Origin: Sinorhizobium fredii USDA 257
Lineage (GTDB): Bacteria; Pseudomonadota; Alphaproteobacteria; Rhizobiales; Rhizobiaceae
DNA: 64,000 nucleotides
Assembly (NCBI RefSeq): GCF_000265205.3
Contig: NC_018000.1
Span: 4,216,001 to 4,280,000 of the forward strand
Direction of reading: 5' to 3'
The position numbers were made by a program, and so were the translations under genes. Below, one piece after another: positions 1-64,000 of the stretch; within the stretch, counting starts at the first letter, position 1; every line of letters starts with the position of its first letter. A model generated the notes under the pieces. The model was not told the DNA's origin. It saw only the letters and a program-made list of their open reading frames with translations, and made no database searches.

Positions 1-86
1 CGACACAAGTTCTTCCAGATCGGCGTGCATATCGGTTCTGTTTAGCCGATTGATCTGACGGAAGGAACCGCCAAGCGCCGCATTTG
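1..86. other. left edge, no supported gene
   Basis: The bases between the window edge and the 3' end of the dacC-like gene hold no complete gene. A minus-strand ATG near position 30 opens an acidic peptide (MHADLEELVS) that runs off the edge. It has no visible ribosome-binding site, so I do not call it a gene start. Confidence 0.3.
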
Positions 87-1241
87 TCACAGCCAGAAGA
101 ACAGGAGTTCCTGAAGCGCATCGAGCGCACGGCTAGTGAGCGTGCCGGGTTCTACCGCCTCGGCCGTTTTGACCGGAACTTCCCTCAGCAGCTTGTCGCC
201 GTTCCAGAGTTTGACGACGCCCACTTGCTGACCGGCCGCCACCGGCGCTGCCAGTGGCCATTTATAGACGATCCTCGCCGTCAGCCGTTCCGGATTGTTG
301 ACCGGAAGCAGCAAATCGACCGGGCCGGCGGCAACCAGCGAGACACGAGACGCTGCGCCGCCATAGACGCTCGCTTCGCCGATCGTTTCGCCATTGGAGA
401 AAATGCGCCTTTTCTCGAAGTTCGTCATCGCCCAGTCGAGTACCCGGCGACTTTCTTCCGTCCGCTCCTTGTCGGTTTCGAGGCCGCCCATCGCCAGATA
501 GACCCGGCGGTCGCCGCGCTGCATCGATGCGGCAAGCGAGAAGCCGAAGCCCTCCGCAAACCCCGTCGCCAGCCCGTCGACACCGACATTGGCGGCAATC
601 AACGGGTTCTTGTTGCGCTGCAGGATCTTGTTCCATTCGAATTCCGGCTGCGCGTAGAGGCGATAGAAATCCGTATGCGCCTCGCGCAGATGGCGCGATA
701 GCGCCACGAGTTCGCGCATCGTGATCCTGTTTCCCGGATCCGGGAGGCCGGTTGCGTTCTTGAAGGTCGCAACCGGCATACCAAGTTCGCGCGCACGTGC
801 CGTCATCCGCTCGGCGAAGGCAGCCTCGCTGCCGGCCAGGCCCTCGGCGAGGATGATGCAGGCGTCATTCGCCAAGTGAACGATTGCACCTTGAACGAGG
901 TCCGCAACGCGGATCTGGGATTTGATAGCAGCAAACATTGTGGACGTGCCGGAGGGCGCGCCGCCCGTGCGCCAGGCATGTTCGGAGACCGGGAAAACCG
1001 TCTCGGGCGTCAGTTCCCCTTTGTCCAGAGCCTCGAAGACCACCTCCATGGCCATCAGCTTGGCAAGCGAGGCGGGCGGTACGGGCTCATCTTCGCCGCG
1101 GGCAAAGAGCACGGTCCCGGTTTCCGCGTCGATGAGATAGATCTGCTTCGCCTTCGTATCGAAGGCCGGCGTTTGCGCCGCCGCCTCCCCCTGAGCAATC
1201 GCGGCCAGGATGCCCACGATCGCGAACCACTTCATGCGCAT
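87..1241 (-). CDS. dacC: DacC-like serine-type D-Ala-D-Ala carboxypeptidase family protein with altered active-site motifs
   Basis: A 384-residue periplasmic protein of the low-molecular-mass penicillin-binding protein family (peptidase S11), whose members trim the terminal D-Ala from peptidoglycan stem peptides. An N-terminal signal peptide ends near AAAQ (residues 1-23). The nucleophile motif SLAK is present at residues 58-61 and a C-terminal PBP5-type beta domain follows. The other two catalytic motifs deviate. The SxN position reads LAN (in VHLANDA) and the KTG position reads ATG (in GVDGLATGF). Both readings were checked on the nucleotides. The protein may therefore be a weak or non-catalytic binder, or this may be how this rhizobial subfamily looks. 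It lies 66 bp downstream of rlpA in the same direction, so the two envelope genes are probably co-transcribed. Confidence 0.85.
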   Translation of the reverse strand: MRMKWFAIVGILAAIAQGEAAAQTPAFDTKAKQIYLIDAETGTVLFARGEDEPVPPASLAKLMAMEVVFEALDKGELTPETVFPVSEHAWRTGGAPSGTSTMFAAIKSQIRVADLVQGAIVHLANDACIILAEGLAGSEAAFAERMTARARELGMPVATFKNATGLPDPGNRITMRELVALSRHLREAHTDFYRLYAQPEFEWNKILQRNKNPLIAANVGVDGLATGFAEGFGFSLAASMQRGDRRVYLAMGGLETDKERTEESRRVLDWAMTNFEKRRIFSNGETIGEASVYGGAASRVSLVAAGPVDLLLPVNNPERLTARIVYKWPLAAPVAAGQQVGVVKLWNGDKLLREVPVKTAEAVEPGTLTSRALDALQELLFFWL

Positions 1242-1307
1242 GAGAAACTCCGGTTTCTACACGGGCATAGCAGCGCAGACACCCCCGTTCAACCGGCGTC
1301 AACAGGA

Positions 1308-2339
1308 TCAAATGGCGCCTTGCTGCCGCTTTGCATAGGCAAGGATCGACTCGGGCGTCAGCGGATTGGGGTCGACCATGATCGCTTCGAACGGCGAGGC
1401 CTTGTCGCTGACCCGCACTTCGACATAGGCCGCAGCATAGGCCAAGGTGCCGTCCGGCAGCGGGATCAATTCCGGTCTCTCGGTCGGGATCGGCCCGATC
1501 TCCGGCAGCAGCACGAACTCGGTCATCGAACGCGGCGTCGGAAAGCCTTGCGCCGGCGCGGCAAGGGCATTCACCGGGACTCCCGTGTCGAGCCGCGATT
1601 TGGCTGGGACAGTGACGGTGCCGAGGTCTTGCACCTGATTGCGCAACGGCTCGTTCGATGCGACCATGACACCCGTCGCGATCTGTCCTTCCGGCCTCAC
1701 ACCCGGGCTGCGATCGCCTTTGGTGACATAGGACGCCATAAGATAAGGCATGTCGTTGCCCTCGAGAGGTGCCCGGCCGACATATTGAACGCGGACCTTG
1801 GCACTTCCCTTGCGCTTGATGTCGAGCATGTCCGCCGTCTTCGACGATACATCGATGATCCGGCCGTATTCATAGGGACCGCGATCATTGACACGCACGA
1901 TAACCGAAGTGCCGTTCTCCATATTGGTGACGCGGGCATAGCTCGGCAGCGGGAAAGTCGGGTGCGCGGCCGAGAGGTGATACTTGTCGTAGACTTCGCC
2001 GTTAGCGGTCATGCGACCGTGAAAGGCCGACCCGTACCAGGACGCGACACCGGTCTTGTTATAGCCGAAATCCTCTTTCGGCTGATACCATCTGCCCTTG
2101 ACCTGATAGGCTTTGCCCACCTGATAGCGGCCGCCGCCCTTGGGGATGTTGCGGCCGGTGGCGACCCGGGGGCTGGCTTTGACCCCATAGACGGATTCGG
2201 CGAAGTACTCCGTGCTTCGCGACTTAGTCGTCTTGACACTGGATGCCGATCCGCAAGCGGCAAGTGCCGCGCACAGTAATGGAACGGCTGCGAGCCGTAT
2301 TCCCCCCGCAAGGTATGCCGCTTTTCTATCGGAAGTCAT
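1308..2339 (-). CDS. rlpA: RlpA-family septal-ring lipoprotein (double-psi beta-barrel)
   Basis: A 343-residue lipoprotein. The start at 2339 (MTSDRKAAYLAGG) was chosen because it places a hydrophobic signal with the lipobox LAAC right behind it. Longer in-frame starts exist but add a non-signal-like extension. The central part (GVASWYGSAFHGRMTANGE ... RVNDRGPYEYGRIIDVS) is the typical RlpA double-psi beta-barrel with the conserved Asp in VNDRGP. No SPOR motif is obvious at the C terminus, which is Pro-rich and low in complexity. RlpA proteins of known activity are lytic transglycosylases acting on glycan strands lacking stem peptides. Whether this one is active is inference. It is the first gene of a likely rlpA-dacC unit. 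Confidence 0.88.
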   Translation of the reverse strand: MTSDRKAAYLAGGIRLAAVPLLCAALAACGSASSVKTTKSRSTEYFAESVYGVKASPRVATGRNIPKGGGRYQVGKAYQVKGRWYQPKEDFGYNKTGVASWYGSAFHGRMTANGEVYDKYHLSAAHPTFPLPSYARVTNMENGTSVIVRVNDRGPYEYGRIIDVSSKTADMLDIKRKGSAKVRVQYVGRAPLEGNDMPYLMASYVTKGDRSPGVRPEGQIATGVMVASNEPLRNQVQDLGTVTVPAKSRLDTGVPVNALAAPAQGFPTPRSMTEFVLLPEIGPIPTERPELIPLPDGTLAYAAAYVEVRVSDKASPFEAIMVDPNPLTPESILAYAKRQQGAI

Positions 2340-2628
2340 CTGTCCCACAAGATCATTCGCAAAGCCGCACTCGAAACAATCCGCACGAGCCCCCGCGGAC
2401 ATTTCGATGTTCCAAAAAAGAACAATCGAGTAATCATGACAACAACAAGGCGAAATTGCGAATTGGATGGCGAAGACGCGATGCAAATCTCGCGTTATGG
2501 TTTATAAAGAGTAAAGCGCCGAAGCGGCACGCCGGCCAATGCCACCCCTGCGCAGTCCAATAAAATCATGCCGCCGCGCATCCTAAATCTTGCAAAGGCT
2601 TCCTGCTTCGGGCAATAACGCGCTGCCC

Positions 2629-2718
2629 GGAGGAGTGGCCGAGCGGTTTAAGGCACCGGTCTTGAAAACCGGCGTGCGTGAAAGCGTACCGTGGGTTCGA
2701 ATCCCACCTCCTCCGCCA
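2629..2718 (+). tRNA. tRNA-Ser (anticodon UGA)
   Basis: A 90-nt gene with a 7-bp acceptor stem (GGAGGAG with CTCCTCC), G discriminator and encoded CCA at 2716-2718. The anticodon loop CTTGAAA gives anticodon TGA. There is the long variable arm of class II tRNAs and a T-loop GGTTCGAATCC. The decayed accessory genes begin just after its 3' end, as is common at tRNA integration sites. Confidence 0.97.
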
Positions 2719-2869
2719 TTTCCTCATTTTTGCCTCCCCTGCCCCATTTCTCAAATCGAGTACAAGGCGCATTATCGCCCCCGCCATGAAGGGGAAGGAT
2801 CACAGCGAGCCGCCAACCGATTGCCGGGCCAGCGCTCAACGGCAAGCTCGGCAACATGAGCCCACGGCC

Positions 2870-3099
2870 ATGACCCGCGAACCGCCGACAGCCGAGCAGA
2901 TAGCCGGGATGATCGGCGAAATCCGCCGGCACGGTTTAGGACCGGCGGCGATAGCGCGCGAGGCGGGGATATCGAGGGATATTTATAGGATTGAGCAGGG
3001 CAACTCCGCGCGACCTCTTACGAAACCGTGCGCAAGCTTGAGGCGCTGCGGGATAGGGTATCGGCGAGCAACGATAACAGAATGCTCCGTGCTTACTAA
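2870..3099 (+). pseudogene. frameshifted Cro/C1-type helix-turn-helix gene
   Basis: From the ATG at 2870 the protein reads MTREPPTAEQIAGMIGEI and then a helix-turn-helix core (AIAREAGISRDIYRIEQGNSARP). Around position 3015 the similarity moves to another frame (YETVRKLEALRDRVSASN), which ends at a TAA at 3097-3099. Adding one base near 3015 would rebuild a ~76-residue small DNA-binding protein, so this looks like a one-base deletion in a phage- or island-type regulator. It starts about 150 bp behind tRNA-Ser. It could be a sequencing error, but the neighbouring remnants favour decay. Confidence 0.6.
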
Positions 3100-3652
3100 A
3101 CTTCATCAAAGTCACCCTCGTTGTCCTCAAGAGTAGCCTCAAGGCGTTGGAGCCTCGTGGCGACCCAAGGGTCCTCAGGCCTTGCACCTGCCAGACGTCG
3201 GATCGTTGTGTGCACAATACAAGCATCAAAGAGTTCATCGAGCGAGGTTCGCTTTGCTCTGTAGCCTGGCGGCATAAACAAAGCTGCCAACGTTGAGAGT
3301 GCCTCCAGAAAGTCGAGCTGCGCCGTGAGCGCGGTGCGCAATTCGCCGTCTCAGCGATCCGTGTTTGAAATCACGCAAATCGCTTCCACGTTTGGCAACC
3401 GCCTGACCGCCGTGCGCCGTCCAGCACCGCATCTCGATACCGAGGTAGCTCGCGGGAGAGCAAGGCTTGGGTTTCCTGCCGATCGAACACCTCGTTTCCT
3501 CTCGCAGGAGAGTGTTTTGCTGGGCCGTGAGCGAAGAGATGTTTGCGCAAGATCCACGGAACCAAGACGAGATCTCCGGCGGCTATCAAGGCTTCGATTG
3601 CGGCTCTAAGCCTAGCAACATGTTCGCTGTTGCGGTGCCCAAACCGGTACAA
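3096..3652 (-). pseudogene. decayed unknown gene (frameshift plus internal stop)
   Basis: On the minus strand a readable protein starts at 3652 (MYRFGHRNSEHVARLRAAIE). It shifts frame near 3430 to RRLPNVEAICVISNTDR, meets a TGA at 3351-3353, and continues in the same frame (DGELRTALTAQLDFLEALS ... EDNEGDFDEV) to a stop at 3096. Joined, the pieces would give about 185 residues. I do not recognise the family. The alternative is that only the last 81 codons (TTG start at 3341) are a gene. Its 3' end overlaps the end of the broken HTH gene by a few bases. Confidence 0.3.
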
Positions 3653-3801
3653 AGCAGCCCGCCGCGTCGTCGGCCAGCATATTCGTTGCGTCGCGGCCGA
3701 CCAACCAATCTGTCTGTCTCAAAGGAATGTTGCACTTCAATTTAGCAGACCGATAAAAATCGCCCGAATACGGACACGGCAAGCGCCAGCGCGTACAGCC
3801 G

Positions 3802-4104
3802 CTAGAAGTTAAAGTAGATGGTGACGCCCGATCGCCGGTGGTAGCGGTGATAGTGGCGGTAGTTGGAGTACCCGTAATGGCGAGGGTAGCAGTGACCGTA
3901 ATATCGGCAAGAACGGCGCGCGTAACGTCTATTCCAGTGACGTTCCGCGCGCCAATGGCGGTGACGTCGGTGATTGACTTGCTCGACGGCGTCAGCCTGC
4001 ACTTGCGCGGGTTTCGGCACGAAAATGGGTGCGGCGCTTAGCGGCAAGGCAAAAGACGCGGCCAGAATTGTGGCTGTGAGGGCCGATAAGAGCTTACTCA
4101 TCAT
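3802..4104 (-). CDS. small secreted His/Tyr/Arg-rich protein
   Basis: A 100-residue protein with a clear signal peptide (MMSKLLSALTATILAASFAL, cleavage near SAA-P). The mature part becomes very rich in Arg, His and Tyr (RRHRHW, RYYGHCYPRHYGYSNYRHYHRYHRR) and ends GVTIYFNF. Such short exported basic proteins are common in Rhizobiales; function is not known. A strong Shine-Dalgarno (GAGGAGG) sits 6 nt upstream of the first ATG. It lies inside the accessory-looking patch but appears intact. Confidence 0.7.
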   Translation of the reverse strand: MMSKLLSALTATILAASFALPLSAAPIFVPKPAQVQADAVEQVNHRRHRHWRAERHWNRRYARRSCRYYGHCYPRHYGYSNYRHYHRYHRRSGVTIYFNF

Positions 4105-4274
4105 GGTATCCTCCTCGGTGGCTATCAGAGTGCGCCAGGGAGGCTGAACTGCGGATGAACGGCTGCTCTTGAGGTTGACCTGCTGCGAGCAATGCGGCGT
4201 GCGGGGTCGGTGTGCTGATATCCGGAACCTCCCCGCCCGTTGTCGGTTCCTCCTTTCTCAACAGGAGAAACAAC

Positions 4275-4517
4275 ATGGCCAACGACGAACTGAGCGCCGG
4301 CTTCACCGGGACGCCGACCGAACCGCCCACTGGTGTCCGAAAGGTAGCGAAGACAGCCACCGACGCAGTGAGCCGCGAAGCAAACGCTGTGGTGGTCGGG
4401 GCCGCGGATCACCCATACACCGCAACTGGCTTGGCGCTCACAGTCGGCCTCGCCTTCGCGATCGGTTATGTTTTGGGCCGATCGTCAGTCGACAACGGGC
4501 GGAGTTACTGGCGATAG
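4275..4517 (+). CDS. small C-terminally anchored membrane protein (ElaB/YqjD-like layout)
   Basis: An 80-residue protein. The start at 4275 is preceded by AGGAGA; an upstream in-frame ATG at 4212 lacks such a site. The first 50 residues are hydrophilic (TPTEPPTGVRKVAKTATDAV). Residues ~52-72 form one transmembrane helix (ATGLALTVGLAFAIGYVLGR) with a short charged tail. The layout resembles ElaB/YqjD/DUF883 ribosome-associated inner-membrane proteins, but the similarity is by architecture only. Confidence 0.65.
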   Translation: MANDELSAGFTGTPTEPPTGVRKVAKTATDAVSREANAVVVGAADHPYTATGLALTVGLAFAIGYVLGRSSVDNGRSYWR

Positions 4518-4788
4518 ACGCCGCGCGAGACAAAAAGAGTACGGCGGGCCGGCGCGCTGCTTGTGTAGGCGCAAGTTGTGCTCGCGCCGGCCATAGGCAA
4601 CTCAGAAATCGCCAGAGAATCTCGAAAAACTCACCTCGCCGCCAGGTCGTGTATGTCAACCAATCCATCGCGCCACGTTCTCTGTTGCAGCGGAGGCACG
4701 CGAGCGCAACGTTGTCGCGGCGCTTGCTTCCTCCCTCAGCGCGCCGCTCGAGGTGCTCGATCGTCTCAGCGTCGAGTGGCAGGAGCCT
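4438..4788 (-). pseudogene. N-terminally truncated HNH endonuclease fragment
   Basis: The minus-strand frame below position 4788 carries the second half of an HNH nuclease domain: DAETIEHLERRAEGG, then DNVALACLRCNRERGAMDWL. This contains the His of the HNH core (EHL), the Asn (DN) and the CxxC zinc pair. The upstream half with the first CxxC is absent, because the frame runs antiparallel into the DUF1476 gene without recognisable sequence. The frame also runs through the 3' end of the plus-strand small membrane gene before its stop at 4438. I read this as a remnant rather than a working nuclease. Confidence 0.5.
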
Positions 4789-5104
4789 AGCTGTTCTGGA
4801 CTTGCTCGATCGCCTGCGCCAGAAATTCCAGCATACGAACGCGGATCTCGCCTTCCGACTGAGGCACTCCGGCCGCATCGAAGTCAGCCTTGATCTTGCG
4901 CACGACATCTTCGTGGCCCGCTTCCTCGAAATCGGCGGCAATGACGTCCCGGGCATAGGCTTCCGGGTCCGACTTATTCAGGAGACCTGCGGCCCAAAGG
5001 CCGAGCTGCCTGTTGCGCCGTGCCAAGGCCTTGAACCTCAACTCTTCGTCCAGCGCAAACTTCGCCTCGAAGGCCTTCTCGCGATCCTGCATCGTCGTCA
5101 TCAA
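4787..5104 (-). CDS. DUF1476 protein, ATP synthase zeta-type inhibitor
   Basis: A 105-residue acidic helical protein (MQDREKAFEAKFALDEELRF ... RRNRQLGLWAAGLL) of the DUF1476 family. In Paracoccus and relatives this family is the zeta subunit, which binds F1-ATPase and blocks ATP hydrolysis. The conserved N-terminal stretch and the core (DVIAADFEEAGHEDVVRKI) are present at full family length. It stands alone, divergent from purC, with 221 bp between them. The inhibitor role is taken from the family; nothing here tests it. ATG at 5104 and another three codons in are both possible starts. Confidence 0.82.
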   Translation of the reverse strand: MMTTMQDREKAFEAKFALDEELRFKALARRNRQLGLWAAGLLNKSDPEAYARDVIAADFEEAGHEDVVRKIKADFDAAGVPQSEGEIRVRMLEFLAQAIEQVQNS

Positions 5105-5325
5105 TCGGTCTCCCTGAAGTTCCTAGCGAGCATTCTCGCACAATCCAGTGCGCGGGTGAAAGAGCTACGTGCTTTTTCGTCTTTGGTGACTTTCATGATA
5201 CCCTAATCTAATTCGGGGGACTGAAAGATACGCCGATTGTGAAATGCGTTCTTTTCAGATATGGACCCGCTGAGAAAATTCCAAATGCGCGACCCAAGAG
5301 CGCCAACAACCACAGAGACAAGTCC

Positions 5326-6090
5326 ATGAATCGTCGCCGCCGTATCTACGAGGGCAAGGCCAAGATCCTTTATGAGGGCCCGGAACCGGGCACGCTGATC
5401 CAGTTCTTCAAGGATGATGCGACCGCCTTCAACAAGAAGAAACATGACGTCATCGACGGCAAGGGCGTGCTCAACAACCGGATTTCCGAGTACATCTTCA
5501 CCCATCTGAACAAGATCGGCATTCCGACTCACTTCATTCGCCGACTCAACATGCGCGAGCAACTGATCAAGGAAGTGGAGATCATTCCGCTCGAGATCGT
5601 CGTGCGCAACGTTGCCGCCGGCTCGCTCGCAAAGCGTCTCGGCATCGAGGAAGGCACGGTGCTGCCGCGCTCGATCATCGAGTTCTATTATAAGGCCGAT
5701 GCGCTCGACGACCCGATGGTGTCGGAAGAGCACATCACCGCCTTCGGCTGGGCAAGCCCGCAGGAACTCGACGATATCATGGCGCTCGCCATCCGCATCA
5801 ACGACTTCCTTTCCGGCCTTTTCCTCGGCGTCGGCATCCAGCTCGTCGACTTTAAGATCGAGTGCGGCCGCCTCTACGAAGGCGACATGATGCGCATCAT
5901 CCTGGCCGATGAGATTTCGCCCGACAGCTGCCGCCTGTGGGACGTCGAAACCAAGGAAAAGATGGACAAGGATCGGTTCCGCCGAGACATGGGCGGGCTG
6001 GTCGAGGCCTATCAGGAAGTGGCCCGCCGTCTCGGCATCATCAACGAGAACGAGCCGCCGCGCGGTTCCGGCCCAGTGCTCGTCAAATAG
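5326..6090 (+). CDS. purC: phosphoribosylaminoimidazole-succinocarboxamide synthase (SAICAR synthetase)
   Basis: A 254-residue enzyme of de novo purine synthesis. It joins CAIR with aspartate using ATP to give SAICAR. The start [18 protein letters not shown] was chosen because it is the usual alphaproteobacterial PurC N terminus; an upstream in-frame ATG at 5239 adds unlike sequence. Family signatures include [16 protein letters not shown], the substrate-binding region, and LVDFKIECG. It is followed by purS after 33 bp and by purQ after a 126-bp gap, forming a purC-purS-purQ unit. The third partner of the FGAM synthase, purL, lies 3.2 kb further on. Confidence 0.98.
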
Positions 6091-6123
6091 TGATGCTGGT
6101 CAAGTAATTTTCGGAGATAGCAA

Positions 6124-6366
6124 GTGATCAAGGCACGCGTAACCGTGACGCTGAAGAATGGTGTTTTGGATCCGCAGGGCAAGGCCATCGAGGGGGCGCT
6201 GGGGGCGCTTGGCTTCGACGGCATCGGCCAGGTCCGCCAGGGCAAGGTGTTCGACCTGCAGCTCGAGACAGCGGACAAGGCCAAGGCCGAAGCAGAGCTC
6301 AAGGCCATGTGCGAAAAGCTGCTCGCCAACACCGTGATTGAAAACTACAGCATCTCCCTCGCCTGA
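6124..6366 (+). CDS. purS: phosphoribosylformylglycinamidine synthase subunit PurS
   Basis: An 80-residue protein (MIKARVTVTLKNGVLDPQGK ... VIENYSISLA) with the whole PurS fold. It bridges PurQ and PurL in the three-part FGAM synthase found in organisms with small PurL, and is thought to help ammonia pass between them. It sits 33 bp behind purC with an AGATAGCAAG leader, so it is co-transcribed. Confidence 0.97.
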   Translation: MIKARVTVTLKNGVLDPQGKAIEGALGALGFDGIGQVRQGKVFDLQLETADKAKAEAELKAMCEKLLANTVIENYSISLA

Positions 6367-6492
6367 GGGCGGGCATTTTGCGCCGGCGGCCTCGCACGGA
6401 CAGTCATCCGTACGGTCCTCCGGCGTCTGCAATGCACTGAAAATCGCCTCACGCCGCAGAGGCCGCGGGGCCAAGGCAAGGTATCTACGCCC

Positions 6493-7164
6493 ATGAAGTC
6501 AGCCGTCGTTCAGCTTCCAGGCCTCAACCGTGATCGCGACATGATCGCGGCGCTCACGAAGATCTCCGGCAAGGCTCCGGTGACCGTATGGCAGACCGAG
6601 ACGGAAATTCCGGATGTCGACCTGATCGTCATTCCCGGCGGCTTTTCCTACGGTGACTACCTGCGCTGCGGTGCGATTGCCGCACGCATGCCGGTGATGC
6701 AGGCAATCAAATCCAAGGCCGAGCAAGGCGTGCGCGTCCTCGGCGTCTGCAACGGTTTCCAGATCCTCGTCGAAGCGGGTCTGCTGCCCGGCGCACTGAT
6801 GCGCAATGCCTCGCTGAAATTCGTCTGCCGCGAGGTGAAGCTCGAAGTCGTCAATGCCGATACGGATTTCACGCGTGCCTATGCCGAGGGCCAGGTGATC
6901 CGCAGCCCTGTCGCGCACCACGACGGCAACTATTTCGCCGACGCCGAAACGTTGAAGGCGGTCGAGGGCAATGGCCAGGTCGTCTTCCGCTATACCGAGG
7001 ACACCAATCCGAACGGCTCGATCAACGACATTGCCGGCGTGATGAACGACAGGGGCAATGTTCTTGGCATGATGCCGCATCCGGAAAACCTCATCGAGGT
7101 CGCCCATGGCGGCTCGGACGGTCGCGGCATCTTCGCCTCGGCGCTCGATGTAATCGCTGCTTAA
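6493..7164 (+). CDS. purQ: phosphoribosylformylglycinamidine synthase subunit PurQ (glutaminase)
   Basis: A 223-residue class I glutamine amidotransferase that supplies ammonia for FGAM synthesis. The nucleophile elbow is [11 protein letters not shown] with Cys near residue 86. The His/Glu pair is in [16 protein letters not shown] near residue 200, and an oxyanion-type [12 protein letters not shown] lies near residue 40. Its length is normal. It is last in the purCSQ unit; the next gene is 53 bp away and unrelated. Confidence 0.97.
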
Positions 7165-7217
7165 CCTTATCGCTGCTAGATGGCGGCATCGATCGTCCCC
7201 CGTGTCCGAGGCCGCCT

Positions 7218-7625
7218 ATGCCATCCATGAACCGCAGACATTTCAACGCTCTTGGCTGCGCTGCCGCAAGCCTCCTGCTCGTCGCCGGCTGTCAATCCAA
7301 TCCCCCGGCCTCCCCGCCCGCGAGTTCCGCCGCTTTGCCGACGATGGAGCGCATCGCGCTTGGCGCCAATGGCTGCTGGTTCAAGTCGGGCGACGCGGCC
7401 TTCAAGGCCTATCGTCTTGCGCCGGAACTCAACTCCTTCTCGGGCCGCCCGCGCATCCTGATCGTGCCACGCAAGTCGCCCGAGTCGCGCCCCCTCGCCG
7501 TCATCGAGGCCGAAGGGCACCCTGCCCGCCTGCAGGCTTTCGGCCCGCTTCTCAGCGAGCCGGTGGGCACACGGATTGCGTCGGACGTCCGGCGCTGGGC
7601 CGCCGGCGGCCAAGGCTGTGGTTAA
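7218..7625 (+). CDS. small putative lipoprotein, unknown function
   Basis: A 135-residue protein with a lipoprotein signal: basic start MPSMNRRHF, hydrophobic ASLLLVAGC lipobox, then a low-complexity linker SNPPASPPASSAALP. The mature part (ERIALGANGCWFKSGDAAFK ... WAAGGQGCG) has two further cysteines that could pair. An internal ATG at 7227 is an equally good start. I do not recognise a family beyond rhizobial hypothetical lipoproteins. It sits just behind purQ and may be read from the same transcript. Confidence 0.7.
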   Translation: MPSMNRRHFNALGCAAASLLLVAGCQSNPPASPPASSAALPTMERIALGANGCWFKSGDAAFKAYRLAPELNSFSGRPRILIVPRKSPESRPLAVIEAEGHPARLQAFGPLLSEPVGTRIASDVRRWAAGGQGCG

Positions 7626-7676
7626 CTTAGACAAATCTCCCGCGTCCCCGCCTAGCCTTCGCTGTGTGCCGGGTGG

Positions 7677-7910
7677 CTAACGCCAGAACGGAATGGCGGC
7701 CTCTCGCCGGGCCTCCGCCTCGGTGACGCCGATATCCTTGAGCTGGTCGACGCTCAAATCGCCAAGCTCCAGACGGCTGCGCCTCTTGGCGGCTAAAGTG
7801 CAATAGGCACGCCAGAGCCGAGCCAGAATATTCTCGTCACCAGGCGAAGCCCGAAACGCGGAGTTCTTGGTCCTTTGCGGTGACAATCGGATTGTATCAA
7901 TTGTACTCAT
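7677..7910 (-). CDS. DUF1127 domain small protein
   Basis: A 77-residue protein whose C-terminal 45 residues are a typical DUF1127 domain (LWRAYCTLAAKRRSRLELGDL, then LSVDQLKDIGVTEAEARREA and FWR). Small Arg-rich DUF1127 proteins in alphaproteobacteria act as RNA-binding or phosphate/stress-related factors in the few studied cases. Nothing in this sequence fixes the role here. Divergent from the MocR-type regulator with an 82-bp shared upstream region, so it is a natural candidate target. Confidence 0.85.
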   Translation of the reverse strand: MSTIDTIRLSPQRTKNSAFRASPGDENILARLWRAYCTLAAKRRSRLELGDLSVDQLKDIGVTEAEARREAAIPFWR

Positions 7911-7950
7911 TGCATTGACCTGTGTGCCGTTTAAGTCTTGTCTTGTTGTA

Positions 7951-7990
7951 ATAATTGACAGGGCAATCGTGGCAATATAGATAATTGTCA
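7951..7990 (+). promoter_or_regulatory. candidate promoter of the MocR-type gene with paired 10-mers
   Basis: TTGACA at 7955-7960 is followed by a 17-bp spacer and TAGATA at 7978-7983, a good vegetative promoter. The 10-mers ATAATTGACA (7951-7960) and ATAATTGTCA (7981-7990) differ by one base and are 30 bp apart, which would suit an operator on one DNA face. The predicted start of transcription (about 7990) is only a few bases before the ATG at 7993. Confidence 0.5.
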
Positions 7991-7992
7991 CC

Positions 7993-9414
7993 ATGACAAC
8001 TACTTGGCTTCCCGACATACAGCAGGGACACGGCCCGCTTTACGCGCGGATCGCCGACCAGATCGAGCAGGCGATCGGCAATGGGGCGCTGCCCGTCGGC
8101 ACCAAGCTGCCGCCGCAACGCAACCTCGCCTTCGATATCGGGGTGACGATCGGCACGATTGGCCGGGCATACAATATCGTGCGGGAGCGCGGTCTCGTCA
8201 GTGGTGAGGTCGGCCGCGGCACCTATGTGCTCGATCATCCGGAGAGCAGACCGCCCGAACAGGCCGATCCGCTCACCACCTCGCTTGCCGGTACCCGGCC
8301 GATCGTCGCACCGCCCGGCAAGCTGCGCTTCGACAGTACGGCGGCGCCGGACATCGGTCAGGGTGACATACTGGCGAGATTGCTCGGCGACATTAGCCGG
8401 GAGCACCACGCGGACATCGCAAGCTATGCCCGGAATTTTCCGGATCATTGGTTCGAAGCGGGCGCGCAGTGGCTGGCGAGCGGTCGTTTCCGGCCCGCAC
8501 CGGAATGCATCGTGCCGACGCTCGGCGCGCACGCCGCGGTCATCGCAGTTATTTCTGCCGTCACCTCGCCAGGCGACCGCATCGCCTTCGAGACCCTCAC
8601 CTATTCGCAGGTGAGCCGCAGCGCCGGGCTGATCGGGCGCCGAATCACGTTGATGGCAAGCGACGAGTTCGGCTTGATACCGGAGGATTTCGAGCGCGTC
8701 TGTGCCCAGCAGCATCCGAAGCTCGCATTCCTGATGCCCAGTGCGCAGAACCCAACGGTAGCAATCATGCCGTTCGAGCGGCGCCAGGCGGTCGCTGAGA
8801 TCGCCAGGAAATACGGCGTCTGGCTGGTCGAGGACAATCTCTACGGTTCGATGACCGGTGACCCCATTCCGCTGCTTGCCGAACTCGCGCCAGAGCGGAC
8901 CTTCCTCGTCGGCGGCCTGTCGAAGTCCGTCGCCGCCGGTGTGCGCGGCGGCTGGGTGGCCTGTCCGCCGCATTTCAGCCAGCGCATCCGCATCGCCCAC
9001 AAGATGATCAGCGGCGGCCTCCCCTTCCTCCTTGCCGAGCTTTGCGCGCGGCTGGTCCTTTCGGGGGCCGCATCTTCATTGCGCGGTCGCGGCGTCGAGG
9101 AAATCGGCGAGCGCGTCGCCATGGCGCGGGAAATCTTCGCCGGCTTCGAGTTCAACTCCCATCCCAAGGTGCCCTTCCTCTGGCTGAAGCTGCCGGAGCC
9201 GTGGCTGTCGGGAACCTTCAAGCAGGCGGCACTCCAGGAAGGCGTGCTGATCGATGACGAGGACGAATTCAAGGCTGGCCGGGCCGATCGCGTCTTCCAC
9301 CGCATCCGTATCGGCTTCTCCTCGCCGGCCAAGCGCGCCGACGTGGAAGCGGGATTCCACATCCTAAGACGCCTGCTCGACAGCGGCCGGACCGGCTACG
9401 ACAGCTTCGATTGA
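7993..9414 (+). CDS. MocR/PdxR-type transcriptional regulator (GntR HTH fused to aminotransferase fold)
   Basis: A 473-residue protein. Residues ~15-80 form a GntR winged helix (GPLYARIADQIEQAI ... KLPPQRNLA ... VGRGTYVL). The rest is a fold-type I aminotransferase domain with LMPSAQNPTV, the Asp region VEDNLYGSM, and the PLP-lysine site VGGLSKSVAAGVRGGW. MocR proteins bind PLP as a ligand or cofactor and regulate nearby genes, often the divergent one, here the DUF1127 gene. The ligand is unknown; lack of pdx genes nearby argues against a simple PdxR role. No Shine-Dalgarno is visible before the ATG. Confidence 0.88.
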   Translation: MTTTWLPDIQQGHGPLYARIADQIEQAIGNGALPVGTKLPPQRNLAFDIGVTIGTIGRAYNIVRERGLVSGEVGRGTYVLDHPESRPPEQADPLTTSLAGTRPIVAPPGKLRFDSTAAPDIGQGDILARLLGDISREHHADIASYARNFPDHWFEAGAQWLASGRFRPAPECIVPTLGAHAAVIAVISAVTSPGDRIAFETLTYSQVSRSAGLIGRRITLMASDEFGLIPEDFERVCAQQHPKLAFLMPSAQNPTVAIMPFERRQAVAEIARKYGVWLVEDNLYGSMTGDPIPLLAELAPERTFLVGGLSKSVAAGVRGGWVACPPHFSQRIRIAHKMISGGLPFLLAELCARLVLSGAASSLRGRGVEEIGERVAMAREIFAGFEFNSHPKVPFLWLKLPEPWLSGTFKQAALQEGVLIDDEDEFKAGRADRVFHRIRIGFSSPAKRADVEAGFHILRRLLDSGRTGYDSFD

Positions 9415-9503
9415 ATCCCTGGAAGACAGGTTTCGCGCAAGCGACGACGGTCTATAGTTCTTCGCATTCTGCGTGAGTCGATTCGTCTTTCCGAGGATTT
9501 TGC

Positions 9504-10091
9504 ATGCTCTCTTCAACTTGGCTTGGGAGTCGGGATCGAGTCGTTCGCTCTACGGCTATCTCGGTACTGCTCGGATGCGCTTTAGCGACCTCCGTCCATG
9601 CGGAAGAGCCAATTTTCGATGAACTGCGTTTCGGTGCCACGACCTCCATCGGCGACGGCGACAATCAGGAAGACGGCGTCTTCCCGTCCGTCACGGTCTT
9701 TTTTGACCCATTTGGTGCGGACAATGCCGGCGGCTTTGTCGAAAAGGTCCTGCGGCCACGGGTGCACGCCGGAGCCTCGATCGCGACCGCGTCGAACGGC
9801 GTCAACCAGATCTATGGCGGCTTCAGCTGGGATGCCGATATCACCGAACGCTTCTTCGTCGAACTGGGCGCGGGCGCGACGGTCCACGACGGCGACCTCA
9901 ACGACGATGGAGCGAGCGGACCGAAGCTCGGCTGCCGGCTGATGTTTCGCGAGTATGCCGCCGCCGGCTTTCGTTTCGACGACCACTGGAACCTTTCGGC
10001 AACCGTGGAACACTCCTCGAATGCCAATCTTTGCAACGGGCCCAACGACGGTCTGACCCGTGCGGGCCTGATGCTCGGCTACAAGTTCTAA
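9504..10091 (+). CDS. acyloxyacyl hydrolase family, PagL-like lipid A 3-O-deacylase
   Basis: A 195-residue outer-membrane protein. A long signal sequence ends near VHAEEP. The remainder alternates as beta-strands of a small barrel and closes with LMLGYKF, a typical terminal aromatic. The catalytic signature is in VEHSSNANLCNGPNDG, matching the His-Ser pair and following Asn of PagL. PagL removes the 3-linked acyl chain from lipid A. Two Cys residues are also present. The gene is monocistronic, 89 bp after the MocR-type gene, and the C-terminal Phe fits outer-membrane insertion by Bam. Activity is inferred from the motif. Confidence 0.8.
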   Translation: MLSSTWLGSRDRVVRSTAISVLLGCALATSVHAEEPIFDELRFGATTSIGDGDNQEDGVFPSVTVFFDPFGADNAGGFVEKVLRPRVHAGASIATASNGVNQIYGGFSWDADITERFFVELGAGATVHDGDLNDDGASGPKLGCRLMFREYAAAGFRFDDHWNLSATVEHSSNANLCNGPNDGLTRAGLMLGYKF

Positions 10092-10300
10092 CAGCGGGAA
10101 CGACGGAGTTTCCGGCCAGCAGTGCGTCGACCGGCCACCTGTTGATCTGCGGTATTTTTCTGTCGCGCCATGACGCAGCTTAGGCTAATAAGCCGCAAAG
10201 CGCCCCCACAGCGCCGGGCGTCTTATCAGACGCGCGAAGGTGCTGTAGCACTTTGAGTTGCTGCCTGTTTTGTCCTTGCATCGGCTACGATTAAGGAAAC

Positions 10301-10636
10301 ATGCAGTGTGTCTGTTGCGGTTCGCACGCGCCGTGTCCCTGTCGGAAGGGGTGCGGGCCGCCCGAAGGATTGACGGTCGACGATGACGATTTCCAACACC
10401 CGCCCCATCACCCCGGACCTCATCGCCTCGCATGGGCTGAAGCCCGACGAATACGAGCGCATTCTGAATCTCATCGGGCGCGAACCGACCTTCACCGAGC
10501 TCGGCATTTTCTCGGCGATGTGGAACGAGCACTGCTCGTACAAGTCCTCGAAAAAATGGCTCAGGACGCTTCCGACCAAGGGTCCGCGCGTCATTCAGGG
10601 GCCCGGCGAGAACGCCGGCGTCGTCGATATCGATGA
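10301..10636 (+). CDS. possible Cys-rich upstream ORF overlapping purL
   Basis: An ATG at 10301 has AAGGA five bases upstream and opens [19 protein letters not shown]: six Cys in the first 18 codons, all before the purL start at 10383. The frame then runs on inside purL, where it looks like an out-of-frame shadow. If translated, it may be the Cys-rich N-terminal part that matters, as a sensing or attenuation peptide, since its reading would compete with purL initiation. It could be chance. Confidence 0.25.
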
Positions 10637-12614
10637 CGGCGACTGCGTCGTCTTCAAGATGGAGAGCCACAACCATCCTTCCTATATCGAGCCGTACCAG
10701 GGCGCGGCGACCGGCGTCGGCGGCATCCTGCGCGACGTCTTCACCATGGGCGCGCGTCCGATCGCCGCCATGAACGCGCTTCGCTTCGGCTCACCGGATC
10801 ATCCGAAGACCCGCCACCTTGTTTCCGGGGTCGTTGCCGGTGTCGGCGGCTACGGAAATTCCTTCGGGGTGCCGACCGTCGGCGGCGAGGTTGAGTTCGA
10901 CGCGCGCTATAATGGCAACATCCTCGTCAACGCCTTTGCGGCCGGCCTCGCGAAGAGCGATGCGATCTTCTATTCGAAGGCGGAAGGTGTCGGCCTCCCC
11001 GTCGTCTATCTCGGCGCCAAGACGGGCCGCGACGGCGTCGGCGGCGCGACCATGGCGTCGGCCGAATTCGACGAGTCGATCGAGGAGAAGCGCCCGACCG
11101 TGCAGGTCGGCGACCCCTTCACCGAGAAATGCCTGCTCGAGGCCTGCCTCGAACTGATGCAGACCGGCGCCGTCATCGCGATCCAGGACATGGGCGCGGC
11201 GGGTCTCACCTGCTCGGCCGTCGAGATGGGCGCCAAGGGCGATCTCGGCATCGAACTCGACCTCGACAAGGTGCCGGTGCGCGAGGAGCGCATGACTGCC
11301 TACGAAATGATGCTTTCCGAAAGCCAGGAGCGCATGCTGATGGTGCTGCGCCCGGAAAAGGAAGAGGAAGCCAAGGCGATCTTCGTCAAGTGGGGCCTCG
11401 ATTTCGCAATCGTCGGCAAGACGACCGACGACCTGCGCTTCCGCATCCTGCATCAGGGCGAGGAAGTGGCGAACCTGCCGATCAAGGACCTGGGCGACGA
11501 GGCTCCGGAATATGACCGCCCCTGGAGCCCGGCCAAGAGCCCCTCGCCGCTTGCCACCAACGACATTCCCGAGACCGATGTCGCCGAAGCGCTTCTGAAG
11601 CTGGCGGGTTCTGCCAACAACTCCTCGCGCCGCTGGGTCTACGAGCAATACGATACGCTGATCCAGGGCAATTCGCTGCAACTGCCGGGCGGCGACGCCG
11701 GAGTGGTCCGCGTCGACGGCCATGCGACGAAGGCGCTCGCCTTCTCCTCCGACGTCACGCCGCGCTATGTCGAGGCCGATCCTTTCGAAGGCGGCAAGCA
11801 GGCCGTCGCCGAGTGCTGGCGCAACCTCACGGCAACCGGTGCGCTGCCGCTCGCTGCAACGGACAATCTGAACTTTGGCAACCCCGAGCGGCCGGAAATC
11901 ATGAGTCAGTTCGTGCACGCGATCAAAGGCATCGGCGAAGCCTGCCGCGCTCTCGATTTTCCGATCGTTTCCGGCAACGTGTCGCTCTACAACGAGACGA
12001 ACGGTCAGGCGATTCTGCCGACCCCGACCATCGGCGGCGTCGGCCTGATCGGCGATTGGGCAAAGATGGCACGCATCCGCTTTGCAGCCGCCGACGAGGT
12101 GATCCTCGTTGCCGGAGCGCCGGAAGGCTGGGGAACCCATATCGCCCAGTCGGTCTACATGCGTGATATCCACGGCCGCACCGATGGCCCGGCGCCACAT
12201 GTCGATCTGGCGCATGAGCGCAAGGTTGGCGACTTCGTTCGCGGCCTGATTGCGGACGGGCTGGTCACGGCCGTGCATGACTGCTCTTCGGGTGGCCTGG
12301 CCCTTGCCGTCGCGGAAATGGCGATGGCCTCCGGGATCGGCGCGACGATTGAAGCGCCCGCTGGACACGATCCGATTGCGGCCTTCTACGGGGAAGACCA
12401 GGGCCGCTATGTCGTGACCGTTACGCCCGGGAAGCTCGAGACGGTCGCCGCACGGGCGAGAGACGCTGGCGTGACCTTGCCGGACATCGGCACGACCGGC
12501 GGCGACACGGTGAAGCTCGGCGATGCGAAGGCGGTCTCCGTCGAGGAATTACGCTCGGCCCATGAAGCCTGGTTCCCCACTTACATGGGCGGCGATCTCG
12601 CTCCCGACAATTGA
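10383..12614 (+). CDS. purL: phosphoribosylformylglycinamidine synthase subunit PurL (small type)
   Basis: A 743-residue ATP-dependent FGAM synthase subunit of de novo purine synthesis, working with PurS and PurQ. The start is [19 protein letters not shown]. Motifs of the two AIR-synthase-like halves are present: [44 protein letters not shown] and [13 protein letters not shown]. It has no glutaminase domain, consistent with the separate PurQ. It is separated from purSQ by four unrelated genes and has its own 290-bp upstream region. bolA, a small basic protein gene and grxD follow on the same strand. Confidence 0.98.
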
Positions 12615-12736
12615 GGGATTGGCGGTTCGAAGGGGGCAAATCATGATTTGCCTTCCGCCCCTGAATCGTGGTTCCCTTGAAGTCACGAGCGGTGGCAGCG
12701 CCGCCACAGAAAAATAACAAAGGGAGTTGGCATGTC

Positions 12737-12970
12737 ATGCCCATGACACCAGGCGATATCGAAGACATGATCAAGGCCGGGATCCCCGGCGCCAAGGTCA
12801 CGATCCGCGATTTGGCCGGTGACGGCGACCACTATGCCGCCGAAGTCGTGGCCGAAGCGTTTCGTGGCAAGACCCGCGTGCAGCAGCACCAGATGGTCTA
12901 CAACGCTCTAAAGGGCAATATGGGCGGCATACTCCATGCGCTCGCCCTACAGACCAGCGCGCCGGAGTGA
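12737..12970 (+). CDS. bolA: BolA family protein
   Basis: A 77-residue BolA-like protein (GDIEDMIKAGIPGAKVTIRD ... QQHQMVYNALKG). The conserved helix and the His-containing RVQQHQMVY loop are present. BolA proteins pair with monothiol CGFS glutaredoxins to hold and pass on [2Fe-2S] clusters, and the grxD gene is two genes downstream. AGGGAG lies 10 nt before the ATG at 12737; the ATG at 12743 is an alternative. Confidence 0.92.
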   Translation: MPMTPGDIEDMIKAGIPGAKVTIRDLAGDGDHYAAEVVAEAFRGKTRVQQHQMVYNALKGNMGGILHALALQTSAPE

Positions 12971-12976
12971 GCCTGT

Positions 12977-13222
12977 ATGGCGGATCTGATCAAGGAGCTC
13001 GTCAGCGGCATCGTTGACAGCGCGCTGAAGGAGATTCTGAAAAAGACCGGCGCCAGGAAAGCCTCAACGCGGCGGGCGAAGCGTCGGACCCGGAAGACCG
13101 TTTCGGGCGGTGGCATCCTCGAGGAGATCATCGAGGCTGCGATCCGCAGACCGGCAAGGAAACAGGTCAGCCGCCGCCGCACGGCTGCGTCCCGAAGCAA
13201 AGTGCGCCGCCGCTCCGCCTGA
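12977..13222 (+). CDS. small basic protein between bolA and grxD, unknown
   Basis: An 81-residue protein. The N-terminal part (MADLIKELVSGIVDSALKEI) is an amphipathic helix, and the rest is very rich in Arg and Lys (RRAKRRTRKTVSGGG, KQVSRRRTAASRSK). It starts 6 bp behind bolA, so it is surely co-transcribed. The composition suggests nucleic-acid or membrane contact. I recognise no domain. Confidence 0.65.
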   Translation: MADLIKELVSGIVDSALKEILKKTGARKASTRRAKRRTRKTVSGGGILEEIIEAAIRRPARKQVSRRRTAASRSKVRRRSA

Positions 13223-13357
13223 GGGAGTGGTTCGCGAGCCGCATTTTGAGGACCATCAATATTTCTTGAGATTGGGTGGTGAAAATCGCGCCCGCGCATG
13301 CTATCTAAGCTGCAAAACGACATCCGGTCCTTGAAGCCGGCCAGGAAGGAAGACGAT

Positions 13358-13693
13358 ATGAGCGGAATTCAAGATTTCATCGCCAACGAAGTCAAGACGA
13401 ACGACGTCGTTCTCTTCATGAAGGGCACGCCGCAGTTTCCGCAGTGTGGTTTCTCCGGCCAGGTGGTGCAAATTCTCGACTACATCGGCGTCGACTACAA
13501 GGGCATCAACGTGCTCGCCGATGCAGACCTGCGCCAGGGCATCAAGGATTACTCCAACTGGCCGACCATTCCGCAGCTCTATGTGAAGGGCGAATTCGTC
13601 GGCGGTTGCGACATCGTGCGCGAGATGTTCCAGGCGGGCGAGTTGCAGGAGCATCTTCAGGGACAGGGAATTTCCGTAAAGGGCGCCGCGTAA
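13358..13693 (+). CDS. grxD: monothiol glutaredoxin Grx4 family (CGFS)
   Basis: A 111-residue glutaredoxin with the monothiol active site CGFS ([14 protein letters not shown]), the glutathione-binding [19 protein letters not shown] and normal length. It carries [2Fe-2S] clusters together with BolA and helps in Fe-S trafficking and iron sensing. The start [12 protein letters not shown] was chosen over an in-frame upstream ATG (13298) because AGGAAGGAAGACGAT precedes it. It is followed by a strong terminator. Confidence 0.96.
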
Positions 13694-13720
13694 GGCCGCT
13701 AGTACCGAACAACTCTCGGA

Positions 13721-13746
13721 AAAGGCGGGCTGACCGCCTTTTTTGA
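13721..13746 (+). terminator. Rho-independent terminator after grxD
   Basis: AAAGGCGG-GCTGA-CCGCCTTTTTT forms a GC-rich hairpin with a T run, 28 bp behind the grxD stop. It closes the purL-bolA-grxD region. Confidence 0.9.
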
Positions 13747-14064
13747 TTCCGGGATTATATGTCTCTCGGCTAATTTTCGACGTGCTCCAGGACCAGGCGG
13801 AGAAATTCACCCGCTCGGAATGCGCCTTCAACGGCCCAGAATTGGCAGACTTTTGACTTGCCCTCCATGGGGTTATCGACGGCATGCATTGACCCGGGGT
13901 GTGCGTCGTTGCGGCGGGATATTCTCGGCATCGACATCGGCAACGGTTCAACTCAGAACTGAAGTTTTACAGATAGTTCAACGTATTAAAGAGAGTTTTG
14001 CGCCTTCCGCATTAGCGGCGCGCTCTGGACTGCCGCCTGGTGGACGGTTAGCGGGAATCATGAA
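13747..14064. other. gene-free stretch upstream of the MFS pair
   Basis: About 320 bp between the grxD terminator and the first MFS gene. Short open frames here lack ribosome-binding sites and family resemblance. I see no repeat or clear promoter; it presumably carries the promoter of the MFS genes. Confidence 0.5.
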
Positions 14065-15303
14065 ATGACAAAGCCTATAGATCAAACTGCCATGCTTTCC
14101 GGGCTGACCAAGGTCCAGTTCATCGCCCTGATGGCGATGCTGATGTCCATCAACGCAATTTCGATCGACATCATGTTGCCGGGACTGCAGGAAATCGGTG
14201 CGAGCCTTGGCGTTGCCGACGAAAACGACCGGCAATATGTCATCTCCGCCTATTTGTTCGGCATGGGCTTTGCGCAATTGTTCTTCGGCCCGCTTTCCGA
14301 CCGTTTCGGCCGAAAAGCGCCCCTGCTGGCCGGGCTCGCGCTTTATGCTCTCTGCGCTGTCGCGATTGTATTTGTGCCGACATTCACGGCTCTTCTCTTC
14401 TTCCGCTTCCTGCAGGGTGTCGGTGCGGCGGCAACGCGCGTCGTCACCGTCTCGATTGTGCGGGATGTTTATGGCGGGCGCCAGATGGCGGAGATCATGT
14501 CGCTGGTGATGATGGTCTTCATGATCGTCCCGGTCGTTGCGCCGAGCATTGGTCAGTTGATCATGCTGTTCTCCGAATGGCACATGATCTTCGTCGTGAT
14601 CGCCCTGTTCGCAATGATCGTGTCCACGCCGGTCGCTTTGCGGCTTCGGGAAACACTTGTTCCGGCGAACCGACGCGCTTTCACCCTGTCGACGATCCTG
14701 GACGGCTTCCGCATCGTTCTAACGAACCGGATCGCCCTATTCTATACGCTCGCGACGTCCGCGCTCCTCGGCGGCCTCTTTGGCTTCATAAACTCGGCGC
14801 AGCAGATCCTCGTCGGGATCTACGGGCTCGGCATCTGGTTCCCGGCTGTCTTCGCCACCTTTGCCGGGATGATGGCCGTTGCCTCGTTCACGAATTCGCG
14901 CCTGGTGGAGCGATTCGGCATGCGGGCGCTGTCGCATGCGGCACTGCTCGGTTTCGCCCTGGCAAGCTTCGTCTGGATGGTCGCGTCGCTGATCGGGCCG
15001 CTGCCGCTGCCGCTCTTCGTTCTCCTTCAGGCCGCCGCAATGTTCCAGTTCGGCCTGATGGCCGCGAATTTCAACGCGATGGCGATGGAACCGCTTGGCC
15101 ATGTGGCTGGCACCGCCTCCTCCGTGTTGGGATTTACGCAGACGATCGGCGGCGGCTTTATCGGTGCACTCGTCGGCCAGGCTTTCGACGGGACCGTGAC
15201 ACCGCTGGCCGTCGGCTTTTCCATCGTAGCCACCCTTGCTCTGGTCTTCGTGCTGATCGCGGAGCAGGGAAAGCTTTTCAAACCGCACAATCCTGCCGGC
15301 TAG
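14065..15303 (+). CDS. MFS multidrug efflux transporter, Bcr/CflA type (first of pair)
   Basis: A 412-residue inner-membrane protein with about 12 transmembrane helices. The drug:H+ antiporter-1 pattern is visible: DIMLPGLQEIGASLGV in helix 1, FFGPLSDRFGRKAPLL as motif A and RFLQGVGAAATRV in helix 4. The Bcr/CflA group exports drugs or small peptides such as bicyclomycin; the substrate here is unknown. It is followed 66 bp later by a clear paralogue, indicating a tandem duplication that has diverged. The ATG at 14065 and one at 14092 are both possible. Confidence 0.88.
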   Translation: MTKPIDQTAMLSGLTKVQFIALMAMLMSINAISIDIMLPGLQEIGASLGVADENDRQYVISAYLFGMGFAQLFFGPLSDRFGRKAPLLAGLALYALCAVAIVFVPTFTALLFFRFLQGVGAAATRVVTVSIVRDVYGGRQMAEIMSLVMMVFMIVPVVAPSIGQLIMLFSEWHMIFVVIALFAMIVSTPVALRLRETLVPANRRAFTLSTILDGFRIVLTNRIALFYTLATSALLGGLFGFINSAQQILVGIYGLGIWFPAVFATFAGMMAVASFTNSRLVERFGMRALSHAALLGFALASFVWMVASLIGPLPLPLFVLLQAAAMFQFGLMAANFNAMAMEPLGHVAGTASSVLGFTQTIGGGFIGALVGQAFDGTVTPLAVGFSIVATLALVFVLIAEQGKLFKPHNPAG

Positions 15304-15369
15304 CCGGACGCCCGGTGTGGCACAACGGCCGGATTGTTCCTCCCAAATCTGCCTATTGTGGATACTCAA

Positions 15370-16683
15370 ATGACTTCCATCTCAGAAGATACCCTCAACG
15401 CCCGACAACAATCGAAACATATCGACACGGTTTCAGGCGCGGCACGGATCGGCATGGGCCTCGTCGAATTCGTCGTGACCATTGCCGTGATGACGGCGAG
15501 CGTCGCGCTTGCGATCGACAGCATGCTGCCGGCGCTTTCGAGCATCGGACAGTCGTTCGGCGTTGCCAATGCCAATGACGCACAGCTCGTCATCGGCATC
15601 TTTTTCCTCGGATTCGGCTTTTCGCAGATATTCTTCGGCAGCCTTTCGGACGCTTTCGGGCGCCGTGTCGTGTTGCTCGGTGGATTGGCCTTCTTCACTC
15701 TTTCGAGCTTTGCCGCCTCGCAGGCGACGAGCTTCGAAGCGCTGCTCGTCCTCCGTTTCATCCAGGGGATCGGCGCGGCGGCCGTGCGGATCACGACCAT
15801 GGCGATCGTGCGCGACTGTTTCGGCGGTCGCGAGATGGCACGCGTCATGTCCTATGTGATGATCGTCTTCATGATCGTGCCGATCGTCGCTCCGTCGCTC
15901 GGACAGCTCGTCATCCTCTATGCCGATTGGCACTGGATCTTCATCCTGATCGGACTGATCGGCCTGATCCTGTTCCTGGTAGCCCTGACGCGCATGTCGG
16001 AGTCTCTACCGGTTGAGGAGCGCCTGCCACTCTCGGTCAGCGCGATCCTTTCAGGATTCCGGACAGTCCTGACGAACCGCATCACCTGCGGCTATATGAT
16101 CGGCCTGACATTGTTCACAGCGGTCATCTGCGCCTACATCGTCAGCGTTCAGCAGGTGTTCGGCGAGATCTACGGCCTTGCCGATTGGCTGCCGATCGCC
16201 TTCGCCGGAACGGCCGGCGGCATCGCCGTCGCGAATTTTGCCAATGGCTTCTTCGTCCGCAGCTTCGGCATGCGCCGTATCTCGCACGTTGCAATGATCC
16301 TGTTCACGCTGCTTTCAGCGGCAGGCTTTGCCATATCGCTTGCCGGCACTCCGGCCTTCGTCGTCAGCTATCTGCTGTTCTCGGTCCTGCTGATGTTCTT
16401 CGCCCTGATCGCAACAAACTTCACCGCCATCAGCCTTGAGCCAATGGGACATCTCGCCGGAACGGCGACGGCGATCACAGGCTTCATCTCGACGACCGCC
16501 GGCGCCCTCGTCGGCAGCGCCGTCGGTCAGCTGTTCAACGGAACACTGCAGCCCCTGTTCGGTGGTTTCGCCCTGTTCGGACTGCTCACCATTGCCGCAA
16601 CGCTCTGGGCGGAAAAGGGAAAGCTCTTCACGCATCCGGGCGACAATCCCACGGCGCACGATCACGGCGGCGGTCATATCTAA
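15370..16683 (+). CDS. MFS multidrug efflux transporter, Bcr/CflA type (second of pair)
   Basis: A 437-residue paralogue of the preceding gene. It keeps DSMLPALSSIGQSFGV, FFGSLSDAFGRRVVLL, RFIQGIGAAAVRI, and LEPMGHLAGTATAI near the end of the helical core. It has a longer hydrophilic N terminus (~35 residues) and a His-rich tail (HDHGGGHI) that the first copy lacks. The His-rich end could bind metal, but there is no other sign. Probably co-transcribed with its neighbour, and ended by a strong terminator. Confidence 0.88.
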   Translation: MTSISEDTLNARQQSKHIDTVSGAARIGMGLVEFVVTIAVMTASVALAIDSMLPALSSIGQSFGVANANDAQLVIGIFFLGFGFSQIFFGSLSDAFGRRVVLLGGLAFFTLSSFAASQATSFEALLVLRFIQGIGAAAVRITTMAIVRDCFGGREMARVMSYVMIVFMIVPIVAPSLGQLVILYADWHWIFILIGLIGLILFLVALTRMSESLPVEERLPLSVSAILSGFRTVLTNRITCGYMIGLTLFTAVICAYIVSVQQVFGEIYGLADWLPIAFAGTAGGIAVANFANGFFVRSFGMRRISHVAMILFTLLSAAGFAISLAGTPAFVVSYLLFSVLLMFFALIATNFTAISLEPMGHLAGTATAITGFISTTAGALVGSAVGQLFNGTLQPLFGGFALFGLLTIAATLWAEKGKLFTHPGDNPTAHDHGGGHI

Positions 16684-16690
16684 GACAACG

Positions 16691-16719
16691 CCCGCTCGTC
16701 GTTTCGAGCGGGCTTTTTT
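16691..16719 (+). terminator. terminator after the MFS pair
   Basis: CCCGCTCG-TCGTTT-CGAGCGGG followed by CTTTTTT. It lies between the convergent MFS and inositol-monophosphatase family genes and has its T run on the plus strand. Confidence 0.92.
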
Positions 16720-16741
16720 GTCTCCGTGCTTCCTGTCGCGC

Positions 16742-17566
16742 TCAGACAGTAAAGACCTCGCGCCGCAGCACTTCCCAGCTTTCCTTGTCGGTGGTGAGCA
16801 GCAGCCCGCCATTGGTGTGCGCCGGTAGGTAGCGTGACCCGTCGAAGCGTGCCGCATAGGCGCCGGCCTCTTCGGCGATCAGCGTGCCGGCGAGGTGGTC
16901 CCACGGCATGAGCTTCTGGTACATCAGGAAATGCAAATAACCAGAGGCGAAGATGCGGTATTCATGCGCGGCACAGCGGTAGCTGGTGGCAATTCTCACC
17001 TTGGCCATATTGCCCATCACGATGCGGCGGTCGTCTTCCTTGTAAAAGGCCGTCGATGCGCCACCGACCATGTTTCCAAGCGGCACGCCGGCGGTGACCG
17101 ACAGCTTCTCCTGCGATCCGTTCGGCCGGCACATCCAGGCACCGGAGCCCTTCTCGGCAATGACCCAATCGTTGCCGAGCGGGTCGTAGATAATCCCGGC
17201 AACCGTTTCCCCCTTGGCGACGACGCTCGCCATCACCCCAAAGAGCGGCATGCCGGCCGCGAAGTTGAACGTGCCGTCGATCGGATCCACGACGATAGCG
17301 AGATCAGCCTCTGCCAGCTTGTCGAGGAGCGCGGGATCGGCAGCGACCGATTCCTCGCCGATGAAGACTGCGCCAGGCGCAACCGCATCGATCTTCGATT
17401 TGATGAGCCTCTCGGCAGCCTCGTCGCCCTCGGTCACGAGATCGATAGCCTCGGACTTCATCCGCACATCGCCCGATTCCAGATTCCGGAAGCGAGGCAG
17501 GATCTCCTTCACCGCCGCCTCCTGCAACAGGTTTGCGAGGGCGGCGATATCGACGGATTGGCTCAT
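16742..17566 (-). CDS. inositol monophosphatase family protein
   Basis: A 274-residue Mg-dependent phosphatase of the IMPase/FBPase/CysQ superfamily. The metal-binding signatures are [19 protein letters not shown] and [17 protein letters not shown], all intact. Substrates in the family include inositol-1-phosphate, histidinol phosphate and PAP, and the sequence alone does not decide among them. Its ATG overlaps the stop of ttcA by four bases (ATGA at 17563-17566), so the two are translationally coupled. Confidence 0.88.
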
Positions 17567-18453
17567 TCTTTGGGCTCCGGAGAAAGGGATTGGAAATCGA
17601 AAAGCTTCGGGTCGAGAAGGTGAGACAGGTTTACATGCCCGAGCGCGCGCAGCATCGTATCCTTGCGGCCGGGCATGCGCCGCTCGATATCGGCAAGCAT
17701 TGCCTTCATGGCATTGCGCTCGAGGCCATCCTGCGAGCCGCAGAGATCGCAGGGGATGATCGGAAACTCCATCGCTGCGGCGAATTTCGCCAGATCTTCC
17801 TCGGCCGCATAGGCAAGCGGCCTCAGGACCATCAGGTCGCCTTCGTCATTGAGGAGCTTCGCCGGCATGGATGCAAGCCGGCCGCCATGGAAGAGATTCA
17901 TGAAAAAGGTTTCGAGAATGTCTTCGCGATGGTGCCCGAGCACCAGCGCGTCGCACCCCTCCTCCCGCGCGATGCGGTAGAGGTTGCCACGTCTGAGCCT
18001 GGAACAGAGCGAGCAATAGGTGGCGCCCGTCGGCACCTTTTCCTTCACGATCGAATAGGTGTCGCGGTATTCGATCCGGTGCTTGATGCCGATCGAGGCG
18101 AGATAGTCCGGCAGGATGTGCTTTGGGAAATTCGGCTGGCCCTGGTCGAGATTGCAGGCAATGAGCTCGACCGGCAGAAGCCCGCGCCATTGCAGGTCCA
18201 TCAGCAGTGCCAGCAAGCTGTAACTGTCCTTGCCGCCCGAAACGCCGATAAGCCATCGCTTTGACCCCTTCAGCATCCCGAATTCATCGAAAGCCTGACG
18301 CACCTGGCGCAACAGGCGCTTCCTGAGCTTATTGAAGGAGACGGAGGACGGCATGCGCGCGAACAGCGGATGCGCACCGGTGTCCAAGCCGGGATCTTGC
18401 TCATCGATTGCGATGCCCGTCGTTTCGCACTGGGACGATTGTGAGAGTTCCAT
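17563..18453 (-). CDS. ttcA: tRNA 2-thiocytidine(32) synthetase TtcA
   Basis: A 296-residue PP-loop ATPase that thiolates C32 of certain tRNAs. The PP-loop is [13 protein letters not shown]. The Fe-S/active Cys pair lies in [12 protein letters not shown], with a later Cys in [10 protein letters not shown]. The start at 18453 ([13 protein letters not shown]) gives the family length; a longer open frame upstream has frameshadow-like composition. It is coupled through a 4-bp overlap to the downstream phosphatase gene. Confidence 0.93.
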
Positions 18454-18550
18454 GGCGGTGGTCTCGGAATCTGCGGCGATAATAGAGCGCCCAAAGGTCT
18501 GCCTCAGCACTTGCCCCGTCCGGCCCGGAAGATCAAGGGAAAACGGGGGG

Positions 18551-18582
18551 CGTCCGTTCGTCACTTCCGTCCGTTCGTCACT
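18551..18582. repeat. 16-bp tandem duplication at the 3' end of glsA
   Basis: GTCCGTTCGTCACT occurs at 18552-18565 and again at 18568-18581, period 16. The second copy contains the glsA stop codon (minus strand, 18578-18580). It looks like a slippage duplication and has no visible function. Confidence 0.7.
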
Positions 18583-19525
18583 GGCCGAAGACCGACCAGC
18601 CGGTGCGGGCGGCCAGCATTTCGAGTGCCAGCGATCCGAGCAGCGAATTGCCGTTCTCGTTGAGGCCCGGCGACCAGACGGCAATGGAGGCCTTTCCGGG
18701 CGCAACGGCCATGATACCGCCGCCGACGCCGCTCTTGCCGGGCAAGCCGACGCGATAGGCGAAGTCGCCGGAACCGTCATAGTGGCCGCAGGTGAGCATC
18801 AGTGCATTGATGCGCCGCGCCCGCTGGCGCGACACGACGGAATGGCCGGTCAGCGGGTTGGTGCCGCCGGCAGCCAGAAACAGGCCGGCCTTGGCAAGCT
18901 GGCTGCAGGTCATGGCGAGCGCGCAATGGTGGAAATAGACGCCGAGCACATGTTCGACCGGATGATCGAGGCGTCCGAACGACCGCATGAAGCTGGCAAG
19001 CGCGAAGTTGCGGTAGCCGGTGGCCGTCTCGGAGCGGGCCACCTCGTGGTCGATGACGATATTCTCGTCGTCGGCAAGATAGCGGACGAAACGCACGATC
19101 TCGCCGATCAATTCCCTCGGGGTATGGCCGGCGAGGATGAGATCGCTGATCGTGATCGCCCCGGCATTGATGAACGGATTGCGCGGCTTGCCGCCTTCAT
19201 GCTCGAGCTGTACGATCGAGTTGAAGGCAGAACCGGACGGCTCGCGCCCTACCCGGTGCCATATATTCTCGCCATGCTTGCCGAGCGCCAGCGTCAGCGT
19301 GAACACCTTGGAAATGCTCTGGATCGAGAACGGCGCTTCCGCATCGCCGACGCGATGCATCTCTCCACCCGTCGTGATGATTGCCATGCCGAAATGCCGG
19401 GGATCAACGCGGGCAAGCTGGGGAATATAGTCGGCTACCTTTCCCTCGCCGAACCGCGGCGTCAGCTCTCGATAGATGTCGTCGAGGATCAGTTGCAGAT
19501 CCTGTGGCGCTTTCTGCTCCGGCAT
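18578..19525 (-). CDS. glsA: glutaminase (beta-lactamase-fold type)
   Basis: A 315-residue glutaminase that turns glutamine into glutamate and ammonia. The serine-lysine dyad is in [12 protein letters not shown] (SISK near residue 70). Further family signatures are [27 protein letters not shown] and [15 protein letters not shown]. The length is normal for GlsA/GlsB. It lies between rpsD and ttcA on the same strand, with independent spacing (149 bp to rpsD). In rhizobia it may matter for glutamine turnover and acid tolerance; that is inference. Confidence 0.95.
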
Positions 19526-19621
19526 ACGGCACTCCTCGATCTCAAGCGGGATAGGAATGGTCTTTGCGGCGCGTCACCGCTTTCCCACTCCACCTATGAT
19601 TCTCGTTTCAACATTTCCGTA

Positions 19622-19650
19622 CAAAAAAACCGCCCGTCTCCGGGCGGTTT
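19622..19650 (-). terminator. terminator after rpsD
   Basis: On the minus strand ACCGCCCGGAGACGGGCGGT is followed by a run of seven T, just behind the rpsD stop. Strong Rho-independent signal. Confidence 0.92.
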
Positions 19651-19674
19651 TCGAAAGTCGCAGGCGAGCCTGGA

Positions 19675-20292
19675 TTAACGCGAATAGAATTCGACGACCA
19701 GGTGCGGTTCCATGACGACCGGGTACGGGACGTCGGTCAGAGCCGGAACGCGGACAAAGGTCGCGACCATCTTGTTATGATCGGCTTCGAGGTAGTCCGG
19801 AACGTCGCGCTCAGCGAGCTGGACGGATTCGAGGACCGAAACGAGCTGTTTGGACTTGTCCTTGACTTCGATGACGTCGCCCGGCTTGCAACGGTAGGAA
19901 CCGATGTTGACGCGAACGCCGTTGACCTTGACGTGGCCGTGGTTGACGAACTGGCGGGCGGCAAAGACGGTCGGAACGAACTTGGCGCGGTAGACGATCG
20001 CGTCGAGGCGCGACTCGAGCAGGCCGATCAGGTTTTCCGGGGTGTCGCCCTTGCGGCGGGAAGCTTCGGCGAAGATCGCGCGGAACTGCTTTTCACGGAT
20101 ATCGCCGTAGTAGCCCTTCAGCTTCTGCTTGGCGCGCAGCTGCACGCCGAAGTCGGAGAGCTTGGACTTGCGGCGCTGGCCGTGCTGGCCCGGGCCGTAT
20201 TCGCGACGGTTGACCGGGGACTTCGGACGGCCCCAGATGTTTTCGCCCATGCGGCGGTCAATTTTATATTTGGACGATTCGCGCTTGCTCAT
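19675..20292 (-). CDS. rpsD: 30S ribosomal protein S4
   Basis: A 205-residue S4 protein ([20 protein letters not shown] ... VVEFYSR) with the S4 RNA-binding domain ([15 protein letters not shown] and [13 protein letters not shown]). It initiates 30S assembly and binds 16S rRNA. The start at 20292 was taken from the family. It stands as a single gene, as usual in alphaproteobacteria, with its own terminator. The 240-bp upstream region may hold the autoregulatory leader, though I cannot identify it. Confidence 0.98.
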
Positions 20293-20531
20293 CGCATTTC
20301 CTTTCAAACAGTTACACCGGCCTGTTACCAAACCGGATCAAGGAAACACGCCCTCCTCTGAACCCATTTTAGGGGTTCTGACAGGTTTCTCACGATCGCT
20401 GCCGGAGAAACCACGGGACATGTCAAATGAAACACCGGGCATCGCTGCCCGGCGTTGGGCGGGTGTTTACGCATTGGGCGGTGAATTGTCAAATGGATTT
20501 ACGCGAAAAACGCAGAGATTTCCGGCACTCG

Positions 20532-22046
20532 TCATTCCGCGGCGGCGCGTTCAGATATGCCGGTATCGAGCGCATTCGCATCGCCCGGCATGGTCTCGGC
20601 CGCGAGATCGGGAAAGGCTACGATGCGCCTGCCAGAGAAATCCGCATGAACGACGATCAGCCCCTGCTCCTCGAAATAGCCGAGCAGCCGCCGCGCGCGT
20701 CGGGCCGAGTGGGTGCCGTAAGCGCGCGCGATCATTGTGTCCGATGGGCACGGCAGGCCCCGCACGGCCGCCTGTGCGATCATCAGGAAGACAGCCTGCA
20801 GGTCTTCGGTCACCCGATCGGCGAGCCGGAGAGCCGATGCCCACGTTTCGGTCGCGGCCGTCTCGGCATCGACCCCTGAGCGGGCCACAGCCATTCTGCG
20901 CCGAAAGACACTCAGAGATGGTGCGGAGCCGGGTACACGGCGAATGCGGCAGCGGACGAGAAAATCCTGATACAGTTCCGCGTCCGGCCGGAAGGCCGCC
21001 TCAGGGTTGGCGAGAATTTCCGCGAACAGGCCGTCGAGCATGGCTTCGCGTTCTTCCGCTGAAATCTGTGGCTGCGCGGGCTTCAAGTCCACCGGCGCCA
21101 CCGGCTCCGGTCGCGGTCGGGACAATTCTGCAAGGATATCGCTCGCGGGCCGCGGCTGCGGCGCCGGACGGCGCATGACGGGCCGGCTCAACTCTTCCGG
21201 ATCCGGCGTGAAGATCAGGTCCTCGACGTCCTGCGGTGCTTCCGGCAGCGGCATCAGCTTCGGGCTCGTCGAGCGCGCCGAAGTCTCGACCGATCCGATC
21301 GTTACCTTCAGCGGCCGACGGGAAAGCGCCGGGCCAAGCGCCACGAACGAGCCGCGCTTCAGGTCGCGGAACATTTCGGCCGTGCGCCGGTCCATGCCGA
21401 GAAGATCGGCAGCGCGCTGCATGTCGATATCGAGGAAGGTGCGCCCCATCAGGAAGTTCGAGGCTTCCGCCGCGACGTTCTTCGCGAGCTTCGCCAGGCG
21501 TTGCGTGGCGATCACGCCGGCAAGCCCGCGCTTGCGGCCGCGGCACATCAGATTGGTCATCGCGCCGAGCGAGATCTTGCGCGCCTCTTCCGATACGTCG
21601 CCTCCGACAGACGGCGCGAACATCTGCGCCTCATCGACGACCACCAGAACCGGATACCAGTATTCGCGCTCGGCATCGAACATCGCATTGAGGAACACGC
21701 CGGCGCTGCGCATCTGCTGCTCGATATCGAGGCCTTCAAGCGAAAGCACGCAGGAGACGCGGTGCTGCCGAATGCGCGTCGCGATACCGATCAGTTCCGC
21801 GTCCGTGCGTTCGCCTTCGATCACCACATGGCCGAACTTGTCGGCAAGCGTCACGAAATCGCCTTCCGGATCGATGATGCACTGCTGCACCCAGGGCGCG
21901 GATTGCTCGAGCAGCCGGCGCAACAGATGCGACTTCCCGGAGCCGGAATTGCCCTGCACCAGGAGACGCGTCGCCAGAAGCTCCTCGATATCGAGCGAGG
22001 CCGAAGTCCCCTCGGACGTCGTTCCCATGTCGATGCCGACTTTCAT
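20532..22046 (-). CDS. HerA/VirB4-like P-loop ATPase with C-terminal helical (winged-helix-like) region
   Basis: A 504-residue protein. The start at 22046 has GAGGT at good distance. The N-terminal ~290 residues form a HerA/FtsK-superfamily ATPase. Walker A is VQGNSGSGKSHLLRR, Walker B is VLVVVDEAQMF, the sensor-type region is GLAGVIATQRLAKLAKNV, and an MGRTFLDIDMQRAADLLGMD segment follows. A Pro-rich linker (about 300-350) leads to a C-terminal part (FLMIAQAAVRGLPCP ... ARRARRLLGYFEEQGLI) that reads like a winged helix. Archaeal HerA works in DNA end resection with NurA, but no nuclease partner is adjacent here. The exact cellular role is unknown. Confidence 0.75.
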   Translation of the reverse strand: MKVGIDMGTTSEGTSASLDIEELLATRLLVQGNSGSGKSHLLRRLLEQSAPWVQQCIIDPEGDFVTLADKFGHVVIEGERTDAELIGIATRIRQHRVSCVLSLEGLDIEQQMRSAGVFLNAMFDAEREYWYPVLVVVDEAQMFAPSVGGDVSEEARKISLGAMTNLMCRGRKRGLAGVIATQRLAKLAKNVAAEASNFLMGRTFLDIDMQRAADLLGMDRRTAEMFRDLKRGSFVALGPALSRRPLKVTIGSVETSARSTSPKLMPLPEAPQDVEDLIFTPDPEELSRPVMRRPAPQPRPASDILAELSRPRPEPVAPVDLKPAQPQISAEEREAMLDGLFAEILANPEAAFRPDAELYQDFLVRCRIRRVPGSAPSLSVFRRRMAVARSGVDAETAATETWASALRLADRVTEDLQAVFLMIAQAAVRGLPCPSDTMIARAYGTHSARRARRLLGYFEEQGLIVVHADFSGRRIVAFPDLAAETMPGDANALDTGISERAAAE

Positions 22047-22286
22047 TCTTACCTCTTCGTCAGGAATGATTCGCAACCCCGCCGGGATCGCCAAACGAGC
22101 GACACCTAGCACGCTTTTGCCAGCGGTCTGCGCCGCTATTCTGACAACTCACAGGAATACGAAGGCCACTCAGATAGAGCAAAACGCTTTGCAGGGAAAA
22201 GCTCGCAAAGGTTGAAATTTGATAGATGCGCTCCTATATGTTTATCGCCGCCTGAAAATGGCCCACAGAGGACTGCAACTCTTCCG

Positions 22287-22453
22287 ATGTCCCAGTACGA
22301 AACCGAAAACCACTTTCAATTCGACCAGCAATTGCGCGAATCCGGGAAGGACGCTTACCGCGTCATCTCGCGAGCCGAAGCGCGGCGCTCCTGGCTCTAG
22401 CGATCGCCATTGTGCTTGCAATAGCCGCCTTCATCCTGCCGACGGCCTTCTGA
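22287..22453 (+). pseudogene. frameshifted small membrane protein gene
   Basis: From the ATG at 22287 the frame encodes MSQYETENHFQFDQQLRESG through RVISRAEARRSWL and stops at TAG 22398-22400. In the -1 frame, from about 22385, the sequence gives a perfect hydrophobic helix (ALLALAIAIVLAIAAFILP) ending at TGA 22451-22453. Joined by a -1 shift the product would be about 55 residues: hydrophilic N terminus plus one C-terminal transmembrane helix. Either one base is missing or there is a programmed -1 shift in the GCGCGGCGCTCC stretch. Confidence 0.5.
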
Positions 22454-22456
22454 CGA

Positions 22457-23260
22457 TCATGCGGAACGTACAGTGAGCCCAAAGCCCTGCATCAACCGTC
22501 GCGTCGCGAAATCGGGCCTGCCGGAGGTGAATATCGCCGGGTCCTCGCCATTCAACGGTTCGAAACCGTTCGGCAGCGGCACGAGCGAACGCGCCCGCCG
22601 CGCGATCGCCTCGGCCGGATCCAGCCAGTCGACCGGCCAGGGCGCGAGGCGTCGGAAGACGTTCGCCATGAAGGGATAATGCGTGCAGGCCAGCACGACG
22701 ATATCGGTCTGCCTGCCGTCCATCTCGACGAAGCACGGCGCGATCTCCGCCAGCACCGCCTCGTCCTCCAGCTTTTCACCGCGGATGTAAGCTTCCGCCA
22801 TGCGCGCCAGATTTTCGGAGCCGACAAGCCGGACGTGACATTGAGAGGCGAAGGACTGGATGAGGTCGCGGGTGTAGGCGCGCTTCACCGTGCCGGGCGT
22901 CGCCAGAACCGCGACCAGCCCTGAACGTGTGCGCTCGGCCGCGGGCTTGATCGCCGGCACCGTCCCGACGAAGGTCATCTGCGGATAGGCCGCGCGCAGA
23001 TCCGACCCGACGAGCGTGAAGGCTGTGTTGCAGGCGATGACGCAGATTTCCGGATCGTGCTCCGCCAGCAAGTCGCCGAAGAGCGCAATCACCCGGGCCT
23101 TCAGAGCGCCCTCCTCCCATCCGCCATAGGGAAAGCCCGCATCGTCGGCGACATAGATGAAGTGCCGCTCCGGCATGAGCACGCGCGCTTCGCGCAGCAC
23201 CGTCAGGCCGCCGATGCCGCTGTCGAAGACGAGAATGGGTTTCAGTTCAGTCGTCGTCAC
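22457..23260 (-). CDS. murI: glutamate racemase
   Basis: A 267-residue enzyme making D-glutamate for peptidoglycan. The two catalytic cysteines are in [11 protein letters not shown] and [11 protein letters not shown]. The N-terminal signature is [14 protein letters not shown]. The usual Ser/Thr after CNTA is Phe here, a minor deviation next to the active Cys. It overlaps the end of the TrmJ-like gene by 14 bp in the same direction, so the two are co-translated. Confidence 0.95.
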
Positions 23261-24074
23261 CGCTGCCTCGCACTTTCCTGCTGTCGGCGGGTGCGCCCGA
23301 GCCGCGCGGGTTTTCGCGCGTGAATCGGTCGAGCGATGAGATGACGCCGCGGAGCACCCGGATTTCGGATTCGCTGAAGGATGGCCTAGTCAGAACAGCG
23401 CGGAGATTTTCCACTAATTTCGGCTTTTTATCGGCGGAGCGAAAATAGTTGCGCGCCTCGAGCGCCTCCTCGAGATGATCGAACAGGCCCTGGAGATGCT
23501 CCTTGGTGGCAGGCTGCTGTTCGATCGCCTGGAATGAAGTTTCGTCCTCCGACTCCATGCCGGTCTTCATCCACTCATAGGACATCAGCAGCACGGCCTG
23601 GGCAAGATTGAGCGATGCGAAGGCCGGATTGACCGGGAAGGTGACGATCTCATCCGCCAGAGCCACTTCCTCATTGGTCAATCCGGTGCGCTCGCGGCCG
23701 AAAATAATGCCGACCGCCTGGCCGCTCTTGAAGCGCTGACGCAGCGTGCGAGTGGCGACGATCGGCGAACGCACCGGCTTGTAACCGTCACGGTCGCGGG
23801 CCGTGGTGGCATAGACGAAGTTGAGGTCGCCGATCGCCTCCTCGAGCGAATTATAGAGCTTGGCGCCGTCGATCACGTGATCGGCGCGGCTCGCTGCCGA
23901 GCGCGCCTTCTCACTTGGCCAGCCATCGCGAGGATTGACGAGGCGCAGCTCCGACAAGCCGAAATTCGCCATCGCCCGGGCGACCATGCCGATATTTTCG
24001 CCGAGCTGCGGATAGGCGAGAATGATCGCCGGACCTTCGGTCAAGAGTTCGCGCTCGCTGTTGGTGCCTGCCAT
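23247..24074 (-). CDS. trmJ: TrmJ-like SPOUT RNA methyltransferase (TrmH group 1)
   Basis: A 275-residue SPOUT-class methyltransferase. The AdoMet knot motifs are [35 protein letters not shown] and [18 protein letters not shown]. TrmJ methylates the 2'-O of residue 32 in tRNA; TtcA, 5 kb away, acts on the same position. The C-terminal extension ([14 protein letters not shown] ...) fits TrmJ. The start at 24074 ([11 protein letters not shown]) was chosen over 24113 on sequence grounds. murI overlaps its 3' end. Confidence 0.85.
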
Positions 24075-24280
24075 TATGATACCCTGCCTCTCTTTGCCGC
24101 TTCCCTCGCACAAAAGCCTTCGAAGTTAAAGCCGGGACGCTGAAGACGGCGACCGTCCTACGTCACCTAAAGTTTCGGCCAAGCATGCTTTGCCTTGTGG
24201 GTCCACAGTGCTATAGGGCTCTGGATTTTCCCACCGTCGGAATGCCGCACGCGGTGTTCCGCAAGCTACGAGGCATATTC

Positions 24281-25495
24281 ATGGCAAAGATCAAGGTCGC
24301 CAATCCGGTCGTTGAACTCGACGGCGATGAGATGACCCGCATCATCTGGCAGTTCATCAAGGACAAGCTGGTCCATCCCTACCTCGACCTTGATCTCGAA
24401 TACTACGATCTCGGCGTCGAAAACCGCGATGCGACCGGAGACCAGGTGACGATCGATGCCGCAAATGCCATTAAGAAGCACGGCGTCGGCGTCAAGTGCG
24501 CGACGATCACGCCGGATGAGGCACGCGTCGAGGAATTCAACCTGAAGAAGATGTGGAAGTCGCCGAACGGCACGATCCGCAACATCCTTGGCGGCGTTAT
24601 CTTCCGCGAGCCGATCATCTGCAAGAACGTGCCGCGTCTCGTTCCCGGCTGGACGAAGCCGATCATCGTCGGCCGTCACGCTTTCGGCGACCAGTACCGC
24701 GCCACCGACTTCAAGTTCCCGGGCAAGGGCAAGCTGTCGATCAAGTTCGTCGGCGAGGACGGCCAGACGATCGAGCACGACGTCTATGACGCGCCGGGCG
24801 CCGGCGTCGCGATGGCCATGTACAACCTCGACGAATCGATCACCGAATTCGCCCGCGCCTCCTTTAACTACGGCCTGCAGCGCAAGGTGCCGGTCTATCT
24901 GTCGACCAAGAACACCATTCTGAAGGCCTATGACGGCCGCTTCAAGGACATCTTCCAGAAGGTGTTCGAGGAGGAATTCGCCGAGCAGTTCAAGGTCGCC
25001 AAGCTCTGGTACGAGCACCGCCTGATCGACGACATGGTCGCCTCGGCACTGAAGTGGTCCGGCGGCTACGTCTGGGCCTGCAAGAACTACGACGGCGACG
25101 TGCAGTCGGACATCGTCGCCCAGGGCTTCGGTTCGCTCGGCCTGATGACCTCGGTGCTGATGACGCCGGACGGCAAGACAGTCGAAGCGGAAGCTGCACA
25201 CGGCACGGTCACCCGCCACTACCGCCAGCACCAGAAGGGCGAGGAAACCTCGACCAACTCGATCGCCTCGATCTTCGCCTGGACGCGCGGCCTCGCGCAT
25301 CGCGCCAAGCTCGACGGCAATGCCGAACTCGCGAAGTTCTCCGAAACCCTGGAACGCGTCTGCGTCGAAACCGTCGAAGCCGGCTTCATGACCAAGGACC
25401 TGGCGCTGCTGATCGGTCCCGACCAGCCGTGGCTCTCGACCACCGGCTTCCTCGATAAGATCGACGAGAACCTCAAGAAGGCGATGGCCGCTTAA
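24281..25495 (+). CDS. icd: isocitrate dehydrogenase, NADP-dependent
   Basis: A 404-residue TCA-cycle enzyme, eukaryote-like monofunctional NADP type as in rhizobia ([20 protein letters not shown]). It carries [10 protein letters not shown], the substrate-binding [12 protein letters not shown], the Tyr/Lys region near residue 140 and the NADP-binding HGTVTRHYR. The start at 24281 is the family start; a longer frame from 24185 is not family-like. It has its own promoter region (about 200 bp, divergent from trmJ) and a terminator. Confidence 0.97.
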
Positions 25496-25521
25496 TCGGC
25501 CCATTCCAAACCACGAATGAG

Positions 25522-25547
25522 AAACCCGGCCTCGCGCCGGGTTTTTG
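25522..25547 (+). terminator. terminator after icd
   Basis: AAACCCGGC-CTCGC-GCCGGGTTT followed by TT. It lies 26 bp behind the icd stop and forms a strong GC-rich hairpin. Confidence 0.9.
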
Positions 25548-25628
25548 CTTTTGACCAGAATAGACGGCTCGCGCGATAATTGGAGCGCCGGAGAGGCCGG
25601 CAGAGGACACGGTACTCGATCCTTTCCT

Positions 25629-26417
25629 ATGGATGGTCCAATCCTACGGACAACGGAGATGGGGCGATCGCGATCTAGACCGGTAAGACTCGTCGCTTCT
25701 GATATCGACGGCACGCTGCTTGGCGATGACGCAGCTGCCGCACGCTTTCGGTCGACCTGGGAAGCGCTGGCCGAGGGCGAGCGCCCCCTTCTGATCTACA
25801 ACAGCGCCCGTTCGTCCGAAGATATCCTGTCATTGGTCGACGCAAATCTATTGCCGGCGCCGGACTACGTGATCGGTGGCGTCGGCACGATGATGACCGA
25901 AGGGCGGATGCGCACGCGGATGGAGGCCTTCATCGAGGAGCTCGGTCCAGCCCTCGACCCGGCTGCCATCGCCGCGATCATCGGCTCGATCGAGGGTGCA
26001 ATACTTCAGGTGGCCGCGGACCAGAATCCGCACAAGGCGAGCTGGCACCTACATGATGCCGAGCAGGAACGCATCCACGACATCGCGGCACGATTGAGGA
26101 GCGCCGGGTTGGACGTGAAGCTGATCTATTCCAGCAGGCGTGATATCGATATATTGCCGCGCACCGGCGGCAAGGGCAGCGCGCTTGCCTGGATTTGCCG
26201 GGAGCTTGCAGTCGATCTCGACGAAGTGGTCGTCGCCGGCGACACCGGAAACGACCTGGAGATGTTCGAGATGCCGCTTGTCCGTGGCGTCGTCGTTGCC
26301 AACGCACTTGCCGAACTTTGCCGGGTCGTTGCCCAGGATCGCCGACACTATCTTGCCCGCGCCTCCCACGCCGACGGGGTGATCGAGGGCCTGCGCCACT
26401 TGGGTGTCGTGCGGTAG
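25629..26417 (+). CDS. HAD-family phosphatase of the sucrose-6-phosphate phosphatase group
   Basis: A 262-residue Cof/S6PP-type HAD hydrolase. Motif I is VASDIDGTLLG, motif II is IYNSARS, motif III Lys is in RTGGKGSALAWI and motif IV is VVAGDTGNDLEMF. The cap contains NPHKASWHLHDAE, like sucrose-phosphate and mannosylfructose-phosphate phosphatases of Rhizobiales. The substrate is probably a phosphorylated sugar or glycoside; no glycosyltransferase partner is adjacent. The start is uncertain: ATG at 25629 or 25659. Neither has a well-spaced Shine-Dalgarno. Confidence 0.75.
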   Translation: MDGPILRTTEMGRSRSRPVRLVASDIDGTLLGDDAAAARFRSTWEALAEGERPLLIYNSARSSEDILSLVDANLLPAPDYVIGGVGTMMTEGRMRTRMEAFIEELGPALDPAAIAAIIGSIEGAILQVAADQNPHKASWHLHDAEQERIHDIAARLRSAGLDVKLIYSSRRDIDILPRTGGKGSALAWICRELAVDLDEVVVAGDTGNDLEMFEMPLVRGVVVANALAELCRVVAQDRRHYLARASHADGVIEGLRHLGVVR

Positions 26418-26444
26418 TTCCGGCCGAACGCCAATCTGACAATG

Positions 26445-27293
26445 TCACTTCAGCGGCAGGTAGATTTCCGTCAGCAGCTCGGTCGGCGCCACCTCACGCG
26501 GATTGTTGAGGTATTTCTCGAACATGACGCTGTCACGGATTTCTCGGCCGGAGTTCGACAGCCAGGTCCCATAGAACCATTGATAGGCCTTCGGCATGTC
26601 GGCATAGGGCCCCTTATGCCGCAGCACGGCGTATTGCCCCCCGTCGATCGTCTGCGGCGTCAGCGGCGCCTCCGCCAACCGGTCTTCCTTTGTCGTGACG
26701 CAGGCGAAAGATCGGAGCTTGTCCGTCTCCACCAGTTCCGGATCATCCAGGTAGATGCCGATCATTTCCATCTCCGGCCGGAACAGGCCGCGCGCGAAGA
26801 GTGTGCCGTAGAGTGTCTCGAAGGCCTGACCGACGGCCATGTAAGAGCCGGAATGGGCAACGCCCAGCAAAGTCAGCGGATCTATCGTCCTCAGCGTAAC
26901 GTCGTACATGACAGCATTTCCTTCCATCCAAGGGGTTTCAAAGGCTTTGTGGCTCCCCTCCTTCCTGTAGCGCGCCGGCGGAAGGCCAAAGACGGCCTTG
27001 AAGGTACGGTTGAAGGATTGAACATTCGGGTAGCCCGAGCGTCGCGCAATCGCGTCCACTGCGAGGTCGGTCTGGACGAGTTCTGCCGCCGCCCGCTGCA
27101 GCCGCAATCTCTTGACCGTCGCTGCCAAGGTCTCGCCGTGCACCGCCCGGTAGATGCGATGCCAGTGGTGCGGCGACAGGCAAGCGATCTCCGACAACCG
27201 ATCGAGATCCAGCTCTTCGTCGAGATGTCCGTAGATATAGGCCGAGACGCGATGAAGCCGCCTCTCATATGTCGCCCATGCACCGCCCGTCAT
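26445..27293 (-). CDS. AraC-family regulator with GyrI-like effector domain
   Basis: A 282-residue two-domain protein, convergent to the HAD gene. Residues ~10-110 are the AraC double HTH (LDRLSEIACLSPHHWHRIYR, then AIARRSGYPNVQSFNRTFKAVFG). Residues ~130-282 are a GyrI-like small-molecule-binding domain (YDVTLRTIDPLTLLGVAHSG ... HKGPYADMPKAYQWFYGTWL), as in Rob/SoxS-linked multidrug sensors. The start at 27293 (MTGGAWATYERRL) was chosen because the AraC domain begins there; an upstream extension to 27437 is possible. Target genes are unknown; divergent sulP, 170 bp away, is the nearest candidate. Confidence 0.85.
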   Translation of the reverse strand: MTGGAWATYERRLHRVSAYIYGHLDEELDLDRLSEIACLSPHHWHRIYRAVHGETLAATVKRLRLQRAAAELVQTDLAVDAIARRSGYPNVQSFNRTFKAVFGLPPARYRKEGSHKAFETPWMEGNAVMYDVTLRTIDPLTLLGVAHSGSYMAVGQAFETLYGTLFARGLFRPEMEMIGIYLDDPELVETDKLRSFACVTTKEDRLAEAPLTPQTIDGGQYAVLRHKGPYADMPKAYQWFYGTWLSNSGREIRDSVMFEKYLNNPREVAPTELLTEIYLPLK

Positions 27294-27463
27294 ATCGAAC
27301 CTTTCGCACTTCGCTCGAACACGTTCAAACCACGTATCGATTTGACAAATCCTGCTGATCTGAAGACCCGACCACCCGCTTGTACGGCATGGCGACTCAG
27401 ATAGGCTGAGAATGCCCGGCACGTACGATTCCGCCAACGTGGCGGATCTGGAAAGTCTCGCCG

Positions 27464-29119
27464 ATGTCCGATTCCCTCGTTCCGAAAACCGCCAGCGTCC
27501 TGGCCGAAGGATATGGCCTTGCCCGGCTGAAAGCGGACGCTTTCGCAGGCCTGACCGTCGCTATCGTTGCCTTGCCGCTCTCCATGGCAATCGCCATCGC
27601 CTCCGGCGTCACCCCCGATCGCGGCCTCTACACCGCGATTGTCGGCGGCTTCCTCGTTTCGCTCCTCGGCGGCAGCCGCGTCCAGATCGGCGGTCCGGCG
27701 GGTGCCTTCATCGTTCTCCTCGCCGAGACCGCCGCCCGGCACGGCATCGATGGCCTGTTGCTCGCGACTGCCATGGCCGGCGTCATGCTCGTTGCGGCCG
27801 GCTACTTACGCCTCGGGCAATACATCAAGTTCATCCCCTACCCCGTCACGGTCGGCTTCACGGCGGGCATTGCCGTGATCATCTTTGCCAGCCAGTTGCG
27901 CGACCTTTTCGGCCTGACGCTTCCGGGCGGCGAACCGGGACCGATTGTTGAAAAGATCATGGCACTCGGCCGGTCGGCCGACACGTCCAATTGGGCGGCA
28001 GTACTGACGGCTGCCCTGACCATCACCATCATTCTCGCGCTGCGCCGGCTGGCGCCGCATTGGCCCGGCATGCTGATCGCCGTCGCAGCGGCATCGATTG
28101 TCGTCGTCATCCTGCACCTGCCGACCGAAACGATAGGCACACGCTTCGGCGGTATTCCTCGCGGACTGCCGCTTCCGACCTTGCCGCCGCTGTCCTTCGA
28201 GAAGGCCGTCGCCGTCTTCCCGGATGCGGTCTCCTTCGCCCTTCTCGGCGCGATCGAATCCCTGCTTTCGGCCGTGGTCGCCGACGGCATGACGGGTCGC
28301 AGACATCGATCCAGCATGGAGTTGATTGCCCAGGGAATCGCCAATCTGTGTTCGGCGCTCTTCGGCGGCATTTGCGTGACCGGCACCATTGCCCGGACGG
28401 CGACGAATGTGCGGGCCGGAGGGACAAGCCCCTTCTCGGGCATGCTGCATTCCGCCTTTCTTCTTCTCTTCATGCTGCTCGCAGCACCACTCGCAAGCTA
28501 TATCCCGCTCGCCTCGCTTGCGGGCGTGCTCGCCGTCGTCGCCTGGAACATGATCGAGAAGCCCGCCTTCATGGCGCTCTTGCGATCCTCCTACGGTGAC
28601 GCCGTCGTGCTGCTCGCCACCTTTCTCATCGTCGTCTTCCGCGAGCTGACGGAAGGGATCGTAGTCGGCGTCGCACTAGGCGCCGTCCTGTTCATCAATC
28701 GAATGGCGAGAAGCATCGCAGTCGGCGAAACGAAGCCGCTCGCGATGCTGCAGTCGGCGAACGGCGAAGAGCACCCGGTCATCGCCGATGATCCGGATAC
28801 GGTGATTTATCGGATCTCGGGTATCTTCTTCTTCGGCTCGGCGGCCACCGTTGCCGCAGTGCTCGACCGGATCGCCGACCAGCGCCGAAACTTCATTCTC
28901 GACTGCTCCGAAGTCCCCTTCATGGATTCGACCGCCGCCAACGTCATCGAAGGTACGTTGCGCAAGGCGGAGAGGATCGGCGTGCACTTCATCATCGTCG
29001 GGGCCAATACGCAGGTTCGCCGCGCCCTCTATCAGCACCACGTTCGTCCGCCGCGCGTCTTGATGCGCGCCTCTATCCAGGCGGCGCTCGAAACCATCCG
29101 CAGCGAAAAAGGCGCATGA
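27464..29119 (+). CDS. SulP family inorganic anion transporter with STAS domain
   Basis: A 551-residue inner-membrane transporter. The N-terminal two thirds hold about 11-14 helices with the SulP signature (GLTVAIVALPLSMAIAIASG and GPAGAFIVLLAETAA). The C-terminal ~130 residues are a STAS domain (VIYRISGIFFFGSAATVAAV ... CSEVPFMDSTAANVI). Family substrates are sulfate, bicarbonate or dicarboxylates, and the sequence does not distinguish. It is divergent from the AraC-type regulator gene, and no carbonic anhydrase is fused or adjacent. Confidence 0.9.
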   Translation: MSDSLVPKTASVLAEGYGLARLKADAFAGLTVAIVALPLSMAIAIASGVTPDRGLYTAIVGGFLVSLLGGSRVQIGGPAGAFIVLLAETAARHGIDGLLLATAMAGVMLVAAGYLRLGQYIKFIPYPVTVGFTAGIAVIIFASQLRDLFGLTLPGGEPGPIVEKIMALGRSADTSNWAAVLTAALTITIILALRRLAPHWPGMLIAVAAASIVVVILHLPTETIGTRFGGIPRGLPLPTLPPLSFEKAVAVFPDAVSFALLGAIESLLSAVVADGMTGRRHRSSMELIAQGIANLCSALFGGICVTGTIARTATNVRAGGTSPFSGMLHSAFLLLFMLLAAPLASYIPLASLAGVLAVVAWNMIEKPAFMALLRSSYGDAVVLLATFLIVVFRELTEGIVVGVALGAVLFINRMARSIAVGETKPLAMLQSANGEEHPVIADDPDTVIYRISGIFFFGSAATVAAVLDRIADQRRNFILDCSEVPFMDSTAANVIEGTLRKAERIGVHFIIVGANTQVRRALYQHHVRPPRVLMRASIQAALETIRSEKGA

Positions 29120-29145
29120 AAAAGGGCGCCGCAGCGCCCTTCCCT
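29117..29145 (-). terminator. hairpin terminator between sulP and alaS
   Basis: AAGGGCGC-CGCA-GCGCCCTT lies between the convergent genes. On the minus strand the hairpin is followed by a T run (CCTTTTTC), so it serves alaS. On the plus strand the following tract is weak. It begins at the sulP stop codon. Confidence 0.8.
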
Positions 29146-29165
29146 CTGTCTTTTCTCAATGCTGT

Positions 29166-31829
<2,664 letters not shown>

Positions 31830-31995
31830 CTTGCGTCCTATCTGTGCACATACCCGGCTGCAACCCACACGTTTTCCGCGCTTTGAGCCGTTATCTTTCA
31901 ATCCCGCGTCTATCACCATAAACGCCTGCCCCGATGACGCCGCCATCGGAACCACAGGCTTTTATCGTTCGCATATCATGCTGTCCAGACGGCAG

Positions 31996-32027
31996 CAAAA
32001 ACCGGCCGATCTGACCGACGGCCGGTT
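31996..32027 (-). terminator. terminator after recA
   Basis: Minus strand AACCGGCCG-(loop)-CGGCCGGTT followed by TTT, about 30 bp behind the recA stop. Confidence 0.88.
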
Positions 32028-32055
32028 GATGCAGCATCCAAACCCGAAGCAGCTC

Positions 32056-33141
<1,086 letters not shown>

Positions 33142-33199
33142 TGGTCCACCTTTAGGTTATTGGAGCTATCGAGGCAATGAAGCCGCCGCAGGAGTTTTT

Positions 33200-33214
33200 G
33201 TACATGTTTTGTTC
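33200..33214 (-). promoter_or_regulatory. imperfect LexA-type box, recA-proximal
   Basis: Read on the recA strand this is GAAC-AAAACAT-GTAC, one base off the alphaproteobacterial direct repeat GAAC-N7-GAAC. It is 59 bp upstream of the recA ATG, a normal operator position. Confidence 0.5.
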
Positions 33215-33267
33215 CGCTTTGGCAATGGCGCTTCAAGCAACTGAATAATAAGGATTATCTCCAGAGT

Positions 33268-33282
33268 GTTCGATTCCTGTTC
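33268..33282. promoter_or_regulatory. perfect GTTC-N7-GTTC LexA box between recA and psuK
   Basis: GTTC-GATTCCT-GTTC matches exactly the direct-repeat LexA operator known from alphaproteobacteria. It is 127 bp before the recA start and 90 bp before the psuK start, so it could control either gene. Confidence 0.75.
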
Positions 33283-33371
33283 ACGGGATGTTGTACTCCG
33301 TTTCCAGAAATTGTCCGGCGGTTCAGTCTGACGTCTCGCCAATGGGCCGATTCGCCGATAGAGGTGTTCAA

Positions 33372-34319
33372 ATGACGAAGCGGGAAATTGCCGTTCTGGG
33401 CGGCGCCCATATCGACCGGCGCGGCCGTATCAGCGACACGACCGTCCCGGGTGCGAGCAACCCCGGAACATGGTTCGAGGAAGCGGGAGGCGGCGGCTTC
33501 AACGCCGCCAGAAATCTCGCGCGTCTTGGCCATCGGGTGCGGATGATCAGCCCGCGCGGCGGCGATTCCGCCGGCGAGACGGTGGCAGCCGCAGCCGCAG
33601 CGGCGGGCGTGATCGATTGTCCGTTCACCTTTCTCGACCGGAAGACGCCGAGCTATACGGCGATCCTCGAAAAGGATGGCAACCTGGTGATCGCGCTTGC
33701 CGATATGGATCTTTACGCGTTGTTCTCGCCGCGGCGGCTGCAGCAGCGCGCGACGCGCGAACTCCTCGCGGCGAGCGATCTCGTGCTCGCGGACGCCAAC
33801 CTGCCACAAGAGACGCTGACGGCGCTGGTCGAGGCGACCGCCGGAACGAACCGGATCCTGGCCGGCATCGCCGTTTCACCGGCCAAGGTTGTCCGCTACA
33901 GCCAATGCCTGGCCGGGCTCGACTTCCTCTTCATGAACGAAGCGGAGGCCCGTGCCCTGACGGGCGCCGAGGCTGACGCCGCCGAGGAATGGCCGTCACT
34001 GCTGCGTGCCGCGGGCCTTTCCGGCGGCGTCGTAACTCGCGGCGGCAAGGCTGCGGTGGCCTTCGACCGCGAGACCGCCTGCCTGGCCGTACCGCCTGCC
34101 CTGCCCGCGCTTGCCGACGTGACCGGCGCCGGTGACGCTCTGGCGTCGGGCTTTCTTGCCGCCCTGCTCGACGGCATCGGTCTTGCCGGATGCCTCCGGC
34201 ATGGCATCGCCGCCGCCATATTAACGCTCCACTCGCCCTTCGCCGCCGCTGTAGAGATGTCGCCGGGCAAGCTTGCACGGGTGCTGACCCTTGTGCCGGA
34301 GCCGCAAATGCTGTCATGA
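33372..34319 (+). CDS. psuK: PfkB-family carbohydrate kinase, probable pseudouridine kinase
   Basis: A 315-residue ribokinase-type enzyme (MTKREIAVLGGAHIDRRGRI). The N-terminal GGGGFNAARNLARLGH and the C-terminal ATP/anion-hole motif DVTGAGDALASGF with the catalytic Asp are present. It is named psuK because psuG follows 83 bp later. Together they would phosphorylate pseudouridine and split pseudouridine 5'-phosphate to uracil and ribose 5-phosphate. The start at 33372 was preferred over an in-frame ATG at 33288, which lies right beside the LexA-type box. Divergent from recA. Confidence 0.85.
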   Translation: MTKREIAVLGGAHIDRRGRISDTTVPGASNPGTWFEEAGGGGFNAARNLARLGHRVRMISPRGGDSAGETVAAAAAAAGVIDCPFTFLDRKTPSYTAILEKDGNLVIALADMDLYALFSPRRLQQRATRELLAASDLVLADANLPQETLTALVEATAGTNRILAGIAVSPAKVVRYSQCLAGLDFLFMNEAEARALTGAEADAAEEWPSLLRAAGLSGGVVTRGGKAAVAFDRETACLAVPPALPALADVTGAGDALASGFLAALLDGIGLAGCLRHGIAAAILTLHSPFAAAVEMSPGKLARVLTLVPEPQMLS

Positions 34320-34402
34320 AATCGGCAGCCGAACTCCAGGCGGGAAGCGGAAAAATGCACGGCAATTTTCCGCCACGCCCCACTCATTGGAAGCGAAAGA
34401 CC

Positions 34403-35341
34403 ATGACAAGACCCACCTCGCCCCTCCTGCCCATTGAATATTCCGATGAAGTCGCATCCGCCAAGGCGCGCGGCGCGTCGATCGTGGCGCTGGAATCGAC
34501 GATCATCACGCACGGCATGCCTTATCCGGGCAATCTAGACATGGCGCGCAGCGTCGAGGCGATCATCCGCGACCAGGGGGCGGTGCCCGCCACCATCGCG
34601 GTAATCCATGGCATTCTTTACATCGGTCTCGATGACACGAAGCTGGAGGCGCTCGCGAAAACCCAGGGAGCCATGAAGCTGTCGCGCGCCGACCTCGCCT
34701 TTGCACTCGCCGAGCGCCGCACGGGAGCCACGACGGTCGCAGCAACGATGATCGCCGCCGCCCGCGCCGGCATCAGCGTCTTTGCGACCGGCGGCATCGG
34801 CGGTGTCCACCGCGGAGCCGAACAGAGCTTCGACATCTCCGCCGATCTGGACGAACTCGCCCGGACCGGCGTGATCGTCGTCTGCGCCGGCGCCAAGGCC
34901 ATTCTCGACATACCGAAGACGCTCGAAGTGCTGGAAACGAGAGGCGTCCCGGTCGTCACCTATGACAGCGAGACCTTCCCCGCCTTCTGGTCGCGCGATT
35001 CCGGCATCAAGAGCCCGCTGATGCTGAACAGCCCGGCGGCTATCGCCAACTTCCAGCGGATGCGTGACGTGCTCGGGGTCGAAGGCGGCATGCTGGTCGC
35101 CAATCCGGTTCCGGAAGAAAGCGAGATTCCGCGCGAGGAGATGGAAATCTACATCGCGCGGGCGCTGGACAATGCGGCGAGCGATGAGATCTCCGGCAAG
35201 GCGGTGACGCCCTATCTGCTCGACAACCTCTATCACATGACCGAGGGTCGAAGCCTCGAGACCAACATTGCCCTCGTCGAGAACAACGCGCGCCTCGCAG
35301 CCGAAATCGCCGTCGCCTTGGCGGCAAGCAAGGCGAAATAG
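34403..35341 (+). CDS. psuG: pseudouridine-5'-phosphate glycosidase
   Basis: A 312-residue enzyme of the PsuG/IndA family. It has ALESTIITHGMPYPGN, the conserved Lys-containing QGAMKLSRADL, the glycine loop FATGGIGGVHRGAE, and FPAFWSRDSGIKSP. It cleaves the C-C glycosidic bond of pseudouridine 5'-phosphate, a route of RNA-nucleoside salvage. It is transcribed with psuK. The start at 34403 is MTRPTSPLLPIEYS. Confidence 0.95.
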   Translation: MTRPTSPLLPIEYSDEVASAKARGASIVALESTIITHGMPYPGNLDMARSVEAIIRDQGAVPATIAVIHGILYIGLDDTKLEALAKTQGAMKLSRADLAFALAERRTGATTVAATMIAAARAGISVFATGGIGGVHRGAEQSFDISADLDELARTGVIVVCAGAKAILDIPKTLEVLETRGVPVVTYDSETFPAFWSRDSGIKSPLMLNSPAAIANFQRMRDVLGVEGGMLVANPVPEESEIPREEMEIYIARALDNAASDEISGKAVTPYLLDNLYHMTEGRSLETNIALVENNARLAAEIAVALAASKAK

Positions 35342-35353
35342 AAGACCTCTGCG

Positions 35354-35373
35354 CCCGGCGCAAAAGCGTCGGG
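35354..35373. terminator. hairpin between convergent psuG and cckA
   Basis: CCCGGCGC-AAAA-GCGTCGGG (one G:U pair) lies 12 bp behind the psuG stop and 25 bp from the cckA stop. There is no T run on either side, so termination efficiency is doubtful. Confidence 0.4.
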
Positions 35374-35398
35374 CCATCTTCCGGACTACCGCAGAGCC

Positions 35399-38014
35399 TT
35401 AGGAATCCAGCATTTCACGGACGGCCACCGCCAATTGCTTCAGAGAGAAGGGCTTCGGCAGGAAGCCGAACTTGGCATCGGCCGGCAGGTTGCGGGCAAA
35501 GGCATCCTCCGCATAGCCCGACACGAAGATGAACTTCAGATCCGGGTATTTCTTCCGCAATTCGCGCAAGAGCGTCGGCCCGTCCATCTCCGGCATCACC
35601 ACATCCGACACGACGATATCGACCGCGCCGTCGAGCTCCTCCATAATCTCGAGCGCTTCGACGCCCGATCCCGCCTCATGGACCGTGTAGCCGCGTGTCT
35701 CGAGCATCCGCTTGCCGCCGCGACGCACCGCTTCCTCGTCCTCGACAAGGAGCACCACGGCGGAATCGCCGGTGAGATCCGTAGGCTCCGACTGAGCGGC
35801 CAGTGTCGCTGCATCGCTTGCCGGCGCCCGCGCTTCCTTGACCGGCGCGCCGCCGGATGCGGACGCTTCGCCGGTCTCGACCACTTCCACATAGCGCGGC
35901 AACAGAATACGGAAGGTCGTGCCCTTGCCGACCTCCGACTCCGGATAGATATAGCCGCCGGACTGCTTGACGATGCCATAAACCATCGAAAGCCCGAGGC
36001 CCGTGCCCTTGCCCACCTCCTTCGTCGTGAAGAAAGGCTCGAAGATCTTGTCCAAGATCTCCGCCGGAATACCCGTGCCCTGGTCGGAGACTTCGACCAT
36101 GACGAAGTCGTCTTCCGGCAGTTCTCGACGTGCGAGCGCGGCGACTTCGCCCGCCGGCAGGTTTCGCGTCCGGAGCGTGATGATTCCGCCCTCGGGCATG
36201 GCGTCGCGGGCATTCACAGCCAGGTTGAGCAGCACCTGTTCGAACTGGCCGAGATCGGTCCTTACCGGCCAGAGGTCGCGACCATAGTCCACCTCCACCT
36301 TGACGTTGGTGCCGGTCATCCGATCGACGAGCATCCTGAGATCGCCGATCACATCGGTGAGATTGAGGACGGTCGGCCGCATCGTCTGCTTGCGGGAGAA
36401 GGCGAGCAATTGCCGCACCAGGACGGCGGCGCGGTTGGCATTGCGCTTGATTTCCATCAGGTCGGCGAACGTCGCATCCGCCGGCCGCGCCGAGAGCAGC
36501 AGATGGTCGGCAGAAAGCAATATCGCCGTCAGCACATTGTTGAAGTCGTGCGCGATGCCGCCGGCGAGCGTTCCTACGGCATTCATCTTCTGCGTCTGCG
36601 CCATCTGGTTCTCGAGCGCCTTCTGCTCGGTGATCTCCAGCGCATACACGATCGCCGCTTCTTCCGGTGCCTGGTCGCTCTGGTCGATGACGGCATTCAC
36701 GTAGAAGCGGAAGTGGCGTCCTTCATCCGCCGGGTGCAGCGAGTCGATCGGCGCTATGTCGCCTTGCCGGTCCTTCGCCGCGGCGAGCGCCTCTTCGAGC
36801 TGGCCCCGCACGGCTTCGTGCATAACCGCGTCGATCAGCAGGCCGCGCTCGACGTCGTCCTGCGAAACAAGGCCGGCAAAAAGCTTCAGGAACGGGGCGT
36901 TGGTTCTGAGAATCCGCCCGTCACCGTCCACCGAGGCGATGGCCATCGGCGTGTTGTTGAAGAAGCGTGTGAACCGCATCGCCGCATTCGAGGCCGACTG
37001 ATCGCCCTCGTCGCCCTCGCGGGACATGACAATCGTCCTGCTTTCCCCGGGCGCGCCGTCGCGGGTCGAGGAAACACGGTGGACCAGTCTTACCGGCAGG
37101 CTCTGGCCGTTCCCCTTGCGCAGGTCGAGATCCAGAACCTTGGTCTTCTTGAGGCCGGGCTCGGCCTGGACGGACTGAATGAGCGCAAGTCCCTCGCCGG
37201 CGACGAGATCGGCGATGCTGATCGATCCCGGCTGAAATTTTGTGAGGTCGATCCCCAGCCAATCGGCAAGCGTAGCGTTGATATAGAAGATCTCGCCCTT
37301 GCGCCCGGCGGAGAAAAAGCCTGCCGGCGCGTGGTCGAGATAGTCGATGGCGTTCTGCAACTCCTTGAAAAAGCGTTCCTGATCGTCGCGCTCTGCCGTT
37401 ATATCGGCAATCTGCCACAGATAAAGCGGGTTGCTGTCGGCGTCCTCCAGCGGCAGCACCCGCGCCTTCAGTCGAAACCAATGCGCTCCTGAACCCGTCA
37501 TCGCGCCATTTGCCAGAGGCTTCAGCAGGCGGAATTCCTCGTGCCCCTGCTTGCCCTCGTGCAGTCCGTTGGTCAGCCGGTAGATCGCCTCGGTCGCCTC
37601 CCGGTTGCGCGACAGGATGGTTTCCAGCGATTGGATTCCGGCGGCACCTTTAGCGCCAGTCAGGGCGCCGTAGGCCGCGTTCGCGTAGACGATGCGTCCC
37701 TTGCGGTCGGTCACCACGGTGCCGTCCTCATGGGCATCGACAAAGGCGCGGGCCAGTTCATCCGGTCGGGATTGCGGCATGACCTCGATAAAACCGATCA
37801 CCGACGAAACCAGGAAGAATATCCCGACCATCGCCAGCACGCCGAGAATACCGAGGACGATCTCGTTCTCGAGCTGATTCTTGAAAACGACGAAGGCGGC
37901 AGCGGACGCGGTCAAGACGATTGCCAGCACGATGATCCTGAACACGGTACCCGGCCGCACGCCCCGGTCAACGACCGGCATCTGGTAGTCACCTGACTGC
38001 CGTAATTTCGTCAT
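35399..38014 (-). CDS. cckA: cell-cycle hybrid histidine kinase CckA
   Basis: An 871-residue membrane-bound kinase/phosphatase at the top of the phosphorelay to ChpT, CtrA and CpdR. Two transmembrane helices lie at ~25-45 and ~53-77. PAS-type domains fall at ~85-200, ~215-330 and ~345-465. The HisKA box [11 protein letters not shown] has phospho-His 489, and the HATPase spans ~585-710 ([32 protein letters not shown]). The receiver domain spans 752-871 with phospho-Asp 804 ([11 protein letters not shown]). Length and order match rhizobial CckA. It is probably essential. The upstream 366 bp are shared with the divergent FliO-like gene. Confidence 0.96.
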
Positions 38015-38380
38015 CGGGTCCTCACCTGCTGGCGGGATCGTCCGCCGCTACACCGGTACCCCGCTGACTTGCCGCGCCACGCATCCCGCGGACGCACAAG
38101 GGCCACCGTAATCCTTTGAATTTCCGCATAATTTATCCCTAAAACCGACACGGTTTAAGGTCCTATGCAGTTGCCGGCGTCCGATAAGGGTTTGCGAGAC
38201 TCAAGTGTGTCGCATCCGCTTCGTCGAACTGGAATCATCTTTAACAATCAGAGATAACAGCAGAAAGCGTCTCGACGGAAGCGCAGAGGTCAATTCACAG
38301 GGAATGTCGGACGCAACCTTGTCCCGGCCCGAAAAAAGCCGTCAAATGTTGCAATTCGACCGGTAAAAGGAGTTCAGCCC
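38015..38380. other. gene-free region between cckA and the FliO-like gene
   Basis: These 366 bp must hold two divergent promoters. I see no full CtrA box (TTAA-N7-TTAA), terminator or repeat. Near 38240 there is TTAACAATCAGAGATAAC, which does not meet the CtrA pattern. Confidence 0.5.
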
Positions 38381-39401
38381 ATGATGGAAACGTTGGTCGG
38401 GGACAACGGTAGCCGATTCATCATCGCCGCCGGAGCCGTCGCCATCGGCCTCCTGTGCCTCGTGGCGGTGCTCTGGATCATGCGGACCAGACCCTCGTCT
38501 CCGTTCGTGCGCGGTGGCAAGAACCGACAGCCGCGGCTCGCCGTGCTCGATGCCGCCGCCGTCGATACGCGCCGGCGGCTCGTGCTCGTCCGCCGCGACG
38601 ATGTCGAGCATCTGATCATGATCGGCGGGCCCACGGATATCGTCATCGAAAGCCGCATCGTGCCCGATGACGCGACGCCGACCGCGAGCCCCGTTCGCGC
38701 GGCGGCGGAACAGCAGACCGGCAAGCCCGCGGCCGCGCCGGAGCAATCCGTCTCGGCACCTCAACCTGTCGCGCCCCCCACACCTGCGGAAACCGAAAAG
38801 ATAGAACCGATCCGGTCCGTGGGGCCGGATGAGACGCCGCGCGCCGCGCCCGTCCGAGAGCCACCGAAGGCGGAGGCGACCCTGCAGCAGCGTCCCATGC
38901 CTGTCGAACCGCCGCCTCGGCCGGAACCCGCCGTCAGGACCGCCCCCCCCCGCCCCGGCGATCGCTCCGGTGTCCGCCGTCGAATCGCCCCAGGAAACCC
39001 TAAGGGCGGCGCGCGACCGAATTCTTCCGATGACCCACCCCTTGCGTGAGGAGCGGTTTCCGCAGCCGGTAGCAGCGGCGCCGGAGGCTCCACGACCCGT
39101 CCAGATCCCGCCCGCCCCGGCCCGGCCGGCCGAGCCGGTGGTCGCCGAACCGGTTGCCATTGACAAGCCGGTCGCCGTTGACAAAGCAGCGGATTTCGAA
39201 CGATTCCTCGATGCGGAAATCAGCGGCGATCTCCAGCGGCTTTCACCCACAGTGACGCCGAGGCCGGAAGTCCGCCCGACAGCAGTCACCCGCCAGGAAC
39301 CGGTACTCGGCCCGGCACGAGAAGACAGCCGCAAGGAAGAGACGATCGAGGAAGAGATGAGCCGCATGCTGGCTGACATTTCCGCTGGCCGCAAACCCTG
39401 A
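38381..39401 (+). pseudogene. FliO-like membrane protein gene split by a C9 tract
   Basis: The frame from 38381 encodes MMETLVGDNGSRFII, a transmembrane helix (residues ~13-33) and a FliO-type domain (DTRRRLVLVRRDDVEHLIMI ... TDIVIESRIV), then Pro/Ala-rich sequence. It stops at 39047-39049. From the nine-C run at 38943-38951 the coding continues in the next frame (APAIAPVSAVESPQETLRAA ... EEEMSRMLADISAGRKP) to a stop at 39399-39401. With eight C the gene would read through as 339 residues. Rhizobia often have such a FliO-like protein beside cckA, away from the flagellar genes. The tract may be a slippage site, a fixed mutation or a sequencing error. Confidence 0.75.
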
Positions 39402-39471
39402 CTGGCGAAGCATGCATTTCTGCTGCTTCTGGACGTCTTGGCCCACACGCAAAGAAAAGTCGATAACGCAA

Positions 39472-39501
39472 AGAAAAACGGCGCGACCAAGCCGCGCCGT
39501 T
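39472..39501 (-). terminator. terminator after dksA
   Basis: Minus strand AACGGCGCG-GCTTGGT-CGCGCCGTT followed by TTTC. It lies 24 bp behind the dksA stop. Confidence 0.88.
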
Positions 39502-39524
39502 CTCATAAGTCTGGAAAACCGGGC

Positions 39525-39944
39525 CTACTCGTCGCGATAGACCTTCTCGCGACGCTCGTGACGCTCCTGGGCTTCGATCGAAAGCGTCGCAATCGGCCTG
39601 GCGTCCAAGCGCTTCAGGCCGATCGGTTCACCCGTTTCTTCGCAATAGCCATAGGTGCCTTCGTCGAGGCGCTGCAAGGCGGCGTCGATCTTGGCGATCA
39701 GCTTCCGTTGGCGATCCCGGGCACGCAATTCGATTGCCCGGTCTGTTTCTGAGGAGGCTCGGTCTGCGAGATCCGGATGATTGGCGCTTTCCTCAGCCAG
39801 GTGATCAAGCGTCTCGCGGGCTTCGCGAAGGATATCGTTTTTCCAGGCATTCAGCTTTGCACGAAAATATGCCCGATGATTGGCATTCATAAAATCCTCG
39901 TCCTCGGAGAGGACATAGGTACTAAGATCGATCTTCTCACTCAA
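39525..39944 (-). CDS. dksA: DksA-type RNA polymerase-binding factor with one zinc-site cysteine
   Basis: A 139-residue secondary-channel factor acting with ppGpp on transcription initiation. The coiled coil with the tip DxxDxA-type region (ADRASSETDRAIELRARDR) is present. The C-terminal globular part reads GTYGYCEETGEPIGLKRLDARP, keeping just one of the four Cys of the canonical zinc finger. This is as described for functional alphaproteobacterial DksA such as that of Rhodobacter. I chose the TTG at 39944 (LSEKIDLSTYVLSEDEDFM) because AGGAGA precedes it and the protein then has family length. An ATG frame to 40007 would add an unlikely Arg-rich head. Confidence 0.9.
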   Translation of the reverse strand: MSEKIDLSTYVLSEDEDFMNANHRAYFRAKLNAWKNDILREARETLDHLAEESANHPDLADRASSETDRAIELRARDRQRKLIAKIDAALQRLDEGTYGYCEETGEPIGLKRLDARPIATLSIEAQERHERREKVYRDE

Positions 39945-40338
39945 CGCGATTCTCCTGAAGAACATCTCATTGCGGCGGTGTATAGACCTATGAAGGGCGC
40001 GATTCAAGCCTCGCCGACGACACCTCCGCTTATTTTAACAATGCTTTCATTGCAGGCTAACTGGCGAATATTTCACCAAAAATACACATGAAACGCCTTT
40101 CATAATATTCCGCTGGCGGTCGATGGCAATCCTGGGTGATGCCGGCCCAGCAGTTCAACCACATGGTCAATTGCGACGTTCGGTGTGCGGCGTGCGTCAT
40201 ATCAACGGCAGTGAGATTGCCGAACTAAAACCGTGGAGAACGGCTTGATCTTTGCGCCGACAGGGAGACAAGTTACCAATGCGACGGTATCCCGCGAAAG
40301 ACTTCGCAGCTCCGGCGGCATCAGATTCGGATGGACAT
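39945..40338. other. gene-free region between dksA and the SixA-like gene
   Basis: Divergent upstream region of about 390 bp, locally AT-rich around 40020-40100. It carries the dksA ribosome-binding site next to 39944. No repeat, terminator or convincing operator was seen. If the SixA-like gene starts at 40279 the region is 60 bp shorter. Confidence 0.5.
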
Positions 40339-40866
40339 ATGCAAGACAGCGCTCCGGCATTCCGCCTCATCCTCCTGCGTCACGCCCGGTCCGGCTGGGC
40401 CCTGCCTGGACAACGCGATTTCGACCGGATGCTTGACGAGACCGGCTATGCCGAGGCGAAACTGATTGCACAAAGTGCGGCAGATCGTGGGATACGTCCG
40501 GACCTCATATTGTGCTCGACCGCGGTGCGCTGCCGCCAGACCGCCGAACCATTCCGCCGGGCGCTTGGCGAAGACATCGACATCCGTTACGTCGATCACC
40601 TCTATGCTGGGCCTGCAGCCGTCTACACCGATCTAGTCGAGGCGCATGCTGAACGGGCGTCGCTGATGCTGATCGGACACAACCCCATGATCGAGGACGT
40701 TTTCCGAAGGTTCCTTGGCGAGGAGCATTCCGCCTTGACGAACGGCTATCCGCCCGCCGGCCTGGCGGTCATCGATTTCTCGACACGTTCTGCGGCCGGC
40801 CGCATCTCGGCTGCGGCGCTCTCTGCATGGCTGCTGCCAGAGCCCGAGGAAGTCGCAAGGCGGTGA
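40339..40866 (+). CDS. SixA-like phosphohistidine phosphatase
   Basis: A 175-residue histidine-phosphatase-superfamily protein. The RHG-type active site is LILLRHARSGWA, the second catalytic His is in LMLIGHNPMIEDVF, and TAVRCRQTAEPF is the typical middle element. SixA proteins remove phosphate from phosphohistidine of Hpt or PTS proteins; which target this one has is unknown. An orphan Hpt protein lies 8 kb away. The start at 40339 has GGATGG in front; an ATG at 40279 with AGGGAGA is an alternative. Confidence 0.82.
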   Translation: MQDSAPAFRLILLRHARSGWALPGQRDFDRMLDETGYAEAKLIAQSAADRGIRPDLILCSTAVRCRQTAEPFRRALGEDIDIRYVDHLYAGPAAVYTDLVEAHAERASLMLIGHNPMIEDVFRRFLGEEHSALTNGYPPAGLAVIDFSTRSAAGRISAAALSAWLLPEPEEVARR

Positions 40867-41051
40867 ACCGGTCCTTCATCAGGTTCGAATTGGGGGCCCA
40901 GGAACAGTCAACCCGGGAACGGTCAAAAGGCGGTGCATCATTGCGCCGACGCAAACGCTCCCTATATCGCGAAACACGTGAATGCGCGTAACCCGATGGG
41001 ATATCGGGAAAAACGCTGGATCGATGGAAAATCCCGAAGGGGCGGAGACAT

Positions 41052-42545
41052 TTGGCGTCCTTACTGACCAGCTTTAAAGACGGCGCGCTGATCGCCCTGG
41101 ACAACCTCTCCGATCGCGCGGCGGGGCTCGTCAGTCCCTCCCTTCGGCTCGGCGTGACCGGCCTGTCGCGGGCGGGCAAGACCGTTTTCATCTCTTCATT
41201 GGTGCACAATCTGCTGAACGGCGGACGCCTGCCGCTTTTCGAGCCGGTCCGCTCCGGTCGGGTATCGAAGGTAAGGCTCGAGCCGCAGCCGGACGATGCG
41301 GTCCCACGCTTTCAGTACGAGGACCATATTGCCGCTCTCGTGCGCGACCGCGTCTGGCCGGATTCGACCAGGGCGATTTCGCAATTGCGCATCACCATCG
41401 ACTACGAGAGCGCAAGCGGTTGGAACCGGATGTTTTCTGCCGGGCGCCTGTCGATCGATATCGTCGACTATCCGGGTGAATGGCTGCTGGATCTGCCCCT
41501 GCTCGCCCAGGATTTCCGGCAATTCAGCGAAACCACCGTGAAAAGGGCGCGTATCGGCACGCGGGCTGCACTGTCTCGGGAATGGCTGGCGCTTGCCTCC
41601 GCGAGCGGAGCGGAGACGGCGGCCGACGAGGGGAGCGCCCGGCGCCTCGCCGAGAGCTTCACCACCTACCTCAGGGCCTGCAAGGAAGACGACCATTCGC
41701 TCTCCACCCTGCCGCCTGGCCGATTTCTGATGCCCGGCGACCTCGAGGGATCGCCCGCGCTGACCTTCTCTCCGCTTCCGAACCTGCCCGAAGGCCGGGC
41801 ACCCAAGGGCTCGCTCTGGGCGATGATGGAACGGCGATACGAAGCCTACAAGACGCATGTGGTGAGCCCCTTCTTCCGCGAGCATTTCGCCCGGCTCGAC
41901 CGCCAGATCGTCCTCGTCGATGCGCTCCAGGCAATCAATCGCGGCCCGGAGGCAATGAGGGATTTGGAGCAGGCGCTCGCAGACGTGCTCGCCTGCTTTC
42001 GACCCGGGACCAATTCCTGGCTCTCGTCTTTCCTCACGCGCCGAATCGATCGGGTGTTGATCGCCGCCACCAAGGCCGATCACCTCCATCATGAGAGCCA
42101 TGATCGGCTTGAGCGCATCGCCGCGCGCCTCGTCGGCCGTGCCGCCGATCGGATCGGTATGAGCGGCGCCGGCGTGGAAGTCATGGCTCTCGCCTCCGTC
42201 CGGGCGACGCGCGAGGCGACCGTCAATCATGACGGACATGCCCTGCCCGTTATCGTCGGCACGCCGATCGCCGGAGAGAAAATCAACGGAGAGGTTTTTG
42301 ACGGCGAAAAGAAAACAGCGATATTTCCTGGAGATTTACCGGAAGATGCTGAAGTTCTTTTCCAACATATCGGTGGCAATTCTACGTCAATTCCGGCCGA
42401 CCTGGAGCACGCAATGCCGGAGCTGAATTTCGTGCGCTTCCGCCCTCCTCATCTAGAGGAGACGCGCGGCGGATTGAAGCTCTCCGTACCGCACATCCGG
42501 CTCGACCGGGCCATGCAGTTCCTGCTTGGAGATCGACTGGCATGA
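41052..42545 (+). CDS. ycjX: YcjX family GTP-binding protein
   Basis: A 497-residue P-loop protein of the DUF463/YcjX family. Walker A is VTGLSRAGKTVFISSLVHNL, a switch-like DIVDYPGEWLLDLPLL follows, and ATKADHLH is the TKxD guanine-specificity motif. The predicted start is TTG at 41052 with GGCGGAGACA ahead. Its stop overlaps the ATG of the next gene (ATGA). YcjX/YcjF pairs are widespread envelope-stress-linked genes, but their biochemical role is not settled. Confidence 0.88.
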   Translation: MASLLTSFKDGALIALDNLSDRAAGLVSPSLRLGVTGLSRAGKTVFISSLVHNLLNGGRLPLFEPVRSGRVSKVRLEPQPDDAVPRFQYEDHIAALVRDRVWPDSTRAISQLRITIDYESASGWNRMFSAGRLSIDIVDYPGEWLLDLPLLAQDFRQFSETTVKRARIGTRAALSREWLALASASGAETAADEGSARRLAESFTTYLRACKEDDHSLSTLPPGRFLMPGDLEGSPALTFSPLPNLPEGRAPKGSLWAMMERRYEAYKTHVVSPFFREHFARLDRQIVLVDALQAINRGPEAMRDLEQALADVLACFRPGTNSWLSSFLTRRIDRVLIAATKADHLHHESHDRLERIAARLVGRAADRIGMSGAGVEVMALASVRATREATVNHDGHALPVIVGTPIAGEKINGEVFDGEKKTAIFPGDLPEDAEVLFQHIGGNSTSIPADLEHAMPELNFVRFRPPHLEETRGGLKLSVPHIRLDRAMQFLLGDRLA

Positions 42546-43621
42546 ACGACGATCCGAAGCATCGCCCCCGCAAGCCTGCCGTCTTCCCGGTGGAACCAGA
42601 AACACGTGCGGCACAGCGCACGCAACCAGCACGGCGCCCACCCGCAAGCTTCAGCGACAGGGTCATAATGACGCCCGATGCGGAGGATCCGTTCGTGGCG
42701 ACGACCGCAGCGGTCGAAGCGCTCGATCCGCCCGAGGCGCGTCCCCGCCGGCACCGCCTCTCCTTCGGCAAGGTGGCTGCCGGGGCGTTTGCCATTGTCC
42801 TTTCGCTCGCTGCGGGGCTGTGGATCGACCACCTTGTAAGGGACCTCTTCTCGCGTGCCGATTGGCTCGGCTACACGGCGATCGCCGTCGTGGCGATCGG
42901 CACCCTCGCCCTGCTGGTCGTCGTCGGCCGCGAACTCGCCGGCATGATGCAGCTGACGGCGATTCAGAAACTGAAATCGGACGTCACCGATGCAACGACG
43001 CTCGGCAACAGCAAGGCCGCGCGAGCCACGACTGCGCAATTGGTCCATCTCCTTGCCGCCAATCCCCGCACCGCCAAGAGCCGGGCGCGGCTTGCGGAGA
43101 CCGACGGCGAGATTATCGACGCGGCCCATCTTATCGAACTGACGGAGCGCGAGCTCCTTGCCCCGATTGACCGCGACGCCCGCCGAATCATCCTGGCCGC
43201 CTCGAAACGCGTCTCGATCGTCACTGCCGTCAGCCCTCGTGCCCTCGTCGATCTCGGTTACGTTCTTTACGAGTCGGCGCGGATGATCCGGGCGATGGCG
43301 GAACTCTATGGAGGACGGCCCGGCACGCTCGGCCTGCTGCGGCTGATGCGCGATGTGATCGCCCATCTGGCGGTCACCGGTTCCATCGCCGCCGGCGACA
43401 GCCTGATCCAGCAGGTCCTCGGCCACGGTCTCGCTTCCAAACTCTCCGCCCGCCTCGGCGAGGGTGTGATCAACGGCCTTATGACCGCGCGTATCGGCAT
43501 CGCGGCTATGGATCTCTGCCGGCCGATGCCGTTCCGCGCTTTGAAGCGCCCGGGCATCGGCGATTTTCTGGCCGATCTGACGCCGGGCGCCTCGAGATCG
43601 GAGGGCTCGAACGGCGCCTGA
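42542..43621 (+). CDS. ycjF: YcjF/TIGR01620 family membrane protein (DUF697)
   Basis: A 359-residue inner-membrane protein. A hydrophilic head of about 75 residues is followed by two helices (~79-97 and ~115-137: VAAGAFAIVLSLAAGLWI, AIAVVAIGTLALLVVVG). The C-terminal domain is the family one (SPRALVDLGYVLYESARMIR, YGGRPGTLGLLRLMRDVIAH). It starts inside the ycjX stop codon (ATGA at 42542-42545), so the two proteins are made together and probably form a complex. Confidence 0.88.
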   Translation: MNDDPKHRPRKPAVFPVEPETRAAQRTQPARRPPASFSDRVIMTPDAEDPFVATTAAVEALDPPEARPRRHRLSFGKVAAGAFAIVLSLAAGLWIDHLVRDLFSRADWLGYTAIAVVAIGTLALLVVVGRELAGMMQLTAIQKLKSDVTDATTLGNSKAARATTAQLVHLLAANPRTAKSRARLAETDGEIIDAAHLIELTERELLAPIDRDARRIILAASKRVSIVTAVSPRALVDLGYVLYESARMIRAMAELYGGRPGTLGLLRLMRDVIAHLAVTGSIAAGDSLIQQVLGHGLASKLSARLGEGVINGLMTARIGIAAMDLCRPMPFRALKRPGIGDFLADLTPGASRSEGSNGA

Positions 43622-43716
43622 GGTCTGCTTTCTGGAGCGGCGCGGAAACCCTCCATTAACCATTTTAGCGCAAATGTGGTTGCCAGATTTCGACGTTGAC
43701 CCATCAAGGATCGATC

Positions 43717-44268
43717 ATGTTCTCGCGCCCTTCTTTGATTGTTCGCGGCGTTGCCGCCATCGCGCTTGCAGCCACTGCCGGCACCGCGACGCCCGCGTCT
43801 TCCGGCGCGCGGGATAAGGCCTTCTTCGAGAAGGTCGCCGGCCAGTGGAAAGGCCCCGGCGAGATCGTCGCCGGTAAATACAAGGGCACCAAATTCACCT
43901 GCGATCTGACAGGTGAGCCGAGTTCAGGCAAGGACGCCGGGATAAAGCTCGACGGCTTCTGCCGCGTCGGCGTCTTCAAGCAGCCGATGTCGGCGATGAT
44001 CACCCAAAAGGGTACCAGCTACACCGGGAAATTCCTCGATGGTGCGGATGGCAAGGGCCTGGACATCGTGTCCGGCAACGTCGCCAGCGACAAGGTCGTC
44101 GTCGGAATCAACCGCAAGAAATTGAATGGTGCGATGATTGCCCGCCTGCAGGACGCGGAGACGATGAACATCACGATCTCCGTCAAGGTCGAGGAGACGA
44201 TGGTGCCCGTCATCGGCGTCAGCCTCAACAGGCAGATGGACGACATCGCCGTCGGCTCGATCAAGTAG
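43717..44268 (+). CDS. exported protein of unknown function
   Basis: A 183-residue protein with a signal peptide (MFSRPSLIVRGVAAIALAAT, cleavage near ASSGA). The mature part is small and beta-rich by appearance (FFEKVAGQWKGPGEIVAGKY ... TFCDLTG-like region with two Cys). It could be a lipocalin-like or heme-utilisation-type barrel; this is a guess from the W-K-G-P-G-E opening. AAGGA lies six bases before the ATG. Single gene after ycjXF. Confidence 0.7.
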   Translation: MFSRPSLIVRGVAAIALAATAGTATPASSGARDKAFFEKVAGQWKGPGEIVAGKYKGTKFTCDLTGEPSSGKDAGIKLDGFCRVGVFKQPMSAMITQKGTSYTGKFLDGADGKGLDIVSGNVASDKVVVGINRKKLNGAMIARLQDAETMNITISVKVEETMVPVIGVSLNRQMDDIAVGSIK

Positions 44269-44306
44269 CTGCATCGATCGGCTCCGAGCATGGGCGGACC
44301 TGGCAG

Positions 44307-44837
44307 CTACTCCAGATCGAGGAAGCCTGCGATCCTGGGAAGACACAGCTTCAGCGCTTGCCCTTCGAACGCGTAGAAGTCATGAGCGGCGGCAGGGACT
44401 GTATAGCTTTGCACAGCCTCGCCTCTTGCCCAGCAATCCGGGGGTCTGTTCGGATCATTTTCGCCGAAGACGGCCAAAGTCGGCTTCGGCATCATCGAAG
44501 AATTCACCTCGCGTAGCCTTGTCGAGGATATGCAAATCAGGCGATCAACGGTCAAGCCGTGTAGTACGCTGTGCCATAGAAGCGTGCCACCGGCGCTGTA
44601 GCCCAAGGCAACATCGGCAAATGCCGCAAGGCCCACCAGACGTTCGGATGCCCGGATAAATCCCTCGTTTTCAACAAGCTCGCGATGCAGGCGTTCGCCC
44701 GCATAGTCCACCCCAAGCAATTCGGAGACGCTTACAGTACGAACGAGCGATTGCTGCACGCCAGGCAAACGGCGCGACAGGCAATGATCGGCTGACGGCC
44801 TTCCGTGGATGTCGGTGACGATCAATAAACGCATCAC
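44307..44837 (-). CDS. small alpha/beta-hydrolase-like protein, unknown
   Basis: A 176-residue protein. A nucleophile elbow (LGYSAGGTLLW, Ser about 81), a late Asp (VFGENDPNRPP) and a final His (PAAAHDFYAFEG) are in the order of an alpha/beta hydrolase. It is far shorter than most members and lacks several strands. It resembles short acyl-thioesterase-like hypotheticals in proteobacteria. Lone gene downstream of folK on the same strand (29 bp away), so it may be part of the folate transcript. No substrate can be named. Confidence 0.55.
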   Translation of the reverse strand: MMRLLIVTDIHGRPSADHCLSRRLPGVQQSLVRTVSVSELLGVDYAGERLHRELVENEGFIRASERLVGLAAFADVALGYSAGGTLLWHSVLHGLTVDRLICISSTRLREVNSSMMPKPTLAVFGENDPNRPPDCWARGEAVQSYTVPAAAHDFYAFEGQALKLCLPRIAGFLDLE

Positions 44838-44865
44838 TGCCTTCCCGATATGGAGCGCAACGCCG

Positions 44866-45390
44866 TCAATTGTAGGCCCGCCACCAGTCGGCCTTCTCGT
44901 CGGCCACTTCGATTCCTGTCACGTCTGCGTCCGCCAGCCACTCACCGACCGTTCTGCCCGCGACTTCGAGTTCGGCCGCAAAATCGGCAAGCGGCATCAA
45001 CACGAAACCCCGCTCTGTCATGCGTGGATGAGGCAACTGCAGCTTGTCGCTGGCCAGGCTCGCTCCCTCGAAGGTCAGGAGATCAATATCGATCGTGCGC
45101 GGCCCCCAGCGCTCCTTGCGGACGCGCTTCATGACCCGCTCGATCTCGAGGCAGGTTTCAAGAAGCGCTTCTGGATCGCGCGTGGTTTCGACCGCTGCGC
45201 AGGCATTGAAGAACCAATCCTGGTCCGTCTTGCCCCAGGGCGGCGTCCGGTAGAGCCGCGAAACTGCCGCGACCCGGCAATCCGGCCGATCGTCCAGCTC
45301 CCGCAGGGCGTCCGCCATAGCACGGCGCGGATCGCCGATATTGCCACCCAGCCCCAGTGTAGCGCGCCGCCACTTCTTATCCCGCGGCAT
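44866..45390 (-). CDS. folK: 2-amino-4-hydroxy-6-hydroxymethyldihydropteridine pyrophosphokinase (HPPK)
   Basis: A 174-residue folate-pathway kinase that pyrophosphorylates hydroxymethyl-dihydropterin. It has LGLGGNIGDPRRAMADAL, the Arg-rich catalytic loop VRKERWGPRTIDIDLL with the metal-binding DxD, and LPHPRMTERGFVLMPL. The start at 45390 (MPRDKKWRRATLGLG) overlaps the end of folB by 14 bp, so it is coupled. Third of folP-folB-folK. Confidence 0.96.
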   Translation of the reverse strand: MPRDKKWRRATLGLGGNIGDPRRAMADALRELDDRPDCRVAAVSRLYRTPPWGKTDQDWFFNACAAVETTRDPEALLETCLEIERVMKRVRKERWGPRTIDIDLLTFEGASLASDKLQLPHPRMTERGFVLMPLADFAAELEVAGRTVGEWLADADVTGIEVADEKADWWRAYN

Positions 45391-45748
45391 GCTCGACCGT
45401 GACTTCCACGTAGTCCAGGACCCCTGGGACCGGAGCATTGGGCTTGCGGATGGAGACTTTCGCTCGGCGTACCTGCCGGAAACGGGCGCACAACGTCTTG
45501 GCGACTTCCAGGGCGAGCGCCTCGATCAGGTAGCGCCGGCGCCCGGTAACGATCCTTTCGATCTCGGCGAAGGCGATACCATAATGCACGGTGTCATCGA
45601 TGCAGTCTTCGGCGAGCGCCGTGCCCTGCTCCACCTCGAGTTCGGCGTCCACGAAGAAACGTTGGCCGAGGAACTCCTCCTCGTCAAGCACGCCATGGCG
45701 GGCAAAGAAGGCGCAGTTCTTCAGGGTGATCGTATAGGTCGCAGTCAT
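45377..45748 (-). CDS. folB: dihydroneopterin aldolase
   Basis: A 123-residue FolB that converts dihydroneopterin to hydroxymethyl-dihydropterin. Typical features are FFARHGVLDEEEFLGQRFFV, TVHYGIAFAEIERIV, LIEALALEVAKTL and VSIRKPNAP with the active-site Lys near residue 102. Its ATG overlaps the folP stop by four bases (45745-45748) and its end overlaps folK, so the three enzymes are made in step. Confidence 0.96.
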   Translation of the reverse strand: MTATYTITLKNCAFFARHGVLDEEEFLGQRFFVDAELEVEQGTALAEDCIDDTVHYGIAFAEIERIVTGRRRYLIEALALEVAKTLCARFRQVRRAKVSIRKPNAPVPGVLDYVEVTVEHAAG

Positions 45749-46614
45749 GGCTTCATGTCCCGTCGGCTGTTCTTTGCGATGAGCATAGCATCCGCCATCG
45801 CCAGTGCATCCCTGTTGATTGCGACATCATGCACCCGAAAAATCGCCGCTCCAGCAACCCTGAGGAGCGCAGTCGTCGCGGCGGTACCGGCGTCGCGGTC
45901 TTTCGCCTCGCGGCCGGTGACGGCGCCGATGAAGCGCTTGCGCGACGTGCCGACCAGGAACGGCAGGCCGAGCCGGTGCAGTTCCGCAAAACGCGCCATG
46001 AGTTCCAGATTTTCGTCTGCGTCCTTGGCGAAGCCATAGCCGGGATCAAGAACGATCCGGTCGCGCGCAACGCCTGCCTCGGCGGCAATCTGCAGCGATC
46101 GACTCAGAAAATGGAACTGATCCTCGACGACATCGCCGAGCTTCTGACGATCGCGCCCCGTATGCATGACGCAAAGTCCGGCGCCTGTTTCGGCAGCGAC
46201 TTGCGCGATCGCCGGCTCTCGCTGCAGACCGTGCACATCGTTGACGATATGCGCGCCGGCTTTCACCGCCAGGCGCGCCGTATCGGCGCGATAGGTGTCG
46301 ACCGAGATGATTCCATCCGTCTGGCGGGCCAATGCTTCGATGACCGGCAGAATGCGCGCCTGTTCCTCGGCGGCATCGACCGGATCCGCGTCGGGGCGGG
46401 TCGACTCCCCGCCGATGTCCAAGATCGCCGCCCCATCATCGATGGCACGCATCGCCGTGGCGACAGCAGCCGTGGCATCGGCAAAGCGGCCACCATCGGA
46501 AAAGGAATCCGGCGTCACATTGATTATCGCCATCAGGACACCGCGCGGTCCCAGTTCCAGCGTGCGCCCATGCGCCAATTGCCAATGAGATATTCGGAAG
46601 GGGTCATAGGTCAT
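45745..46614 (-). CDS. folP: dihydropteroate synthase
   Basis: A 289-residue enzyme that joins p-aminobenzoate with the pterin pyrophosphate; the target of sulfonamides. Signatures are MAIINVTPDSFSDGGRF, AAILDIGGESTRPDADPV, HIVNDVHGL, VLDPGYGFAKDADEN and FLVGTSRKRFIGAVTGRE. The start at 46614 (MTYDPFRISHW) is my choice; an ATG at 46659 extends it by 15 residues. Neither has a strong ribosome-binding site. First gene of folP-folB-folK. Confidence 0.95.
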   Translation of the reverse strand: MTYDPFRISHWQLAHGRTLELGPRGVLMAIINVTPDSFSDGGRFADATAAVATAMRAIDDGAAILDIGGESTRPDADPVDAAEEQARILPVIEALARQTDGIISVDTYRADTARLAVKAGAHIVNDVHGLQREPAIAQVAAETGAGLCVMHTGRDRQKLGDVVEDQFHFLSRSLQIAAEAGVARDRIVLDPGYGFAKDADENLELMARFAELHRLGLPFLVGTSRKRFIGAVTGREAKDRDAGTAATTALLRVAGAAIFRVHDVAINRDALAMADAMLIAKNSRRDMKP

Positions 46615-46812
46615 CTTCGGGCGGTCCGCGGCTTTAAGCAGCGCCATCCTCGTCGGCATCGTGGGAGAGCGAGCGCCTTTGAAAGCAAAGGGTTAGCACG
46701 ACTCTTTCACGCAGCTATCGATTTGTCGACTTCGGAATGGGCCGATTTTATGTTGCGCTCGCCCCGGCTATGCCCCAAGCTTGCGCCAACATCAATCCAC
46801 GAGTGCCGACCA

Positions 46813-47442
46813 ATGTTCCGAGTTCGCTATCCGCTGAGAGCCGTCCTGATCGCATTTCTCATCGGCCTTCCGCTTGGCAATGCCTCGGGCGAGACCTTGA
46901 TCAGTAAAACCGTCACCTATTTCTCGATCGGCGGACGTACGGCGGCGGAGCTCGACAAGGCCCTTGCCGCCAGCGGCCCGCTGATGAAGAACACCGGCAC
47001 GCGCCACCCCGGCGCGACACGCATCCAGTTCGGTGGCACTATAACCTATGTCAGCCGCGGCGGCCGCTGTGCGGTCGGCACGGCGCGCGTGACGCTTAGC
47101 ACGCGCATCATCTTGCCGCGCTGGAAATACCGCCGGCAGGCAGGCCGCGATCTCGCGGTCGTCTGGGATACGCTCGCAGCGGACATCAAACGCCATGAGG
47201 AGCGCCATGCCGAGATCGCACGCAATCACGCCCGTCACATGGAAAGGGCGTTTCTTGGCCTGAAGCCGGAGGCGGATTGCGACCGCATGCAGGCCCGGGT
47301 GGCCGATCTGAGTGCGGCGGAAGTCGAACGCCACGACAAGGACCAGGCGCGCTTTGACCGCACGGAAGCAGCGAACTTCGACCGCCGGATGATTCGACTG
47401 CTGCAATACCGCCTGGACTCGCTGAAGAAAACCGAACGCTAG
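46813..47442 (+). CDS. exported DUF922-family putative Zn-dependent protease
   Basis: A 209-residue protein with a signal peptide (residues 1-26, LPLGNASGE). The DUF922 core follows (KTVTYFSIGGRTAAELDKAL ... ATRIQFGGTITY). A HEERHAEIA stretch matches the HExxH zinc-binding form, with further His residues downstream (NHARHMERAF). DUF922 proteins are predicted secreted metalloproteases, largely untested. Divergent from folP. Confidence 0.82.
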   Translation: MFRVRYPLRAVLIAFLIGLPLGNASGETLISKTVTYFSIGGRTAAELDKALAASGPLMKNTGTRHPGATRIQFGGTITYVSRGGRCAVGTARVTLSTRIILPRWKYRRQAGRDLAVVWDTLAADIKRHEERHAEIARNHARHMERAFLGLKPEADCDRMQARVADLSAAEVERHDKDQARFDRTEAANFDRRMIRLLQYRLDSLKKTER

Positions 47443-47814
47443 TCTAAGGCTAAGCGACGCCGGTGCTGACCACTGGCCATTGGCCCCGTCCGTACCATTC
47501 TCCGCCAAACGCCACCGCCCCAAAGAACAGCGTGATTTCGCCCTCAGCCGCCTCGGGCAAAGGAGCGAAAACCCACAGTATTTTATTGGCGGATTCTAAC
47601 GATAGCCGGCGATAAACGACTCAGCTATATTAACACCATGAAACGAGTGGCGGAGCTAAAGTTCAACCACTCGACGGTAGGGACGTTTATTTTCGGATCG
47701 ACAGTAAAAACGTCGCATTTGGATCGTCGACTTTGTACTTAATAGGGTTCGCTTCATTGCTTGTGGGTGTTCCAGCGGCCCCCGTGACATGAAGCAAAAC
47801 AGGTTCTCCTGGCG
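47443..47814. other. gene-free stretch upstream of the small RNA candidate
   Basis: No protein-coding signal in about 370 bp. A CTATAT hexamer at 47625-47630 could be a -10 element, but I cannot place a matching -35. The downstream Rho-independent terminator at 47868-47905 implies a transcript starting somewhere in or after this stretch. Confidence 0.5.
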
Positions 47815-47905
47815 TGTCTTGGTGCAGCAGGTGCTCCCTCCCTCATCTGTATGCGATACGCCCCCCTTGCCTCGCTCGTCGCCACGACCAGCGAGGCATT
47901 TTTTT
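47815..47905 (+). ncRNA. candidate trans-acting small RNA with CU-rich anti-Shine-Dalgarno segments
   Basis: The region ends in a strong terminator yet no protein gene lies within 370 bp upstream. Its fold appears modular: AGCA-GG-TGCT hairpin (~47826-47835), single-stranded CTCCCTCCCTC, a GTAT-GCG-ATAC hairpin (47849-47859), a CCCCCC spacer, then the terminator hairpin. Unpaired CCUCC-type motifs next to short hairpins are the hallmark of alphaproteobacterial small RNAs of the MmgR/suhB and related families, which bind ribosome-binding sites with Hfq. I have not matched it to a family. The 5' end is a guess and no clear promoter is visible. Confidence 0.4.
47868..47905 (+). terminator. strong orphan Rho-independent terminator
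   Basis: TGCCTCGCT (47868-47876) pairs with AGCGAGGCA (47890-47898), with an inner GTCG-CCA-CGAC stem, followed by seven T. It is followed by the convergent ferredoxin gene, whose stop is at 47963. It probably ends the small RNA candidate. Confidence 0.9.
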
Positions 47906-47962
47906 GCGTATCCTCGATGCGTGGAGAGCAAGGACCGGGGGCGTGCCCCAGAAAGATAGGCC

Positions 47963-48283
47963 CTAGGCCTGGCGCTCCGGCACATGCACGACGAGGCCAT
48001 CCAGGGCCTCGCTCATCTTGATCTGACAGGAGAGCCGCGAGGTCGCCCGTAGGTCATAGGCAAAGTCGAGCATGTCTTCCTCCATCGCCTCCGGAGCACC
48101 GACGGCCGCCGCCCAGGCATCGTCGACATAGACATGACAGGTTGCACAGGCACAGGCACCGCCGCATTCGGCCTCGATCCCTGGCACGGAATTGCGAACC
48201 GCATTCTCCATGACCGTGGAGCCGTTCTCGACATCGAGGTCGTGGCGCGTGCCGTCAAAGGCTACGATCGTAAGTTTTGTCAT
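47963..48283 (-). CDS. [2Fe-2S] ferredoxin, adrenodoxin type
   Basis: A 106-residue electron carrier ([20 protein letters not shown]). The cluster ligands are C-x5-C-x2-C in [17 protein letters not shown] and a fourth Cys in [10 protein letters not shown], with the acidic [11 protein letters not shown] region typical of the vertebrate/FdxB class. It may serve P450 enzymes or Fe-S assembly. The start at 48283 was chosen over a 48379 extension. It lies downstream of the Hpt gene but 190 bp away. Confidence 0.92.
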
Positions 48284-48477
48284 TTCTCTTTCCGGAATGA
48301 ATGGATGGGATCCGCCCGCGAGCGCCGACCGCCGCGGCAGACACCGCCGGCCTGAATTCAGGGCAGTTTCTTCCAACAAATCGGCTGGTCAGTCAACACG
48401 AGGCCGTGCCGGGCCGCGGGATGTCCGCGCAAAAAGACCATGACCGGGCATTCAACGACGCCCGGCCGGACCCGGGA

Positions 48478-48846
48478 TCAGCGGCAAAGCTTGAGGATGA
48501 AGAGCTCGGCTTCGAGTACGGCTGCGCCCAGTGCCGCGCGCAGGGTCCAGTCGGTCGGCCGCTGCTCTATGGCGGCGGCGGCTTCAGCGACACGAGTGGC
48601 TCCGATCGCGAGAGCTGCCCCCTTCAGCCGATGCGCCGATTGACCGAACCCGCCTGCATCCGCGTCGTTGAGTTCAGCCATTGTTTGACGTGCCTGGCGC
48701 GCAAACAGTTGAAGCACCTCGATTTCGAGGCCCTTGTCCCCCATCGTTTGCATGGAGAGCTGGACAAAATCGATAGGCTGTCTCCCGGCAGGAGATGAGT
48801 TTGCCGGGTTATCTGGCGAGTCGAAGGTTATTTTGAGCGCCGTCAT
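48478..48846 (-). CDS. orphan Hpt-domain protein
   Basis: A 122-residue protein made of one histidine phosphotransfer domain. The phosphorylatable His is in QSAHRLKGAALAIGATRV (HxxKG pattern). The preceding helix holds VLQLFARQARQTMAEL. It has no kinase or receiver attached and no kinase next to it, so it is a stand-alone phosphorelay element. It lies divergent from the growth-pole-ring gene across a 526-bp region. Confidence 0.85.
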   Translation of the reverse strand: MTALKITFDSPDNPANSSPAGRQPIDFVQLSMQTMGDKGLEIEVLQLFARQARQTMAELNDADAGGFGQSAHRLKGAALAIGATRVAEAAAAIEQRPTDWTLRAALGAAVLEAELFILKLCR

Positions 48847-49372
48847 GAGCCGATTTCCTTAATTGACGATACATCGGGTCCTGATCGACAATGCATCGGG
48901 CAACCGCACCATTTTCAGACATGATCATCCGGCGCGTGCGCTGCCATCGGCTTAAGAGCCATGGCGATGGAGGGGGGAATCTGAGGACATGGTTAACGAT
49001 TGCTAAACAGGCTGATTCTCTTGGTTTTTCGGAGCGCGGCATCGTTGCCTCGTTAACAATTCATTAGGATTCTAGCGAATGCGGATTGCACTTAATTGTA
49101 AGAACCGGGCTAATGTGTCACTACGATACGATTAGGAACGGGCCTGCATATGAAAATGGCAACTGTTCTGGTGGATAAGCTGCGCGCCCGGTGTCCTGGG
49201 ACGAGAGCTACGGCTATTCCATCGAGGCGATGCAATGGTGACCAATAGTAGTATTTGCGTAGATGTCTTGCGCGGAGCTTATGGGTCACCGCCCTGGTGA
49301 GGGAGTCTTGTGGCCTGGTATCGGCGCCAATGAGACGGCCATGAGCGGGCAATAGTAGTGAGGCGTATCCCT
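48847..49372. other. 526-bp divergent regulatory region between hpt and the growth-pole-ring gene
   Basis: No protein gene is supported. Two close matches to the CtrA half-site pattern TTAA-N7-TTAA are present: TTAA-CGATTGC-TAAA (48993-49007) and TTAA-CAATTCA-TTAG (49053-49067), each with one mismatch and 60 bp apart. A small ATG frame at about 49150 (32 codons) has no ribosome-binding site. Confidence 0.45.
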
Positions 49373-52300
49373 ATGGCGACGAAGAAGAGCAACGAATCGA
49401 TTGACGAAAAGGCCTTTCAGGCTCTGGAAGCGGCGCTGAAGATCGATTTTGACGACCTGAAGTCGGCCGTGCATGACAAGAATTCCTTGGATGATCCGGA
49501 GGAACAGGTGTCCGAGCCCAGCAAGAAGGCGGCCGCATCCGAGCAGAGGCGCCCTGCGAAGGAACAGCAGGAAGCACAGAAGGCCCGGACGAGTGAGACG
49601 CCTCGCAACCTTGCGCCGGAGCCCGCCCCGAAGCAGCCAGCACTTTCCCCGGCCAATGACGATACGCGCAGATCGCCTGCGGCAATGCTCCGCTCCCTCG
49701 AAGTACGATCCAGCCGAGCGGCGATCCGCGTCGCGGCGCTGATATCGCTGGTGTGGGCGCTTGCGGGTGTAGCGATCGGCCACCTCCTCTATGCGCCGCA
49801 GATCTGGCAGATACGCTCCCTCGGCGACCTGGCGGCCACGCCCGGTGTGGTCGGCATCCTGATCGGCATCGCCTTGCCGATCATGCTCTTCTTCTCCTTT
49901 GCCATCATGATTGCGCGTGCTCAGGAACTGCGCAATGCGGCCCGCTCGATGGCCGAGGTCGCCTTGCGGCTGGCGGAACCGGAAACCGCGGCAGCAGACC
50001 GCGTCATGGCCGTGGGCCAGGCGGTTCGGCGCGAAGTGTCGGCCATGAACGAGGGCATCGAACGCACGATCGCACGGGCGACCGAACTCGAGGCCCTTGT
50101 CCATTCCGAAGTCAGTGCGCTTGAACGCAGCTACAGCGAAAACGAACTGCGCGTTCGCACTCTGGTCCAGGAACTGGGGCTGGAGCGCGAAGCCATCGTC
50201 GGCCATTCCGAGCGGATCCGCTCGGCGATTGTCGGTGCCCACGGCAAGCTGAAGGATGACCTGGAGCTCGCAAGCGAAGACATCGCCTCGCGCATCGCGG
50301 TCTCGGGCGAAGCCTTCGCATCGCTGATCGACACCCGCGCCGCGGCCCTCAGCGAGAAATCGGATCATGCGCTGCAGACCCTCGGCACCATGCTCGACAC
50401 CCGCACGGATGCGCTGCTTTCCGGCCTGACCGACGCCGGCGTGACGCTCAGCAAAGAGTTCGATGTGCGGCTCGATGCCCTCAGCGAGAACTTGACGAAG
50501 CGCGGCGAACAATTGCTCAGCCAGTTCGAAACCCGTGCCTCGACGCTCGATGCAAACACCGAGAAGCTGAACACCGCCCTTAACGAGCGCGCCCGCCAGT
50601 TGAATGAAACCCTGATCGCGCGCACCCGCGACCTCAACGAAAGCTTGAGCGTCGGCCAACACGCGATTGCCGGCGGCCTCGAAGACATGCTTTCGTCGCT
50701 CAATGCGGCACTGGACGAAAAGGGCGCGAGTTTCCGCCAGAGCCTGAAGTCGAGCGCCGACGACGCGATCATGGATCTGGATCTCCGCGGCGGTTTCTTC
50801 GAAGAAAAGCTGCAGACGACCGTCGGACACCTGGCAACCGCCTTCGACGAGCGTTTCCACGAATTCGCCAGTGCCTTCGACAAGCGGGCGAGCCTGCTCG
50901 ACACCAAGTTGATGGAGAGCCTGCACAGGATCAACGAAACCGTGTCCGGCGGTTCGGATGCGATCGGCACTGCCTTGGACAGCAGCGTCGACAAGATCAG
51001 TTCGGCGCTCTCCGACCAGTCTCTGACGCTCGCCACGGCGCTTGGAGCAACCCAGGATTTCATCGAAGAGACGATCGGCAATCGCACCTCGGAACTCAGC
51101 AGCCTCATCGGCAATGCTCACAGCCGCATCGAGGGCGTGCTTACCGACAAGACCAGTTCGCTGATGGGCGCTCTGACGGAAGCACAGGAGAGGATCGAAG
51201 GTGGTTTCGGCCAGCGCGCCGATGCCCTCGCCAATGCGCTGACGACAAGCGAGCAGCGTCTGACGGATGGTCTGGATTCCCGGACATCCGCCTTCATCGA
51301 CGGCCTGCAATCGGCCCATGCCCGCATCGAGCAGACGCTCACGGGCTCCACCGACGAGATCACCAGCGCCATCGCTGCCAGCCAGCATCGGCTGGACAAT
51401 ACGCTTTCGGAGCGCACCGCCGCGCTGTCGGCCGCCCTCACCTCGGGCGCGAGCGCACTGGAAGACACGGTCGGCGGCACGGCCGACCGTCTGGAGCGCG
51501 TCCTCTCCGAACGTGGCCAGACGATCTCCGCGGCCCTGACCGGCCAGACGACAATGCTTGAAGGGGTCCTGTCGGAGCGCAGCCAGGCGATCACCGACAC
51601 GCTGGCCAGCCAGACGGCTGCCCTCGACGGCGTGCTCTCCGAGCGCGCCGTGCAAATCGATAAGACCATGTCGGCACGCGCAAGTGAGATGGCGGACTCG
51701 CTCAGCCGCCATGCCGAAGACGTCGCCGACAGCCTGACCTTCCGCGCGATGGCCGTGGCCGAAACGATGACCGACCGCGTCGGCGAGATCGAGAACAAGC
51801 TTTCGCTAAGCGTCTCCGAGGTCGCCGAGAATCTGGGCGGTCGCGTCAGTCAGATCGCCGACACCCTCACCGATACCAGTGCACGCATCGCCGAGGATCT
51901 CAGCAGCCGCGTCGGCAAGATTTCCGACTCGCTGGCAGGAACCAGCGCTGAGATCGCCGAAGCGCTGACGGCCCGCACGTCGGAAGCAACGGCGTCGCTC
52001 GCCGGCAAGGCGGCCGAGATCGAGCAGACGCTCTCCGGCAAGGCCGACCATCTGCGGGACACGCTGACGACGACGCATGATCAGATACGCTCGACGCTCG
52101 ACGATCGCATAAAGGCGATCAATCTCGCCGTCGGACAGGGCCGCGATCAACTGGAAGAGCTGCTGTCCGACCAGTCGATGGCGATGGCAACGTCGCTTGC
52201 GACGAGCGCCGGTATGCTCGAAATGTCACTCGAAGAACGCCAGGCTTCGATCACTGGCGCGATCGAGCGCGGCACCGAGGCGCTCACCGCACGGACCTCG

Positions 52301-55300
52301 GAAGCGGCCGCGTCGCTCGCCAGCACGGCGGCCGAGATTGACCAGACGCTCTCCGGCAAGACCGCACAGTTGCGCTCGAGGCTCGACCAACAGATCGACA
52401 CAATCAACCTGGTCGTCGGACAGGGCCGCGAGCGATTGGAAGAGCTGCTGTCCGATCAGTCGATGGCGATGGCGACAACGCTTGCGACGAGCGCCAGCAT
52501 GCTCGAAATGTCGCTCGAAGAACGCCAGGCTTCAATCGCCGGCGCGATCGAGCGCAGCACCGAAGCATTCGCAGCACGGACCTCGGAAGCGGCCGCATCG
52601 CTTGCCGGCAAGGCGGCCGAGATCGACCAGACGCTCTCCAGCAAGACCGAACAATTGCGAGACACGCTGACGACGACGCGTGACCAGATACGCTCGACGC
52701 TCGACGATCGCATAAAAGCGATCAATCTCGCCGTCGGCCAGGGCCGCGAACAATTGGAAGAGCTGCTGTCCGACCAGTCGATGGCGATGGCGACGACGCT
52801 GGCGACCAGCGCCAGCATGCTCGAAATGTCGCTCGAAGAGCGGCAGGCCTCGATCGCCGGCGCTATCGACCGCGGCACCGAAGCGCTCGATCAGCGCATG
52901 CGCTCGACGACCGGCAACATCGCCGAGCGACTTGCCGAGACGGCCGACCAGATCAGCCTCGCTGCCGACACTCTGACCAATCGCGTCGATATTTCGCTCA
53001 ACGGCATCAACAATCGTCTCGACGAGACCGGTGCGAGGATCGAATCGAGCTTCGCATCGCTCGAAGACCGCGTTCGCGGCGGCGTCAGCAACGTCAGCGC
53101 CATCGTCGACGACACCGGCGGCCGCATAGAAACGACGCTGGGCTCCCTCGAGGATCGCGTCCGCGACAGCGTCGGCAGCGTCAAGGCCATTGTCGACGAT
53201 ACTGGCAACCGCATTGGAACGACGCTCGGCTCTCTCGAGGGTCGCATCCGCGACAGCGTCGGCAGCGTCAACGCCATCGTCGACAATGCCGGACAGCGGA
53301 TCACGGAAAGCCTCGCGGAGCGCGCCGGCGAAATCGACCGAATCAGCGAGACCGCGGCGGCCCGCATCACCTCCGCCATGGACGACGGGGCTGGCCGCAT
53401 CGCCTCCGCGATGGATGCTGGTGCAGGCCGCATCGAAGAGCGACTCGGCACGATGGACCGCGCCCTCAACATCGGCCTCGAAAACGTCAACCGGACGATC
53501 GAAGGCAAGGCGGCGGCGCTTGTCACCAGCCTGCGAAGCGCCGTCAAAGATGCTTCCCAGGAAATTGACACGGAAGCCGCACGTTCCGCCGAGTTGCTCT
53601 CCAAGGCCGGTGCTGATTTCGCCAGTGCCTTGGCGGCCCGCAATGCCGAGTTCGCCAATTCGATCGAAGAGACGGCCTCGGCGACGGCGGCACGCCATGC
53701 CGAACTTGCCCGGACGGTCACGGACGCCGCCGATAAAGCCACAACCCGCCTCGCCTCGACCCAGGATCAGATCGCCGGCCACACCCAGAGCATCCAGCAA
53801 AGCCTGACGGATGCGGAAAAGGCGCTCGATGCGCGCGGCCAGTCGATCCGCAGCGTACTCGACGACAGCACCCGCGAGCTGAATTCCATGCTGGCCGGCC
53901 GTTCGCTCGAACTCACCCGTCTTCTCGACGAGCAGGCGCGTCCAGTCATCGAGCAATACGCGGCAACGGGCAAGGAAGCCGCCGCACGTATCGCCGCCCT
54001 GACCCAGGAAAGCGCCGAACGCCTGCGGGCGGAAAACGCGGCGCTCGTCAACGCCATCACGGAACGGACCAGCGAAACGCTCGATGCGATCTCGCTCCGG
54101 GCCGAAGAGACCGCCAAGGCGATGAAGATGGTCGAGAACCGGCTGCAGTCGACGGCCATGGGGCTCATCGACCAGCTCGCGACCAACAATTCCGCCATTG
54201 CATCGGTCATCGAGCAGGCGAACGGCAGTCTCGGGGACATGGATCAGCGTCTGGAAGCGGCCGCAGCGAAGGTTTCCGAATCGACGCGGCATGCATCCGA
54301 CATGCTGTCCAGCTCCACCCGCCTCATCGAAGGCCGCGTCGACAAACTCTCCGACATCGCCGCATCGACGCTCTCGCAGATCGGCGGCATCGTCGGCCGG
54401 TTCGAGGACCATTCCAAGGTGCTTGGCCAGGCCTCCAACCTGCTGGCAGCAGCCCAGTCGAACCTGGTCAGCACGCTGGAGGAGCGGCAGGACGCCCTGC
54501 GGACCCTTTCCGTGGGTCTTGTTCAGCGTTCGGAAGAGATCGAACGCACGATGCGCGCGCTCGAAGGTTTCGTCGACGGCGCCTTCCAGCGAGCCGAGGA
54601 GCGCTCCGGTCAGGTCGCCGGCAACCTTCGCAACGGCATCCAGTCCTCCTTCACCGATGTCGGAAAGCTTCTCTCCAACACCGAGCAGCGTGCTGCGGAA
54701 GCTGCCGAGGCCATGCGCACCACACTTGCCGAAGCAGGCGGCGAAGCTGCCGCGTCCGTGGAGGGCGTGTTCTCCCGCGCCGAAGAGCGGTCGCGGCAGA
54801 TCGCCGAGGCGCTGCGCTCCGGCGTCGAAAGCTCAATCGCGGACGCGAACAAGACGCTATCGCAGATCGAGGGCCGCGCGCTCAGCGCCTCCGAGGCCCT
54901 GCGCCAGGCAGTCGCCAAGGCTGGTGACGAAGCAAGCCAGGCACTTGAAGGCGCTTTCGGCAACGCGGAGGAACGCGCCAAGGATGCGGCGTCCCGCCTG
55001 CGCGGCAGCATCGGCGCTTCGGTCTCGGACGTCGAGCGGATGCTGGCGGAAAGCGGCAAGAGGTCGGATGGCGTTGCAACGCAGCTGCGCGAGGCCATGC
55101 GCCAGGCGATCGACGAAGCGATCAGCCGCTTCAGCGGCGCGACCGATGACATCCGTCGTTCCGCCGGCGAGATCCGCAAGGAACTCGACATGACCCGCGA
55201 GGAATTGAAGCGCGGCGCCTTCGACCTACCGGAAGAGGCCAAGGAGAATGCCGCGGTGATGCGTCGTGCCGTTGCCGAGCAGATCAAGGCGCTGCAGGAG

Positions 55301-56041
55301 CTCTCCGAAATCATCGGCAAGTCTTCGACGCATCTCGAGGTCGCCCAGCCGGTTCGCCAGCAACCGGCGCTGGCCGCTCCCGCCCCTGTCGTTCCGGCGC
55401 CCGTCGCGCCGCAAGAGCCTGCAGCCCAGCAGCCAGCGATCCAACAGCAGCCAGCGGTCCAGCCGCAGCCTGCCGCGCCGGCCCCGGCGCTGCGCGGCAG
55501 CCTGGGCCTGGAACAGGCGACGCGGCCGTTGCAGCCTGCCCGTCCGACGGCTGCCGAAGAGCGCGTCGAGGAAGGCGGCGGCTGGATGCGCGACCTTCTT
55601 CGCGCCGCCTCCCGCGAGGAAGAGCCGCAGGCCGCACGCCCTCGACCGGCCGAGAGCCAGCCTGTGGCACGCGCCGGAGACAGCCGCAATCCGCGTCACG
55701 TGGTCGAATCGTTGAACTCGCTGTCGGTGGATATCGCCCGGGCGATCGACCACGACGCCTCGGTCGAACTGTGGCGTCGTTACCAGCGCGGCGAGCGGGA
55801 CGTCTTCACCCGCCGGCTCTATACGCTGAAGGGGCAGCAGACCTTCGACGAGATCAAGCGGAAGTATGATCGCGAGCCCGAGTTCCGCACCGCGGTCGAT
55901 CGCTACATCGCCGACTTCGAAAAGCTGCTTGCCGATGTCGCACGCAACGATCCGGACAAGCGCATCACCCAGACCTACCTGACGTCGGATACCGGTAAGG
56001 TCTACACCATGCTCGCCCACGCGGCCGGACGCTTCAGCTAA
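49373..56041 (+). CDS. rgsE: growth pole ring protein (GPR/RgsE type), giant coiled-coil membrane protein
   Basis: A 2222-residue protein. An N-terminal cytoplasmic segment rich in Pro/Ala (~1-115) is followed by two transmembrane helices at ~119-139 and ~158-181. Then comes about 1700 residues of helical, apolipoprotein-like repeats and, near 2000, a Pro/Gln-rich linker. A conserved C-terminal region ends KRITQTYLTSDTGKVYTM ... AGRFS. Length and layout match the Agrobacterium GPR protein, which forms a ring at the growing pole and is needed for polar growth and rod shape; its S. meliloti counterpart is RgsE. Older annotations call it kinesin-like, but there is no motor domain. Repeats at residues 863-1169 and 1222-1308 are nearly identical in DNA. 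The gene is alone in its transcript. Confidence 0.85.
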   Translation: MATKKSNESIDEKAFQALEAALKIDFDDLKSAVHDKNSLDDPEEQVSEPSKKAAASEQRRPAKEQQEAQKARTSETPRNLAPEPAPKQPALSPANDDTRRSPAAMLRSLEVRSSRAAIRVAALISLVWALAGVAIGHLLYAPQIWQIRSLGDLAATPGVVGILIGIALPIMLFFSFAIMIARAQELRNAARSMAEVALRLAEPETAAADRVMAVGQAVRREVSAMNEGIERTIARATELEALVHSEVSALERSYSENELRVRTLVQELGLEREAIVGHSERIRSAIVGAHGKLKDDLELASEDIASRIAVSGEAFASLIDTRAAALSEKSDHALQTLGTMLDTRTDALLSGLTDAGVTLSKEFDVRLDALSENLTKRGEQLLSQFETRASTLDANTEKLNTALNERARQLNETLIARTRDLNESLSVGQHAIAGGLEDMLSSLNAALDEKGASFRQSLKSSADDAIMDLDLRGGFFEEKLQTTVGHLATAFDERFHEFASAFDKRASLLDTKLMESLHRINETVSGGSDAIGTALDSSVDKISSALSDQSLTLATALGATQDFIEETIGNRTSELSSLIGNAHSRIEGVLTDKTSSLMGALTEAQERIEGGFGQRADALANALTTSEQRLTDGLDSRTSAFIDGLQSAHARIEQTLTGSTDEITSAIAASQHRLDNTLSERTAALSAALTSGASALEDTVGGTADRLERVLSERGQTISAALTGQTTMLEGVLSERSQAITDTLASQTAALDGVLSERAVQIDKTMSARASEMADSLSRHAEDVADSLTFRAMAVAETMTDRVGEIENKLSLSVSEVAENLGGRVSQIADTLTDTSARIAEDLSSRVGKISDSLAGTSAEIAEALTARTSEATASLAGKAAEIEQTLSGKADHLRDTLTTTHDQIRSTLDDRIKAINLAVGQGRDQLEELLSDQSMAMATSLATSAGMLEMSLEERQASITGAIERGTEALTARTSEAAASLASTAAEIDQTLSGKTAQLRSRLDQQIDTINLVVGQGRERLEELLSDQSMAMATTLATSASMLEMSLEERQASIAGAIERSTEAFAARTSEAAASLAGKAAEIDQTLSSKTEQLRDTLTTTRDQIRSTLDDRIKAINLAVGQGREQLEELLSDQSMAMATTLATSASMLEMSLEERQASIAGAIDRGTEALDQRMRSTTGNIAERLAETADQISLAADTLTNRVDISLNGINNRLDETGARIESSFASLEDRVRGGVSNVSAIVDDTGGRIETTLGSLEDRVRDSVGSVKAIVDDTGNRIGTTLGSLEGRIRDSVGSVNAIVDNAGQRITESLAERAGEIDRISETAAARITSAMDDGAGRIASAMDAGAGRIEERLGTMDRALNIGLENVNRTIEGKAAALVTSLRSAVKDASQEIDTEAARSAELLSKAGADFASALAARNAEFANSIEETASATAARHAELARTVTDAADKATTRLASTQDQIAGHTQSIQQSLTDAEKALDARGQSIRSVLDDSTRELNSMLAGRSLELTRLLDEQARPVIEQYAATGKEAAARIAALTQESAERLRAENAALVNAITERTSETLDAISLRAEETAKAMKMVENRLQSTAMGLIDQLATNNSAIASVIEQANGSLGDMDQRLEAAAAKVSESTRHASDMLSSSTRLIEGRVDKLSDIAASTLSQIGGIVGRFEDHSKVLGQASNLLAAAQSNLVSTLEERQDALRTLSVGLVQRSEEIERTMRALEGFVDGAFQRAEERSGQVAGNLRNGIQSSFTDVGKLLSNTEQRAAEAAEAMRTTLAEAGGEAAASVEGVFSRAEERSRQIAEALRSGVESSIADANKTLSQIEGRALSASEALRQAVAKAGDEASQALEGAFGNAEERAKDAASRLRGSIGASVSDVERMLAESGKRSDGVATQLREAMRQAIDEAISRFSGATDDIRRSAGEIRKELDMTREELKRGAFDLPEEAKENAAVMRRAVAEQIKALQELSEIIGKSSTHLEVAQPVRQQPALAAPAPVVPAPVAPQEPAAQQPAIQQQPAVQPQPAAPAPALRGSLGLEQATRPLQPARPTAAEERVEEGGGWMRDLLRAASREEEPQAARPRPAESQPVARAGDSRNPRHVVESLNSLSVDIARAIDHDASVELWRRYQRGERDVFTRRLYTLKGQQTFDEIKRKYDREPEFRTAVDRYIADFEKLLADVARNDPDKRITQTYLTSDTGKVYTMLAHAAGRFS
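51959..52879 (+). repeat. three near-identical tandem units inside the growth-pole-ring gene
   Basis: Units at 51959-52276 (318 bp), 52277-52561 (285 bp) and 52562-52879 (318 bp) encode the same ~100-residue block (EALTARTSEA ... EIDQTLSGKT ... LEELLSDQSMAMAT ... LEMSLEERQASI). The middle unit lacks 33 bp (the LTTTRDQIRSTLD part). Long stretches are identical at the base level, including the third positions, which indicates recent duplication or gene conversion. Confidence 0.9.
53036..53296 (+). repeat. three 87-bp tandem repeats (29 residues) inside the growth-pole-ring gene
   Basis: RIESSFASLEDRVRGGVSN, RIETTLGSLEDRVRDSVGS and RIGTTLGSLEGRIRDSVGS each open a 29-residue unit ending in IVDDTG or IVDNAG. 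The spacing is exactly 87 bp and the third unit has drifted a little. They continue the helical repeat array. Confidence 0.9.
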
Positions 56042-56068
56042 TCGCTGGCAAAAAGATCCTAGATGTTG

Positions 56069-56100
56069 AGAACGGCCTCGTTGAAAGACGGGGCCGTTCT
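56069..56100 (+). terminator. hairpin after the growth-pole-ring gene
   Basis: AGAACGGCC (56069-56077) pairs perfectly with GGCCGTTCT (56092-56100), followed by TGCATTTG. A T-poor but strong 9-bp stem 28 bp behind the stop. Confidence 0.7.
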
Positions 56101-56271
56101 TGCATTTGAACGAACGCAGCCCCAGCGTGATGTCAGCTCCTGCAAGTCTCCTTAAATCGGAGCCGATTTAAGGGTAAGAGCATGCAGCAGCCATTCAAAG
56201 TTCTACAGAGACCTTTGTGCGACTGAAGAGACGCAACGGCTCTGCGGTCCGCAGCCGCTCAGGAGTGTGCC

Positions 56272-56694
56272 ATGAGACCCCGGATAAAAGTCCTTACGCT
56301 CGCCGTGAACGATCTGCAAAGGTCCCTCGCCTTTTATCGCGACGGCTTGGGCCTGCCGACCAAGGGCGTCATCGGTGAGGAATTTGAAGACGGCGCGGTC
56401 GTCTTCTTCCACATGGGCGATGATCTGATACTGGCGCTATATCCGGCGCCGTCGCTTTCCAAGGATGCGAAGATCAGCGTGACAGAGGCGCGGCTTGGCG
56501 CCGTATCGATCGGTCATATCGTCAACTCGAAGGCCGAAGTCGATGCAATCATGAAGCAGGCGGCGGACGCCGGCGCCGTCGTAACCGACCCCGCGTCCGA
56601 TCGTTTCTGGGGCGGCTATTCGGGCTACTTCCATGATCCGGACGGACATCTGTGGGAAATCGCCTGGAACCCGCAATGGACCGTCGAGGACTGA
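56272..56694 (+). CDS. VOC-family (glyoxalase/bleomycin-resistance fold) protein
   Basis: A 140-residue protein with two beta-alpha-beta-beta-beta modules (KVLTLAVNDLQRSLAFYRDG ... WGGYSGYFHDPDGHLWEIAW). The metal-ligand pattern ends with the Glu in HLWEIAWN. Family members are isomerases, dioxygenases and antibiotic-binding proteins, and a precise role cannot be read. It stands alone between the growth-pole-ring gene and petC, convergent to the pet operon. Confidence 0.85.
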   Translation: MRPRIKVLTLAVNDLQRSLAFYRDGLGLPTKGVIGEEFEDGAVVFFHMGDDLILALYPAPSLSKDAKISVTEARLGAVSIGHIVNSKAEVDAIMKQAADAGAVVTDPASDRFWGGYSGYFHDPDGHLWEIAWNPQWTVED

Positions 56695-56745
56695 AGCGGT
56701 CCGAGGGACGAGCGCGGATCGCGTCGAGAAAAAAGGCTCCATGCA

Positions 56746-56773
56746 AAAAAGCCCCGGTTTCTGCCGGGGCCTT
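56746..56773 (-). terminator. bidirectional terminator between VOC gene and petC
   Basis: GCCCCGG-TTTCTG-CCGGGGC. On the minus strand it is followed by TTTTTT (from 56751 down), so it ends petABC. On the plus strand CTTTCT follows and it may also serve the VOC gene. Confidence 0.9.
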
Positions 56774-56808
56774 TCTCCGTAACGCGGTCTGGCAATGCAA
56801 GCTTCCGA

Positions 56809-57687
56809 TCAATGTTCCTTGTTGGCGTAAACCGACTTCTTCGTCAGATAGATCAGGCCGGTGAAGATCAGCAGGAACACCATGACCATGAAGCCGGTGC
56901 GCTTGCGGTCTTCGAGATGCGGCTCTGCGGCCCACATCAGGAATGCCGAGACGTCCCTGGCGTACTGGTCGACAGTCTGCGGTGCACCGTCGTCATAGGT
57001 GACCTGGTCGTCGGAGAGCGGTTTCGCCATCGCCAGCGCCGAGGCGCTCACGAAGTACGGGTTGTAGTGCGTCCCTTCGGCGACCTGAACACCTTCCGGC
57101 GGCTCCTGGTAGCCCGTCAGCAGCGCGTGGATATAGTCCGGACCGCCTTCCTGGTAGGGCCAGAAGATGTCGAAGACGAATTGCGGGAAGCCGCGCTCGA
57201 TGCCGCGCGCCTTGGCGATAAGCGAGAAGTCCGGTGGTGCGGCGCCGTTGTTGGCGGCCGCTGCGGCTTCCTTGTTCGGGAACGGAGACGGGAAGTGGTC
57301 GGACGGAATGGCCTTGCGCGTGAACATCTCGCCATCGCCATTCGGGCCGTCCTGCACCTCGTAGTTCGCCGCAAACGCCTTCACCTGGGCGTCGGAATAG
57401 CCGAGGCCGTGCTCAAGCGTGCGGAATGCGACGAGCTCCATCGAATGGCAGGCAGAACAGACTTCGGTGTAAACCTTGAGACCGCGCTGCAGCTGGCCCT
57501 TGTCGTAGTGGCCGAAGAGGCCGGCGAAGGTCCAATCCTGCTGTTCCGGCTTGTGCAGCGGATAGTGCGGCGTAGCGCCGGCGGCATGCTCCTCGCCGCC
57601 TGCTTCCTCGCCTTGGGCCAAAGCAGCCCCCAGACCGAGACCGGCGACGACAGCGAGTGACAGAATGCCTGTAACAAGCTTTTTCAT
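56809..57687 (-). CDS. petC: ubiquinol-cytochrome c reductase, cytochrome c1 subunit
   Basis: A 292-residue cytochrome c1. A cleavable signal (MKKLVTGILSLAVVAGLGLG ... AALAQ) is followed by the covalent heme site VCSACHSMELV. The Met ligand region lies in the second half (FVSASALAMAKPLSD). A C-terminal transmembrane anchor is FMVMVFLLIFTGLIYLTKKS. The start at 57687 has the usual export signal. Part of the cytochrome bc1 complex passing electrons from ubiquinol to c-type cytochromes. Last of petA-petB-petC. Confidence 0.97.
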   Translation of the reverse strand: MKKLVTGILSLAVVAGLGLGAALAQGEEAGGEEHAAGATPHYPLHKPEQQDWTFAGLFGHYDKGQLQRGLKVYTEVCSACHSMELVAFRTLEHGLGYSDAQVKAFAANYEVQDGPNGDGEMFTRKAIPSDHFPSPFPNKEAAAAANNGAAPPDFSLIAKARGIERGFPQFVFDIFWPYQEGGPDYIHALLTGYQEPPEGVQVAEGTHYNPYFVSASALAMAKPLSDDQVTYDDGAPQTVDQYARDVSAFLMWAAEPHLEDRKRTGFMVMVFLLIFTGLIYLTKKSVYANKEH

Positions 57688-57719
57688 TTTTGTGAGTTCC
57701 TTATCAATCGCTGTTCCGG

Positions 57720-59000
57720 TCAGGCGTGCGCGGTCTTCGGCTGCGCCTTGGCATTCTGCTTCTCCAGCACCGCCTCGGTGATGGAGTTCGGAATGCGCTT
57801 CGGCGTTTCGATCAGGCCGAGGAGCGGCATGATGACGAGGAAGAAACCGAAGTAGTACAGCGTGCCGAGCTGCGACATGACGACGTACAGGCCTTCCGCC
57901 GGGCGGGAACCGAGCCAGCCGAGCATCAGGGCATTGGCGACGAAGATCCAGAAGAACAGCTTGTACCAGGGACGGTAGACGGCCGAGCGGACCTTGGACG
58001 TGTCGAGCCAGGGCAGGAAGAACAGGACGATGATCGAACCGAACATCACCAGAACGCCACCGAGCTTGGAGTCGATCGGGCCGATGTTGAAGGTGATGGC
58101 GCGCAGCATCGCGTAGAACGGCAGGTAATACCATTCCGGAACGATGTGAGCCGGGGTCTTCAAGGCGTCAGCCGGAATGTAGTTGTCCGGGTGACCGAGA
58201 TAGTTCGGCATGTAGAAGACGAACCAGGCGTAGACGATGAGGAAGATCGAGACGCCCAGCGCATCCTTCAGCGTCGCATAGGGCGTGAAGGCCACGGTGT
58301 CGGTCTTCGACTTCACTTCGACACCGGTCGGATTGGTCTGGCCGGTGACGTGCAGAGCCCAGATGTGCAGGACGACAACGCCGGCGATCATGAAGGGCAG
58401 CAGGTAGTGCAGCGAGAAGAAGCGGTTGAGCGTCGGCTGGTCGACGGCGAAGCCGCCAAGCAGGAACTGCTGGATCCACTCGCCCACCAGTGGGAAGGCC
58501 GAGAAGAAGCCGGTGATAACCGTTGCACCCCAGAAGGACATCTGACCCCAGGGCAGAACGTAGCCCATGAAGCCGGTCGCCATCATCAGCAGATAGATGA
58601 CGACGCCGAGAATCCACAGGATCTCGCGCGGCGCCTTATAGGAGCCGTAATAGAGACCGCGGGCAATGTGCAGATAGACCGCGATGAAGAAGAAGGAGGC
58701 GCCGTTGGCATGCAGGTAGCGCAGCAACCAGCCATGGTTGACGTCGCGCATGATCTTTTCGACCGAGTTGAACGCAACGCTTGCTTCGGCGACATAGTGC
58801 ATCGCCAGCACGATCCCCGTCAGGATCTGGACGATGAGCATCACCGAGAGCATCGCGCCGAAGGTATAGGCATAGTTCAGGTTGCGCGGCACCGGATAGG
58901 AGACGAACGAGTCGTGAACGAGGCGCGGCAGCGGAAGACGGGAATCAACCCACTTCTCTATGCCCGTCGTTGGCGTGTAGGTTGAATGTTCAGCACTCAT
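57720..59000 (-). CDS. petB: ubiquinol-cytochrome c reductase, cytochrome b subunit
   Basis: A 426-residue integral protein with eight helices and two b hemes. The ligand pairs are in the [32 protein letters not shown] and [20 protein letters not shown] regions. The Qo-site PEWY motif is in [13 protein letters not shown]. It is full length rather than split into petB/petD, as expected in alphaproteobacteria. The gene starts 14 bp behind petA. Confidence 0.98.
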
Positions 59001-59014
59001 TATCAGTAGTCCCC

Positions 59015-59593
59015 TCAACCGATCTTGATAACTGTGTCGGAAACGAACGTGAAGGTCGGCACGGCGAGGTTTTCCGGTGCCGGGCCTTTGCGGATGCGGC
59101 CGGCCGTATCGTAGTGCGACCCGTGGCAGGGACAGAACCAACCGCCGAAATCGCCGGCCTGCCCGAGCGGAACGCAGCCGAGATGCGTGCAGGAACCGAT
59201 CATCACGATCCAGTTTTCCTTGCCCTCGCCGGCGGAGCGATCGAGATCGGTCGCTTGCGCATCGGTGGTGAGATTGGCGTTGCGCGCGACCGGGTCCTTG
59301 AGCTCTTCGAGCGGCACGGCCTTCGCGTCCTCGACTTCCTTGTCGGTGCGGTTGCGGATGAAGACCGGCTTGCCGCGCCACTTCGCCGTCAGCGACATGC
59401 CGGGCTGGAGGCTCGAAACGTCGACCTCGATCGAAGCAAGCGCGAGCGTCGATGCATCCGGGCGCATCTGGTCGATGAACGGCCAAGCCGCCGCGCCGGC
59501 GCCGACAACGCCGGCCATGCCTGTGGCCAGATACAGGAAATCGCGGCGAGTGGGCTCGCCCAAGGTCTCGCTTGAAGTGTCGTGTTCGCTCAC
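59015..59593 (-). CDS. petA: ubiquinol-cytochrome c reductase iron-sulfur (Rieske) subunit
   Basis: A 192-residue Rieske protein. The Tat-like/anchor N terminus is [20 protein letters not shown]. The cluster ligands are in CTHLGCVPL and CPCHGSHYD with the two Cys-x-His pairs, closed by a disulfide. First gene of petABC; the operon is fbcFBC in older rhizobial naming. The upstream region of about 310 bp holds its promoter. Confidence 0.98.
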
Positions 59594-59902
59594 GGCTAAA
59601 CCATCCTCTCACGCAATGTGCGGAAACCGCATCCGCCCCCGGCGCGTTTCCTTCCCTTCCCAGGTCTCGAAGCGCACCCTATCTTCACGCTGCCACCCTG
59701 CCCGACTTGCAGCAGCAAGCCTTGGCGGGCGTCAGAATCCGGAGAATCCTGCACGCAGAATCCCCAACAATCCGGCGCGTTCTATGCTTGATCGTGAACT
59801 ATGTCCAGCCTTCACAAGAGGAGGTGGGCAGATTGTCGCGGGGGAGAGAGGCAGTCAATGAGCACAAGGGGTTGACGCGGTCGAGGGGCGTGTTGGCGCC
59901 CC
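59594..59902. other. upstream region of petABC, gene-free
   Basis: 309 bp between petA and the stop of the downstream ABC exporter gene. It contains only short frames and, near its right end (59885-59903), a GGGGCG-TGTT-GGCGCCCC inverted repeat. That repeat may act as a terminator for the exporter genes, though it has no T run. Confidence 0.5.
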
Positions 59903-61768
59903 CTATTCCGCCGCCTCTTCCTGCGCGATGAAACCGCCGGACTGGCGCGCCCAGAGTTCAGCATAGAGGCCGCCGCGCGCGATCAGCTCGGCGTGGCTGC
60001 CATCCTCGACGATATGTCCTCGGTCCATCACGACCAGACGGTCAAGTGCGGCGATCGTCGATAACCTGTGAGCGATCGCGAGCACCGTCTTGCCCTGCAT
60101 CAGTCGCTCCAGATTGGTCTGGATCGCTGCCTCCACTTCCGAATCGAGCGCCGAGGTCGCCTCGTCGAGAACGAGAATGGGCGCGTCCTTGAGCATCACC
60201 CGGGCGATCGCAATCCTCTGCCGCTGGCCGCCGGAGAGCTTGACGCCCCGTTCGCCGACATGGGCGTCGAAGCCCCTGCGGCCGCGCTGATCCTGCAGAC
60301 CGACGATGAAGTCATAGGCTTCCGCCTTGCGCGCCGCTTCCGTGAGCTGTTCGTCCGTCGCACCGGGCCGGCCGAAGAGAATATTGTCGCGGATCGATCG
60401 ATGCAGAAGCGACGTGTCCTGGCTGACCATGCCGATCTGGGCGCGAAGCGATTCCTGCCGGACCGTGGCGATATCCTGGCCGTCGATCAGAATCCGGCCG
60501 CCCTCGAGATCGTAGAAGCGCAGCAGCAGATTGACCAACGTCGACTTGCCGGCACCGGAGCGGCCGACGATGCCGACCTTTTCACCGGGGCGGATGGTGA
60601 GAGAAAAATCATCGATGACGCCGCCACCCTTGCCGTAGTGAAACGCCACCTGCTCAAAACGGATCTCTGGCCGGTTTACGGTCAGATCAGGCGCGCCGGG
60701 CCGATCGACGAGGCCGATCGATTGGGAGACCAGCTCGGCCGAATTCTGGATCGTGCCGATATTGCGCATGATGGCGTTGAATTGCGACATCATCCGCCCG
60801 AGCAGCATGTTGAGGCGCAGCACCAGCGCCAGCGTGAAGGCGACCGCACCCGAGCTGACCGCCCCTGCAAGCCATAGGTGAACCGCGTAGACGGCAATCG
60901 CCGCGATCATCATCCCCGAAAGTAAGGCCTGCGACGCCCGCACGCCCGTCAGAAGCCGGGTAAATGGGATGACCGCCCCTTGGAAGCGGTCGAAGCCCGC
61001 GCGGATGTAGCGATCATTCTCCTCGTCGCTGCCGAAGAGCTTGAGCGTCTGGATGTTCGAATAGGCATCGACCATGCGGCCGTTCAGCATCGAGGCCATT
61101 TCCGCGGTGTCGCGGGCGTGCTTGCGCACGCGCGGAACGAAATAGCGGGCAAGCGAAAGGAAGACAACGATCCAGAAGGCCACCATCGCCGCCAGCCGCC
61201 AGTCGAGCTGGGCGATCAGCGCCATGGTCGACGCAGTATAGATGAGGATGAACCAGATGACCTGCAGCAAGGATACGATCAGGTCGCTCGTCGCTTGCGC
61301 GCCCGACCAGACCTTGGTGACGATGCGACCGGAAAAGTCGTTCTGAAAGAAGGTGAGCGATTGCCGGGCTACGTAGACATAGGTCTGCCAGCGCACCAGG
61401 TTGAGAAAGCCGGTGATGATCGCCTGCTCCTCGACCAGCGCCGCGAGCGCCACGGCCAGGAAACGGAACACCAGCACCGTCAGCAGCATGAAGAGCAGCT
61501 CCGGGCCGTTGGAGGCGATCAATCCGCTCCAGCCATCCTGCGGCCGGATGGTGTCGAGCACGTCGACCAGCCGGCCGACGAAATAGAACAGTCCCGCTTC
61601 GAGCATGGCGACCAGCCCGCCGAGCGCCGCCATGGCGAGGAACGGACCTTTCGCCTGACTTGCATAGAACCAGGCGAAGCCCCAGAGCGACCTTGGCGGC
61701 TGCAGCCGATCGCGCGGCGCGAAGGGGCTGATCCAATTCTCGAAGATGGTGACGATGGCGCGCAGCAT
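59903..61768 (-). CDS. ABC exporter half-transporter (second of pair)
   Basis: A 621-residue fused transmembrane/ATPase protein of the MsbA/multidrug type. Six helices precede a nucleotide-binding domain with Walker A VGRSGAGKSTLVNLL, Q-loop MVSQDTSLLHRSI, signature VKLSGGQRQRIAI, Walker B VLDEATSALDSE with intact Glu, and H-loop AIAHRLS. It is a paralogue of the gene 103 bp upstream and shares its tail (SGGFIA ... EEAAE). Both ATPase sites look catalytic, so homodimers or a heterodimer are possible. Substrate unknown. Confidence 0.9.
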   Translation of the reverse strand: MLRAIVTIFENWISPFAPRDRLQPPRSLWGFAWFYASQAKGPFLAMAALGGLVAMLEAGLFYFVGRLVDVLDTIRPQDGWSGLIASNGPELLFMLLTVLVFRFLAVALAALVEEQAIITGFLNLVRWQTYVYVARQSLTFFQNDFSGRIVTKVWSGAQATSDLIVSLLQVIWFILIYTASTMALIAQLDWRLAAMVAFWIVVFLSLARYFVPRVRKHARDTAEMASMLNGRMVDAYSNIQTLKLFGSDEENDRYIRAGFDRFQGAVIPFTRLLTGVRASQALLSGMMIAAIAVYAVHLWLAGAVSSGAVAFTLALVLRLNMLLGRMMSQFNAIMRNIGTIQNSAELVSQSIGLVDRPGAPDLTVNRPEIRFEQVAFHYGKGGGVIDDFSLTIRPGEKVGIVGRSGAGKSTLVNLLLRFYDLEGGRILIDGQDIATVRQESLRAQIGMVSQDTSLLHRSIRDNILFGRPGATDEQLTEAARKAEAYDFIVGLQDQRGRRGFDAHVGERGVKLSGGQRQRIAIARVMLKDAPILVLDEATSALDSEVEAAIQTNLERLMQGKTVLAIAHRLSTIAALDRLVVMDRGHIVEDGSHAELIARGGLYAELWARQSGGFIAQEEAAE

Positions 61769-61857
61769 TGTTCCGATAATAGGGGGCTGAGACCGGACGG
61801 CAATCCGTTTCCGCCGCCGGCCTGATTACAAATGCGTAAGCTTTTGCCCTGAAACGC

Positions 61858-61889
61858 GAGGAGGCGGCGGATTACTCCGCCGCCTCCTC
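61858..61889. other. 14-bp perfect hairpin across a stop codon
   Basis: GAGGAGGCGGCGGA (61858-61871) pairs exactly with TCCGCCGCCTCCTC (61876-61889) around a 4-base loop that holds the TAA stop (minus strand) of the first ABC exporter gene. No T run follows, so this is not a classical terminator. It could be an mRNA stabiliser, or an incidental result of the Glu/Ala-rich tail. Confidence 0.6.
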
Positions 61890-63725
61890 CTTTTCGACAT
61901 CGTCGGCGATGAAGCCGCCGGACTGGCGCGACCAGAGATCGGCGTAGAGCCCACCCTTCGCAACGAGCTCGGCATGCGAGCCGGTCTCGACGACCCGCCC
62001 CGCCTCGAGGACGACCAGGCGGTCCATTTCGGTCAGCGTCGACAGGCGGTGCGCGATGGCGATCACCGTCTTCCCGGCCATCAGGGCGAAGAGGTTCTCC
62101 TGGATCGCCGCCTCCACTTCGGAATCGAGCGCCGAGGTTGCCTCGTCGAGAATAAGGATCGGCGCGTCCTTGAGGAAGACACGGGCGATCGCAATTCTCT
62201 GCCGCTGGCCGCCCGAGAGCTTCACACCCCGTTCGCCGACCTGCGCGTCGAGCCCTTGCCTGCCCAGGTTGTCCTCGAGCGCCTGGATGAACTCCCAGGC
62301 GTTGGCTTTCTTGGCTGCGGCGATGACCTGCGCGTCGGTTGCCTCCGGGTGCCCATAGGCGATGTTGTCGCGAATGGAGCGATGCAGGAGCGATGTATCC
62401 TGCGTCACGACGCCGATCTGCGAGCGCAGGCTGTCCTGGCTGACGGCTGAAATATCCTTGCCGTCGATCCGGATCACGCCGTCCTCGAGATCGTAGAAGC
62501 GCAGCAGCAGGTTCATCAGCGTCGTTTTGCCGGCACCCGAGCGGCCGACCAGGCCGATCTTCTCGCCGGGACGGATGTCGAGCGACAGCCGATCGATGAC
62601 GCCTTTTGCCTTGCCGTAATGGAAGCGGATATCCTCGAAACGGATCGCCCCCTTCTCGGCCGTCAGCGCTACGGCATCCGGCTGATCGACGATGTCGTGC
62701 GCCTTGGTCATCATTCCCATGCCGTCATAGACCGTCCCGATATTCTCGAAAAGCGCCGAGACTTCCCACATGATCCACTGCGACATCCCGTTGATGCGCA
62801 TGGCAAGACCGATCGCAACGGCGATTGCTCCGACCGAGATCGCGCTGGTGAGCCAGAGGTAGATCCCAAGCGAGCCGACAGCGAAGAGCGCCACGCAATT
62901 GTTCGTGTAGACGCATATGTGGAACAGCGTGACCTTGCGCATCTGCCGGTAGACGGTGTCGAGAAACTCCTCCATACCGGCGCGCGCATAGGTTTCCTCC
63001 CGCCCGGCATGCGAGAAGAGCTTCACCGTGCTGATATTGGTGTAGCTGTCGACGATGCGTCCCGTCATCATCGAACGGGCATCCGCCTGCTCCTTGGAGA
63101 TCTTCTGCAGGCGCGGCACAAAGGTGGTTACGATCACGACATAGATGACCAGCCAGATGGCAAGCGGCGCGACGAGCCGCAAGTCGGCAGCCGCGACGAC
63201 GACCAGCATCGTCGTGAAATAGCTCACCACATAGACGAAGACGTCGAGGATCTTCATTACCGTTTCGCGCACGGCGAGCGACGTCTGCATCACCTTCGTG
63301 GCGACGCGACCGGCGAACTCGTTGGCGAAGAAGGTCATGCTCTGCCGAAGCAGATACCGGTGCATCTGCCAGCGCGCCATCATCGGATAGTTGCCGAGCA
63401 GCACCTGATGCATGATGAATGAATCGAGCGCCACGAGGGCCGGCAAGCCGATGAGGATCAAGGCTGCCATCCAGGCAAGCCTGCCCCCCTCGGTGGCGAG
63501 GAAGGTTTCACGCTCGGCATTGGACAGCCAGTCGACGACGTTGCCGAGGAACTGGAACAGCGCCACCTCGCCGATCGCGATCAGCATGGTGCAGACTGCC
63601 ATGATGAGCAGCCAAGGCGCCGCGGGCCTGGTGTAGTGCCAGCAGAAGGCAAAGAGGCCCTTCGGTGGAAGCGTCGGCTCCTCCAGCGGGTAGGGATTGA
63701 GGCGGGATTCAAACCAGCCGAACAT
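61872..63725 (-). CDS. ABC exporter half-transporter (first of pair)
   Basis: A 617-residue exporter protein (MFGWFESRLNPYPLEEPTLP). Six helices are followed by an ATPase with Walker A VGRSGAGKTTLMNLL, Q-loop VVTQDTSLLHRSI, signature VKLSGGQRQRIAI, Walker B ILDEATSALDSE and AIAHRLSTL. It is followed by its paralogue 103 bp later, so the two are probably one transcript. Its start codon lies behind a hairpin (63734-63754) that covers the Shine-Dalgarno, and further upstream are paired hairpins and a leader ORF. These suggest that expression is induced when translation of the leader changes. Confidence 0.9.
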   Translation of the reverse strand: MFGWFESRLNPYPLEEPTLPPKGLFAFCWHYTRPAAPWLLIMAVCTMLIAIGEVALFQFLGNVVDWLSNAERETFLATEGGRLAWMAALILIGLPALVALDSFIMHQVLLGNYPMMARWQMHRYLLRQSMTFFANEFAGRVATKVMQTSLAVRETVMKILDVFVYVVSYFTTMLVVVAAADLRLVAPLAIWLVIYVVIVTTFVPRLQKISKEQADARSMMTGRIVDSYTNISTVKLFSHAGREETYARAGMEEFLDTVYRQMRKVTLFHICVYTNNCVALFAVGSLGIYLWLTSAISVGAIAVAIGLAMRINGMSQWIMWEVSALFENIGTVYDGMGMMTKAHDIVDQPDAVALTAEKGAIRFEDIRFHYGKAKGVIDRLSLDIRPGEKIGLVGRSGAGKTTLMNLLLRFYDLEDGVIRIDGKDISAVSQDSLRSQIGVVTQDTSLLHRSIRDNIAYGHPEATDAQVIAAAKKANAWEFIQALEDNLGRQGLDAQVGERGVKLSGGQRQRIAIARVFLKDAPILILDEATSALDSEVEAAIQENLFALMAGKTVIAIAHRLSTLTEMDRLVVLEAGRVVETGSHAELVAKGGLYADLWSRQSGGFIADDVEKEEAAE

Positions 63726-63733
63726 TAATTAGC

Positions 63734-63754
63734 TCCTTCAGATATTTTGAAGGA
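63734..63754 (-). promoter_or_regulatory. Shine-Dalgarno-sequestering hairpin of the ABC exporter gene
   Basis: On the mRNA TCCTTCA (63754-63748) pairs with TGAAGGA (63740-63734) around a 7-base loop AAATATC. The right arm carries the AAGGAG ribosome-binding site of the exporter gene, 8 bases before its ATG at 63725, so folding would block initiation. A GCGGG-GCGA-CCCGC hairpin precedes it (63757-63770). Confidence 0.65.
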
Positions 63755-63796
63755 AGGCGGGTCGCCCCGCATTCTTTATCTTCGGAAAACTCGAAA

Positions 63797-63843
63797 CCGG
63801 AGGGGATGCCCCGAATCGAGCTGCGCCCTCCGGGAAACCGGAG
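63797..63843 (-). promoter_or_regulatory. mutually exclusive hairpins in the exporter leader
   Basis: On the mRNA, segment 1 is CTCCGG (63843-63838), segment 2 is CCGGAGGG (63833-63826) and segment 3 is CCCTCCGG (63804-63797). Segment 2 can pair with 1 (loop TTTC) or with 3 but not with both. That is the switch geometry of attenuators. Confidence 0.55.
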
Positions 63844-63885
63844 CACGCGTCATTCGATCGACAGAATGAAAGGGCGCGGAACCGG

Positions 63886-63942
63886 TCAGGCCTGGAACGG
63901 CCAGGCTACTTGCGGGAGGCGGGTCAACATCAGAATGGTCAT
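63886..63942 (-). CDS. 18-codon leader peptide of the ABC exporter genes
   Basis: The frame encodes MTILMLTRLPQVAWPFQA and a stop. A GGAGG ribosome-binding site lies five bases before its ATG. A GCCTGG-CCGTT-CCAGGC hairpin (63890-63906) falls inside the last codons, where a moving ribosome would melt it. A second ATG four bases upstream opens another frame of 56 codons but is too close to the GGAGG. The distance to the exporter ATG is about 160 nt. No coding function is expected beyond regulation; translation is inferred from the site, not shown. Confidence 0.5.
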   Translation of the reverse strand: MTILMLTRLPQVAWPFQA

Positions 63943-64000
63943 GCATGCCTCCGTCGGTTCGCGTTGAAGAGGATTGAGCTTTACCTCTATTCCCGCCATT

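Follow-up and report, generated by a model that had tools for sequence, protein, structure and literature searches.

What controls the tandem pair of ABC exporters encoded towards the end of this stretch of DNA from Sinorhizobium fredii USDA 257? The window, by which we mean the whole stretch of 64,000 nucleotides analysed here, carries at its end, on the minus strand, a leader region located between exporter A and a divergent, putatively trmL-like gene. A preliminary description of this DNA had read the region as a possible translation attenuator, consisting of a GGAGG site, an 18-codon open reading frame (ORF) ending in a 6-bp hairpin, three segments that allow only one of two hairpins, a GC hairpin and a 7-bp hairpin hiding the AAGGAG of the exporter, with drug-stalled ribosomes in the leader opening the downstream gene. 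The exporters belong to a large protein family. All NCBIfam matches shown for them (the best 25 of 187) fall below the curated cut-offs, and the PDB relatives of exporter A (the best 60 of 235) are mainly of the ABCB family. A search with exporter A gave a match in all 60 genomes, the source genome among them, and an orthologue of 88-97% identity is found in 31 of the 32 other genomes of the same genus; in the remaining one (G009) the sole match, at 48%, is of the exporter B kind. An Rfam scan of positions 62500-64000 returned no match up to E 1, and no paper on this exporter leader was found in the open-licence PMC literature. Under the presumed locus tags SMc00185/186 and Atu2240-2242, the sole paper listed concerns iron uptake in Vibrio cholerae. 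A search of the main text of PMC10117765 found no mention of this locus under the terms used.

Base by base, the leader contains the GGAGG site, the ORF with its TGA stop and terminal hairpin, the GC hairpin and the hairpin over AAGGAG, all as described beforehand (Table 1). Segment A (CCGGTTCCGCG) is able to pair with B (CGCG..CTCCGG), and B can alternatively form the B:C hairpin CTCCGG/CCGGAG. A -35-like CTGGCG lies just beyond the window end, and transcription is predicted to start near 63971, some 29 nt ahead of the leader ATG. By eye, a CTGGCAA / TAGAAC-like pair is conserved before TCTTCAACGC in 43 loci; a scan for a sigma-70 consensus found nothing.

Table 1 Features of the leader and the exporter pair in the window, in the direction of transcription.
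Feature	Positions	Strand	Remarks
-10-like hexamer TAAAGC	63978..63983	minus	putative, read by eye
P0 5' strand CGCGAACCG	63955..63963	minus	pairs with 63884-63875
SD1, leader Shine-Dalgarno GGAGG	63948..63952	minus	invariant in 37/37 rows of the genus alignment
Leader ORF	63886..63942	minus	18 codons + TGA; ATG at 63942; product MTILMLTRLPQVAWPFQA
P1 3' strand GCCTCC	63915..63920	minus	codons 8-10 (R-L-P); complement of SD1; first C-rich element
P2 GCCTGG-CCGTT-CCAGGC	63890..63906	minus	hairpin at leader end
P0 3' strand / segment A, CGGTTCCGCG	63875..63884	minus	directly after leader stop
Pyrimidine-rich tract	63860..63874	minus	after stop; candidate second rut-like element
B:C hairpin CTCCGG-TTTC-CCGGAG	63828..63843	minus	pairing and mate-swap test
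Segment D CCCTCCGG	63797..63804	minus	can pair with C (63833-63826)
GC hairpin GCGGG-GCGA-CCCGC	63757..63770	minus	98.9% paired in Ensifer
SD2 hairpin TCCTTCA/TGAAGGA	63734..63754	minus	masks exporter SD2 AAGGAG, 63738-63733
Exporter A	61872..63725	minus	617 aa, MsbA/MDR-type ABC half transporter
Exporter B	59903..61768	minus	621 aa, second ABC half transporter

The ORF is conserved across the family. We assembled 144 loci with an exporter A at least 68% identical, comprising 80 named loci (the best 80 of the matches listed), 32 from the genus and a further 32 from the GTDB family. We label this set "Rhizobiaceae in the strict sense", a name of our own. A leader was defined as an ATG ORF of 10-45 codons with a Shine-Dalgarno (SD) sequence, 145-320 nt upstream. 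By this rule 139 of the 144 loci have a leader ORF and five (L155, L158, L160, L161 and L165) have none. Removal of redundant loci left 124, and of near ones 43 (less than 72% alike), before anything was counted. The leader is 16-22 codons long in 120 of 124 loci and ends in TGA, TAG or TAA in 84, 32 and 8 of them. Gap runs are a multiple of three in 3 of 3 cases inside the ORF, compared with 11 of 66 after it. By its sequence the ORF behaves as coding, because the gap runs inside it are in frame and its stop varies among TGA, TAG and TAA, and it is very probably translated. The 124 loci encode 103 different leader peptides, and pN/pS is 0.46, 0.74 and 0.90 in three clades; the alignments thus point to a reading frame that is kept and a peptide that hardly is. 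Amino-acid attenuation of the trp type was considered separately and rejected: no residue occurs more than five times per leader in the 43 loci, with R, L, A and P mixed.

More distant loci were searched with a looser scan. Leader candidates were found in 9 of 56 loci with 56-68% identity (L167-L222, among them L169 with hardly any DNA upstream), and some of these, such as that of L176, may be real leaders. Another 3 candidates came from 19 loci (L116-L134) in further genomes of the family and order; the upstream DNA is short in two of these loci.

Within Ensifer/Sinorhizobium, SD1, the ATG, the stop position and the stems recur in an alignment of 37 distinct leaders, based on clade lists made by hand from record titles and by eye. 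The leader ORF is conserved and lies within a structured 5' leader. The stems are paired in 96.0% of 1,434 cells, as against 35.6-53.4% when partners are slid by 1-3 columns. P1 is paired in 100% of cells, with 19 one-sided changes from G-C to G-U and no broken cell; P2 is paired in 82%, with a double change at one pair, and B:C in 96.3%, with CG to UA in five rows. Changes on both sides affect 13 cells compared with 6.5 in shuffles, while neither the pairs with a double change (2 compared with 2.8) nor the pair types (15 compared with 16.0) are in excess. Because double changes are this few (13 cells, only 2 pairs), the genus rows alone prove little covariation. A second frame, starting 4 nt further upstream and present in 30 of the 37 rows (31-68 aa), was rejected as the main leader, with an SD spacing of 1 nt, a variable end and absence from seven rows.

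Covariation is strong at the scale of the family, in a helix that we call P0. It closes round the whole leader ORF, one strand lying just 5' of SD1 and the other at the leader stop or beyond it. In the window the helix reads CGCGAACCG:CGGTTCCGCG; in Agrobacterium (L108, L110) it is AACACC:GGTGTT or AACGCC:GGCGTT, and other versions are CACGCA:TGCGTG in Ciceribacter (L085), ACTTGCGAA:TTCGCAAGT in L067 and, just before the stop, ATCGCCA:TGGCGAT in L048. P0 is absent from the list of elements in the preliminary description.

When helix mates were exchanged among the 43 diverse loci in 20,000 permutations, the true mates of P0 scored 16.2 compared with 13.35 for swapped ones (z 7.34), and no permutation reached the true score. 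Wider strands gave z 5.46 and two control regions z 0.47 and 1.17. The score is at least 16 in 23 of the 43 loci and lower in 20, four of which lie under the swapped mean. A scan of 431 window pairs in the same loci placed P0 first (z 4.5), followed by PE, a helix just upstream of SD2 (z 4.1), and P1 (z 3.7); 2 of the 431 pairs exceed z 4. In dedicated tests PE reached z 3.8, falling to only 2.4 when anchored on the gene, and B:C, with z 2.7 in the scan, reached z 3.5 (7/20,000). The compensatory changes sought in relatives are found in P0 across the family and are thin within the genus. The ORF and stems recur among the 37 close relatives; the leader peptide varies across the 124 loci.

P1 pairs SD1, together with C63947, with leader codons 8-10 (GGAGGC:GCCTCC) and would close the leader's own ribosome-binding site. 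The best SD1 helix lies at offset +22 in 74 of 124 loci. P1 is kept despite an amino-acid change in L042 and L083, and in L048/L051 GGGAGCGC pairs with GCGCTCTC. Its dedicated mate-swap test gave z 1.62 only, because SD1 hardly varies. When SD1 was tested against the leader with RNAduplex or as a simple helix, significance at single loci was weak (median p 0.16; 16.9 observed compared with 14.5) owing to the high GC content of the leaders, and we relied on tests of position and covariation. Downstream of the stop, the family mean G content at stop+10 to stop+30 is 14-16%, with a C/G ratio of 2.2, and C exceeds G over stop+1 to stop+45 in 39 of 43 loci (family C 32%, G 20%). The window itself is only moderately G-poor in these 45 nt (C 36%, G 24%), and its C-rich block is short, covering codons 8-10.

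A closely similar arrangement is known from another rhizobial gene. Kothe et al. (2025) dissected the leader of S. meliloti duf1127_1 (PMC12218461). There, transcription starts 279 nt upstream of the gene and 30 nt upstream of a 29-aa upstream ORF (uORF), the uORF SD is predicted to pair with C-rich codons, and a 45-nt C-rich element (38% C, 18% G) follows the uORF stop. Transcription is attenuated under normal translation, and the attenuation is relieved by tetracycline and chloramphenicol, by loss of the uORF start codon, by synonymous changes of the C-rich codons or by deletion of the post-stop element. The single candidate intrinsic terminator is inactive, and Rho is only presumed.

We located a counterpart (L236) in a genome labelled S. 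meliloti (G006), with a 29-aa uORF containing C11 and A15. Its uORF ATG lies 249 nt before the gene ATG, which equals the 279 nt of the paper minus 30; the corresponding distance in the window is 217 nt. The 45 nt after its stop contain 40% C and 20% G, and the uORF SD is GGAGGCG, for which the pairing partner CGCCTCT lies at offset +24. The start of L236 resembles the exporter leaders (L067) with a score of 18, compared with 6.6 +/- 1.9 after shuffling (0/300; codons alone 3/300), and a second duf1127_1 copy (L262, in G001) scores 14 compared with 5.7 (1/300; codons alone 2/300), against a null of shuffled letters. Part of the likeness stems from the SD-codon pairing that the leaders have in common. 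The likeness between the two leaders may be convergent rather than due to common descent. The 18-nt duf1127_1 sequence given in the paper has no match within two mismatches in G000, G006 or G031, and the counterparts in G006 and G001 therefore differ from the strain of the paper there; that of G006 differs at codon 17 as well. The window's own genome has no C11/A15 uORF before its six DUF1127 genes, and no duf1127_1 leader was found in it. A search of four genomes for siblings of the pattern gave 34 sites compared with 11 control sites. Among 30 sites inspected, the only recurrent ones with a short ORF are the exporter and duf1127_1 leaders; four sites in G006 had no locus assigned, and one of them is the duf1127_1 leader.

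On these grounds we consider it reasonably likely that the exporter leader is an attenuator of the duf1127_1 kind, in which a uORF reports the state of translation; the mechanism is inferred from this sibling. While the leader is translated normally, ribosomes would repeatedly open P0 and P1. This would expose both the C-rich codons and the G-poor post-stop tract to a termination factor, presumably Rho, which would end transcription ahead of the exporter. If tetracycline, chloramphenicol or a shortage of ribosomes hinders initiation or early elongation on the leader, the C-rich codons would lie under a stuck ribosome or within P1 or P0, and transcription would continue into the exporters. In Ensifer, the SD2 hairpin would add a second, translational brake. 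The attenuator is probably of the Rho type, and impaired translation is likely to induce the exporters. The likeness to leader-controlled resistance genes drawn in the preliminary description would hold in this respect, by analogy with duf1127_1 (PMC12218461), whereas its route through the opening of SD2 is not supported.

That route corresponds to ermC-like translation attenuation, in which a drug-stalled ribosome would shift the leader from 0:A/B:C to A:B/C:E and free SD2. We regard it as unlikely, although several observations are in its favour: the hairpin that masks SD2 is paired in 98.5% of cells in Ensifer, A:B can form in 96-99% of cells, segment C of the window can by eye pair with the strand that covers SD2 (GGAGGGCG:CGCCTTCC), and PE gave the second signal of the scan. 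However, the alternative A:B and C:D structure, which together with the GC hairpin is paired in 92.9% of cells (C:D alone in 84.6%), does not covary beyond shuffles, and the leader peptide is not conserved. In 55 loci we blocked 31 nt, as a ribosome would, at each of seven positions along the leader and refolded the RNA, in an equilibrium model that ignores kinetics. The mean cost of opening SD2 stays approximately flat, at 4.85 kcal/mol for the ribosome-free leader and 4.48-5.00 kcal/mol once a ribosome is in place. At the best position opening is at least 1.5 kcal/mol cheaper in 12 of the 55 loci, including L098, one of three loci (with L017 and L150) in which the SD pick is wrong or off consensus, but at the worst position it is at least 1.5 kcal/mol dearer in 13. 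Masking is strongest in Ensifer, with an opening cost of 7.7 kcal/mol in the window and a mean of 6.97 in 14 Ensifer loci compared with 4.13 in 41 others. The model does not support SD2 unmasking as a mechanism shared by the family.

Transcription attenuation of the bmrB type, with B:C or C:D and a U-rich stretch forming a ribosome-dependent intrinsic terminator, appears improbable. A U-rich stretch does follow D in many Ensifer rows (for example TTTCGATTTTTC), and a crude rule of a stem plus a U-run selects 20 of 124 leaders. The same rule leaves out 104, the U-run is interrupted, and the leader strand of the window has no terminator-like site, the one site listed being on the other strand. 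An intrinsic-terminator component is conceivable in some clades.

We give similarly little credence to a leader that serves mainly to adjust the stability of the mRNA or as the source of a small RNA, its uORF protecting the 5' end with no role in switching. P0 is predicted at the extreme 5' position, and an induced small RNA containing the uORF exists for duf1127_1 (PMC12218461), but covarying structure round the ORF, a conserved post-stop tract and the masking of SD1 exceed the needs of stability. A chance ORF with hairpins in a GC-rich intergenic region, which the often unexceptional pairing at single loci might suggest (P0 reaches p<=0.05 in 44% of 124 loci), is refuted by the conservation, the in-frame indels and the P0 covariation.

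If the leader is indeed an attenuator that follows the state of translation, a Gram-negative family would control an MsbA/P-glycoprotein-like pair of exporters with slowed translation, and not one particular drug, as the signal, and this pair would share its RNA design with a separate stress gene. The single duf1127_1 mechanism would then become a family open to search and comparison. More tentatively, the two leaders may represent a reusable Rhizobiaceae RNA module that gauges the availability of ribosomes, a short ORF that P0 closes and whose SD is locked in pairing with C-rich codons of the same ORF. Such a module would stand in front of two or more unrelated targets, the ABC exporter pair and duf1127_1 among them; P0 would be the new part, a gate opened by the ribosome at entry and at the stop codon. 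Its covariation supplies base pairs that can be tested. SM2011_RS23660, sORF3 and sORF55 (PMC12218461, PMC10117765) may be exporter A and this leader, which the operon type and the two overlapping frames of 30 of the 37 Ensifer rows would fit. In that case leader translation and its induction by tetracycline would already be on record, and what is new would be P0, conservation throughout the family and the connection with duf1127_1.

The exporter leader shares features with several known systems. Attenuators of the ermC type need a drug-dependent arrest peptide and SD unmasking. Like them, our leader has an ORF, alternative hairpins and, in Ensifer, a masked downstream SD; in contrast, its peptide is not conserved and unmasking is absent from the model mean. 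The B. subtilis bmrB-bmrCD system (PMC4191407) is induced by antibiotics that target protein synthesis and likewise places a leader ORF with alternative stems before a multidrug ABC exporter pair. Its intrinsic terminator lies inside the bmrB coding region, whereas no intrinsic terminator is seen on the leader strand here, and masking falls on the SD of the leader itself together with its C-rich codons. In E. coli tnaC and Bordetella bp2923, as described in PMC12218461, ribosomes arrest near the uORF end in dependence on tryptophan or copper; the presence of a rut-like sequence within or after the uORF is a common feature, while the exporter leader is masked at the start of its uORF. The resemblance to duf1127_1 (PMC12218461) comprises a short uORF near the 5' end, which for the exporter leader is a predicted one, an SD that pairs with its own C-rich codons (offset +22 compared with +24), a stretch after the stop with more C than G, and a similar leader sequence. 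The target gene is different, and the exporter uORF has mostly 16-22 codons compared with 29 in duf1127_1. P0 is reduced in the duf1127_1 counterpart to a 5-bp minimum-free-energy helix, TCCGC:GCGGA, ending inside the uORF, and the SD2 hairpin is an addition of the Ensifer exporter leaders.

Beyond P0, the helix around the leader ORF, a second and weaker covariation signal links its strand A (leader stop-4 to +12) with a segment at stop+84 to +100 (z 2.8 in a scan of 431 window pairs across 43 diverse loci). Strand A and this downstream partner may form an alternative to P0, or else the signal may have arisen by chance. In one clade (exporter loci L093, L095, L100, L101, L107, and L109), the best helix of SD1, the Shine-Dalgarno sequence of the leader, lies away from its usual position. 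The palindrome CCATCGATGG extends across the leader start in these same loci.

Many non-Ensifer loci carry a further hairpin, PE, immediately 5' of the exporter Shine-Dalgarno sequence, with strand pairings such as CGACCACC:GGTGGTCG and CGTTCGGTTCCC:GGGAGCCGAAACG. Its mate-swap z is 3.8 with the leader stop as anchor and 2.4 with the gene as anchor. In the R. tropici group (L068, L074, L076, L078, and L079), CGTTGTTTTAT or a similar stretch follows 3' of the BC hairpin, a weak site resembling a terminator.

A second reading frame from an upstream ATG overlaps the leader ORF and hairpins. It is found in 30 of the 37 Ensifer rows of the genus alignment, and its end position differs between rows.

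Coordinates of additional features
Feature	Position	Strand	Remarks
Second frame, 56 codons	window 63776-63946	-	ATG 4 nt 5' of leader ATG
PE hairpin	about gene-82 to gene-22		L054, L067 and others
DUF1127 domain	window 7707-7817	-	same 64-kb window as exporter leader

Upstream of the DUF1127 domain in the window, no uORF resembling the 29-aa one of the S. meliloti duf1127_1 attenuator (PMC12218461) was seen. The N-termini of the duf1127_1 uORF, MNPILVFVRLCGG and MNSNLVFVRLCGG for L262 (G001) and L236 (G006), respectively, are similar to exporter leader peptides such as MNILLYVRLPAV, and the two kinds of leader could possibly share a common origin.
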